From the NCBI GenBank assembly GCA_900318265.1, contig ONKA01000031.1:1-38432 (forward strand): a stretch of 38,432 nucleotides of DNA, in the 5' to 3' direction. Made by a program: the position numbers and the translations under genes. The DNA comes from an uncultured Bacteroidales bacterium. Its GTDB lineage: Bacteria; Bacteroidota; Bacteroidia; Bacteroidales; F082. The notes beneath the pieces were generated by a model that was given only the letters and a program-made list of their open reading frames with translations, searched no databases and was not told the DNA's origin. Positions 1 to 38,432 of the stretch are shown here, piece by piece. How positions within the stretch are numbered: position 1 is the first letter of the stretch; each line of letters opens with the position of its first letter.

Positions 1-686
1 TCGAAGAACTTCTCCATCAGGGCCTCTTCGCCTTCGGCAGCGTGCTCGATGAGGTTGTTGTGCAGTTCTTCGGCCTTGGCCATCTCGGCGGCGGGGATGT
101 CCTGGATCTCAGGGGCACCGTTGCCGTTCTTGAAGACCAACATCTTCATCATGATCAAGTCGATGACGGCGTTGAAGTCCTCACCAGCGTTGACGGGATA
201 TTGGATAGGCGTGACCTTGTCGCCGAAATATTCTTTCAGTTCGCGGATGGTGTTGTCGAAGTTGGCGTTGCTGTGGTCGAGTTGGTTCATGAAGAACACA
301 ACAGGCTTGTTGGTGTTGGCAGCGTGACGCCATGCGTTTTCGGTGGTGGCTTCAACACCCGATTGGGCGTTGACGGTGCAGACGGCCATGTCGGCAGCAT
401 AGAGGCAGCTGACGATGTCGCCCGAGAAGTCGCTGAAACCAGGGGTGTCCAGGATGTTGATCTTCTTGTCGTTGTAGATGGTGTACATCATGGAAGCGTT
501 CACCGAAATCTGACGCTCCATCTCGATGGGACGGTAATCGGAGACGGTGTTCTTCTCGTCGGTGCTACCTTTTCTGTTGATGAGCTTGCCTTCGAAAAGC
601 ATGTTTTCGGCAAGCGTGGTCTTACCCGATTTAGCTGCACCGATAAGGGCAACGTTACGGATGTCTTTTGTCTGGAATTCCTTCAT
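1..686 (-). CDS. Elongation factor G-like translational GTPase, N-terminal part (runs off the window)
   Basis: The frame is open from ATG at 686 to the window edge, giving 228 codons of an unfinished gene. The start reads MKEFQTKDIRNVALIG. The P-loop is GAAKSGKT at residues 16-23, G3 is DTPG and G4 is NQLD, where canonical EF-G has NKMD. The segment after G4 (HSNANFD) still aligns with the EF-G pattern. This is the Bacteroidetes EF-G paralogue type, not the classical fusA product, which begins with a HIDAGKTT-like P-loop. Such proteins are ribosome-associated GTPases of uncertain specialised role. The C-terminal domains II-V are outside the window, so a role in ribosome protection or recycling cannot be judged. 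A strong Bacteroidetes promoter lies about 60 bp upstream. Confidence 0.88.
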   Translation of the reverse strand, partial: MKEFQTKDIRNVALIGAAKSGKTTLAENMLFEGKLINRKGSTDEKNTVSDYRPIEMERQISVNASMMYTIYNDKKINILDTPGFSDFSGDIVSCLYAADMAVCTVNAQSGVEATTENAWRHAANTNKPVVFFMNQLDHSNANFDNTIRELKEYFGDKVTPIQYPVNAGEDFNAVIDLIMMKMLVFKNGNGAPEIQDIPAAEMAKAEELHNNLIEHAAEGEEALMEKFF

Positions 687-746
687 TTTTATCTAACTAG
701 CTAATTATTAAATATTTACTTTTCGCGAAAAATACTTAAGTGGGCG

Positions 747-777
747 CAAAGGTACAAATTATTATGATACCTTCAAA
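747..777 (-). promoter_or_regulatory. Bacteroidetes sigma-70 type promoter of the EF-G-like gene
   Basis: On the minus strand TTTG (777-774) is followed after 19 nt by TACCTTTG (754-747), matching the Bacteroidetes -33/-7 consensus. It leaves a leader of about 55 nt before the ATG at 686. Confidence 0.8.
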
Positions 778-809
778 CAAAATACTTTTATTATTGTCAC
801 AAAACCTTC

Positions 810-967
810 AAAACCGACAAAACAATTTGGAAGGAAAGTCGTCAACCGACTCCTTTCCAACGCATCCGTCGGATGCAGTAAAGCTTTTACTGCCTAACAA
901 CGACGACTCGGTTGAGAGTCGTTGTTAGGCATTGTTGAAGTTTAGTTTTGAAAGTTTTGTCGGTTTT
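810..967. repeat. Nested palindromic intergenic element
   Basis: An outer 14-bp perfect inverted repeat (AAAACCGACAAAAC at 810-823, complement at 954-967) encloses four consecutive hairpins. These are 829-858 (imperfect), 862-876 (GCATCC/GGATGC), 875-893 (GCAGTAAA/TTTACTGC) and 891-931 (14-bp perfect stem TGCCTAACAACGAC). Neighbouring hairpins share bases, so some exclude others. The block follows directly after the stop codon of the kinase gene, so it may serve as its terminator, but it is more elaborate than needed. It could equally be a small non-autonomous mobile palindrome. Confidence 0.75.
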
Positions 968-971
968 GTGA

Positions 972-1952
972 TTACAAAAGAGCAATTGCCTTGTGGATGT
1001 CGTTCCACCGTTCATCATCCATCTTGGCGCCCATCACCTCGATGATGTTTTTGGCCACAATGGCGCCCATCATGCCACATTTCTGCAGGGGTTCGCCTTT
1101 GACGAGACCGGCGAGGAAACCCGAGGCCCAAACGTCGCCGGCGCCTGTGGTGTCGATGACATTGGCTTTCATGGGAGGGATGGTGACGACTTCTTTGCCG
1201 CGTTGGATATAGGCGCCCTTGGCTCCCACCTTCACCACAGCGATTTGGCAGCGTTCGGCGATATAATGCAGGGCGGCTTCAGGGTCTTCCAAACCTGTCA
1301 GCGTCTGCGCCTCTTGTTCGTTGGCGAACACGATGTCCAACCTGTCTTCAAGAAGGCGGAGCAACAGATCGCGATGTTTGGCCACTTCGTTGTAGCTGGC
1401 CATGTCCATGGCGATGGTCATGCCCTTGGCATGGGCAGTGTCGATGGCTTTCTCAAGCAGCGGCGGGTTGGCCACGAGGTAGCCTTCCACATAGAAGATG
1501 TCCCAGCCATCCAGAAGGTCGGGATGGATGTCGTCAGGCCCCATCTCGATGGCGGCGCCGAGGCAGGTGGCGAAGGTGCGCTCGCCGTCGGGAGTCACCA
1601 TGGCGATGACGCGGCCCGAAGGGGTGTCGGTAGTGAGAAGTTGGGGCTTCACGTTGCAGTCGATCATCTGTTTCTTGAAGAACTCACCTACTTCGTCCTT
1701 GCCGATTTTGCTGAGGAAGCCGGTCTCCACGCCGAGGCGTGACAGACCGCACATCGTATTGGCTGTGGATCCGCCGCTGGCGCGTTGGCTGCCAAATTGT
1801 TGGGCCACCTGTTCGCCGATCTTGACGGCGTCGTCGGCATTCACATAAGTCATGCTTCCTTTTGGAAGATTCAATTCATTGAGGATTTGATCGTTGGGGA
1901 TCTGGGTCAGGATGTCGACCAGAGCGCTTCCTATTCCTAGTATTTTCTTCAT
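972..1952 (-). CDS. PfkB-family carbohydrate/nucleoside kinase (adenosine kinase-like)
   Basis: The 326-residue protein starts MKKILGIGSALVDILTQI. It has the N-terminal glycine-rich substrate segment GGSTANT (residues 60-66) and the C-terminal PfkB signature DTTGAGDVWASGF (267-279), in which Asp273 is the expected catalytic base. Members phosphorylate sugars or nucleosides with ATP in the cytoplasm. The sequence resembles the Bacteroidetes 'adenosine kinase' annotation group, but the substrate cannot be assigned from motifs alone. It is a single-gene transcript with its own promoter upstream and the palindromic block downstream. Confidence 0.9.
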   Translation of the reverse strand: MKKILGIGSALVDILTQIPNDQILNELNLPKGSMTYVNADDAVKIGEQVAQQFGSQRASGGSTANTMCGLSRLGVETGFLSKIGKDEVGEFFKKQMIDCNVKPQLLTTDTPSGRVIAMVTPDGERTFATCLGAAIEMGPDDIHPDLLDGWDIFYVEGYLVANPPLLEKAIDTAHAKGMTIAMDMASYNEVAKHRDLLLRLLEDRLDIVFANEQEAQTLTGLEDPEAALHYIAERCQIAVVKVGAKGAYIQRGKEVVTIPPMKANVIDTTGAGDVWASGFLAGLVKGEPLQKCGMMGAIVAKNIIEVMGAKMDDERWNDIHKAIALL

Positions 1953-1994
1953 TGTGGATTCAAAGATTTAAGATTCAATATTTAAAATTCGTGC

Positions 1995-2022
1995 AAAGAT
2001 AGGAAAAAAAAGGATTCCCCAA
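1995..2022 (-). promoter_or_regulatory. Promoter of the PfkB kinase gene
   Basis: On the minus strand TTG (2022-2020), 17 nt, then TATCTTTG (2002-1995). The leader down to the ATG contains an AT-rich string of near-repeats (ATTGAATCTTAAATCTTTG) similar to the leader of ptb at 29955-30000. Confidence 0.65.
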
Positions 2023-2106
2023 GGAAAACTCCACACAAAGCAGTATTGATTTTGTATTGATTATCAAATAGATATGAAATATTTGAAAAAATTTCTCGGA
2101 AAAAGA

Positions 2107-2136
2107 TTGTCGGTTTCGGAAAAAGCCGTATTTTTG
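2107..2136 (+). promoter_or_regulatory. Promoter of tRNA-Asn
   Basis: TTG (2107-2109), 19 nt, then TATTTTTG (2129-2136), matching the Bacteroidetes consensus, about 38 bp before the mature tRNA 5' end. Confidence 0.8.
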
Positions 2137-2174
2137 CAGCCGCAAACAGAGAATTAGTTCTGTGACATTGTGCA

Positions 2175-2248
2175 GCCTCCTTAGCTCAGTTGGTTAGAGC
2201 ATCTGACTGTTAATCAGGGGGTCTCAGGTTCAAGTCCTGAAGGGGGCG
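2175..2248 (+). tRNA. tRNA-Asn (anticodon GTT)
   Basis: A 74-nt cloverleaf. The acceptor stem GCCTCCT (2175-2181) pairs with AGGGGGC (2241-2247), with one G-T pair. The D arm contains AGCTCAGTTGGTTAGAGC. The anticodon loop CTGTTAA has GTT at 2209-2211, and the T arm has GGTTCAAGTCC. The 3' CCA is not fully encoded (GCA follows), so it would be added post-transcriptionally. It is flanked by its own promoter and a canonical terminator. Confidence 0.97.
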
Positions 2249-2281
2249 CAATTTTTATGTTTCATGTTATTAATTTTTTGG

Positions 2282-2317
2282 CCTCGTAGATTCTCCCCGA
2301 TTCTACGGGGTTTTTTT
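2282..2317 (+). terminator. Intrinsic terminator after tRNA-Asn
   Basis: A 9-bp stem CCTCGTAGA/TCTACGGGG (one G-T pair) with an 11-nt loop, followed by seven T residues (2311-2317). Confidence 0.9.
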
Positions 2318-2318
2318 A

Positions 2319-2377
2319 TGTGTTCAGCGGCACCGCTGAACACATGCAAAAAGCAGGGGCTTACGCCGCCTGCTTTT
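2319..2377. repeat. Two consecutive perfect hairpins
   Basis: TGTGTTCAGCGG (2319-2330) is followed almost at once by its complement (2333-2344). Next, AAAAGCAGG (about 2349-2357) pairs with CCTGCTTTT (2369-2377). They lie between the tRNA terminator and the 3' end of the opposing sugar-transferase gene. Confidence 0.7.
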
Positions 2378-2379
2378 GG

Positions 2380-2442
2380 GCTGTCGCCCCTATGGGGCTG
2401 AGCGGTATGAGCTTGTCTTATTGCTGTCGCCCCTACGGGGCT
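2380..2442. repeat. Direct repeat of a 20-bp hairpin unit
   Basis: The unit GCTGTCGCCCCTAYGGGGCT occurs at 2380-2399 and 2423-2442, differing only by T/C in the 3-nt loop. Each unit folds as GCCCC/GGGGC. The second copy ends 4 bp from the sugar-transferase stop codon and may help end that transcript, although no T tract follows on the minus strand. Confidence 0.75.
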
Positions 2443-2446
2443 AGGA

Positions 2447-3049
2447 TTAAAACACGGTCTTGAAAATCAGTTGAATGTCACCCCAGAAAGACCAATGGTC
2501 CAAGTAATCCAGGTTGATTTTCACCTTGTCGGGCCAGATGACGGTGTCGTTATAGGCTTTTGGGTCGGATTGTTGGGCAAGCAGTTCTTCTTCGTTGCGG
2601 TATTTGATGCTGGCGGGACCGGTGATGCCCGGACGTAGTTGAAGGATGCGTCGGTCGTCGCCTTGTAGTTGGTCGGCATAGCCGGGCACGTCGGGTCGTG
2701 GTCCGACGAAGCTCATCTGGCCGATGAGGACGTTGACCAGTTCGGTCAGGCAGTCCACCTTGCTGTGGCGCAACCAATGGCCCATGCGTGTGACGCGTGG
2801 GTCGTCGGCCGTGGTGATACTGTCGCCTTCGGCTTGGTCATACATGGTGCGGAACTTGAAGATCCTGAAGGGCTTGCCGTCTTTTCCAATGCGTTTTTGC
2901 AAGAAAAACACTGGACCCTTTGAATCGAGTTTGATGAGTATACCAATGACGAGTAGGGGGAAAAACAACACGATAAGTCCAAGCAGAGCGATAGTGCGGT
3001 CAAAGCACCACTTGAAGAAAAACCCTATTTTGTGTTCATTTTTCGCCAC
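2447..3049 (-). CDS. Bacterial sugar transferase (polyprenyl-phosphate phosphoglycosyl-transferase), altered catalytic dyad
   Basis: The 200-residue protein has one N-terminal membrane segment (ALLGLIVLFFPLLVIGILI), the KFRTM motif, and the core block ending GQMSFVGPRP. It then continues DVPGYADQL and RPGITGPASIKYRNEEELL, as in Bacteroidetes PglC/WcaJ-type enzymes that start glycan assembly on undecaprenyl phosphate. The start is GTG at 3049, giving a 14-bp overlap with the upstream gene; no ATG lies near. The family's conserved Asp-Glu dyad (S-x-D-E-L-P) reads KVDCLTELVNVL here: Asp is kept, Glu is Cys and Pro is Thr. If the Glu is essential, as in PglC, this copy may be inactive or changed. 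It is the last gene of the polysaccharide operon. Confidence 0.9.
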   Translation of the reverse strand: MAKNEHKIGFFFKWCFDRTIALLGLIVLFFPLLVIGILIKLDSKGPVFFLQKRIGKDGKPFRIFKFRTMYDQAEGDSITTADDPRVTRMGHWLRHSKVDCLTELVNVLIGQMSFVGPRPDVPGYADQLQGDDRRILQLRPGITGPASIKYRNEEELLAQQSDPKAYNDTVIWPDKVKINLDYLDHWSFWGDIQLIFKTVF

Positions 3050-3839
3050 GCTGCATAGCCTCCATGTTGAGTATTGCCTTTACGCGGGGCAAAGTTATGA
3101 TTTTTCTGAATGGGTACAACAAATTCACCGCAATCTTCATCCACCACTTGTAATAGATGGCAAGGTGGCAGTAGGCTTTGCGAAAATGAAATTTATCTTC
3201 TAAGAAAGGCTGAATATTTGAATGCTCGGTGATGCTACGTGAGCCGTCGGTGACATATCTAAAACTTTTTTCCTGCAGGTAATATTGGTTCATGCGGTAG
3301 AACAAGCCATAATAAGGAAAGGTGCCGTTATGCTTATATTCGGGTTGGATGCCGATGATGCCATATTCGGCAGCTTCTTTCCATAGACGGTTGGCACAGA
3401 AGCCTATAAACTTATCATTGCTGCGATCGAAAATACCCCAATACTCATAGTCTTTACTCTGGCAATGGCGAAGATATTCGTCAAAGACCTGTTGGTTCAT
3501 CGGGCGGTCTACGGTGGCATAGTCGTCGAAAGTGGCTTTCAGGATGGGATAGCCCGAGCTTTGTATGAGCGATACGTCGATTAAGCGAAAATCGAAATAC
3601 TCCAAAGCCTTATTGACGCGGTTTCTTGTGTTTGACGATAATTCTTCAAGACCTCCAAAACAATCCTTTATAAGGTTCCAAAAACTACTTTTCTCTTGAC
3701 AGTCAAAGTCGTAGGTATTACGTACCAAATACCCGCCTTTTTTAAGAAGACATCTACAGTCTTTTGGATCTATTTTTATTTCCTGATGGGGCGGGCCACC
3801 ATAACGCCACATATTCCAATGGTTGATATAATCCAACAT
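3036..3839 (-). CDS. GNAT-like acyltransferase of the polysaccharide operon
   Basis: A 267-residue cytosolic-looking protein with no signal peptide. The centre (FDRSNDKFIGFCANRLWKEA, followed by AEYGIIGIQPEY) resembles the beta4-beta5 region of a GNAT fold. The C-terminal part (YVTDGSRSITEHSNIQPFLEDKFHF) resembles the variable acceptor end of GNAT or FemAB-like proteins in glycan loci. No exact family is recognised. Position between a hexapeptide acyltransferase and the sugar transferase suggests modification of a nucleotide sugar or lipid-linked glycan. It overlaps the sugar-transferase start by 14 bp, which implies translational coupling. Confidence 0.7.
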   Translation of the reverse strand: MLDYINHWNMWRYGGPPHQEIKIDPKDCRCLLKKGGYLVRNTYDFDCQEKSSFWNLIKDCFGGLEELSSNTRNRVNKALEYFDFRLIDVSLIQSSGYPILKATFDDYATVDRPMNQQVFDEYLRHCQSKDYEYWGIFDRSNDKFIGFCANRLWKEAAEYGIIGIQPEYKHNGTFPYYGLFYRMNQYYLQEKSFRYVTDGSRSITEHSNIQPFLEDKFHFRKAYCHLAIYYKWWMKIAVNLLYPFRKIITLPRVKAILNMEAMQRGEK

Positions 3840-3849
3840 ATATGTGTTT

Positions 3850-4293
3850 TTATAGCGTTCTTATTTTTTTGGCTGGATTGCCTGCCCAAATTTCATTATC
3901 TGGGATATTCTGGTTGACCACGGAACCAGCGCCAAGGATGGCATTTTCACCTATGGTAATGGGTTTGATGATCATTGACCCCATGCCAATGAAGGCATTT
4001 TTCTTAATCAAGACATGACCCACAGGATATCGGTTGGCTAGGCGATCTTCTGGAGTCATCGTATGAGGATCAAGGTAATGGCTGATAATCTTGCAGCCTG
4101 TCGAAATAATGACGCCTTCCTCAATGGTAATGTTTTCGGGTGACATCGTGTCGAATACCACGTTGGTACCAATCTCGGTCTTTTTCGGATTTAGGATATT
4201 CACTCCACCCCATTTACAAATTCTCGAACGCCAGCCCAATGAAGGCATGGGCAGGTGTTGCAAATGTAGAAATATGAGTTTTCGTAGGCGCAT
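3850..4293 (-). CDS. Hexapeptide-repeat (left-handed beta-helix) acyltransferase
   Basis: A 147-residue protein with hexapeptide turns (IGTNVVFDTMSPENITIEEG, later IGENAILGAGSVVNQNIPDN) and the terminal WAGNPAKKIRTL typical of WbbJ/NodL-type O- or N-acetyltransferases. A His in IISHYLDPH is the likely catalytic base. ATG at 4293 overlaps the manC stop by one base (TGATG); a GTG one codon upstream is the alternative. Such enzymes acetylate sugars using acetyl-CoA in the cytoplasm. Context suggests O-acetylation in surface-polysaccharide synthesis. Confidence 0.85.
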   Translation of the reverse strand: MRLRKLIFLHLQHLPMPSLGWRSRICKWGGVNILNPKKTEIGTNVVFDTMSPENITIEEGVIISTGCKIISHYLDPHTMTPEDRLANRYPVGHVLIKKNAFIGMGSMIIKPITIGENAILGAGSVVNQNIPDNEIWAGNPAKKIRTL

Positions 4294-5423
4294 CACTTCA
4301 ATCCTTCAATCCAAATCTTAATCTGTTGCTCGTCATGAAGTTTGCAGACGAGCAGTGAGTGGTCGCGATAGGCCACGAGATAGTCCTCCAAGCCTTCCAC
4401 CACGGCTTCGGTGCCTTCTTCGATGTTGATGATGGTGTTCTTGTTGTCGACCGTAATCACTTTGCCACGAACGGCATTGCCCGATTCGTCTTTCTTGGCA
4501 TGGGTGAAGAGTGAGCCCCAAGTGCCGATGTCGCTCCAACCGAAGTCGGCAGGAATAGTGAAGGTGTTGGGCGATTTCTCCATCACACCATAGTCGATGC
4601 TGATGTTGGGACAGTCCACAAAATGGTCGTTGATGAAGTCCTGTTCCTCGGGAGTGCCGAAGTTGTAGATGCCCTTTTCGAACACTTTCACCATCTCGGG
4701 CAGGTATTGCTTGAATGCCTGCATGATGCCGTCCAAGGTCCAGAGGAAAATGCCGCTGTTCCAGAAATAGTTGCCTTCGTTGACAAACTTCACAGCGGTA
4801 TCATAGTCGGGTTTTTCCTTGAACATCTCAACTTTCACCACATTAGAAAATGCTGAATTATGAATACTGAATGCTGAATTATTTCCATTGGCAGCAATTT
4901 CGCATTCCACATTCTGCATTCCGCATTCCGCATTCATTTTGGGTACTTGGATATATCCATACCCCGTTTCGGGTCTGCTAGGCTTGATGCCGATGGTCAT
5001 CAGCGCATCAGGGTTCTTGGCTAAAAAGTCGAAACCTAAACGAATGATACGTTGAAACTCTGTTTCATTCGTTACCAAATGGTCGGCAGGAGTAACGACG
5101 ATATTGGCGTCAGCGCAACGACTTTGGATGTGATAAGCGGCGTAGGCGATGCAAGGCGCAGTATTTCTTCTTGCCGGCTCGCAAAGCACTTGGTCGGGAC
5201 GCAGCATAGGCAGGTGTTCCAAGACGAGATGCTTGTAGGCCTTATTGGTCACCACGAGGAAGTTCTCGTCGGGAATGACGGGACTGAAACGCTCGTAAGT
5301 ACTGCGGATGAAGCTTTTTCCTGTGCCAAGGATATCGAGGAACTGCTTGGGATAGTTGTCTTTGCTGAGCGGCCAAAAGCGGCTACCGATGCCACCGGCC
5401 ATGATGATGCAGTAGTTGTTCAT
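4293..5423 (-). CDS. manC: Mannose-1-phosphate guanylyltransferase with an in-frame repeat insertion
   Basis: The 376-residue protein opens with the nucleotidyltransferase signature AGGIGSRFWPLSKDNYPKQF (residues 9-28). It also has CEPARRNTAPCIAYAA, TPADHLV, ETGYGYIQ and EKPD, which together define GDP-mannose pyrophosphorylase. It makes GDP-mannose from GTP and mannose-1-phosphate for the polysaccharide. Residues about 163-194, between GYGYIQVPK and VVKVEMF, are low-complexity (AECGMQNVECE... NSAFSIHNSAFS). They are encoded by a palindromic repeat at about 4842-4937 that is not part of the family. The frame is kept and the insertion falls in a surface loop, so activity is plausible. It overlaps the lipoprotein gene upstream by 4 bp (ATGA). 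No C-terminal isomerase domain is present. Confidence 0.93.
   Translation of the reverse strand: MNNYCIIMAGGIGSRFWPLSKDNYPKQFLDILGTGKSFIRSTYERFSPVIPDENFLVVTNKAYKHLVLEHLPMLRPDQVLCEPARRNTAPCIAYAAYHIQSRCADANIVVTPADHLVTNETEFQRIIRLGFDFLAKNPDALMTIGIKPSRPETGYGYIQVPKMNAECGMQNVECEIAANGNNSAFSIHNSAFSNVVKVEMFKEKPDYDTAVKFVNEGNYFWNSGIFLWTLDGIMQAFKQYLPEMVKVFEKGIYNFGTPEEQDFINDHFVDCPNISIDYGVMEKSPNTFTIPADFGWSDIGTWGSLFTHAKKDESGNAVRGKVITVDNKNTIINIEEGTEAVVEGLEDYLVAYRDHSLLVCKLHDEQQIKIWIEGLK
4842..4937. repeat. Short-period palindromic repeat inserted inside manC
   Basis: One arm is built of AATGCTGAAT-type units (4849-4880) and the other of GCATTCCGCATTC-type units (about 4901-4936). The arms are imperfect inverted complements (GAATGCTGAATT against AATTTCGCATTC) around a 15-nt centre. 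Its length is a multiple of three in effect, so manC is not shifted. Confidence 0.8.
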
Positions 5424-6160
5424 TGATTCATGTTGTTAAGTAGCGATTTGCCTTTTTCGCTCAGATAGGGCTTCAAGTCGGTCAAAGCAATCTTACATAA
5501 CGGCATTCCTGCTGCATACGAGGCGATTTCGTAAGGCTCAAAGCAAAACACCACGCTGTCGGTTTCGATCCAAGGTTCGTTGTTGGGCAGAGCGGTTATT
5601 TCTTCGAAATCCAAAAACAAATCCTCTTTCTCCAGTTTTGCAAAATATTGTTTTTCAACATTTTCAGCTATCAAATCAATGAGTTGTTCTGGCTCTTCAA
5701 ATAAGTCATAACCCACGATGCTGCCATCGATTTTGCTAAAAGTGGTGCCATTATACCAAGGCATCTCATGTGCGCCGCCCGTATAGAGATAGCCCTCGGT
5801 GGTATAAGTGACGTATTTGTCGGTTTGTTCCGACAAGGTATAGTTTTCTTCGTATTCCGAACGGGGTTCGCTGCCGTCTTCCTCAAAGAAATCGTCCCTC
5901 ATCGACTGGAGATAGGCAACGTGGTCTTCCGTTTCGTCGGAGAGCATCCAATGCAGGATGTTTTTCTTCAGGGTTTTGTTTTTGGTGATAGGCAGGTCGA
6001 GGCTGACATTGAAGCGGGAATAGCCTTCGCTGTATTCACTCTCGATAAAAACGCTGTCGCACAATGTATAGGTTTCAACTTCAACTTCGTTAGGGTCCTT
6101 AGGCTGGCAGCCCGCAGCGACTAAAAGAAGCATCGCGATAGGGAGGAATAGTTTTTTCAT
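5420..6160 (-). CDS. Lipoprotein with DUF3298/RsiV-like domain
   Basis: A 246-residue protein. The signal peptide ends in the lipobox LLVAAGC (Cys18). The centre and C-terminus, with DKYVTYTTEGYLYTGGAHE and GTTFSKIDGSIVGYDLF, match the pattern of DUF3298 domains found in RsiV-like and PdaC-like envelope proteins (GGAH followed by a 'fd..tG..i.l.dlf' strand). It is presumably anchored in the inner or outer membrane and faces the periplasm. Its 3' end overlaps the manC start by 4 bp (ATGA). RsiV relatives bind lysozyme or act as anti-sigma factors, but no sigma gene is adjacent, so only an envelope role is inferred. Confidence 0.75.
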   Translation of the reverse strand: MKKLFLPIAMLLLVAAGCQPKDPNEVEVETYTLCDSVFIESEYSEGYSRFNVSLDLPITKNKTLKKNILHWMLSDETEDHVAYLQSMRDDFFEEDGSEPRSEYEENYTLSEQTDKYVTYTTEGYLYTGGAHEMPWYNGTTFSKIDGSIVGYDLFEEPEQLIDLIAENVEKQYFAKLEKEDLFLDFEEITALPNNEPWIETDSVVFCFEPYEIASYAAGMPLCKIALTDLKPYLSEKGKSLLNNMNQ

Positions 6161-6186
6161 GACAAATATTTATTGATTTAACGTGG

Positions 6187-6194
6187 CAAAGATA
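6187..6194 (-). promoter_or_regulatory. Possible -7 box upstream of the DUF3298-like lipoprotein gene
   Basis: TATCTTTG on the minus strand, 27 bp before the ATG at 6160, matches TAnnTTTG. There is no clear TTG at the -33 distance (TTCG instead), so this is a weak internal promoter candidate in the 66-bp gap. Confidence 0.45.
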
Positions 6195-6226
6195 CTGCTT
6201 TTTTAGAGAACGCGAAAAAGGATTGT

Positions 6227-9200
6227 TTATTTCACCCAACGATAGAGGATTTCGATGGGGTGAACGGCGTGTACGCCCGTGCCGTCGAGGATCTGCTGAC
6301 GGCAAGAAGTGCCAGGTGCCGAGACGATTGTCGGGACACCGTTGCTCGTGTTGTCCATGGCTTTGCGGATGGTTGGAAAGAGAACCATCTCGCCGATGGC
6401 CAACGAGGTCTTGTAGTGCTCTTTTTCGTAGCCGAATGAACCCGCCATGCCACAACAGCCACTTGGGATGACATGCACTTGGGCGCCTGCAAGTAACTTG
6501 AAGGCAGCAACGGTCTTTTCCGTTCCCACCAAGGCTTTTTGATGGCAATGGCCGTGGAGCCATATTTCAACGGCATCGGTCTTGAAATCTTCCATGGTGA
6601 TGCGGCCTGCAGTCACTTCATGCATGATGAACTCATCAAAAAGCAAGGCGTTGCGTCCTAGTTGTCGGGCTTGTGGACGCAGCTCGGTTGGCACCAAGTC
6701 GGGGTATTCGTCGCGGAAACTGAGGATGCACGAAGGCTCGATGCCGACCAAGGGTGTTTGTTCTGAAATCTTGTCTTTCAGCAGGTTGACATTCCTTAAA
6801 GCAAACTTTTTTGCCAACTTGAGGTTGCCTTTCGAGATGGCGGCGCGACCGCTTTCCACGTGTTTCGGGATTTCTACCTCATAGCCTAGACGTATGAGGA
6901 GTTTGGCAAAAGTCAGGCCTAGTTCGGCTTCTTGGAAGTTGGTGAACTCGTCGGCGAAAAGGTAGACTTTGCCTTTGGTGGCCTGTCCCTGATGTCGGCG
7001 ACATTCCTTTTTGACCGCTTTGCGCATCGTCATGCGGCTGAGGGTCGGAATGTCGCGCTCAGTCGAGAACTTGATGATGCGCTTGATGATGTTGGAAGAG
7101 AAGTTCCATGAGGCAAAGAAGTTGTAGATCGGCCAAACAACGTGCCCTAACTGCTCCACTGTGGCCATCCACGACACGGCAAAGGAGCGCAAAGGCATGC
7201 CGCCGCCGTCGTATTTGTGTTGGAGGATTTCGGAGCGCAGGCGTGTCATGTCGACGTTGGAAGGACACTCGCTGCGGCAGCCTTTGCAAGCCAAACAGCT
7301 GTCCAACACTTCGGCCAACTCCTCCGATTTCAGGATGCTTTTGTCTTTGTTGAGCGCTTGTGTGAAGGCCTCGCTCTCCCACCCTCTCGTGAGGATTTCG
7401 CGCAACACATTGGCACGGGCACGGGTGGCCTTGGTCTCGTCGCCACTGACCTTGAAGGCGGGACAGAGCGTGCCGCCAATCAGGTTCGACTTGCGGCAGT
7501 CGCCGGCACCATTACATTGCTCAATGCTGCACATCAAGGCATGGAGTTGTGTCTTTGCTCCCGTGGCACCTTCCACCTTGCATTCGTCGAAGGCGGCTTT
7601 CCAGTTGTAGTAGGTCTTACCTTGGCCTAACACCTTCTCTATGGCATACCGCTGCCCCACCTCAAAGCGCAGCATGCTGTCCATGGGCAATGTATCAACG
7701 ATTTTGTGCAGGTTGAAGACTTGCTCGGGATCCCAGCATTTTTTGAGGTTTTGCATTAAGGCATAGACCTCGTTGCCATAGAGCAATTGGATGAATTCGC
7801 CACGGAGTCGGCCGTCGCCGTGCTCACCGCTGAGCGAGCCTTTGTATTTCTTGACCAAGAGGGCGGTTTCGTACGCTACTTCGCGGAATTTTCTTAGTCC
7901 TTCGGCTTCTTTGATATTGATAATGGGTCGCAAGTGCAACTCGCCTGTGCTGATGTGGGCATGATAGACACAGCTCAAGCCCAGCTTTTCCAACATTTGG
8001 CCAAAGTCGGCCATGTAGGCGGGCAGTTTCTCGGGCGCTACAGCCGTGTCCTCAATGACGCCGATGGGTTTGGCATCGCCTTTCATGCCGGTGAGCAGAC
8101 CCAAACCTGCCTTACGCAGACTCCACACCTTGCTGATTTCTGAGCCATAGACGCGAGAGCAGGCATAGACCAGCTGTTCATCATTCTGCATTAAGGCTCG
8201 CTCCAACTGGTCGGCGACGGCATCGATTTCGGCCCTTGTCTCACCGCGCAACTCAATGATGAGGATGGCAGCAGGGTCGCCTTGCACGAAGAAGCGGTTT
8301 TTCTGTTGTTCGACATTCTGCTTGCTGAGTTCCAAGATGTTGCGGTCCATCAACTCGACGGCCGAGGGATGGAATTTCAGGGCGACGAGATTGCCCAAGA
8401 AACTCTTTTGCAACGTGTCGCAATGGGCGCATACCACCATCTTCTCCTTGGGCGGTAAGGGGTCGAGGTCGACTTTGATTTCGGTGATGAAAGCCAAGGT
8501 ACCTTCGCTGCCGGCCAACACCTTACAAAGGTTCACTGTGCGGTCTTCAAGAGGCTTGGAGTCATCGTGCAGGTCTTCGATCACCTCGTCGATGGCATAG
8601 CCACAGGAGCGTCGGCGCAGGGTTTTGTCGGGATAGTTTTCTTCGATGGAATGGACGGTCTTTTCGTCCAATGCCCAACGGATGAGTTGAGCGTATATGC
8701 TTTGTATCAGTAGATGGGATTGGTTTTCCCAGAAATGGTTTCCAAACCTTTCTTCCAATTCACGGATGGTATAGGTTTTGAACACTTCCACGCTGCCATC
8801 GCAGAGCACGCCTCGGGCTTCTAGCACATGGTGTCGGGTGCTGCCATAGATGAGGGAATGCGATCCGCAGGAGTTGTTGCCGAACATGCCACCGATGCAG
8901 CAGCGGTTGCTGGTGGAGGTCTCGGGGCTGAAGAAGAGGCCGTAGGGTGCCAAAGCGAGGTTGAGTTCGTCTAAAACCACGCCTGGTTGCACCCTCGCCC
9001 AACGTTCTTCCTTGTTGATTTCAAGTATCTTCTTGAAATGTTTGCTGATGTCGACCACGATGCCGCTACCCACCACTTGTCCGGCGATGGAAGTGCCGCC
9101 TGCTCTCGGAATGAGGTGGGTGTGTCGCTTTTTGGCTTCTTCTATGAGATAGACGACGTCTTGTTCGTTTTCAGGGAAAGTCACGCCTTGCGGCACCTCA

Positions 9201-9265
9201 CGGTAGGCCGACGCATCGGTGGCGTAGGCAATGCGGTGCAGCGGGTCGGTGTGTATGGTGTACAT
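6227..9265 (-). CDS. FAD/Fe-S D-2-hydroxyacid dehydrogenase (YdiJ-like, with C-terminal CCG domain)
   Basis: A 1012-residue protein, close to E. coli YdiJ in length and domain order. FAD-binding PCMH domain: PRAGGTSIAGQ at 53-63 and GGMFGNNSCGSHSLIYG near 125-141. FAD-oxidase C-terminal domain: HISTGELHLRP near 437-447 and LSGEHGDGRLRGEF near 478-491. Two 4Fe-4S clusters: CNGAGDC...CP at 584-602 and CLACKGCRSECP at 657-668. C-terminal cysteine-rich domain: HCHQK, then PSGCCGMAGSFGYE near 934-947. Such enzymes oxidise D-2-hydroxyglutarate or D-lactate and pass electrons to quinone. It starts 6 bp after the upstream dehydratase stop and is presumably co-transcribed, although its metabolic role has no obvious link to glycan synthesis. 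Confidence 0.88.
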   Translation of the reverse strand: MYTIHTDPLHRIAYATDASAYREVPQGVTFPENEQDVVYLIEEAKKRHTHLIPRAGGTSIAGQVVGSGIVVDISKHFKKILEINKEERWARVQPGVVLDELNLALAPYGLFFSPETSTSNRCCIGGMFGNNSCGSHSLIYGSTRHHVLEARGVLCDGSVEVFKTYTIRELEERFGNHFWENQSHLLIQSIYAQLIRWALDEKTVHSIEENYPDKTLRRRSCGYAIDEVIEDLHDDSKPLEDRTVNLCKVLAGSEGTLAFITEIKVDLDPLPPKEKMVVCAHCDTLQKSFLGNLVALKFHPSAVELMDRNILELSKQNVEQQKNRFFVQGDPAAILIIELRGETRAEIDAVADQLERALMQNDEQLVYACSRVYGSEISKVWSLRKAGLGLLTGMKGDAKPIGVIEDTAVAPEKLPAYMADFGQMLEKLGLSCVYHAHISTGELHLRPIINIKEAEGLRKFREVAYETALLVKKYKGSLSGEHGDGRLRGEFIQLLYGNEVYALMQNLKKCWDPEQVFNLHKIVDTLPMDSMLRFEVGQRYAIEKVLGQGKTYYNWKAAFDECKVEGATGAKTQLHALMCSIEQCNGAGDCRKSNLIGGTLCPAFKVSGDETKATRARANVLREILTRGWESEAFTQALNKDKSILKSEELAEVLDSCLACKGCRSECPSNVDMTRLRSEILQHKYDGGGMPLRSFAVSWMATVEQLGHVVWPIYNFFASWNFSSNIIKRIIKFSTERDIPTLSRMTMRKAVKKECRRHQGQATKGKVYLFADEFTNFQEAELGLTFAKLLIRLGYEVEIPKHVESGRAAISKGNLKLAKKFALRNVNLLKDKISEQTPLVGIEPSCILSFRDEYPDLVPTELRPQARQLGRNALLFDEFIMHEVTAGRITMEDFKTDAVEIWLHGHCHQKALVGTEKTVAAFKLLAGAQVHVIPSGCCGMAGSFGYEKEHYKTSLAIGEMVLFPTIRKAMDNTSNGVPTIVSAPGTSCRQQILDGTGVHAVHPIEILYRWVK

Positions 9266-9271
9266 CTCGGC

Positions 9272-11185
9272 TTATTTGTCCAGCTGGCTGAAAATGCTGT
9301 TGTTGCTCTTGAATTCGGGCACGATGGCTTTCATCTGTGCCACGATCTTCATCGGGTCGCAGGTCTCCAATGCTTCGTGCAGTTTGATGAACATGGCATC
9401 GACATCGGCAGCCGCGTATTTCCTCACGATGGCGTGCATGATCTTCTCGTTGTCGGTCTTGATGGTGTTCTCTTCGTTGGCCAACACCTCTTCGTAGAGT
9501 TTCTCGCCTGGACGCAAGCCCGTCTCGATAATTTCCACTTCGGGGCGATGGGCCAACTTGCGCATCTTCTCGGCCAGGTCCCAAATCTTGACCTTTTCGC
9601 CCATGTCGAAGACGAAGATGTCGCCACCCTCGCCAATGGAGCCGGCTTCAAGTACGAGGCTGCAAGCTTCGGGGATGGTCATGAAGAAACGTGTGATGCG
9701 GCGGTCGGTGACGGTAATGGGCCCACCCTGCTCGATCTGTTTGCGGAACAAAGGCACTACCGATCCGTTGGAGCCTAACACATTGCCGAAACGCGTAGTG
9801 ATGAACTTGGTGTTGCCTTGGCGGCTCTGCGTGTAAATCTCGGCAATACGCTTGGTAGCTCCCATCACATTGGTCGGGTTGACGGCCTTGTCGGTCGAAA
9901 TCATGACGAACTTCTCCACGCCATATTCAATGGACAAGTCGGCGACGAGCTTGGTACCAAACACATTGACGAACACGGCTTCGTAGGCATTCTCTTCCAT
10001 GAAAGGCACGTGCTTGTAGGCTGCGGCATGAAACACCACCTGGGGATGGTAAGTCTCAAACACCTCCCTCATGCGGATGGGGTCTTTCACATTGGTGATG
10101 ACGAATGCCATGCGGCTTTTCATCTCCTTGAATTCGGGCGTGTTGTTCATCTCGAACTGGAAGTCGTACATCGGCGACTCCGCCTGGTCGAGCATGATGA
10201 GCTTCGAGGGGTTGTAGTGCATCACCTGTCGGCAAATCTCGCTACCGATGGAGCCTGCAGCGCCGGTGACAAGCACCACTTTGTCGTTAATTTCGCGTAT
10301 GACGTTGCTCTTACCCAAAATGATGGGCTTGCGGCCCAACAGGTCTTCGATTCTAATATCTTCGATTTGGTTGGTCGAGATTTTGCCGTCCACCCATTTG
10401 TCGAAAGCCGGGATGGATTTCACGATGAGGTTGAGTGCCAGACCTTGCTCGATGATTTCCTTGTTGCGTTCTTGCGTTAGGCTAGGGATGGCCACGATCA
10501 TCACATCGATGTCGTACTTTTCGATGAACTCAGGGGTCATGGCCACCTTGGGAGAATAAATCTTGATAGTATTGATTTGGGTGCCTACACGTTTCGGGTC
10601 GTCGTCGACGAAGGCCTTGATCTTGAATTTCGAGTTGGTGTCTTGACTCAGCGTGCGAAACAGCATGGTACCACCGTCGCCCGCGCCATAGATGAGGGTA
10701 TTCATCTTGTCGGCTGTGTTCTTGTACACCTCGTTATACAGACGTCGGATGACGAAACGCATGAGGCTCATCGCCACCATGGTAATCAGATAGTGGTAGA
10801 TGATGGTCACATAACGCGGGTAGATATCGGTCGCCAAGTTCGGAGAAATCTGATGGATGACCAATTTGCTGATGATGAGGAAGGATAACGCACTTGTGCA
10901 AGCGTAGAAAATCTTTCGGACGTCGTTAAATCCGGAGTAACGGAGCATGCCGTCGTAAACCCTACTGATGAGGAAAGCCAAGAGGTAGACCGCAGGCACG
11001 AGCCAGATGCGGCTCCAATCGAAGACGGAGGCTGCAATATCCTTGAAATAAAGCATCATGATGGCCAACACGTAGGCCAAAATGACAATAATCATATCTA
11101 CAGCCAAAATCCAATATCGTGGCAGTGTATTGCTTTTATGTTTTCCGAAGATGAAATTACAAAAGCGAGTAATTATTTTTCGCAT
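9272..11185 (-). CDS. Membrane-bound NDP-sugar epimerase/4,6-dehydratase (CapD/WbpM/FlaA1-like)
   Basis: A 637-residue protein. Four hydrophobic segments lie within residues 24-145, followed by a CoA-binding-like Rossmann domain (LIYGAGDGGTMLF, 164-176). The catalytic SDR domain carries TGAAGSIG (307-314), HAAAYKHVP (386-394) and STDKAVNPTNVMGATKR (430-446). This is the layout of WbpM-type UDP-GlcNAc 4,6-dehydratases, in which the usual Tyr-x3-Lys is Met-x3-Lys; here MGATK. The product would be a UDP-4-keto-6-deoxy sugar for the polysaccharide. It is the first gene of the operon, and the reading frame is complete. Confidence 0.93.
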   Translation of the reverse strand: MRKIITRFCNFIFGKHKSNTLPRYWILAVDMIIVILAYVLAIMMLYFKDIAASVFDWSRIWLVPAVYLLAFLISRVYDGMLRYSGFNDVRKIFYACTSALSFLIISKLVIHQISPNLATDIYPRYVTIIYHYLITMVAMSLMRFVIRRLYNEVYKNTADKMNTLIYGAGDGGTMLFRTLSQDTNSKFKIKAFVDDDPKRVGTQINTIKIYSPKVAMTPEFIEKYDIDVMIVAIPSLTQERNKEIIEQGLALNLIVKSIPAFDKWVDGKISTNQIEDIRIEDLLGRKPIILGKSNVIREINDKVVLVTGAAGSIGSEICRQVMHYNPSKLIMLDQAESPMYDFQFEMNNTPEFKEMKSRMAFVITNVKDPIRMREVFETYHPQVVFHAAAYKHVPFMEENAYEAVFVNVFGTKLVADLSIEYGVEKFVMISTDKAVNPTNVMGATKRIAEIYTQSRQGNTKFITTRFGNVLGSNGSVVPLFRKQIEQGGPITVTDRRITRFFMTIPEACSLVLEAGSIGEGGDIFVFDMGEKVKIWDLAEKMRKLAHRPEVEIIETGLRPGEKLYEEVLANEENTIKTDNEKIMHAIVRKYAAADVDAMFIKLHEALETCDPMKIVAQMKAIVPEFKSNNSIFSQLDK

Positions 11186-11258
11186 AGCAAAAGGTCTTTA
11201 AAGGACTGCAATATTACGACATTTTTTTAAAAAAATAAAAATATTTTTCAGCCTTGTT

Positions 11259-11903
11259 TTATTTTCCTTCGGAAGGCTGGTTGTCGTCGGCATCAAGGCA
11301 TTCTGCCAATGCCGAAACGAAATACCAGCGTCCATTGCTTTCGCAATAGCATTTGTAGCGGGTGCGTTGCTTCTCACCTTTTTGGAAGACAAGACCGTTT
11401 TTCAGGACGAAACGGGCGCCATGGGGAAGGCTTTCCACGGTGGTTGTGTTGTCGGGCTGTTTGTCGTATTTGTGCAAAACCCTTTGTAAGTTCAGGTCGG
11501 CGGTGCTGCTGGCCTTGATGTGGTTGAGGTGTTTGTGCAAGGCGTTGAGTACGTCATTTGGGAAGATGGTTTCCGTCAGAAAAGGTTGCAGCAAGGTTGA
11601 AAAAGTCGTTTGCCATTCTTGGCCATGAGGTTGTACACGCCGTGAGCCATATTGTTGGTATACGTCGTAGTGCGCCACCTCATGCACGTATGTGATGAGC
11701 ATCTGGTAGGGATTCAAGTCGAGGTTGAGGGTGATGGAACAGATGCCGTTTTTGGTTCGGGGTGGACGGAAGTCGCCCAACTTGGAGCTGCGCGGTCGCT
11801 TGAAATGCAGTTTGAAACGTCTTTGCTCGTACATGGCGCCGACCATGGCTACCGCTGTTTCGGGGAAATAGCGTTTCAACAGGGCAAGTTCTTCAGCCTT
11901 CAT
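11259..11903 (-). CDS. SprT-like zinc metalloprotease-fold protein
   Basis: A 214-residue protein when started at ATG 11903 (MKAEELALLK). The zinc motif HEVAH is at residues 74-78, with a third His in QPHGQEW (about 93), as in SprT/Spartan domains. The C-terminal half lacks the four-Cys zinc ribbon of many SprT proteins; only a CYCES segment is seen. The frame stays open upstream to 11945, but that extension lies inside the preceding lipoprotein gene and looks unnatural. It overlaps that gene by 11 bp. The function is likely protein quality control or DNA-protein crosslink related; not established for this group. Confidence 0.8.
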   Translation of the reverse strand: MKAEELALLKRYFPETAVAMVGAMYEQRRFKLHFKRPRSSKLGDFRPPRTKNGICSITLNLDLNPYQMLITYVHEVAHYDVYQQYGSRRVQPHGQEWQTTFSTLLQPFLTETIFPNDVLNALHKHLNHIKASSTADLNLQRVLHKYDKQPDNTTTVESLPHGARFVLKNGLVFQKGEKQRTRYKCYCESNGRWYFVSALAECLDADDNQPSEGK

Positions 11904-12072
11904 CGTTGTGCAAGAGTTCGTATTCCAAGGTTTCTTGTGGCGCATAGCTCCACTTGGTGCAGGTGTTGCAGTGGCGCGGTGCGCGGCGACGGCCAGGCAC
12001 TTCCTTGGTCTTACAGGATGAGGCTACCAGTATCAAGCCTAACAATAACAATATCAATTTTTTGTTTTTCAT
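11893..12072 (-). CDS. Very small lipoprotein
   Basis: A 59-residue product. The signal peptide MKNKKLILLLLGLILVASSC puts the lipid-modified Cys at position 20, followed by a basic stretch (GRRRAPRHC), a CNTC pair and an acidic tail. The start is chosen at ATG 12072 because it forms an ATGA overlap with the stop codon of the M23 gene. A small lipoprotein in this position could be an envelope assembly factor, but the family is not recognised. Confidence 0.7.
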   Translation of the reverse strand: MKNKKLILLLLGLILVASSCKTKEVPGRRRAPRHCNTCTKWSYAPQETLEYELLHNDEG

Positions 12073-13487
12073 TGCGATAGCCAATTAGCTGGGTTCTGAC
12101 GTGTTTGTTCTTTCAACAATTCAAAATGCAATTCGGTCTTGCCCTCGGTCTTGTTCGTGTGGACGGTGCCGATGTTTTGTTTGGTCTTCACCTTGTCGCC
12201 GCGTTTCACCGTGACGTTTTCGAGGTTGGAATACACCGTGAAGTACTCGCCGTGACGGATGATGACCACCGTGTTGGCCCCCGTCAGTTTGGTGACGCTG
12301 GTCACCTCGCCATCGAAGACGGCGCGGGCTTTGGCGCCTTCGGTGGTGGCGATGTCGATGCCGTTGTTGGTCACCGTGACCTTGCTCGACACCGAGGAGG
12401 CGTGTTTGCCGTATGTTGAGGCGATGGTGCCACGTTCCACAGGCCAAGGCAGCTTGCCCTTGTTGTTGACGAAGTTGGTTGACAGGGTCTTTTCGGAAGG
12501 CGTCAATGCCATGCCTTTCTCCTTGGTTTTGGTCGTGGTGGTGGCGGTTGACTTGCCTTTGTTGGCGTTTTTCTTGGCTTCTGCCTTGCGTTTGCGCTCG
12601 GCTTCCGCATTGGCCTTCCTGATTTCTTCGGCGATGATGTCGTCGATGGCTTTTTGGAGCTTTTGTGTTTGCTGCTGCTTGTTCTTGATGTCTTGTTGGA
12701 GGTTGCCTTCCTTCTTTTTGAGTTTGGCCACTTGGGCGTTGAGTTCCTCCTTCTCTTTCTTCAAAGCTCCTTGTTGGGCTTTCTCTTCTTTTAGCAGGGC
12801 AGTCTGTTCTTCGCGCGCTTGTTGGCTGGCCTCCAAGGCGCTACTGATTTGTTTTTCGGTGGCGGCGATTTGGTCCATCTTCACCTTGCGGGCATCGGTG
12901 AACTGGCGGATGTAGCGCAGTCGGCTGAAGGCTTGGTTGAAATCCTCCGAGGCGAAGATGAAGCCCAAACGGTCGTAATGATTACGGTTTTTGTTGGCAA
13001 AGACGATCATCTTGGCGTATTCCTTTTGCAGCTTGCTGAGGTCGGAGTTGAGGCTCTTGATGTTGTTTTGGCCTATATTGATTTCCTCATCGAGGATGGC
13101 AATTTGTTCGTTGCAGGCCTTGATGAGTTGTTCGCGTTGCTTGATTTTGTTTTCGAGGATCGACACTTCGTTGAGGGTCATTTCCTTGTCCTTGGTGGTC
13201 TTTTTCAGCAATTGGTTGGCGTTCGAGATCTCCTTCTGCAAGGTGGTGATTTCGCTTTGCAGTTGCTTTTTGGACTTACCTTTCGTTTTTTGGGCGTAGG
13301 CGGAAGATGAAGTCAAAGCTAAGAAAAACAGAAAAATGAATGACAAACACCACCCCATGCCCTCATGGCGGAGGCACATCCGCCATCTCCTAAGCTTGAA
13401 GGCGAACCCCTTTTGCTTAGGAGATCGCGGGTCATGCCCGCGATGAGGGTTTGTATGGTGTTGTTCTATAATTATTCTATCGTTCAT
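12069..13487 (-). CDS. Murein hydrolase activator EnvC-like / M23 peptidase-domain protein
   Basis: A 472-residue protein. A hydrophobic signal core (LSFIFLFFLALTSSSAYA, residues 48-65) is followed by a long Lys/Glu/Gln coiled coil (about 70-300) and a C-terminal LytM/M23 domain (IASTYGKHASSVSSKVTVTN, VVIIRHGEYFTVYSNL, LHFEL). The HxxxD/HxH zinc ligands look degenerate (KVTVTNNGIDIAT, and LHFEL without a preceding active HxH). This fits an EnvC-type activator of amidases better than an active endopeptidase. Residues about 11-43 are encoded by the 88-bp palindromic element at 13361-13448. GTG/ATG choices therefore matter: ATG 13487 overlaps the upstream stop (ATGA), but ATGs at 13379 (inside the element) or 13358 (just after it) would give a normal signal peptide. 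Confidence 0.88.
   Translation of the reverse strand: MNDRIIIEQHHTNPHRGHDPRSPKQKGFAFKLRRWRMCLRHEGMGWCLSFIFLFFLALTSSSAYAQKTKGKSKKQLQSEITTLQKEISNANQLLKKTTKDKEMTLNEVSILENKIKQREQLIKACNEQIAILDEEINIGQNNIKSLNSDLSKLQKEYAKMIVFANKNRNHYDRLGFIFASEDFNQAFSRLRYIRQFTDARKVKMDQIAATEKQISSALEASQQAREEQTALLKEEKAQQGALKKEKEELNAQVAKLKKKEGNLQQDIKNKQQQTQKLQKAIDDIIAEEIRKANAEAERKRKAEAKKNANKGKSTATTTTKTKEKGMALTPSEKTLSTNFVNNKGKLPWPVERGTIASTYGKHASSVSSKVTVTNNGIDIATTEGAKARAVFDGEVTSVTKLTGANTVVIIRHGEYFTVYSNLENVTVKRGDKVKTKQNIGTVHTNKTEGKTELHFELLKEQTRQNPANWLSQ
13361..13448. repeat. 88-bp three-armed palindromic element, copy A
   Basis: Terminal inverted repeat CCTCAT/ATGAGG. Arm 1: GGCGGA/TCCGCC. Arm 2: CTCCTAAGC/GCTTAGGAG with a large loop. 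Arm 3: TCGCGGG/CCCGCGA with a 5-nt loop. It has the same length as copy B at 25569-25656, and every stem difference between the copies is compensated. It lies within the 5' part of the M23 gene. Confidence 0.9.
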
Positions 13488-14035
13488 TGTCTTAGTTTGA
13501 TTCGGAATCGTTCCATCTTATCGCTGATCTTCAGCGGGAAGTTCGTCTTTTCTTCCAGTTTGATGTTTTTATATCTCACTTTTGCGGCGAGGTTGCCCAT
13601 GACGAAGGTCTTGAGTAGCACCGTCTGATTCTCAACGGGCGGGAGACCTTCGTTATTGTCCAAGAGCAAAGTTTGCACCAAAGGCAGACTGAGCGGCATG
13701 CCGAGTTGGGCGGAAACGGTGTCTAAAGGTTCAGTCAAATAGGTCTTTTCCAGTCGGTTGACAATCCAGACGGAGTCGTTGCTGAACTTGGCGCGCATCA
13801 CTTCCACGCCCATGGTGGCGGTTACGCTGAGCCACACGAGGCTGTCCTTGCGTATCCGCAGTTGCCCTGAGAGGTCGTCAAAGGCCACGCCATCGCCTTC
13901 GGCTTGAATGTCAAGGTTGGAGGTCATCCATTCGAAAGCTTGAGGTTGGGTGGGCACGACGGTTTTCTTGCGCGAGGCACAAGATGAGGCCATGAGGACC
14001 AGCACTAGGAGTGCTATTTTTGTCAGCGTTTTCAC
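13484..14035 (-). CDS. DUF4292-type outer-membrane-associated lipoprotein
   Basis: 183 residues when started at GTG 14035: VKTLTKIALLVLVLMASSC, lipid-modified Cys at position 19. The body (FEWMTSNLDIQAEGDG, LSGQLRIRKDSLVWLSVTA, MGVEVMRAKFSNDSVWIVNR) is the LolA/LolB-like beta-sheet pattern annotated as DUF4292 in Bacteroidetes. An upstream in-frame stretch to 14134 has no hydrophobic logic and is rejected as coding. Its stop overlaps the M23 start (ATGA), so the two are coupled. A TATTTTTG-type -7 box lies at 14084-14091, but no -33 is visible. Probable role: lipoprotein or envelope biogenesis. Confidence 0.82.
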   Translation of the reverse strand: MKTLTKIALLVLVLMASSCASRKKTVVPTQPQAFEWMTSNLDIQAEGDGVAFDDLSGQLRIRKDSLVWLSVTATMGVEVMRAKFSNDSVWIVNRLEKTYLTEPLDTVSAQLGMPLSLPLVQTLLLDNNEGLPPVENQTVLLKTFVMGNLAAKVRYKNIKLEEKTNFPLKISDKMERFRIKLRQ

Positions 14036-14124
14036 AAAGAAAGGTTTTTCAAATACCGTTCCAAAAAAACTTCTATTTCGCTGCAAAAATAAGAAAAATC
14101 CTTGAGTATGCCATAGATACAAGG

Positions 14125-14154
14125 AAAGCCTCAACCAAAAAGGGTTGAGGCTTT
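14125..14154 (-). terminator. Hairpin terminator after the T9SS cargo remnant
   Basis: A 12-bp perfect stem AAAGCCTCAACC (14125-14136)/GGTTGAGGCTTT (14143-14154) with a 6-nt loop, 23 bp beyond the stop codon at 14177. It closes the cargo block before the DUF4292 gene. Confidence 0.75.
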
Positions 14155-14176
14155 CGATGCTTTATTTCATAGAAGG

Positions 14177-14817
14177 TTATTCTTTCACTACCTTCCGCAC
14201 GCACTTACGTCCTTCCTCATCAGTGACATTGACGAAATAAATCCCTGCAGGCAGCGCGGCCAAGTCTATGCGGAGCTCGTTGACCTCGCCTTGTATGCTG
14301 AGCACCTTTTGCCCGAGCATGTTAAGTACCTCGGCCTGCCGCAGGTTCTCGCCTGTGATGGAGACGAAGCCTGTGGTAGGGTTGGGGTGGAGGGCACGTG
14401 ACAAACAAACGGATTAAATATTACATAATTGTATGCCTCAAACCAAGCAAATATGTAATTGTCATTTTCGATTTGTTTTCGGGCTGCAAATCGACTTTGG
14501 CCTTCATCATCTAACCAAAGATAAGTATGCCCCCAATGGACAATGTTAGGAATAGTGTCGGTGCCGTCATTATCCAACCAAGTTATCTCCCAGTCATTTG
14601 ATGCAACAATTTCTGGCCAATACCCCGTACTTGTATAGTCCATTTTTAGACAAATATCTCCATTGCCATCATCGTCAAAATCAACCCAAAGTCTAGTGTA
14701 TTGGTCGGTGATACATGAATCTGGTTCAAAATCAACAATAATAATATCACCTTGTTGGGCTTTCATGGCAAATGAGGACAACAATAAAATGGCTAAAGTG
14801 ATTAGTTTTGTTTTCAT
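14177..14817 (-). pseudogene. T9SS cargo protein, frameshifted before its C-terminal sorting domain
   Basis: ATG 14817 begins a good signal peptide (MKTKLITLAILLLSSFAMKA), followed by about 115 residues of acidic beta-rich sequence (RLWVDFDDDGNGDICLKMDY). At about 14400-14410 the frame must change: the first frame runs into out-of-frame codons to 14266. The other frame gives a classic type A T9SS sorting domain: HPNPTTGFVSITGE, NMLGQKVLS, LPAGIYFVNVTDEEGRKCVR, stop at 14177. The usual linker before HPNP is missing, so this looks like an out-of-frame fusion by deletion rather than a simple indel. Only a truncated secreted product without a sorting signal would be made. Confidence 0.8.
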
Positions 14818-14840
14818 GATAGTGATTGTTTATATGTTGG

Positions 14841-15190
14841 TTAGTTATCGCTTGGACAGTCTCCTGTCAGGCCGGTACAATTGTAAAACGCTCCAGGCAT
14901 GATTTCCACAATGGAATTGGGTATCACAAGCGAGCCGGTAAGGGACTGGCAGCCGAAAAAGGCTCTTTTCCCGATGATTGTAACGGTGTAGTCAACCCCT
15001 TCATGGTTCACGGTTTGTGGAATAACGAGTTCCCCTTGTGCCGCAGTGCCATCTACATGTCCGACAAGTATGACCTCTGTTGTGTTTGTATTATTGATGC
15101 TATATAGTAGATTTCCAGATAGGAAATCATAGGCCGAAGCTCGCATTATAAAGCTGACCAAAGCGAAAATCAAAATAATGAGCTTTTCAT
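14841..15190 (-). pseudogene. BspA-like leucine-rich-repeat surface protein, truncated and frameshifted at the start
   Basis: An open frame of about 110 residues contains BspA LRR_5 units (VTIIGKRAFFGCQSLTGSLV, IPNSIVEIMPGAFYNCTGLTG) and stops after CPSDN at 14841, where more repeats would be expected. ATG at 15190 begins MKS and meets a stop. Adding one A to the AAAA run at 15184-15187 would give MKKLIILIFALVSFIMRASA, a perfect signal peptide in frame with the repeats. So the gene has lost a base after its start and its 3' part. Full-length BspA proteins are long and carry a secretion signal at the C-terminus. Confidence 0.75.
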
Positions 15191-15231
15191 CTGTAGTTGT
15201 TTTTGTTTGTCGTTTACACCATTTTATTCTG

Positions 15232-15239
15232 CAAATATA
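15232..15239 (-). promoter_or_regulatory. -7 box of the BspA-like relic
   Basis: TATATTTG on the minus strand, 42 bp before the ATG at 15190, matches TAnnTTTG. No TTG is visible at the -33 distance. Confidence 0.5.
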
Positions 15240-15243
15240 AAAA

Positions 15244-17529
15244 TCATTTTGTAATAATTATCTTGCCTGTTTGCGAGTACTTTCCGCAACGAACGGCATA
15301 GGTATAAACCCCATTTGCCAAGCCGCGTAGGTCAAGCACCTTCTGCGATTCATTACCAGTCAGTTCGTAAGTTGCAACGGTAACACCGAGGGCGTTGGTT
15401 AAACTGATTGTGGCCGAAGTGGCTTTTGCAGGCAAAGTGTACGCTACCGTGGTCCATGTGGTGGCAGGATTGGGGCTCACGCTAGCCGTGAAGCCAAAGG
15501 CTTCGTTCATGGAGGCATCGGTTGAACCTTCAGAGCCCTTATTTCCGCCGTTGTTCCCTGGCATCGTGGGACAGTTGGAGGACGATATGTTTTCGTCTGA
15601 CCTTTCCATCAACAGGGCTTCTGCCATCGCCCTCGATGTCCCCGTCCCCGTTGCGGCAATGCCGTTCACCATGGCGATTTCGGCATCGGTCAGTTCGAGC
15701 ACGGTGCGGTTCTCCCTGTTGAGGGTTTGGTACATGCCTATCAGCCGCATGTAGTCCGCATGGTCGGCAAGGTCGTCACCTTGCAGGCCGTAGAGCTCGG
15801 GCAGCATGTTGGCCAAAGCGAAGGCATGGATGGAATCGCCTTCCTGCAAGTAGGAAGCCACAATCATCCTGTCAGACGCGAGGTTGTCCATGTTGGCGAG
15901 CCAGGTGCGAAGTTCGGAAAGGTCGGTGATACTGTCGAATAGGCAGCTGCGCACGATGTCGCCTGCCGCGAGGCGATATTCGTGGCTATATTGCGCCATC
16001 TGTCCGAGCAGGGCCGTGCGCGTGGTGATACCCAAAGCAATCTGCCTGAGCATTTCTGTCATGTAGGTGGGTAGCGGGTGTTCCTTGTTCTCCAGATAGC
16101 TGATAAGCGATTCATGCTGAAGCTCGTCAGGGTTGGCGGCGAGAATCTCGAACAGCACTGGGTCGGTGAACACGTCGTAACGGTCGGCGGCCGTGGTGAG
16201 TACCTCACCCGAGACATAAGGCGAAATCCCAAGCAGTTGGGAACGGAGTCTCCATATGTCGGAAGGCACGGCATTGTTGATGTCGGCCACTTGGGTGGTT
16301 GTGCTGCCACCGTCGATACGGCTCTCATAGAGCTGGAGCAAGCTATTATAGGTCGATCGAGCCGAGAGGTAGTCCGATGCCAAGGTCTCCTTCTCGGATG
16401 CCGACTTGGTGATTGAGCCGCCATTATAATGCGAATGACAGCTGTTGGTGCCTTGTGTACCGCTGGCACTTACGCCATAGACCAAAGTAGGCTGTTGGTT
16501 TGTTCCGTTGATGTCATAATAGTATACAATAACAGGGGTGCCATCGTTGTAGAAGTGGTATTGGCTTCCCGCGAAGGTGTTGCCGGCCGGTACTGTCCAC
16601 GTGCCTTGCGGTGAGGCAATTCCACCTGTGTTATCGTCCTTTAGCACACAGAAGTCTATAGCGTTACCTGAATTCGTGTTGCAAGTGTAGGTAAGTCCTT
16701 CTGTAATTAATGAAGGTGTATTGTTAACCACTTTATTGTCACCGATGGCCACGTTACCGCAGCGCAGGTTCAGAAAACTGTTGTTGTAAACGTCTGTGAT
16801 GCCTTTCGAGTTTACAATAACGATACCGTAGGGCGAGCCTGTATTGGTCGTTTTTGGGTGGAAGGTATTGTCCTCAATGAAAAGGCCTGGCATCTCAACA
16901 TAGATGCCGAAGTCGCAGTCGGAGCCACAGTCCACGGTAAAGTCGTTGTTCACAACTGTACCGCTGCCTGTATTGAAGACGTATAGACCTGTGGTGTTGT
17001 TCTCGAAAACAGAATTTCTGACAATAAACCCACATGCGCGGCTGCCGTCGCCGGAGGTATGAATGCCTTGGTAGAAGTTGGAAAACGAAGAGTGTATCAG
17101 ATTCTCCTCGGGACAGATACTCATGTTGCTTCCGTTGGGATGGTCGCAGTAGGAATCGACCAAAAAGCCTGCTGTATTTGCTTCAATACCCATGCAGTAT
17201 GGTGAAACGCCGTTGACGCTTCTCATGGCCGAGAAACTGCATCCCTTAATATAGAATCCACCGATATGTGCCAGTTCTACATGGTTATTGAAGGGTTCTG
17301 TCCCTAGGTAGTCTTCGTCTATCGTAAACGTGCATTTGTGCAAGTGACCGTTGTAGACGAATGTCCCACCTGATGGGCTGTAGGTGTAATTGAGAGCACG
17401 CACGGCCTTGGCATTGTTGCGGAAGGTGGCATCGGTGGCATGGATGATGCCGCCAGTGGTGCTGTAATCCCCAGGCTGCCACAGTTCCACGGCGCATTTG
17501 GCGTTCTCAATAATCGCCCCGTTCTTGAG
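15244..17529 (-). pseudogene. T9SS cargo with right-handed beta-helix, missing its N-terminus
   Basis: The frame is open from just after an in-frame TAA at 17530-17532 and gives about 760 residues. It begins LKNGAIIENAKCAVELWQPG in mid-domain, with no signal peptide; the first possible start is a GTG at 17490. The N-terminal half has parallel beta-helix features (repeated NN..F.. steps such as VRNSVFENNTTGLYVFN). A helical region follows (ETLASDYLSARSTYNSLLQL). The C-terminus is a type A sorting domain: VSPNPATTWTTVAYTLP, ISLTNALGVTVATYEL, LANGVYTYAVRCGKYSQTGK. Without a signal peptide it cannot be exported. The 5' edge abuts, out of frame, the 3' end of the papain-like gene, so a deletion probably joined two genes. 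Confidence 0.82.
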
Positions 17530-18901
17530 TTAAATTGTTATTTCCGGTAATGACATATCCAAAACCATTATTACCCCATGCTGATCCCCAACTGTTTTTA
17601 AATAGCCAACAGTTTTGACCAATATAAGGGCTGTTTGGCCCTATTGTGATATGGGAATAGGAAAGAATAGTATCAGTCCCATCATAAACTATATCGCCGA
17701 TGTTTAGAAGTTTAAACCCACATACGGCCATGTAATGCCATAAACTTATGACCTTTATACAAATCGAACCATTATTGATAATCGTCTGCTTGATATTGTC
17801 CGTTCCAACACTAATGTTTGAAGTATTGTTAAAAGAAACACGTTCGTTTGGGTTTGAACAGATGTTGTTACATGGGACTTTTGAATTCACATAAGGAAAA
17901 CAATTCTCAGATACGACCCCGTTATTGAGCAGATAATTGATGGCGGTTGGCATGGAACCACCTCTAGCTTGGCAATCGCCAGCATTACTACAAGAAAGCA
18001 GTTGTTGTTCTGACAAATTATAATCAAGGTGTCGGTTAAAATATAGGTTTATCACGTTTTCTGCGGCACTTATCGGAGCAAAAGCCCAACAACTATTACA
18101 TGAGAATTGGTTTTTTGCTACTGTAGTCCAATTTTGACCATGCCGGTCTCGCCAATCAAAATCATCAACATAGGAACTGCGTTCCCGGTTGTCGAGATCA
18201 TAGGGCTAAAGGTCGAAAACTCCACCGATATAGTATTCAAACCCTTGGAGATTCGGTATCTCATTGTTTTCGTTCTTAGAAAGAATGGCTTTCCTTTGAT
18301 CATAAGTCATTTGTAATAATGAAGTGTTTCCAGCAACCCAGATCTTGTTCTCTTGTCTTAGTCTATGGTTGATGCATTCAAGAATAATTGAATCCTGAAT
18401 GGTTTTATTCAGCAATTTGTCAGCATAATACTGTTCGGGTGTTTTCGTGTTATATTTATCGGAATAATAAATGTTTTCGATTGCGCATACGGCATTGCCA
18501 ACTTCAATTTTAAGATGTGACGTTGCGATATTGAAAAGCGATGTGGTTTCATGGGCGTATTGTCTAATATTGAACATTGTGTCGATCATGTTCTTGGGAT
18601 AATATGCATCAAAGACCAAATATTCCGTGTCCGTGTCCTCGTCAACAAGGATCAAGCGTACGTAACTGTCATAATCGAACAGCTCCATTGCTGCATCAAC
18701 GGCAAGACCCGAAACTCTTGTGCCTTGTGTGTTGTAAACGAGCGATGATTCATAATATATGCTATCAAGAACAATCCGATGAAGGCATGTTGTGTCTCCA
18801 ATGTTTTCCATGCGAAAGCTGTCGTTGTTTTGGTCTGATGCTTGGCAATTCAGAAACGCCATTGTCATCGCCAAAGCAATAGAAAAGATGGTTTTATTCA
18901 T
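17507..18901 (-). pseudogene. Secreted papain-like (C1A) cysteine protease interrupted by an in-frame TAG
   Basis: Two open segments lie in one frame, separated by a single TAG codon (18206-18208). The first (231 residues) has a signal peptide (MNKTIFSIALAMTMAFLNCQA) and a propeptide-like end (KIWVAGNTSLLQMTYDQRKA). After TAG the frame continues PYDLDNRERSSYVDDFDWRD, then NQFSCNSCWAFA, with the oxyanion Gln and nucleophile Cys. Next come LLSC, the catalytic His in WHYMAVCGF and the Asn in FKNSWGSAWG. All catalytic residues lie downstream of the stop and no start codon precedes the Cys in frame. The 3' end runs out of frame into the beta-helix gene. TAG ends none of the intact genes here, but neither does it occur inside any of them, so it is best read as a nonsense mutation. 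Confidence 0.85.
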
Positions 18902-18905
18902 ACGA

Positions 18906-19820
18906 TCAGTTTTTGATGAATTTCAAGCAACTTACGGATTTTTCAGACTGGAGAACGGCTATATAGAGACCTTGTTTCAAGTCGTTCAAGTCCAAGTGAT
19001 CATTACAGAGGTTTCCGTTGAAGAAAACCCGCTGCCCCATGAGATTGAAAATTGATACCGATGGACAGGGATCCAGATGTCCAGTAAAACGAAGCATTGA
19101 ACGGGAGTTGTCAAAGAACAGGTTTGGATTCTCGTTTTCTTCGACTGAATCGTAACTGTCAATTATGCAAGTGTAGTATTTATGATTTATGTAAAGAATT
19201 TCTCCATGGTCTTTATAACAAAGGAGTTGGGGCCAAGAATATCCCCCAATTTGTTGACTTTGACAAGAATTCAAAAAGCCCTGTAAGGCACCGATTCCTT
19301 CGATCCACGTGTTTAAAAACGCCCAGTTCTGATAGCCTTCGTCCCTTGAGCTGACATAGTAACAGTTTCGGATTGTGTCCCCAATAAACTTGCTGACAAT
19401 GGAGTCAACACGAACATACACCCCTCCCCATTCGTATTGACCATAATACATAAAGGTCGAATCGCCAACGCCAAGGTCAAAATCGTATAACAAATAATCA
19501 TCGGTTTGATCAATTGGCCTGTAATAGACCTTGTTGGGTATTTCTCTAACATAGCCGATTAATTCATAATCGAGATTGAAAAGACTGGAAAATTTTTCAT
19601 ATAGCCTTTTGTATGACACCCCGTCAAGTGTAGTGTCGCCAACCATCGTTAGAGTCTGAGTCGTATAATACCAGATTGGGTAACCCTGAATGACAAATAA
19701 AGTGTTGTATTCAATGCTGTCCTTGACAACACTTAGATGTGTGTTTTGTGCTTTCGCCGTGCCAGCCAATGCCAGCAGCAAGAAAAGTAGGGTTTTCGTT
19801 GTAATGTTTGTTCTTTTCAT
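18906..19820 (-). CDS. T9SS cargo protein, paralogue A
   Basis: A 304-residue protein. Signal peptide MKRTNITTKTLLFLLLALAG, cut after TAKA. One copy of a domain of about 200 residues contains YYRPIDQTDDYLLYDFDLGV, YYVSSRDEGYQNWAFLNTWI, EGIGALQGFL and LLCYKDHGEILYINHKYYTC. The C-terminal sorting domain reads SVSIFNLMGQRVFFNGNL, LKQGLYIAVLQSEKSVSCLKF. It is secreted across the outer membrane by T9SS and probably attached or released at the surface; the domain function is unknown. It starts 12 bp after its paralogue's stop and is co-transcribed with it. The stop lies 4 bp before the papain-like gene start. Confidence 0.85.
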   Translation of the reverse strand: MKRTNITTKTLLFLLLALAGTAKAQNTHLSVVKDSIEYNTLFVIQGYPIWYYTTQTLTMVGDTTLDGVSYKRLYEKFSSLFNLDYELIGYVREIPNKVYYRPIDQTDDYLLYDFDLGVGDSTFMYYGQYEWGGVYVRVDSIVSKFIGDTIRNCYYVSSRDEGYQNWAFLNTWIEGIGALQGFLNSCQSQQIGGYSWPQLLCYKDHGEILYINHKYYTCIIDSYDSVEENENPNLFFDNSRSMLRFTGHLDPCPSVSIFNLMGQRVFFNGNLCNDHLDLNDLKQGLYIAVLQSEKSVSCLKFIKN

Positions 19821-19832
19821 AGCTATTGTTTT

Positions 19833-21362
19833 TTATTGTTTTACGAACTTCTGAATGAATTGTCTTCCGCTTTCGTCTGTGACGCTGACGAAATAAACGC
19901 CCGATGGCATGCCCGAAAAGTCAATGTCTAACATGTTGTTTATAGTCTTGCTAATATATATGACTCTTCCCATCAAATCAATAATCTTGATTTGTTTTGC
20001 CCCCATCAAAGTTTCCAAAAAATCGATGTGCAACAAACCATTGACCATTACTTTAACAGTCGCCAATGCAGATTCGGTGTTATCATCGACGGTCAACACC
20101 TCGTAGTCGCAGTCAACGTTTGATGTGATCAATGGAATGCCATTTTCAGTGTAACAGCGAATGGAGCCGTTCGTACACGAAGGCTGACCTTGGGTTTCAA
20201 ATGGAAATACAGAATAATCCATGCCGATACCTTCAATAATATTGGTAAAATATAAATTCCCATGTACAGTTGGTGCTGTTATAAACACCTTTCTGAAACC
20301 ATCAATCACCCCAAAATTCATGTAAGACACTGCCTGTACATAGATGGTATCTTCGTATTTCGGTGCGTACCACCATCCTCCTGGCTTTTTTCCGAAGTCA
20401 TAGAGCAGATAACGCTCTCCGTTTTCCACCTCAAACACCTGCTTCCCCTCCTGGGTGATGTAGTAGTATTCCGTGTGGGGGTTGACTTCGCCGTTGCAGT
20501 CAAGGTTTTGGAAAAACTCTATTTCCTTGCATTCCCAGCCGTTTATCTCAATTGTTCGTAACGAGCGGAATCTGTCGTAGGTAATGCCGGTAATGTCAAA
20601 TTCTTCCCTGTAATAGCGTTCGTAATACCATTCGGCTCCAACAGGGGCAAATTCCACTGGCGTATTGTTGGTGTCCACAAAACAAGTGTCATAGTTTGGA
20701 TTCATATACATTAAATCCCCGTTTTCATGGTAGCAAAGGAGTTCGTGAAGCGTAATGCCTCCCGCTGCAGTGACGTGACAACTATACAGCAGACCTTCTG
20801 TGGCTCCGATTCCCTCTATCCAGGTGTTAAGCCATCTCCATTCAGCATTTGGCACCATACTTTTGGAACTTACATAATAGACTCTCCTTTCTATTCCTGC
20901 AATATATTGAGTGTTTATGGAGTCGATGCGTATAATGACCTCGTTGCTCGGATTTGGCAACTGACACCAATGCATTGATGCAGTGTCGCCGACATTCATG
21001 CCGAAGTCATAGAGAAGGTAAACCGTATCTTGGTCGATGGGTTGGTAAAACACCTTGCCTTCGGGTTCTTCCCTGATGAGGCCATAAAGCGAATATTCCT
21101 CTGTGCTACCATGCCAATAAGGGGCTTCCGATGATATTTTCCGCATCACCTTCTTATAATGCATATCGTCCACCACAGTGTCTCCTTCAAGTTGGAGGTT
21201 CTCAGTAATGCGGAGCCAAGTCCATTGCGATGTTGCTTTCCAAACGATGTTCCACTCGGCATTATCTTTGACTACGGGGAGATAATCTTGCGCCTTCGCC
21301 GTGCTTGCCATTGCCAGCAGCAAGAAGAGAAGGGTTATTGTTGCAATGTTTGTTCTTTTCAT
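19833..21362 (-). CDS. T9SS cargo protein, paralogue B (two-domain)
   Basis: 509 residues from ATG 21362, chosen because the leader GCTATGAAAAGAACAAACAT matches paralogue A. Two further in-frame ATGs upstream (21389, 21431) fall at or before the promoter and are rejected. Signal peptide MKRTNIATITLLFLLLAMAS-TAKA. The first domain matches paralogue A (FYQPIDQDTVYLLYDFGMNV, WLNTWIEGIGATEGLLYSC). A second, diverged copy follows (YLLYDFGKKPGGWW, NIIEGIGMDYSVFPF, SIRCYTENGIP). It ends in a type A sorting domain (IIDLMGRVIYIS, MPSGVYFVSVTDESGRQFIQ). Shared signal peptides and domain order point to tandem duplication. The function is unknown. Confidence 0.85.
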   Translation of the reverse strand: MKRTNIATITLLFLLLAMASTAKAQDYLPVVKDNAEWNIVWKATSQWTWLRITENLQLEGDTVVDDMHYKKVMRKISSEAPYWHGSTEEYSLYGLIREEPEGKVFYQPIDQDTVYLLYDFGMNVGDTASMHWCQLPNPSNEVIIRIDSINTQYIAGIERRVYYVSSKSMVPNAEWRWLNTWIEGIGATEGLLYSCHVTAAGGITLHELLCYHENGDLMYMNPNYDTCFVDTNNTPVEFAPVGAEWYYERYYREEFDITGITYDRFRSLRTIEINGWECKEIEFFQNLDCNGEVNPHTEYYYITQEGKQVFEVENGERYLLYDFGKKPGGWWYAPKYEDTIYVQAVSYMNFGVIDGFRKVFITAPTVHGNLYFTNIIEGIGMDYSVFPFETQGQPSCTNGSIRCYTENGIPLITSNVDCDYEVLTVDDNTESALATVKVMVNGLLHIDFLETLMGAKQIKIIDLMGRVIYISKTINNMLDIDFSGMPSGVYFVSVTDESGRQFIQKFVKQ

Positions 21363-21400
21363 AGCTATTGTTTTTTTGGTGGATTTCATTTGGCTCGCCA

Positions 21401-21431
21401 CAAAAATATATAGATATTTTGCTTTTCGCAA
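21401..21431 (-). promoter_or_regulatory. Promoter of the T9SS cargo pair
   Basis: Minus-strand TTG (21431-21429), 20 nt, then TATTTTTG (21408-21401), 39 bp before ATG 21362. It probably drives 21362 down to at least 18906. Confidence 0.75.
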
Positions 21432-21554
21432 CTTTTTCCTATTTTTTCAGTTGAAAAATGTTCCCAGTTTTTGAAATTCTTGTTATTTTGGCACTTTATG
21501 TAATAATCTGTTTTTTTTTAAGCTTTATGTAATATTTTGAGTTGATAAAGAATA

Positions 21555-21876
21555 CTAATCCGTCACCGTAAACTCACCGTAGTATTCATCCCCGTTGGGG
21601 AGTGTGAAGGTGACAATGTAGTCGCCTGTGTTGGTGATGTAATACAGATAGCCATTGGGCGTTAGCATGGACAGATAGTCAACCGTGGCACCTGTGGCTG
21701 TGGTTACCTCAATGGTCACCTGCCCGATGTTTTCGGTGAAAACCACGGTGAGCGTGTGACCATAAAATGTTGCTAACACCATCCATTGTACTGATAGCAT
21801 AGGCACCCTGCCATAATGTCGATAGAAGAATACCGAGCAGCAAGGCTACATGTTTTAGACTGAAGTGTTTTTGCAT
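21555..21876 (-). pseudogene. Small secreted DUF3244-like protein, frameshifted
   Basis: ATG 21876 starts a signal peptide (MQKHFSLKHVALLLGILLST, then LWQGAYA). The mature part continues ISTMDGVSNIL and then meets nonsense sequence. A frame offset by one base, taken up at about 21775-21790, gives ATFYGHTLTVVFTENIGQVT, PNGYLYYITNTGDYIVTFTL and GDEYYGEFTVTD before TAG at 21555. The second part has the beta-sandwich pattern of DUF3244 proteins in Bacteroidales. Domain assignment is by pattern only. A sequencing error cannot be excluded, but no long homopolymer lies at the shift. Confidence 0.65.
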
Positions 21877-21982
21877 ATCGATTATGATTTTGAATTTCGT
21901 ATGCAAATCACGGTTAGAAAAAAACAATAGTCAAGAAAAACAAAATTTGGATTCTTTGGATTTTAAATCAATAACTTGATTT

Positions 21983-23878
21983 TCAATTAGTCATCAACTC
22001 GTTGAGTATAATAGCTATTCTTTCTTCCTTGTGGAAAACATGCTGCAAACGCTTTTCTCGCTCCCACACGGTCCTATAGGAAAGCTGTGTCATGACGGCA
22101 ATCTGTGCATTGTCCAACCCGAGGAGGCACAAATAGCAATACATATAATCTTTCTCTTTCAATTCGGGATGTTGTAACCTTAGCTTTTCAAACAAAGGAG
22201 CGTAATGCGCCAAAGCCGCTTTCTTGAGTTCGGCCTTTTGGGCATCAGTAAGAGTGATGTTTGCATAGGAAGATACAGGTACGGAAGATTTTATCGGATT
22301 GTTTTCATCATTACAAATGGAAAGAATGAGTCGACATATGGGTTCTTCAAGATAGTTCTCGGCTTGGCGAAAGTGATTCTGTTTTGGTGCCTTATCATCA
22401 TACCGTTTTTCCTCTTTTTCTTTCAATGCAGCGTTGCTACGCTTCAACCTTCCAGACAGTGCAGCCTGCTGCATCTTATGGGCATGGCGTTCGGTTTCCA
22501 TTTGAACTTCCAGTTTTCGTTTGCCTCGCTTGTTTTTGCAATAGAAGAAAAAGACGGCCAACATCATGGCAAGCATTCCACCCATGATAACAAGGACACG
22601 TTTTGTGTGTTTCATTGTCTCTTTGTGATGTTGCTTTTCATGTGTTTTATCCTTGAAGACATCGTACAATTTTGTCAATTGCGATTTCAAGCCACTACTG
22701 TTTTCTTCCTGATTGGCAAAGGGAACCAAAAAGCTGGCAAATTCATGCGATTCAACGTCGTTTCCTTGTGCTTTGCAGATTTCCACCAACCATTCGGCTG
22801 CCTGTCTTTTTGCTTCCGTATTTTGTGTTTGATTGTAAACCTTGTTTAAGTAAATCCATGCCGAATCAAATTGTTTCTCATAATAGTAGATTTCACCAAT
22901 AATAGCACATCGCGAACAATATTCCTTTTCGTTTTCTGCTTCGGAAAGCAAATGGTGCAATTCATTTAAGGCTATATCTTTTTGATCATTTGTCCTATAT
23001 TTTAAATAAACTTGATGAGTGGCTATATCCCTGTATAATATAATGGTTGTATCATTTATCGCAACAGATGCTTTATGATAGTATTGATATGCACTGTCCA
23101 ATTCATCCATCATATCATAATGAGAACCTATCTTATTCAAAACCCATGCTTGATACCATGAAGGAGAATCTTGTTTTTTGTAATATGTGAGGGATATTTT
23201 TGCAAAATAGATGGCTTGTTCGTGAAGATATAGGTCGGAGAATAAATCTGTCAATCTGGTATAGGTATAAGCCATAAACAATGACTTATTCCCAACCAAT
23301 TCCTTTTCTTTATAATGTTCTTCCATCACCTCCAAGGCCTTCAGGTATTCCTTGCAGGCCTCCACCACGCTGTCTTTTTCATAATAACCCACGCCGTTGA
23401 TGTAGTGGGCGCGGGCGTCGAGGAAAACAACATCGTCGTTTGGTTTCGGAGATTGCGGGTCAAGCCCGCAATGACGCCAAAAGGCGTGGGGACGGTCGCC
23501 TAAGGCAAGGGTAAGGCTGTCGAAATAGGAAACCGCCTGCAACAGGTCCTCGCGATTGGTCTGTTTGTAATCGTTTTTGTACAGCAATTCGGAAACCAGC
23601 AACTGGGTGTAATGGTTATTGAATGTCTCGTTTGTAGAGACGGTGTGCACACCGTCTCTACCATCGTCAGACAAATAATCCATCAACACAGCCAATGCGC
23701 TGTCGGGCTGGCGCCATATCAGGCTGTCGATGGCCTGCAATTTTGGGGACGGCCCTTCGACAGGCTCAGGGACCTGTTTTATCTGAGACGTGCCATGGCG
23801 CGTCTCTACAAGGTCGTTGTCAGGCCGGGTGCAGGCCGCCATCAACAAAATGCATGCTATGCCCCATCGCAGTCTCAT
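21983..23878 (-). CDS. TPR protein with central membrane segment and C-terminal HTH (one-piece signal transducer)
   Basis: 631 residues from ATG 23878, which overlaps the upstream TPR gene stop by one base (TGATG). A lipoprotein-like signal ends in LLMAAC (Cys16). The periplasmic part has TPR-like helices (about 150-400), then a membrane segment (VIMGGMLAMMLAVFFFY, about 430-446), a coiled coil, and a C-terminal HTH-like end (LGLDNAQIAVMTQLSYRTVW, about 585-605). This is the Bacteroidetes family of TPR regulators with LuxR/MalT-like tails, often next to secreted-protein genes. Residues 24-42, 73-82 and 135-145 are encoded by three different palindromic repeats read in frame (ETRHGTSQ... PEPVEGP; GRDGVHTVST; RHCGLDPQSPK). 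It may control the adjacent T9SS cargo genes. Confidence 0.8.
   Translation of the reverse strand: MRLRWGIACILLMAACTRPDNDLVETRHGTSQIKQVPEPVEGPSPKLQAIDSLIWRQPDSALAVLMDYLSDDGRDGVHTVSTNETFNNHYTQLLVSELLYKNDYKQTNREDLLQAVSYFDSLTLALGDRPHAFWRHCGLDPQSPKPNDDVVFLDARAHYINGVGYYEKDSVVEACKEYLKALEVMEEHYKEKELVGNKSLFMAYTYTRLTDLFSDLYLHEQAIYFAKISLTYYKKQDSPSWYQAWVLNKIGSHYDMMDELDSAYQYYHKASVAINDTTIILYRDIATHQVYLKYRTNDQKDIALNELHHLLSEAENEKEYCSRCAIIGEIYYYEKQFDSAWIYLNKVYNQTQNTEAKRQAAEWLVEICKAQGNDVESHEFASFLVPFANQEENSSGLKSQLTKLYDVFKDKTHEKQHHKETMKHTKRVLVIMGGMLAMMLAVFFFYCKNKRGKRKLEVQMETERHAHKMQQAALSGRLKRSNAALKEKEEKRYDDKAPKQNHFRQAENYLEEPICRLILSICNDENNPIKSSVPVSSYANITLTDAQKAELKKAALAHYAPLFEKLRLQHPELKEKDYMYCYLCLLGLDNAQIAVMTQLSYRTVWEREKRLQHVFHKEERIAIILNELMTN
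23448..23476. repeat. Partial copy (29 bp) of the 88-bp element inside the TPR-HTH gene
   Basis: Identical to the last 29 bp of copy B, covering arm 3 (TTGCGGG/CCCGCAA) and the terminal ATGACG. On the minus strand it encodes RHCGLDPQSP in frame. Confidence 0.85.
23634..23661. repeat. 28-bp perfect palindrome, GTAGAGACG family
   Basis: GTAGAGACGGTGTG is followed immediately by its exact reverse complement. It lies in frame in the TPR-HTH gene (encodes GRDGVHTVST). Confidence 0.9.
23751..23774. repeat. Single arm of the CCTTCGACAGGCTCAGG repeat
   Basis: The same 17-bp core as both arms of the element at 26154-26221. In the TPR-HTH gene it encodes PEPVEGP in frame. Confidence 0.8.
23785..23806. 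repeat. 22-bp palindrome, GAGACG...CGTCTC
   Basis: GAGACG-T-GCCATGGC-G-CGTCTC with a single mismatched pair. Its outer arms match the GTAGAGACG family; it encodes ETRHGTS in frame in the TPR-HTH gene. Confidence 0.75.
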
Positions 23879-25689
23879 CAGTTTTTCAATTTCTGTTCCA
23901 AATCCTTCGAGTAGCCTCCCGCTTGCTTGGCCTTGTTCCAGTATTCCTTGGCTTCGCTTTCCTTGCCGAGCTTGAACAGGATGTCGCCATAGTGTTCCAG
24001 GTTGGCGCCCGAAGGGTTCTTGTCGAGGCTGAGGCATTTCTTCATCTGCTTCTCGGCATCCTTGTAGCGACCAAGCTTGTAGAGCACCCAGGCATACGTG
24101 TCGAGGTAATAGACATTATCGGGCACCAGTTCATTGGCGTGGATGGCCATCTGCAAGGCCTCCTCGAGTCGCTCGCCTTTCAACGAGAGGTAATAGGCAT
24201 AGTTGTTCAAGACCAAGGCGTTGTCGGGGTCGTTGCGCAAGGTGCGGTCATAGGCATCAAAGGCTTTTTGTTCTTCACCTTGTTGGTGGTAGATGTCGCC
24301 CAAGAAAGCGTCGAAGTTGGCCATCTGCAATTTGTCGGAGGTGTATCGTCTGCCTTTCTCTAAATAGGTGATAGCATCGTCGTAGTTTTCCAATACTGAG
24401 TTGGCTACGCCTGCATACCAATAGAACACGGGCTGCATGGGATAGTATTTCAAGGCAGCCACGGCATGGTCGCGCACGGCCTCGTTCTCGTTGAGCCGCG
24501 ACTCGCTGATGATGAGGTTTTGCCATGAGCGGAAGTCGGTGCTGTCGATGGCCAAGGCTTTCTGGTGCAGCTCTTTCGACTTTTGGGCGTTCTCGTTCAC
24601 CATGTAATAGGAGCCAAGGACAAGATAGCCCAACTTGTTGTCAGGGTGGGTCTCTATGAAGGCATCGCCGCATTGCTTGACCTGCTCATTGATCTGTTTC
24701 GATTGGTTGTTTTTCTGCATCCAATAGTCGTAGATGTTGGCCTTGGTGGTGAGGTCGAGGCTTTTGTTTCGGATGACGGCAAGCAGTTCGTTGAAGGCCT
24801 TATCCATCTCGCCTCCCTTCTCGTAAAACTCAAGGAGTGAGATGTGGATATACGGGTCGTTGGGGTTGATTTCCTTCATTCTCTCGTAGGTCTTCAAGGC
24901 TTCCTTGTCCTTGCCGGTTTCGGCATACACCTGTGCCAACATGCCATAATAGCGCACGTTTTCAGGGTTGTGCTCGATGAGTTTCTCAAGTTCCGAAATT
25001 ACCTTTTTGTTGTTGCCTTGGCGTTTGTATACGTTGAGGCGCTGCTCGGTGATGAACTCGTTTGCCCCGATTTGCTGTTCCAGCAGGTCCATCTTTTCCA
25101 CGGCCTTGTCATATTTTTCGGTCACCAGATAGGCATCGATAAGCTCGCTGAGCATGTCGGGGTCATCGGGGTATTTTTTGGTCAGGTCTTCATACAGATT
25201 GATGAACTTGTCGTATTGGTCCAGGTTGCGGTAAAACAGTCCGAGTCGAATCTGGTACCATTTGTTCTCGGGTTCGAGTTTGACGGCCTTTTGGATCATA
25301 TTGAAGGCTTCTTCTATGCGACCGGCATTGGAGTATTGTTCGCTCAGCTCAAACATCGAGGCGGCATCGTCGGGCATGAAGCGCAAGGCTTGTTCGAAGT
25401 TGCGGATGGCGCCTTCGGTGTCCTCGCGGTATTTGCTCTGCAGGCCGTTCGAGAAATAGATGGCGTTCTTTTTCTTGTCGGGTTTGCCTTCGTATTCCGA
25501 ATCCATCTGCTGGGCGAAGCCGTTCAAGGAAAACAACAATAACAGAAGCCAAGAGACTTTTTTTATACCGTCATGGCGGAGGCACATCCGCCATCTCCCA
25601 AGCATAAGGGAAAGTGCTTCTTGCTTGGGAGATTGCGGGTCAAGCCCGCAATGACGGAAAAGAGTATGGTTTATCATTCTTTTTTTCAT
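23878..25689 (-). CDS. Tetratricopeptide-repeat envelope protein
   Basis: 603 residues from ATG 25689, 5 bp after the dut stop. An N-terminal signal core (VSWLLLLLFSLNGFA, about 45-59) is followed by about 13 TPR units to the C-terminus, for example GAIRNFEQALRFMPDDAASM and DALVLN-type helices (NALVLNNYAYYLSLKGERLE). No enzymatic domain is seen; it probably works as a periplasmic or lipid-anchored scaffold. Residues about 12-41 (RHCGLDPQSPK...MCLRHDG) are encoded by element copy B. The normal signal peptide is thus displaced, unless translation starts at the element's internal ATG (25587). From memory, Bacteroidales place dut, this TPR gene, DUF4292 and M23 in one operon. Here about 10 kb separates the TPR gene from DUF4292. 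Confidence 0.87.
   Translation of the reverse strand: MKKRMINHTLFRHCGLDPQSPKQEALSLMLGRWRMCLRHDGIKKVSWLLLLLFSLNGFAQQMDSEYEGKPDKKKNAIYFSNGLQSKYREDTEGAIRNFEQALRFMPDDAASMFELSEQYSNAGRIEEAFNMIQKAVKLEPENKWYQIRLGLFYRNLDQYDKFINLYEDLTKKYPDDPDMLSELIDAYLVTEKYDKAVEKMDLLEQQIGANEFITEQRLNVYKRQGNNKKVISELEKLIEHNPENVRYYGMLAQVYAETGKDKEALKTYERMKEINPNDPYIHISLLEFYEKGGEMDKAFNELLAVIRNKSLDLTTKANIYDYWMQKNNQSKQINEQVKQCGDAFIETHPDNKLGYLVLGSYYMVNENAQKSKELHQKALAIDSTDFRSWQNLIISESRLNENEAVRDHAVAALKYYPMQPVFYWYAGVANSVLENYDDAITYLEKGRRYTSDKLQMANFDAFLGDIYHQQGEEQKAFDAYDRTLRNDPDNALVLNNYAYYLSLKGERLEEALQMAIHANELVPDNVYYLDTYAWVLYKLGRYKDAEKQMKKCLSLDKNPSGANLEHYGDILFKLGKESEAKEYWNKAKQAGGYSKDLEQKLKN
25569..25656. repeat. 88-bp three-armed palindromic element, copy B
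   Basis: Terminal inverted repeat CGTCAT/ATGACG. Arm 1: GGCGGA/TCCGCC. Arm 2: CTCCCAAGC/GCTTGGGAG. Arm 3: TTGCGGG/CCCGCAA with loop TCAAG. Same length and orientation as copy A, within the 5' end of the TPR gene. Confidence 0.92.
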
Positions 25690-25694
25690 GGTGT

Positions 25695-26132
25695 TCAGTT
25701 TTTTCCTGTATGCCCAAAGCCTCCAGCGCCACGTTCGGTCTCTGAGAGGGTCTCCACTTGTATCATCTCGGCCTGTTCGCATTTGGCGATGACCATCTGA
25801 GCGATGCGGTCGCCGCTGTTGATGACAAAGGGTTTGTCCGACAGGTTGATAAGGATGACGCAGACTTGTCCACGATAATCGGCATCGATGGTGCCGGGCG
25901 AGTTCAGTACGGTGATGCCGCTCTTGATCGCCAGACCGCTGCGGGGACGCACTTGGCCTTCATAGCCTTCGGGAATCTCCATATAGAGTCCCGTGGGCAC
26001 GAGGCCGCGCTGCATGGGTTCAAGGGTGATGGGACCTTCGGGCAGCCAAGCGCGGAGGTCCATGCCGGCCGAGGCTTTCGTCTCGTAGGCGGGCAAGGGA
26101 TTATTTGAGGTGTTTACGATGTTGATGTTCAT
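25695..26132 (-). CDS. dut: dUTP diphosphatase (dUTPase)
   Basis: 145 residues from ATG 26132 ([18 protein letters not shown]). All trimeric dUTPase motifs are present: AGMDLRA (1), [10 protein letters not shown] (2), [13 protein letters not shown] (3), GDRIAQMV (4) and the C-terminal [10 protein letters not shown] (5). It hydrolyses dUTP to dUMP and pyrophosphate in the cytoplasm. The frame is open further upstream to 26240, but that stretch only translates the palindromic repeat at 26154-26221 and is not coding. First gene of the operon leading into the TPR genes. Confidence 0.97.
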
Positions 26133-26153
26133 TGGTGTTTCTTTTTGACATGG

Positions 26154-26221
26154 GGCCTTCGACAGGCTCAGGCACCCTCCACCACAGTATGAGCAAAGGT
26201 CCCTGAGCCTGTCGAAGGGCC
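26154..26221. repeat. Palindromic element with CCTTCGACAGGCTCAGG arms in the dut leader
   Basis: A 17-bp perfect inverted repeat (26156-26172 and 26202-26218) around a 29-nt centre. It lies between the probable dut -7 box and the dut ATG, so it would be transcribed as a strong leader hairpin. Confidence 0.88.
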
Positions 26222-26237
26222 GAACTTCATTAAAACG

Positions 26238-26245
26238 CAAAAATA
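26238..26245 (-). promoter_or_regulatory. -7 box of the dut operon
   Basis: TATTTTTG on the minus strand. TTT rather than TTG lies about 20 nt upstream. It is the only good match before dut. Confidence 0.55.
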
Positions 26246-26348
26246 GACTTTATATTTGGAATGGGAAACAGATTTCTGCTGAGAAAAATAAAAAACGCGT
26301 TTTGCCGTTCATTATTTGTTGTAATTTAGCCAGCCAAAAAGTAAACGG

Positions 26349-27086
26349 GTGAGACGGTTGTTTTTAATAATAATGTTGCTATTGAGCGGTGTTTTCGCCT
26401 TCGCGCAAAGCGATGACGAAGACCAACCCAAACGTGTGGATTTTTATGGCTATGTGGTCACTGCCGATAGCTTGAAACCCATCCGCAACACGCACGTCAT
26501 CAGTAAGATGGCGCATTGTGGCACCATCAGCAACCAATACGGCCATTTTCACATCCAAGCACGGCAGGTCGACACGCTTTGGGTGAGCTGTGTCGGTTAT
26601 GCGCGACGTCTTATTGCCATTGATGAAAAGCTCACCAGTGCCGACACCCTTGTCATCCGTCTCTATCCCGAGACCATCACCCTGCGTGAGGTGACCGTGT
26701 TGCCGTTCACCAACTATGAGACTTTCAAGGAAATGCTCATCACGATGCCGAGTACCAAGACCCTTGATGAGATCGTACGCCTAAACGAGGATCTTGACGA
26801 GATGTGGCTGAGCCGCGCACCTGTGGGCAATGGCATGCCTACTATTACGGCCAACCCCATACAGTATCTCTACGACAAATACAATGCGTCAGCGCGTCGG
26901 CAAAACACACTACGCCGCAACCGCCGCATGTATAACGAAGTGCTTCGCGAGCAGGGCCGCACTGATGAGCTCCTCCCCGACTCTCTCGATTTCAGTGTCG
27001 AGTATAAGATGCCGTACGACGACAAAGAATCACTCAATCCTAAAGCCTTGGTGCCGCGCAAGAAATACATCCGCATTGGGCAATAA
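26349..27086 (+). CDS. Secreted protein with CarboxypepD-regulatory-like domain
   Basis: 245 residues from GTG 26349 (VRRLFLIIMLLLSGVFAFAQ, signal peptide cut after FA). Residues about 32-115 (FYGYVVTADSLKPIRNTHVI, SNQYGHFHIQARQVDTLWVS, CVGYARR, LYPETITLREVTVLP) form the CarboxypepD_reg-like beta-sandwich found in Bacteroidetes secreted proteins and at the N-terminus of TonB-dependent transporters. No beta-barrel follows. The C-terminal part is basic and helical. Divergent from dut and 8 bp before comF, so probably co-transcribed with it. Exact role unknown. Confidence 0.82.
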   Translation: MRRLFLIIMLLLSGVFAFAQSDDEDQPKRVDFYGYVVTADSLKPIRNTHVISKMAHCGTISNQYGHFHIQARQVDTLWVSCVGYARRLIAIDEKLTSADTLVIRLYPETITLREVTVLPFTNYETFKEMLITMPSTKTLDEIVRLNEDLDEMWLSRAPVGNGMPTITANPIQYLYDKYNASARRQNTLRRNRRMYNEVLREQGRTDELLPDSLDFSVEYKMPYDDKESLNPKALVPRKKYIRIGQ

Positions 27087-27094
27087 GAAAGACC

Positions 27095-27793
27095 ATGACC
27101 TTCCGCGACTGGCTCCATAGCATCCTCAATTTGTTCTATCCTCGGGTTTGTGCGGCTTGTGGTGAGTCGTTACTTAAAGACGAAGAGACGGTTTGTTTGA
27201 AATGTCGTTATCTGTTGCCCAAGACGGGCTATGAAAACAATCCCGAGAACCCTTTGGCGCAGACTTTCTATGGTCGTGTAAGGTTTCACGCTGTAACTGC
27301 GTGTTTCTTCTTCGCAAAATCTGGTAAAGTCCAGCACCTCATCCACGAACTGAAATATAGAGGCAACAAGGAAGCGGGTGTGTTCCTAGGTCAAGAATTA
27401 GGCAAGACCATCAAGGATGCGCCTTTGTTTCAAGGCATCGACTATCTGATTCCCGTTCCCCTGCATCCCAAGCGCGAGCGGCAGCGCGGTTACAACCAAA
27501 GCCTGATGATTGCCCAAGGCATCCATGAGGTCACGGGCATTCCAATTGGTGATAAATACTTGGTTAGAGGCATTTATACAGAAACGCAGACGCACAAAAC
27601 CGCCGAGGAACGTTTTAAAAACGTGAAGGATATCTTCGAGCTACGTTTTGCCGACGAGCTAAAAGGAAAGCACGTCCTCCTTATCGACGACGTGCTTACC
27701 ACGGGTGCCACACTGGAATCGTGTGCACACCAATTGGAGAATATCCCAGGCATTACCATTAGCGCGGCCACTGCCGCATGCGCTGGTAATTAA
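27095..27793 (+). CDS. comF: ComF-family phosphoribosyltransferase-like protein
   Basis: 232 residues. An N-terminal zinc-ribbon has Cys at 19, 22, 34 and 37 (CAAC...CLKC). It is followed by the family segment VPLHPKRERQRGYNQSLMIA and the PRPP-binding loop VLLIDDVLTTGATLESC. ComF proteins act in DNA uptake in competent bacteria; in Bacteroidetes the role is unproven. The 3' end faces buk, with a long palindrome between them. Confidence 0.93.
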   Translation: MTFRDWLHSILNLFYPRVCAACGESLLKDEETVCLKCRYLLPKTGYENNPENPLAQTFYGRVRFHAVTACFFFAKSGKVQHLIHELKYRGNKEAGVFLGQELGKTIKDAPLFQGIDYLIPVPLHPKRERQRGYNQSLMIAQGIHEVTGIPIGDKYLVRGIYTETQTHKTAEERFKNVKDIFELRFADELKGKHVLLIDDVLTTGATLESCAHQLENIPGITISAATAACAGN

Positions 27794-27797
27794 TGTT

Positions 27798-27869
27798 TGT
27801 AGGGCTATCACACCATGGCAGCCGCTGTCGTGTTTTTCACAGCGGCTGTCGTGGTACGACAGCCCTACA
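27798..27869. repeat. 31-bp imperfect inverted repeat between convergent comF and buk
   Basis: The left arm 27798-27828 and right arm 27839-27869 agree at about 25 of 31 positions, with perfect outer (TGTAGGGCT/AGCCCTACA) and inner (CAGCCGCTGT/ACAGCGGCTG) blocks and a 10-nt loop containing TTTTT. It could stop transcription from both sides. Confidence 0.85.
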
Positions 27870-27886
27870 GTTCCTATAATGAATGA

Positions 27887-28963
27887 TTATTCTTTATAGG
27901 TTTTCACTTCAGCCTCACCATTAAGGACCATCAGGCCATTCAATGCCAGGGCCTTCATTTCGTCCTCGCCAGGATAGACGTACACAGGGGCGATTTTCTC
28001 CACATGGCTCTTCACCAAAGCGCAGAAGCCCTTGTCATAGGCCATACCTCCCGTGAGGAAGATGGCGTCCACATCCATGCTGAAAGCCGAGGCTGCGAGA
28101 CCGCCGACTTCCTTGGCCACTTGATAGGCCATGGCTTTGTAGACCTTCTCCCATTCCTTGTTGCCAGCCTTCACGGCGTTCTCCACTTCGAGGGCGTCGT
28201 TGGTGCCGAGGTAAGCGACAAAGCCGCCTTTGCCTTTCAGCATCTGACCGATTTCCTTCTTGGTGTATTTGCCGCTGAAGCAAGCGTCGACAAGGAAGCC
28301 AGCAGGCAACGAGCCGGCGCGTTCGGGGGTGAAGGGACCGTCACCATTCAAGGCATTGTTGGTGTCGACCACGCGGCCTTTCTTGTGTGCACTGACCGAG
28401 ATGCCACCACCGAGGTGGATGGCGATGATGTTCATGTCCTCATACTTGCGACCGAGGTCTTTTGCCAGCTGACGAGCGATGATCTTCTGGTTCAGGGCAT
28501 GGAAGATGGAGATGCGTGGGAAGAGCGGGTGGCCCGAATAGCGTGCCACTTCGTCCATCTCGTCGACCACGACAGGGTCGGCGATGTAGGCCTTTACTCC
28601 GATTTCCTTTGCGATGTCGTTGGCAATCAAACCGCCGAGGTTGGAGGCATGCTCACCATTATAGCCTTCAGTCAGGTCCTTGATCATGAGTTCGTTCACC
28701 TCATAAACGCCAGACACAAGCGGACGAAGCAAACCGCCACGACCCACAACGCAAGACATTTCGCTCAAATCGATGCCAGCCTCTTTCAGCTCACGCTTGA
28801 TGGCTTCGGTGCGGAAGGGCTTTTGGTCGGAGATGTGGTCGAACTTGGCGACTTCCTCAGCACTGTGCTTGAGGTTCTTCTTGAAGACTTGTTCCTCACC
28901 TTCGAAGACGGCGATTTTCGTCGAGGTGGAACCAGGATTGATGGTTAATATTTTGTGTGCCAT
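27887..28963 (-). CDS. buk: Butyrate kinase
   Basis: 358 residues. It has the acetate/butyrate kinase signatures INPGSTSTKIAVF (residues 8-20) and HLGGGISVSAHKKGRVVDTN (about 184-203). Length and the GDGPFTPERAGSLPAGFLVD and FLTGGMAYD segments fit butyrate kinase rather than acetate kinase. It converts butyryl phosphate plus ADP to butyrate plus ATP in the cytoplasm. It lies directly downstream of ptb, separated by an 88-bp gap that holds a palindrome. Confidence 0.95.
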   Translation of the reverse strand: MAHKILTINPGSTSTKIAVFEGEEQVFKKNLKHSAEEVAKFDHISDQKPFRTEAIKRELKEAGIDLSEMSCVVGRGGLLRPLVSGVYEVNELMIKDLTEGYNGEHASNLGGLIANDIAKEIGVKAYIADPVVVDEMDEVARYSGHPLFPRISIFHALNQKIIARQLAKDLGRKYEDMNIIAIHLGGGISVSAHKKGRVVDTNNALNGDGPFTPERAGSLPAGFLVDACFSGKYTKKEIGQMLKGKGGFVAYLGTNDALEVENAVKAGNKEWEKVYKAMAYQVAKEVGGLAASAFSMDVDAIFLTGGMAYDKGFCALVKSHVEKIAPVYVYPGEDEMKALALNGLMVLNGEAEVKTYKE

Positions 28964-28989
28964 ATTGTTATATTTTTGTGTGTTTTCTG

Positions 28990-29039
28990 GTAGAGACGCG
29001 ATTAAATCGAAGATTCGACGTAGTCAATCGCGTCTCTAC
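28990..29039. repeat. GTAGAGACG-family inverted repeat between ptb and buk
   Basis: GTAGAGACGCGATT (28990-29003) and its exact complement (29026-29039) enclose 22 nt that contain TCGA-AGAT-TCGA. The outer arms are shared with the palindrome at 23634-23661. Confidence 0.88.
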
Positions 29040-29051
29040 AAACCGTTTTTT

Positions 29052-29954
29052 TTATGCCATCAATGCTGCGAGGGCGATGGAATACAGCTTCGTCTTCGAC
29101 GTGTCGCCGCGTGAGCTGAGCACGCAAGGCACCTTAGCGCCCATGAGCATGGCACCCACTTCGCTCTTATCGAACTTGGTGCAGCACTTGTAGAACACAT
29201 TGGAGGCTTCGAGGTTGGGGAACACCAGGCAGTCGGCATCGCCAGCCACGGGGCTCTTCATGCCCTTGATGGCAGCGGTCTCGGCGTCGGTGGCGAGGTC
29301 GAGGCTGATAGGTCCTTCAACGATGCAACCCTTGATTTGGCCACGCTCGTTCATCTTCGAGATGATGGCGGCGTCGACACAGGCGGGGATGCCAGCGCTC
29401 ATTTGTTCGGTGGCGGTCACCATGGCGACCTTAGGGCAGCTGACACCCAGCTTGGTGGCTACGGAGGTCACATATTTGAGCAATTGCTGTTTCTGTTTGA
29501 TGTCGGGCAACGGGATGATGGCGCAGTCAGATGCGACCATCAGCTTGTGGTAGTTGGGATTCTCAATGACGGCGACATGGGCCAAGGTCACGTTTGGCGG
29601 GCAGAGGCCGCGTTCCTTATTGAGGATGGCGCGCATGTACTTGTCGGTGGGGAGCAGGCCTTTCATCAGGATATCGGCTTCGCCAGCGTTGATGAGGTCG
29701 CAAGCCATGGCAGCGGCTTTCACGTCAACGGGCTCGTTGATGACCTTGAAGTTGGCCATGTCAATGCCTTCGGCCTTGCACACTTCGGCAATCACTTTCT
29801 CGTCACCAAGCAGTGTGGCTTCGATGAGACCTTCCTTGACGGCAGCATTCACTGCACAGATGGTGTGGTCGTCGTTGGCGTATGCGGCCACAAGGCGTTT
29901 CTTGGGTTTGCTGCGCAAAACCTCGAACATTTGCTCTAATTTTCTGATTTCCAT
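29052..29954 (-). CDS. ptb: Phosphate butyryltransferase
   Basis: 300 residues from ATG 29954 (MEIRKLEQMFEVLRSKPKKR). Conserved blocks such as AGEADILMKGLLPTDKYMRA, SDCAIIPLPDIKQK, PVAGDADCLVFPNLEASNVF and YKCCTKF are those of Ptb-type phosphotransacylases. It converts butyryl-CoA and phosphate into butyryl phosphate. With buk it forms the ATP-yielding route to butyrate. The open frame upstream to 30029 only translates an AT-rich leader repeat and is not included. Confidence 0.94.
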   Translation of the reverse strand: MEIRKLEQMFEVLRSKPKKRLVAAYANDDHTICAVNAAVKEGLIEATLLGDEKVIAEVCKAEGIDMANFKVINEPVDVKAAAMACDLINAGEADILMKGLLPTDKYMRAILNKERGLCPPNVTLAHVAVIENPNYHKLMVASDCAIIPLPDIKQKQQLLKYVTSVATKLGVSCPKVAMVTATEQMSAGIPACVDAAIISKMNERGQIKGCIVEGPISLDLATDAETAAIKGMKSPVAGDADCLVFPNLEASNVFYKCCTKFDKSEVGAMLMGAKVPCVLSSRGDTSKTKLYSIALAALMA

Positions 29955-30007
29955 GATTCTGTATTTAAGATTTAAAATTTTAAATTCAATATTTGAACTA
30001 GATTCTG

Positions 30008-30039
30008 CAAAAGTACAAAATAAAACCATTCAAAACAAA
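30008..30039 (-). promoter_or_regulatory. Promoter of the ptb-buk operon
   Basis: Minus-strand TTTG (30039-30036), 20 nt, then TACTTTTG (30015-30008). The leader from about 30000 to 29955 is an AT-rich series of near-repeats (ATTTAAAATTTTAAATCTTA). Confidence 0.8.
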
Positions 30040-30062
30040 GGAAACAGAAACAATAAATAAAA

Positions 30063-30104
30063 TCGCCTTTTGACAAGGGTTCAGCAACCGATGCCAAAAG
30101 GCGA
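30063..30104 (-). terminator. Terminator of the LRR operon
   Basis: The stem TCGCCTTTTG/CAAAAGGCGA (30063-30072, 30095-30104) has an inner GGTT-cagc-AACC hairpin. On the minus strand it is followed by TTTTATTT. It lies 21 bp after the LRR gene stop. Confidence 0.8.
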
Positions 30105-30125
30105 AATATAAGTGCTATGAATGAA

Positions 30126-32606
30126 TCAATAGTAGATGATATTCAAATCCAACCGTTTTTGCTGCAGCGACTCAACGGCACGTTTCTTCACCTTGGTGTT
30201 ATAGACTTTCAGTTGTTTCAGCGCAGGGATATTCTCCACGGGTGAGATGCTGCGCACGTTGGTGTTGTTAACGAAGAGGTTTTCAAGTTTTTGCAGGTTG
30301 GAAAGAGGTTTCAACGACTTCACAGGCGTGCCGCTGGCATTAATAGTGACGAGGTTGTTCATCTTCGACAGTGGTCCAAGGTCTTTGATTTGGGTATTCT
30401 CGATGTTAAGCAATTCCAGTAAAGTGCTGCTTTCGATGGGGTCCAAGCTAGCGATAGGGTTGTTTTGTGCGTTGAGTTCGAGCAAAAATTCCTTGTTGGC
30501 CAATGGCGTCAGGTCGCTCACGCCTTGGTTGTTGATGGTGAGGCGTTCAAGCCATGTCAAGCTGGTGAGCGGTTCGATGGAGATGATGGGGAATTCAGGA
30601 GTGATTTCGATTTCTCTCAAGTCAAGGATACGTTGCAGTTCAAGGGCGTTGGGCATTTCTGATTGAATGGAAGTGGCATTGCGGAAGATAGCTTGCCAGA
30701 TGGGGTCAAGGCCGTTCCACCAGGCTTTCAGCGCCTCTGTTTGATAGACCACTGTCACCTGTCTTTGCTTTTCCTTCAGGGCCACGACTTGGCTTCTGCC
30801 AATGGTCGTGCTGTCGGCCTCAATCACCTCAATGTTATCGTCGTTGACCAAAGCTGAGAGGTCGTTGACAGGCGTATGCATGATGTTGAGGTATTTGAGG
30901 TTGCCCATGTCTTGCAATGGCTTGAGGTCATTGATATAGGTATGCGAGATGTTGAGCGACTCCAAGTTGGCCAAGCCTTGAATGGGTTGCAGGAAGCCAA
31001 TCTCTGTGTTTGCGATGTTGAGCGAGCGAAGGTTGGTCAAACGGCTGACGGGCATCAGGTTTTGCATGAAGGTGTTGCCCGAGAGGTCGAGTTCCTGAAG
31101 GTTGATGATCTGGTGCAGCTGTTCGGTGGTCGGTTCCGAGTCGACCTTGATTTGCTTGGAGAACACGGCTTTCCAGTAAATAGGCAGCTCGCGCCACCAG
31201 GTCTTCAAAGCCTCGGTATCATAGATGACCAAGGCGAAGCGGTTGTCCTTGGTGAAGGCGCTGGCTTCGGCATCGTGGATGCCCGAGTGGTCGCAATAGA
31301 TCTTGCTCAACCGGCGGTTGCCCTTCAAGGGGGTCAGATCGCTGATGGAAGTGTTGCTGCAATACAGTTCGCGCAGGTTTTCCATCTCACTTAGCGCTTG
31401 CAAATTGCTGACGGCCGAGCCAGAGATGTTGAGGCTTTGCAAGTCTTTCATCATGCGGAGTGGTCCTAGGTCGCGCACGGCGGTGTTGCTGATGTCGACG
31501 TTCTTAAGCTGTTCGAGGTCTTGCAGGATGCCGATGTTGGCAATGCGGGTGCCGCCAAGGTTCACCGTGGTGAGGTTGGGGCAGCTCTTCAAGTTGGAGA
31601 TGCGGCTGACTTGGGTGTTGTTGATGTTGAGTTTCTGAAGGTTTCTCAAAGTCGTCAGCACGCTGAGATCGTCAACGGTGGTGTTGGCCACTTCGAGTTC
31701 TTCGAGGGTGATGTTGTATTTCAGTGCCGAAAGGTCACTAATTAAAGTGGAGTTGGCACGCAAAACTTTCAGTTTGTTGAGGTTACGCACGGGTGCCAGG
31801 TCTTCGATAGAGGTTCCTGAGACATCGAGCCACGTGAGGTCCGACAGCTCGCTAAGGGGTTCCAAAGAGATGATTTCGCAGATGCCAGAAAGGTCGAGGC
31901 GCTGTTTTTGGGTGATGAGTTTCAGCTTGGCCTCCAGGTCGGCAGAATTGGCAAGGGCATCGACGCTGGGTTCAGCCATCGAGGAACCATCTTCGAGAAG
32001 GACATCTCCACCCAGACGGGTTCTCCAGCTTTGCGACAAGCTGTTCCACCAGTTGCGCAGTGCTTCTTTCTCGTTGATTATGGTGGTATAGATGGAGGCA
32101 ATCTTGATGCTGTTGTTCTGTCGGTCGAGGTTGATTTCGACATAGCGGTTTTTGACGTTGTCAATCTTCTCGTCGTTGATGGTTGTAGCGGTCAGGTGAC
32201 GTGTCAGAGTAGCCTTGAAATAGATGGTACCATCGTCTCTCGTGTTGTTGGCGATGCTTTGAAGATCGAGTTTGAAATCAGCGTATTTGAAGAAAAAGTC
32301 GATGTCTTTGAGATAGGCTTGCACGTCTTTGTTGATGGGCGTTTTGCGGTTGGCGTCAAGGTCATCTTCGATCTGCACCTTGTCGTCGATAAAGACTTTG
32401 CTCCAACTTTCGGTGAAGACGATTTCCTTTTCTGCAGGCAAGGCAGTGCTGTCGCCGAGGAAGTTCATAGTTTCCTCCAGATACGAGATCATGCTGTTGA
32501 TTTCGTTTTCATATTTTGCGATTTCGTCTTTGGAAAGCTTCTTTTGGGCTTGTGCGCCAAAGGCGATGCCAAACAACAATAAGGACAGTATGGCTATCTT
32601 TTTCAT
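30126..32606 (-). CDS. Secreted leucine-rich-repeat protein with three WW-motif modules
   Basis: 826 residues from ATG 32606, which overlaps the upstream stop (ATGA). Signal peptide MKKIAILSLLLFGIAFGAQA. An N-terminal region of about 160 residues is followed by three modules. Each opens with a motif of the form EALxxWWxxLxxxWxxxF/L (WW at about 186, 470 and 629) and continues with internalin-like LRRs of the LxxLxxLxxLxIxNTxVxDLxPL type, such as LTWLDVSGTSIEDLAPV and LKYLNIMHTPVNDLSAL. There is no sorting domain or membrane anchor, so it is periplasmic or secreted by another route. The module triplication is internal duplication. LRRs indicate protein or glycan binding; partners may be the three co-transcribed envelope proteins. 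Confidence 0.88.
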   Translation of the reverse strand: MKKIAILSLLLFGIAFGAQAQKKLSKDEIAKYENEINSMISYLEETMNFLGDSTALPAEKEIVFTESWSKVFIDDKVQIEDDLDANRKTPINKDVQAYLKDIDFFFKYADFKLDLQSIANNTRDDGTIYFKATLTRHLTATTINDEKIDNVKNRYVEINLDRQNNSIKIASIYTTIINEKEALRNWWNSLSQSWRTRLGGDVLLEDGSSMAEPSVDALANSADLEAKLKLITQKQRLDLSGICEIISLEPLSELSDLTWLDVSGTSIEDLAPVRNLNKLKVLRANSTLISDLSALKYNITLEELEVANTTVDDLSVLTTLRNLQKLNINNTQVSRISNLKSCPNLTTVNLGGTRIANIGILQDLEQLKNVDISNTAVRDLGPLRMMKDLQSLNISGSAVSNLQALSEMENLRELYCSNTSISDLTPLKGNRRLSKIYCDHSGIHDAEASAFTKDNRFALVIYDTEALKTWWRELPIYWKAVFSKQIKVDSEPTTEQLHQIINLQELDLSGNTFMQNLMPVSRLTNLRSLNIANTEIGFLQPIQGLANLESLNISHTYINDLKPLQDMGNLKYLNIMHTPVNDLSALVNDDNIEVIEADSTTIGRSQVVALKEKQRQVTVVYQTEALKAWWNGLDPIWQAIFRNATSIQSEMPNALELQRILDLREIEITPEFPIISIEPLTSLTWLERLTINNQGVSDLTPLANKEFLLELNAQNNPIASLDPIESSTLLELLNIENTQIKDLGPLSKMNNLVTINASGTPVKSLKPLSNLQKLENLFVNNTNVRSISPVENIPALKQLKVYNTKVKKRAVESLQQKRLDLNIIYY

Positions 32607-33436
32607 GGTTGATAGAATTTGATAAGGTTGGTTTTTTCCTTTTCCGGCATGTAAATGACATTTGACATCAGCCAGCCGGAGTTCATGCCTGAGCGGTTGA
32701 ACCATGATACTTCAAAGTACCAATCTTTGATTTGGAAGACATGGAACTTGACCGAATCGACATGTTGGAACACCAGTTTGCCCTGCTTGATTTCGTAGAA
32801 AAACAGGGTCAGGTAATTGGGTTGGAATTCTTTTGAGGCGTAGTATTCGATGACCTCGGGATTTTGGAAAGCTTTGTAGATATTCATGAAGTCGAGCTCG
32901 TGGCTCATGGGGTGCAGGAAGTGTTTCTCGCGTTCGGCCATCTCGCCGTTGGGGAAGAGTTTGTTGAACTCCGAGAAATACACGTTGGTAAGCACCCATT
33001 TCGAGCCCAAGCCTTCTTTCTCAACGGCGAGAATGAGGCTGACATTCACCAGTTTGCCGTTGTAGCGAAAGGTGGTCGACACCTCGGAGTACCATCTGCC
33101 GCCAAGGAAGGTCATGTAGGTGGAGTCGTCTTTGGTGACGTCCTCGATGAAATAGCGTTGCAGGTCTGTCTGGGTTCCATATTTCTGTTGGTCGAAAAGG
33201 ATGGGCAGTGACTTGCGGCGCATCTCGTTGCTGCGGTATCTGGGGTCTTTTGGGTTGAGCTTCTCACCAAATTGGTCTTCCTCGTAGTTGAAGCGGCGCA
33301 TGAACTGCCCCATCTGCTTGGTCATGGCGTAGAGCTCGGTCTCGTCCATCTTAAAATCACCAATCGTCTGACCCGCGACAGGCCAGACGATGGCGATGGT
33401 AAGTGCCAGAATGAAAATATTTCTGATTATTCTCAT
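32603..33436 (-). CDS. Secreted protein of unknown function, LRR operon gene 3
   Basis: 277 residues with a signal peptide (MRIIRNIFILALTIAIVWPV, then AGQ). The mature part is mixed alpha/beta without recognised motifs (RYFIEDVTKDDSTYMTFLGG, GKLVFQHVDSVKFHVFQIKD). The C-terminal two thirds read like a single beta-rich domain. Both ends overlap neighbours by 4 bp (ATGA), so the protein is probably made in fixed ratio with them. Predicted periplasmic. Confidence 0.75.
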   Translation of the reverse strand: MRIIRNIFILALTIAIVWPVAGQTIGDFKMDETELYAMTKQMGQFMRRFNYEEDQFGEKLNPKDPRYRSNEMRRKSLPILFDQQKYGTQTDLQRYFIEDVTKDDSTYMTFLGGRWYSEVSTTFRYNGKLVNVSLILAVEKEGLGSKWVLTNVYFSEFNKLFPNGEMAEREKHFLHPMSHELDFMNIYKAFQNPEVIEYYASKEFQPNYLTLFFYEIKQGKLVFQHVDSVKFHVFQIKDWYFEVSWFNRSGMNSGWLMSNVIYMPEKEKTNLIKFYQP

Positions 33437-34008
33437 CTGTTGGTGGTTTCCTTCACACGCATGTCGCCGAGCAACACATCCCAGAAGCCGATGGTGCGGC
33501 CACCGATTTGGGTCTCTTTGCGTTTCACGTAGACGGTGATGTCTTTCTTTGTGGTGTCCTTGTAGGTCAGGTTGCCTTCCTTGTCGTAGCCCCTGAAGGT
33601 TTGGAAGATGGTGATGACACCCACGTAGGTGCCGTCGGGTTGACGTTGCAGGTCACTGACATATTCAATGTTGTACCATTCGATTTCAACGCGGTCGTAG
33701 TTGAGGCGCATGAGGTGCTCAAAGTACTTGCGGACGCGATAGTAGGTGATCTTGTTGGAACCCAGTGAGGAGACACCAATTTCGGCATCACTCATGAAAA
33801 GCTCCTCGGCTCGGTCGATGACGCGGTTGGCCTCGCTGAAAGGCGTTTCTTTCGATCCTACGATTTTGATGTATTTGCTCAGGTCTCTCACCTTCTCCAA
33901 GGCCAGACTGTCGATGGCCTGCTTGCGTGCGTAGTCAATTTCGTCTTGAGCCATGGCGCTTCCCACGACGCACAAGGCAATCACTAAAGTGGCAATGATC
34001 TTTTTCAT
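33433..34008 (-). CDS. Secreted protein of unknown function, LRR operon gene 2
   Basis: 191 residues with a signal peptide (MKKIIATLVIALCVVGSAMA). The mature part has a helical start and then strands (VEIEWYNIEYVSDLQRQPDG, TYVGVITIFQTFRGYDKEG, DITVYVKRKE) reminiscent of an NTF2-like cone fold, but this is only a shape-based guess. ATGA overlaps both neighbours. The sentence-like segment SEANRVIDRAEELFMSD is echoed in gene 1 of the operon (SQANRTINETLGLFES), suggesting a shared element or distant relation. Confidence 0.75.
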   Translation of the reverse strand: MKKIIATLVIALCVVGSAMAQDEIDYARKQAIDSLALEKVRDLSKYIKIVGSKETPFSEANRVIDRAEELFMSDAEIGVSSLGSNKITYYRVRKYFEHLMRLNYDRVEIEWYNIEYVSDLQRQPDGTYVGVITIFQTFRGYDKEGNLTYKDTTKKDITVYVKRKETQIGGRTIGFWDVLLGDMRVKETTNR

Positions 34009-34628
34009 TTCTTTATCAGTTCAAGTTCGTTAATCTTTCCGTTTGCGTTGTATTTGATTTCGTGCACCTTCTCTGCCGCCTTCTTCTGGTCCTTCACGTA
34101 GTTGAGGTACTTCTCGATGGTGGTCGGACGGTCATAGTCGTTGAAGCCTGCGTTTTGCTTGATGATGATGAGCACGGGCACGTTGGGCGACTCAAAGAGG
34201 CCAAGGGTCTCATTGATAGTGCGGTTGGCTTGCGAGACGCTGCCCGATTGGGCGATGGTGGCAAAGTTACGCTCAAGAGTGGTATTTGCATTTTGTGCCT
34301 CTTGTTTGTTGCGCTCCTCTTCTTCCTTTTGTGCGCGTTCGCGAGCTAACTTCTTCTCCACTTGGAAGATGAGGTCGTCGACTTCGGCGTTTTGCAGGTT
34401 CCAGTCCTTGATGGTTTTCACGCGTGCTTCCTTCTCTTCGAGGCTCCAAAGGGTCTCGTCGTCGAGGATAGCGTTCAAGTCCTTCACGGCTTGTTCAACT
34501 TTCGATTTGTACTCGGCCTCAGCGGCTTCGCGGGCAAGTCTCTTCTTGCTCTTGCAGCTGGTGGTGCCTCCCAGCGTGATGAACACGGCCAGAAGAACCA
34601 TCATGATGGTTGTGATTTTACTTTTCAT
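34005..34628 (-). CDS. Coiled-coil lipoprotein, LRR operon gene 1
   Basis: 207 residues. The signal peptide ends in the lipobox GGTTSC (Cys25). A charged coiled coil (KRLAREAAEAEYKSKVEQAV, later KKLARERAQKEEEERNKQEA) covers about residues 29-115. A compact C-terminal domain contains SQANRTINETLGLFESPNVP and VLIIIKQNAGFNDYDRPTTI, followed by EKYLNYVKDQKKA. It is likely an outer-membrane-anchored, periplasm-facing partner of the following secreted proteins. It overlaps the next gene by 4 bp. Confidence 0.8.
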   Translation of the reverse strand: MKSKITTIMMVLLAVFITLGGTTSCKSKKRLAREAAEAEYKSKVEQAVKDLNAILDDETLWSLEEKEARVKTIKDWNLQNAEVDDLIFQVEKKLARERAQKEEEERNKQEAQNANTTLERNFATIAQSGSVSQANRTINETLGLFESPNVPVLIIIKQNAGFNDYDRPTTIEKYLNYVKDQKKAAEKVHEIKYNANGKINELELIKK

Positions 34629-34676
34629 TGTTTATCTAAATTTTTTCCTATAACTCCAATTAATGCTAATAAATTG

Positions 34677-34684
34677 CAAAAGTA
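34677..34684 (-). promoter_or_regulatory. -7 box of the LRR operon
   Basis: TACTTTTG on the minus strand, 49 bp before ATG 34628. At the -33 distance only TTA is seen. Confidence 0.6.
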
Positions 34685-34733
34685 GTGCTTTTTTTCGATG
34701 TATAAGAGGATTTGCGGCAAAATTAGTGCCAAT

Positions 34734-35303
34734 TTACCCCAGTGGGATTTTCTTCAGGACTTTGTAAATGGGTCCAGTAGGCTGCAAGAAGCTTTGGAAA
34801 TAGATGAGTTCCTTCACGTCGGCATGGAGATAGGTTTTCTGCTCGATAGATTTGCATATCTGTAAGAAGAACTGCTTATCAACCAGTTGCTTGATGCGGC
34901 AAACAGTGAGATGCGGCACAAAGTTCTGACGGTCGCGGAGGTAGCCCAAGTCGTCGAAAGCATCCAACAGGTCGGATTCGAGGTCAAACAAGGCTTTGGG
35001 TTGGTTGTTCATGCCTAGCCAAAGGATGCGAGGCACGTTGTTGCTGCCGAAGAATCCCGTGCGGTCGAAGTCCATGGTGAAGGGTTGGTGTTTTTTCGCC
35101 ACTTTTTGGCAGGCCTCAATGATGTTGGGGATATCCTCTATCGGGGTGTCGCCGACAAACTTTAAGGTCAGATGGATTTGGTTGGTTTTCACATAGTTGA
35201 TATACTTCTCGTGTTTAAGGTTTTTCTTCAGTCTTTCAACCATGGCTGGAAATTCCGTGCTGCATGGGATGGAAATGGCAAGGAAGGTTCGTTTGGTGTT
35301 CAT
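34734..35303 (-). CDS. thpR: RNA 2',3'-cyclic phosphodiesterase (LigT/ThpR)
   Basis: 189 residues of the 2H phosphoesterase family. Two catalytic H-x-T-x motifs are present: HLTL (44-47) in IHLTLKFVGDT and HLTV (131-134) in FVPHLTVCRIK. The spacing and length are typical of ThpR. It opens 2',3'-cyclic phosphates on RNA ends in the cytoplasm. It stands 13 bp after the SGNH gene and may be the last gene of the MBOAT transcript. Confidence 0.93.
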   Translation of the reverse strand: MNTKRTFLAISIPCSTEFPAMVERLKKNLKHEKYINYVKTNQIHLTLKFVGDTPIEDIPNIIEACQKVAKKHQPFTMDFDRTGFFGSNNVPRILWLGMNNQPKALFDLESDLLDAFDDLGYLRDRQNFVPHLTVCRIKQLVDKQFFLQICKSIEQKTYLHADVKELIYFQSFLQPTGPIYKVLKKIPLG

Positions 35304-35316
35304 TGTGTAGGATTTG

Positions 35317-36264
35317 TTATGGATTCAGTATTTTTAGGGAGTCGATGCTATGTGCCAGTGCCGTGGAGAAGATCTCCGCTCCCTTTTGGTTGACGTGGTG
35401 ACCGTTCATGAAGTAACTCGTGTCTGAGCTGATGTCCATGGTCGAGAAGTCGAGCAAGGGGATGGCATAGCGTTGTGACAAGTCTTGGTAGGCTTTTCTT
35501 GTCTTTTTTTCTTTTAGGTTTTCTTTTAATCGATTATGCAACGGGGCATAAACAAATATGACAGGGATACTATCTCGTTGGGTCTCTTGTAGGAAACGCT
35601 CAAGCAAGGCTACAGCTTCAGGTTCACATTGACCCCTGATTTTTCCTTTTTTGAGCATTTCGTTTAAGTTTTGTCCATTCCATGCTAGGTTTTCGTTGGC
35701 ATAGCCTTTATAATAATGACCTTTCTGGTCGTGGTGAAGGTGCAACAATTCACCGAGGGCTATGGTCATCAGTTTGTAGTCGCCTCGATATCGGTACATT
35801 GGAATGTATTTCTCTGCCCAAGAAAAGCCATACAGGTCAAGGTAAGGTTTCACTAGCGAGTCAGTCATGTAGGGATAGTATTGTTCCTTCTCATACCCGT
35901 CTGACACCATACGCAAATCTCGGAAATCAATGTTGACAAGAATTAATTTGGGTTTGTTGTTGTTCCTTTTGTAGAGTTGCCACCGCAGATAACTCACACC
36001 AAAGGGTTGTGCCGAGACCCCTAGATTACGTGAATCAATATGGAGAATGGAATCGAGAATATAGGGGTTATAGCATCCTACAGCGCGCGAATTGCCCAAA
36101 ATGACCAGGTCAGCATCCATTTTCTTGTTCATGAGAGCGTTCATAGTGCTGAAATGCCCCCTTTCCGTGAGTCTCAATCCTTGACTAATCATCACATCTG
36201 CGATGATGGCTAGTGTGAAAATAATCACGGCAAACACAACACTATTTTTCAGAAATCTTTTCAT
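35317..36264 (-). CDS. SGNH/AlgJ-like O-acyltransferase accessory protein
   Basis: 315 residues from ATG 36264, which overlaps the MBOAT stop by one base. One N-terminal membrane anchor (VVFAVIIFTLAIIADVMI). Block I is DADLVILGNSRAVGCYNP (Ser59 in GNSR). The C-terminal block is SYFMNGHHVNQKGAEIF, where the family's D-x-x-H appears as N-x-H-H: the Asp is Asn and the His is kept. Such periplasmic proteins work with an MBOAT partner to move acyl groups onto exported glycans (alginate AlgJ/X, PatB, DltD-like systems). The Asp-to-Asn change may be normal for this subfamily. Confidence 0.82.
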   Translation of the reverse strand: MKRFLKNSVVFAVIIFTLAIIADVMISQGLRLTERGHFSTMNALMNKKMDADLVILGNSRAVGCYNPYILDSILHIDSRNLGVSAQPFGVSYLRWQLYKRNNNKPKLILVNIDFRDLRMVSDGYEKEQYYPYMTDSLVKPYLDLYGFSWAEKYIPMYRYRGDYKLMTIALGELLHLHHDQKGHYYKGYANENLAWNGQNLNEMLKKGKIRGQCEPEAVALLERFLQETQRDSIPVIFVYAPLHNRLKENLKEKKTRKAYQDLSQRYAIPLLDFSTMDISSDTSYFMNGHHVNQKGAEIFSTALAHSIDSLKILNP

Positions 36265-37718
36265 CAGAACTGGAAGTATATGAAAGTTTCGGCTGGTTTC
36301 CCGAAAGTGAAAATCATGATGACAAGTAGGACATATAATACCCATTGCCAGGGCTTTTTGGCCTTTTCTAACTTAATGGGACATTCCTTGTGACGACCAT
36401 TCCATTCCAAAACAATAAGTATGATGAGAATCAAAGGCATAGGCAACATATAGGTTGGACTATTGATCCAAGGCGTTGTAAACAAACTCTTGTTAAAGAT
36501 GCCGCAAACATAAGTCCAGGCCTGTCCTATGCTTTCAGCCCTAAAGAGAATCCAGCCCAACGTGGCCAAGATAAAGGTCAATAGCATTTGTCCTGCTTCT
36601 TTTAGTTTTGGCAGTTTTCTACCTTCGGCTACATTGTCCGTAAAAGTGCGATTCTTGCCCAACAGGATGAGTGGCAAAAACAACACAGCATGATAGGCGC
36701 CCCATGCAATGAATGTCCAGTTTGAACCATGCCAAAAACCACTGAGTAGGAAGATGACAAATACATTACGAACCACTTTGGCCTTACTCACCCGACTGCC
36801 ACCCATGGGAATGTAAACATAATCGCGGAACCAAGTCGTCAATGAAATGTGCCAACGACGCCAAAACTCAGCCATGTTGCGACTGAAATAAGGCACGTTG
36901 AAGTTGCGCATCAGTTTGATTCCAAACAATTTGGCAGTTCCTATTGCAATGTCGGAATAACCTGAAAAATCGCAATAAATCTGGAAAGTGAAGAAAATGG
37001 CAGCAAGCAGCAAAGTACTTCCATTTTGGGTGCTGTGACCTGAAAACACTTGGTCGACAAATATAGCACAGTTGTCAGCCACTACAATTTTTTTGAACAA
37101 GCCCCATAAAATAAGGCGCATACCGTCGGCAGCAGAATGATAATTAAAGGTTCGTTTTTTTAGGAATTGTGGCAATAAGTTTGTGGCTCGTTCGATAGGG
37201 CCAGCCACTAACTGGGGGAAGAATGAAATGAATGCAAAAAAGGCAATAATATCTTTGGTTGGTTCAATCTTACCCCTATATACATCGATAGTATATGATA
37301 GTGCTTGAAAGGTATAGAACGAAATACCCACAGGAAGGATCACTTTTAGCAACAGGCCATCGGCTGAAAAGTGAAATAGCCGAGCAAATTCGGTGACGAA
37401 AAAATCGTAATACTTGAACAAGGCCAATATGCCTATATTGAGGAGGATATTGAGCCACATCCACAGTTTCGATTTTTGTTTTGAAGTGGCTTTTTTAATT
37501 AGGATACCACTGCCCCATGAACAGAAGGAGGTAAGTGCGATGAGTAGAAGGAAGCGCCAATCCCACCAACCATAGAACACATAGCTGGCCGCTACAACAA
37601 AGGCATTTTGTAGAAGCAATTGCCATCGCGACTTGCCTATACAGTAATCGAATAACCACCAATAAAGTAGAAAGACGATGGGAAGAAACAATGCAAACTG
37701 TATGGAATTGAAGAGCAT
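36264..37718 (-). CDS. MBOAT-family membrane O-acyltransferase (AlgI-like)
   Basis: 484 residues from ATG 37718 (MLFNSIQFALFLPIVFLLYW). The longer frame to 37820 has no support. Many membrane segments are present. Family motifs: YYFDF-like KYYDFFV, PVGISFYTFQALSYTIDVYR, FFPQLVAGPIERA, YCDFSGYSDIAIG, FWRRWHISLTTWFRDYVYIP and the catalytic-His segment SGFWHGSNWTF. It brings acyl groups across the inner membrane to the adjacent SGNH partner. The target glycan is unknown; the polysaccharide operon in this window is a possible source. Confidence 0.95.
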   Translation of the reverse strand: MLFNSIQFALFLPIVFLLYWWLFDYCIGKSRWQLLLQNAFVVAASYVFYGWWDWRFLLLIALTSFCSWGSGILIKKATSKQKSKLWMWLNILLNIGILALFKYYDFFVTEFARLFHFSADGLLLKVILPVGISFYTFQALSYTIDVYRGKIEPTKDIIAFFAFISFFPQLVAGPIERATNLLPQFLKKRTFNYHSAADGMRLILWGLFKKIVVADNCAIFVDQVFSGHSTQNGSTLLLAAIFFTFQIYCDFSGYSDIAIGTAKLFGIKLMRNFNVPYFSRNMAEFWRRWHISLTTWFRDYVYIPMGGSRVSKAKVVRNVFVIFLLSGFWHGSNWTFIAWGAYHAVLFLPLILLGKNRTFTDNVAEGRKLPKLKEAGQMLLTFILATLGWILFRAESIGQAWTYVCGIFNKSLFTTPWINSPTYMLPMPLILIILIVLEWNGRHKECPIKLEKAKKPWQWVLYVLLVIMIFTFGKPAETFIYFQF

Positions 37719-37738
37719 ACCAGCCTTGGTTTTCGCCG

Positions 37739-37746
37739 CAAAAATA
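37739..37746 (-). promoter_or_regulatory. -7 box of the MBOAT operon
   Basis: TATTTTTG on the minus strand, 21 bp before ATG 37718. No TTG at the -33 distance. Confidence 0.5.
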
Positions 37747-37769
37747 GGTGTTTTTAAGGAGAAAATCTT

Positions 37770-37796
37770 TTGATTCAGTAAAAAATCGTATTTTCG
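37770..37796 (+). promoter_or_regulatory. Possible promoter of the ROK kinase gene
   Basis: TTG (37770-37772), 16 nt, then TATTTTCG (37789-37796), one base off TAnnTTTG and with short spacing. Divergent from the MBOAT promoter. Confidence 0.4.
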
Positions 37797-37818
37797 CCCA
37801 TTCAAAAGCAATCTTATC

Positions 37819-38432
37819 ATGAATACCTATTCCATTGGAATCGACATTGGCGGCACCAACACCGACATTGGACTGGTGCGCGACGACGGCCGTGTGATGA
37901 CCAAGAAAAATCTTCCCACCAACAAATATTTCGATGCCTCCCTTTATGTGGCGGACATCTGCGAACAAATCAAATACTTAATGGCCGAAAACCATGTTGA
38001 CACCATCGACGGCATCGGCATTGCGGCTCCGGCAGGCAACTACTATACGGGCTGCATCGAGAATGCCACCAACCTCAACTTCAAAGGTATCGTCAATCTT
38101 GGCTCGGAATTCCACTCGCATATCGACGTGCCTGTCGTCGTCTCCAACGACGCCAACGCCGCGGCTTACGGCGAACTCGTCTACGGCGGTGCCAAAGGCA
38201 TGAAGCATTTCGTGATGTTCACCCTCGGCACGGGCGTGGGTAGTGGCATTGTCGTTGACGGCAAGCTGGTACACGGCAAGACTGGGGGCGCTGGTGAACT
38301 CGGCCACGCCATCCTCATCCCCGAAGGCCGTCCTTGCGGCTGCGGACGCAAAGGCTGTCTGGAGACCTATACCTCCGCTACGGGCATCCGCCGCACCGCA
38401 CTCGAGATGATACAAGGCACCCCCGATTATGT
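37819..38432 (+). CDS. ROK-family sugar kinase (glucokinase-like), N-terminal part
   Basis: 204 codons from ATG 37819 to the window edge; the gene is unfinished. The ATP-binding block is GIDIGGTNTDIGLV (residues 7-20). The substrate/catalytic block is VVVSNDANAAAYGEL. The ROK glycine-rich segment is FTLGTGVGSGIVVDGKLVHG. The zinc site combines GELGH and CGCGRKGCLE. These define a ROK hexokinase, most likely a glucokinase or N-acetylhexosamine kinase; the substrate is not decidable here. There is no N-terminal HTH, so it is not a ROK repressor. Confidence 0.93.
   Translation, partial: MNTYSIGIDIGGTNTDIGLVRDDGRVMTKKNLPTNKYFDASLYVADICEQIKYLMAENHVDTIDGIGIAAPAGNYYTGCIENATNLNFKGIVNLGSEFHSHIDVPVVVSNDANAAAYGELVYGGAKGMKHFVMFTLGTGVGSGIVVDGKLVHGKTGGAGELGHAILIPEGRPCGCGRKGCLETYTSATGIRRTALEMIQGTPDY

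Follow-up and report, generated by a model that had tools for sequence, protein, structure and literature searches.

CGTC-tagged REP dimers of an uncultured Bacteroidales bacterium and a candidate GIY-YIG nuclease partner

The window analysed here, a 38,432-nucleotide stretch of DNA that is one whole contig of a 2.98-Mb genome (50 contigs, 89% complete) of an uncultured Bacteroidales bacterium, carries two copies of an 88-bp palindromic element and raises the question of what kind of repeat this is, and which enzyme may move it. An earlier note had placed the copies at 13361-13448 (A) and 25569-25656 (B), with three substitutions compensated in the stems and a 29-bp fragment at 23448. The coordinates and the length of 88 bp are correct for both copies, and the sequences differ as claimed: CCTC/GAGG in the closing stem of copy A against CGTC/GACG in copy B, T-A against C-G in arm 2, and C-G against T-A in arm 3. 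The fragment is one half-unit within a 32-bp match. The parts of these elements are:

13361..13390, + strand: copy A, left CGTC-type REP unit, arm 1, with the CCTC tag variant (sequence; for tag variants compare the available part of PMC3733652)
13391..13419, no strand: copy A, spacer with complementary ends, arm 2 (sequence, folding, covariation)
13420..13448, - strand: copy A, right REP unit, inverted, arm 3 (sequence, folding, covariation)
25569..25598, + strand: copy B, left CGTC REP unit, arm 1 (sequence, folding)
25599..25627, no strand: copy B, spacer with complementary ends, arm 2 (sequence, folding)
25628..25656, - strand: copy B, right CGTC REP unit, whose exact 29-mer is present in many phyla (sequence, folding, sequence scan)
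23445..23476, - strand: REP monomer, a single half-unit (genome similarity search)

Judged by its sequence, the element is a head-to-head (HH) heterodimer of CGTC-tagged REPs, with CGTC or CCTC on the outside. Each half features a CGTC/CCTC tag, an 8-bp stem opening with AT, a loop of 5-6 nt (5 in the right and 6 in the left unit of copies A and B) and a short tail. The survey of CGTC repeats by Di Nocera, De Gregorio and Rocco (2013, PMC3733652) describes, in the part available, stems of 8-9 bp with AT first, loops of 4-5, and CGTC altered to CCTC or TGTC in many repeats; HH dimers predominate there, and heterodimers do so in some CGTC families. Our match is to this textual description of the superfamily, as distinct from its four consensus sequences, and extends from the tag, the 8-bp AT-opening stems, the HH heterodimers and the complementary spacer ends to the presence of dimers in larger palindromes, intragenic copies and a spread over several phyla. 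Among 37 aligned dimers (16 from this genome and 21 from congeners, picked by similarity to copy B, with divergent copies missing), the pair adjoining TCAT is GC in 24, CG in 11 and unpaired in 2, which fits a CGTC/CCTC tag, and the AT pairs of both arms are invariant. CGTC lies outside, as in HH dimers, in 72 of 95 neighbouring REP pairs less than 200 bp apart at loci drawn from several phyla. The element belongs to a known kind of repeat; the new part is the probable enzyme behind this kind. The survey, in the available text, reports no associated transposase gene and leaves the mobiliser open.

The closing stem with three arms that had been proposed for both copies is the minimum-energy fold of copy B, but only an alternative fold of copy A, the minimum-energy fold of which is a single long hairpin with arm 1 pairing with arm 3. 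Stability was high in all four folds (two copies, both strands), with z = -6.0 to -7.8 relative to dinucleotide shuffles and none of 200 shuffles as stable in any of them. Over the 37 dimers, 90.5% of the cells of the named structure are paired (84.6% when shuffled), 101 cells are changed on both sides (shuffled mean 43.1), and the covariation score of 0.220 compares with 0.118 in shuffles and 0.05-0.09 when partners are slid. One arm-3 pair is UA in 26 dimers, CG in 7, AU in 4 and broken in none; because it stays intact in all 37 through three pair types, the hairpin structure is considered conserved, as the earlier note had proposed. Pairs in arm 3 are less often broken than compensated (11 double changes and 0 unpaired at columns 76-93, 6 and 1 at columns 81-88). 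Stem-breaking substitutions as frequent as compensated ones, which the note had named as evidence against selection on structure, are not seen in arm 3, but they do occur at the inner spacer pairs 43, 45 and 46 and at seven of the eight outer-stem pairs outside TCAT, columns 12-98 being the only pair there to escape an excess of broken over compensated cells. AT is found at all four junction corners in 37/37 dimers.

The compensated pairs could also have arisen otherwise than by selection, through swapping of unit types, gene conversion or templated correction of the palindrome during replication. The outer helix is variable in sequence, yet 80.8% of its cells are paired and double changes are found at 7/10 pairs; the arm variants (T, C or A before GCGG) look exchangeable; and the G019 orthologue of copy A is about 95% identical to copy B. 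By itself, such an origin leaves the same dimer architecture across phyla unexplained, and we give it a little under an even chance. It is compatible with the main explanation developed below and concerns only the upkeep of arm complementarity; unit exchange or templated correction may be the source of part of the covariation.

An RNA element had been named as another option; it might be a terminator, an mRNA stabiliser or a regulator. Both copies fold strongly as RNA, many dimer copies are intergenic, and G-U cells are twice as numerous as A-C cells in the outer stem (32 vs 16, a single pair contributing 15 of the 32). Against this, Rfam gave no match over the element, its sole match in the window being a tRNA, and G-U and A-C cells are about equally frequent in the spacer (17 and 18) and in the arms (2 and 1), so that the core stems give no sign of RNA-level selection, by what is a weak test of RNA in which rows were oriented by arm and the direction of transcription was unused. 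Moreover, copies lie in several reading frames within N-termini, and the dimer is patchily present within the genus. The proposal thus found little support, and a role as an RNA element appears improbable.

Among 35 matches in the genome, 16 distinct full-length dimers and nine single half-units were counted; a further match repeats one of the copies at the end of a contig, and one of the full copies is represented by two half matches, one for each of its ends. The exact 29-mer of the right unit of copy B was found by sequence scan in at least 115 stretches, assigned by record title to Bacteroidota, Desulfuromonadales, Campylobacteraceae, Sulfurovum, relatives of Endomicrobium, Hydromonas, Lachnospiraceae, Clostridiales, Gastranaerophilales, Chitinispirillales, Kapaibacterium, Balneolaceae, Treponema and Coriobacteriales. 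Many of these hosts are MAGs; Hydromonas duriensis DSM 102852 and Balneolaceae ANBcel3 appear from their titles to be isolates. Variant arrangements were also noted. A Coriobacteriales locus (L146, 4100-7000) carries several REP copies in the same orientation rather than as HH dimers, with no more than tens of bases between some of them. Dimers with additional sequence or an additional arm in one REP unit occur at L026, L207 (near 7200, the A site of G029), L211 and L213. At L014, L021, L022, L027 and L028 (about 1400-1650), the loop of a different palindrome family, made of degenerate TTGGC/GCCAA units, contains REP half-units.

Within the window, both dimers are embedded in genes:

12069..13487, - strand: signal-peptide gene whose N-terminal region contains copy A in frame (ORF reading, orthologue comparison)
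23878..25689, - strand: signal-peptide gene with copy B in frame N-terminally, MKKRMINHTLF-RHCGLDPQS..RHDG-IKKVSWLLLLLF (start chosen among in-frame ATGs)

Among the 20 A-site orthologues listed, the element is present in this genome (G000) and in G029, G002, G019 and G024 and absent from the other 15; since the site is empty in these, the dimer is an insertion, in agreement with the mobile palindrome envisaged earlier. At the close empty sites (G012, G031, G021, G030, G018, G022 and G033), the upstream stop overlaps the downstream start, as ATGA in six of the seven and nearly so in G012. The occupied genomes retain the ATGA with the element in frame behind it, and the start of the gene at 12069..13487 lies in the ATGA that overlaps the upstream stop. 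Core lengths from TCAT to ATGA are 84, 108, 96, 84 and 87, all multiples of three, and the frame is open in all five species despite these length changes, which include gains of 24 bp in G029 and 12 bp in G002. The flanks of the insertion have diverged. Over the 16 copies of this genome, the two flanks of a single copy are complementary to each other (permutation p 0/20000 at 10 nt and at 30 nt, and 0.0003 at 20 nt). Insertion of the dimer into pre-existing palindromes was considered as the cause and rejected, since the empty A sites, inspected by eye, contain no palindrome; for the same reason, the variable outer stem is probably part of the element. G029 and G019 lack a stretch of about 10 kb between A and B (14035-24037), and the sequences on either side of it nearly meet there.

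Copy B is in frame in 3/3 cases, and in all, 9/37 dimers lie in frame with an upstream ATG and at least 100 downstream codons, at five distinct sites. At sites A and B and in two lipoproteins (by sequence), the element precedes the hydrophobic stretch of the signal peptide; the product at the fifth site is presumably AroA-like, by resemblance. Such copies may be tolerated insertions that extend the N-region of the signal peptide or supply a new start codon, and they suggest that elements of this kind are built into exported proteins. Rickettsia palindromic elements likewise have CGTC ends and in-frame copies within ORFs (PMC3733652, available part); the in-frame sites seen here are N-terminal.

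As to the enzyme, the earlier note had pointed to a RAYT/Y1-type transposase. HH dimers resemble REPINs, and this genome has four Y1_Tnp genes, one of them RAYT-like by sequence reading. The REPIN/RAYT system is also alike in combining a non-autonomous inverted REP dimer with an enzyme gene flanked by cognate REPs, in family-specific pairing (for RAYT, the available part of PMC3733652 and general knowledge). However, it relies on a Y1 HUH transposase and a GTAG tag, as opposed to GIY-YIG and CGTC here. A motif scan of 1.5 kb on each side of the four Y1_Tnp genes found stray short matches and no full REP unit, and none of 67 ORFs at Y1_Tnp loci of relatives is bracketed by same-type repeats. 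With no REP association in this genome and 60 relatives, the RAYT/Y1 transposase was discarded as a partner, and the available part of PMC3733652 has no CGTC-flanked tyrosine transposase gene either. Movement of a REPIN-like element by such an enzyme seems very improbable indeed.

A different candidate emerged from the clustering of ORFs at the cross-phylum 29-mer loci, in which a small ORF family touching a REP in 6/6 loci is a GIY-YIG nuclease. Other recurrent gene families lie mostly at scattered distances from the REP and were rejected; two clusters of four loci also touch or nearly touch it and are, by sequence, genes with an N-terminal copy. PF01541 was searched in 60 relatives chosen regardless of REPs, and 70 of the matching loci, a part of the total, were used (L239-L308, some of them UvrC or second fetches). 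The median of a motif-free inverted-repeat score is 17.5 for the surroundings of 49 small GIY-YIG genes, compared to 9.0 in 395 control ORFs (other ORFs from loci around REPs and from site A; 95th percentile 12), and the score reaches 17 or more in 26/49 and 4/395 of them, respectively (Fisher test, 1.6e-24). In most GIY-YIG lineages among the loci listed, the gene is flanked on both sides by a repeat family particular to that lineage. Repeats of the same type occur on both sides of 57/91 GIY-YIG domains, a post hoc figure in that the nine repeat motifs were composed after viewing the GIY-YIG flanks, and of 9/1466 non-GIY ORFs (from 15/1472 other ORFs, 6 of the 15 being GIY-YIG themselves). 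At least one side carries a motif in 71/91 domains, and 20/91 have none of the nine nearby; in this set one gene is counted twice, its second entry falling outside the 57, and L365 is left out. The 57 comprise 36/56 domains from the PF01541 search of genus and order, 10/13 from the plasmid collection and 11/22 from REP-selected loci and genomes; without the REP-selected loci, the proportion is 46/69.

REP type tracks nuclease lineage: on a tree of the 71 labelled domains (the 20 without a motif label left out; few columns, and many forks unresolved), the nine types require 12 changes, with a minimum of 8 and a shuffled mean of 47.8, and 0/200 shuffles were as low. For the REP type of the window, CGTC points outward in 12/14 nearest upstream and 13/15 nearest downstream units (excluding L250, a second fetch of the L284 gene). 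Closed REP-GIY-REP units are present in 9 of the 12 loci with both sides known and span 385-535 bp, seven of them 405-445 bp, and the nearest upstream REP unit lies 9-48 bp from the nuclease domain in 13/14 loci and 169 bp in one. Such units occur in several phyla. Of 23 genomes with the 29-mer, 13 have a nuclease homologue at E 1e-8 and 10 have none; eight of the 13 homologues are 60-76% identical over most of the domain, and several are bracketed by that REP. At the same threshold no homologue was found in phages. In the plasmid collection, 32 records have one, including Sinorhizobium meliloti, Azospirillum lipoferum, Novosphingobium aromaticivorans and Neisseria, all CGTC hosts according to the available part of PMC3733652. 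The inverted-repeat score is at least 17 in 12 of the 14 plasmid loci examined out of these 32, with a 31-bp perfect inverted repeat in N. aromaticivorans, and no inverted repeat was detected at the other two (R. tumorigenes and Photobacterium plasmids). Only 8/14 lie above 23.5, the 95th percentile of a set of cross pairs in which a shared repeat family is common. The GIY-YIG genes between inverted CGTC REPs are a difference from the published superfamily, and the pairing revises the description of CGTC REPs without thereby excluding membership of the present elements.

One REP-nuclease-REP unit can be compared with its empty sites. In G029, the closest relative found, it sits between two genes that we take to be gmd and fcl, and their counterparts overlap or are separated by a few bp, with no REP between them, in G031, G012, G007, G028, G022 and G034; the remaining 12 of the 19 loci listed for this site have longer or different neighbours. 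At one locus of the same genome (L284, G029:C4:118192-121934), two GIY-YIG units with different REP types stand on either side of one gene, presumably fcl. The nuclease for the REP family of the window is present in G029. The assembly that contains the window (89% complete) has none of this type, and two of its other repeat families have theirs. The window-type nuclease (GCGG type) was found in 4/12 REP-rich and 0/24 other congeners (p 0.008), a count over 36 congeners that includes this genome and several incomplete MAGs, with REP numbers as lower bounds and part of the small GIY-YIG matches examined.

One of the families with its own nuclease is also represented in the window, by two exact copies and one diverged copy:

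23750..23775, - strand: second repeat family copy, GGTCCCTGAGCCTGTCGAAGGGCCG (repeat search, genome matches)
26153..26176, - strand: second repeat family, diverged copy (repeat search)
26197..26222, + strand: second repeat family copy (repeat search, genome matches)

Its 18-base core, CCTGAGCCTGTCGAAGGG, has 104 genome matches with at most one mismatch and a reversed control has none; its own GIY-YIG gene lies between inverted copies in this genome, at G000:C18:150438-150668. A further GIY-YIG lineage (L271, L276, L277, L281, L285 and L288) is accompanied by larger composite repeats with ATTCCC hairpins and GCGGCGGC arms, which suggests that the mobile units of other REP families may be more complex.

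The candidate protein matches PF01541 above cut-off, and this is the only domain that Pfam finds in 4/4 proteins. Residues Y8, Y19, G21, R29, H33, E66 and N85 are invariant in 20/20 sequences and presumably constitute the GIY-YIG catalytic set. The predicted fold (mean pLDDT 86), which in the window-type protein includes a C-terminal helix, gave UPF0213 1zg2 as the top Foldseek match (E 1.6e-3), followed more weakly by Slx1 (E 0.055-0.2); by sequence, the window-type protein has no PDB match below E 0.2. Stand-alone prokaryotic GIY-YIG proteins are described as a minimal Slx1-like form (Dunin-Horkawicz 2006, PMC1564403, available part), and those in UPF0213 (1zg2, 1ywl) are single domains of about 90-120 aa, as here. 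They differ in that the available part of PMC1564403 mentions no link to REPs, whereas the window type is so linked and has the C-terminal helix. Slx1 cuts branched DNA (PMC6902002, available part), and the weak likeness of the modelled fold to Slx1 fits a junction-shaped substrate without proving it.

GIY-YIG homing endonucleases that cut targets lacking them are known (PMC1564403, available part), and the nuclease genes might accordingly be separate selfish genes homing into CGTC REPs that are moved by other means. That some REP-rich genomes have no cognate nuclease in their assembly would be in keeping with this. Insertion into one REP would, however, split it, whereas here whole inverted units bracket the gene; the upstream spacing, the correspondence between REP type and nuclease clade and the six gene pairs that lack both the unit and any REP also argue against homing. 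Nor do the proteins look like homing endonucleases proper, which carry additional DNA-binding domains (NUMOD) or reside in an intron or intein: Pfam found no domain beyond PF01541 (4/4), and the annotated plasmid genes are separate CDSs between other genes. We regard homing into REPs as unlikely.

The explanation that we prefer is that the 88-bp dimer is the non-autonomous form and the REP-nuclease-REP unit the autonomous form of one mobile element. The autonomous unit would consist of inverted REPs, CGTC outside, with a small stand-alone GIY-YIG gene between them. Its nuclease may recognise the extruded REP dimer as branched DNA, a four-way junction with AT at its four corners, and cut at the base; copies would then spread by way of repair or replication, dimers without the gene would move in trans, and selection or templated correction would afterwards keep the arms complementary. 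Mobilisation by the nuclease is inferred from the arrangement and co-occurrence of sequences; the explanation as a whole is in our judgement quite probable. In literature that leaves out most subscription journals, no title or abstract connects GIY-YIG proteins with REPs, palindromes, inverted repeats or repeat families; the available part of PMC12306157 has no word beginning with nuclease or transposase; and a search with four REP sequence words gave one matching 11-mer, in four papers unrelated by title.

With somewhat more reserve, we favour the wider proposal that a large class of REPs, CGTC-tagged together with at least one untagged family, consists of mobile elements that owe their movement to cognate stand-alone GIY-YIG nucleases, which would act on the branched DNA that an inverted REP pair forms. 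This would be a form of REP mobility independent of RAYT, with nuclease and REP crossing phyla together. CGTC REPs are found in many phyla, and the candidate enzyme, with its family-specific repeats, offers a testable answer to the question of the mobiliser that the 2013 survey left open. It would also bear on the question raised in PMC1564403, in the part available, whether further GIY-YIG members "may function as molecular parasites". If true, it would provide a function for many small genes that are annotated only as "GIY-YIG nuclease family protein".
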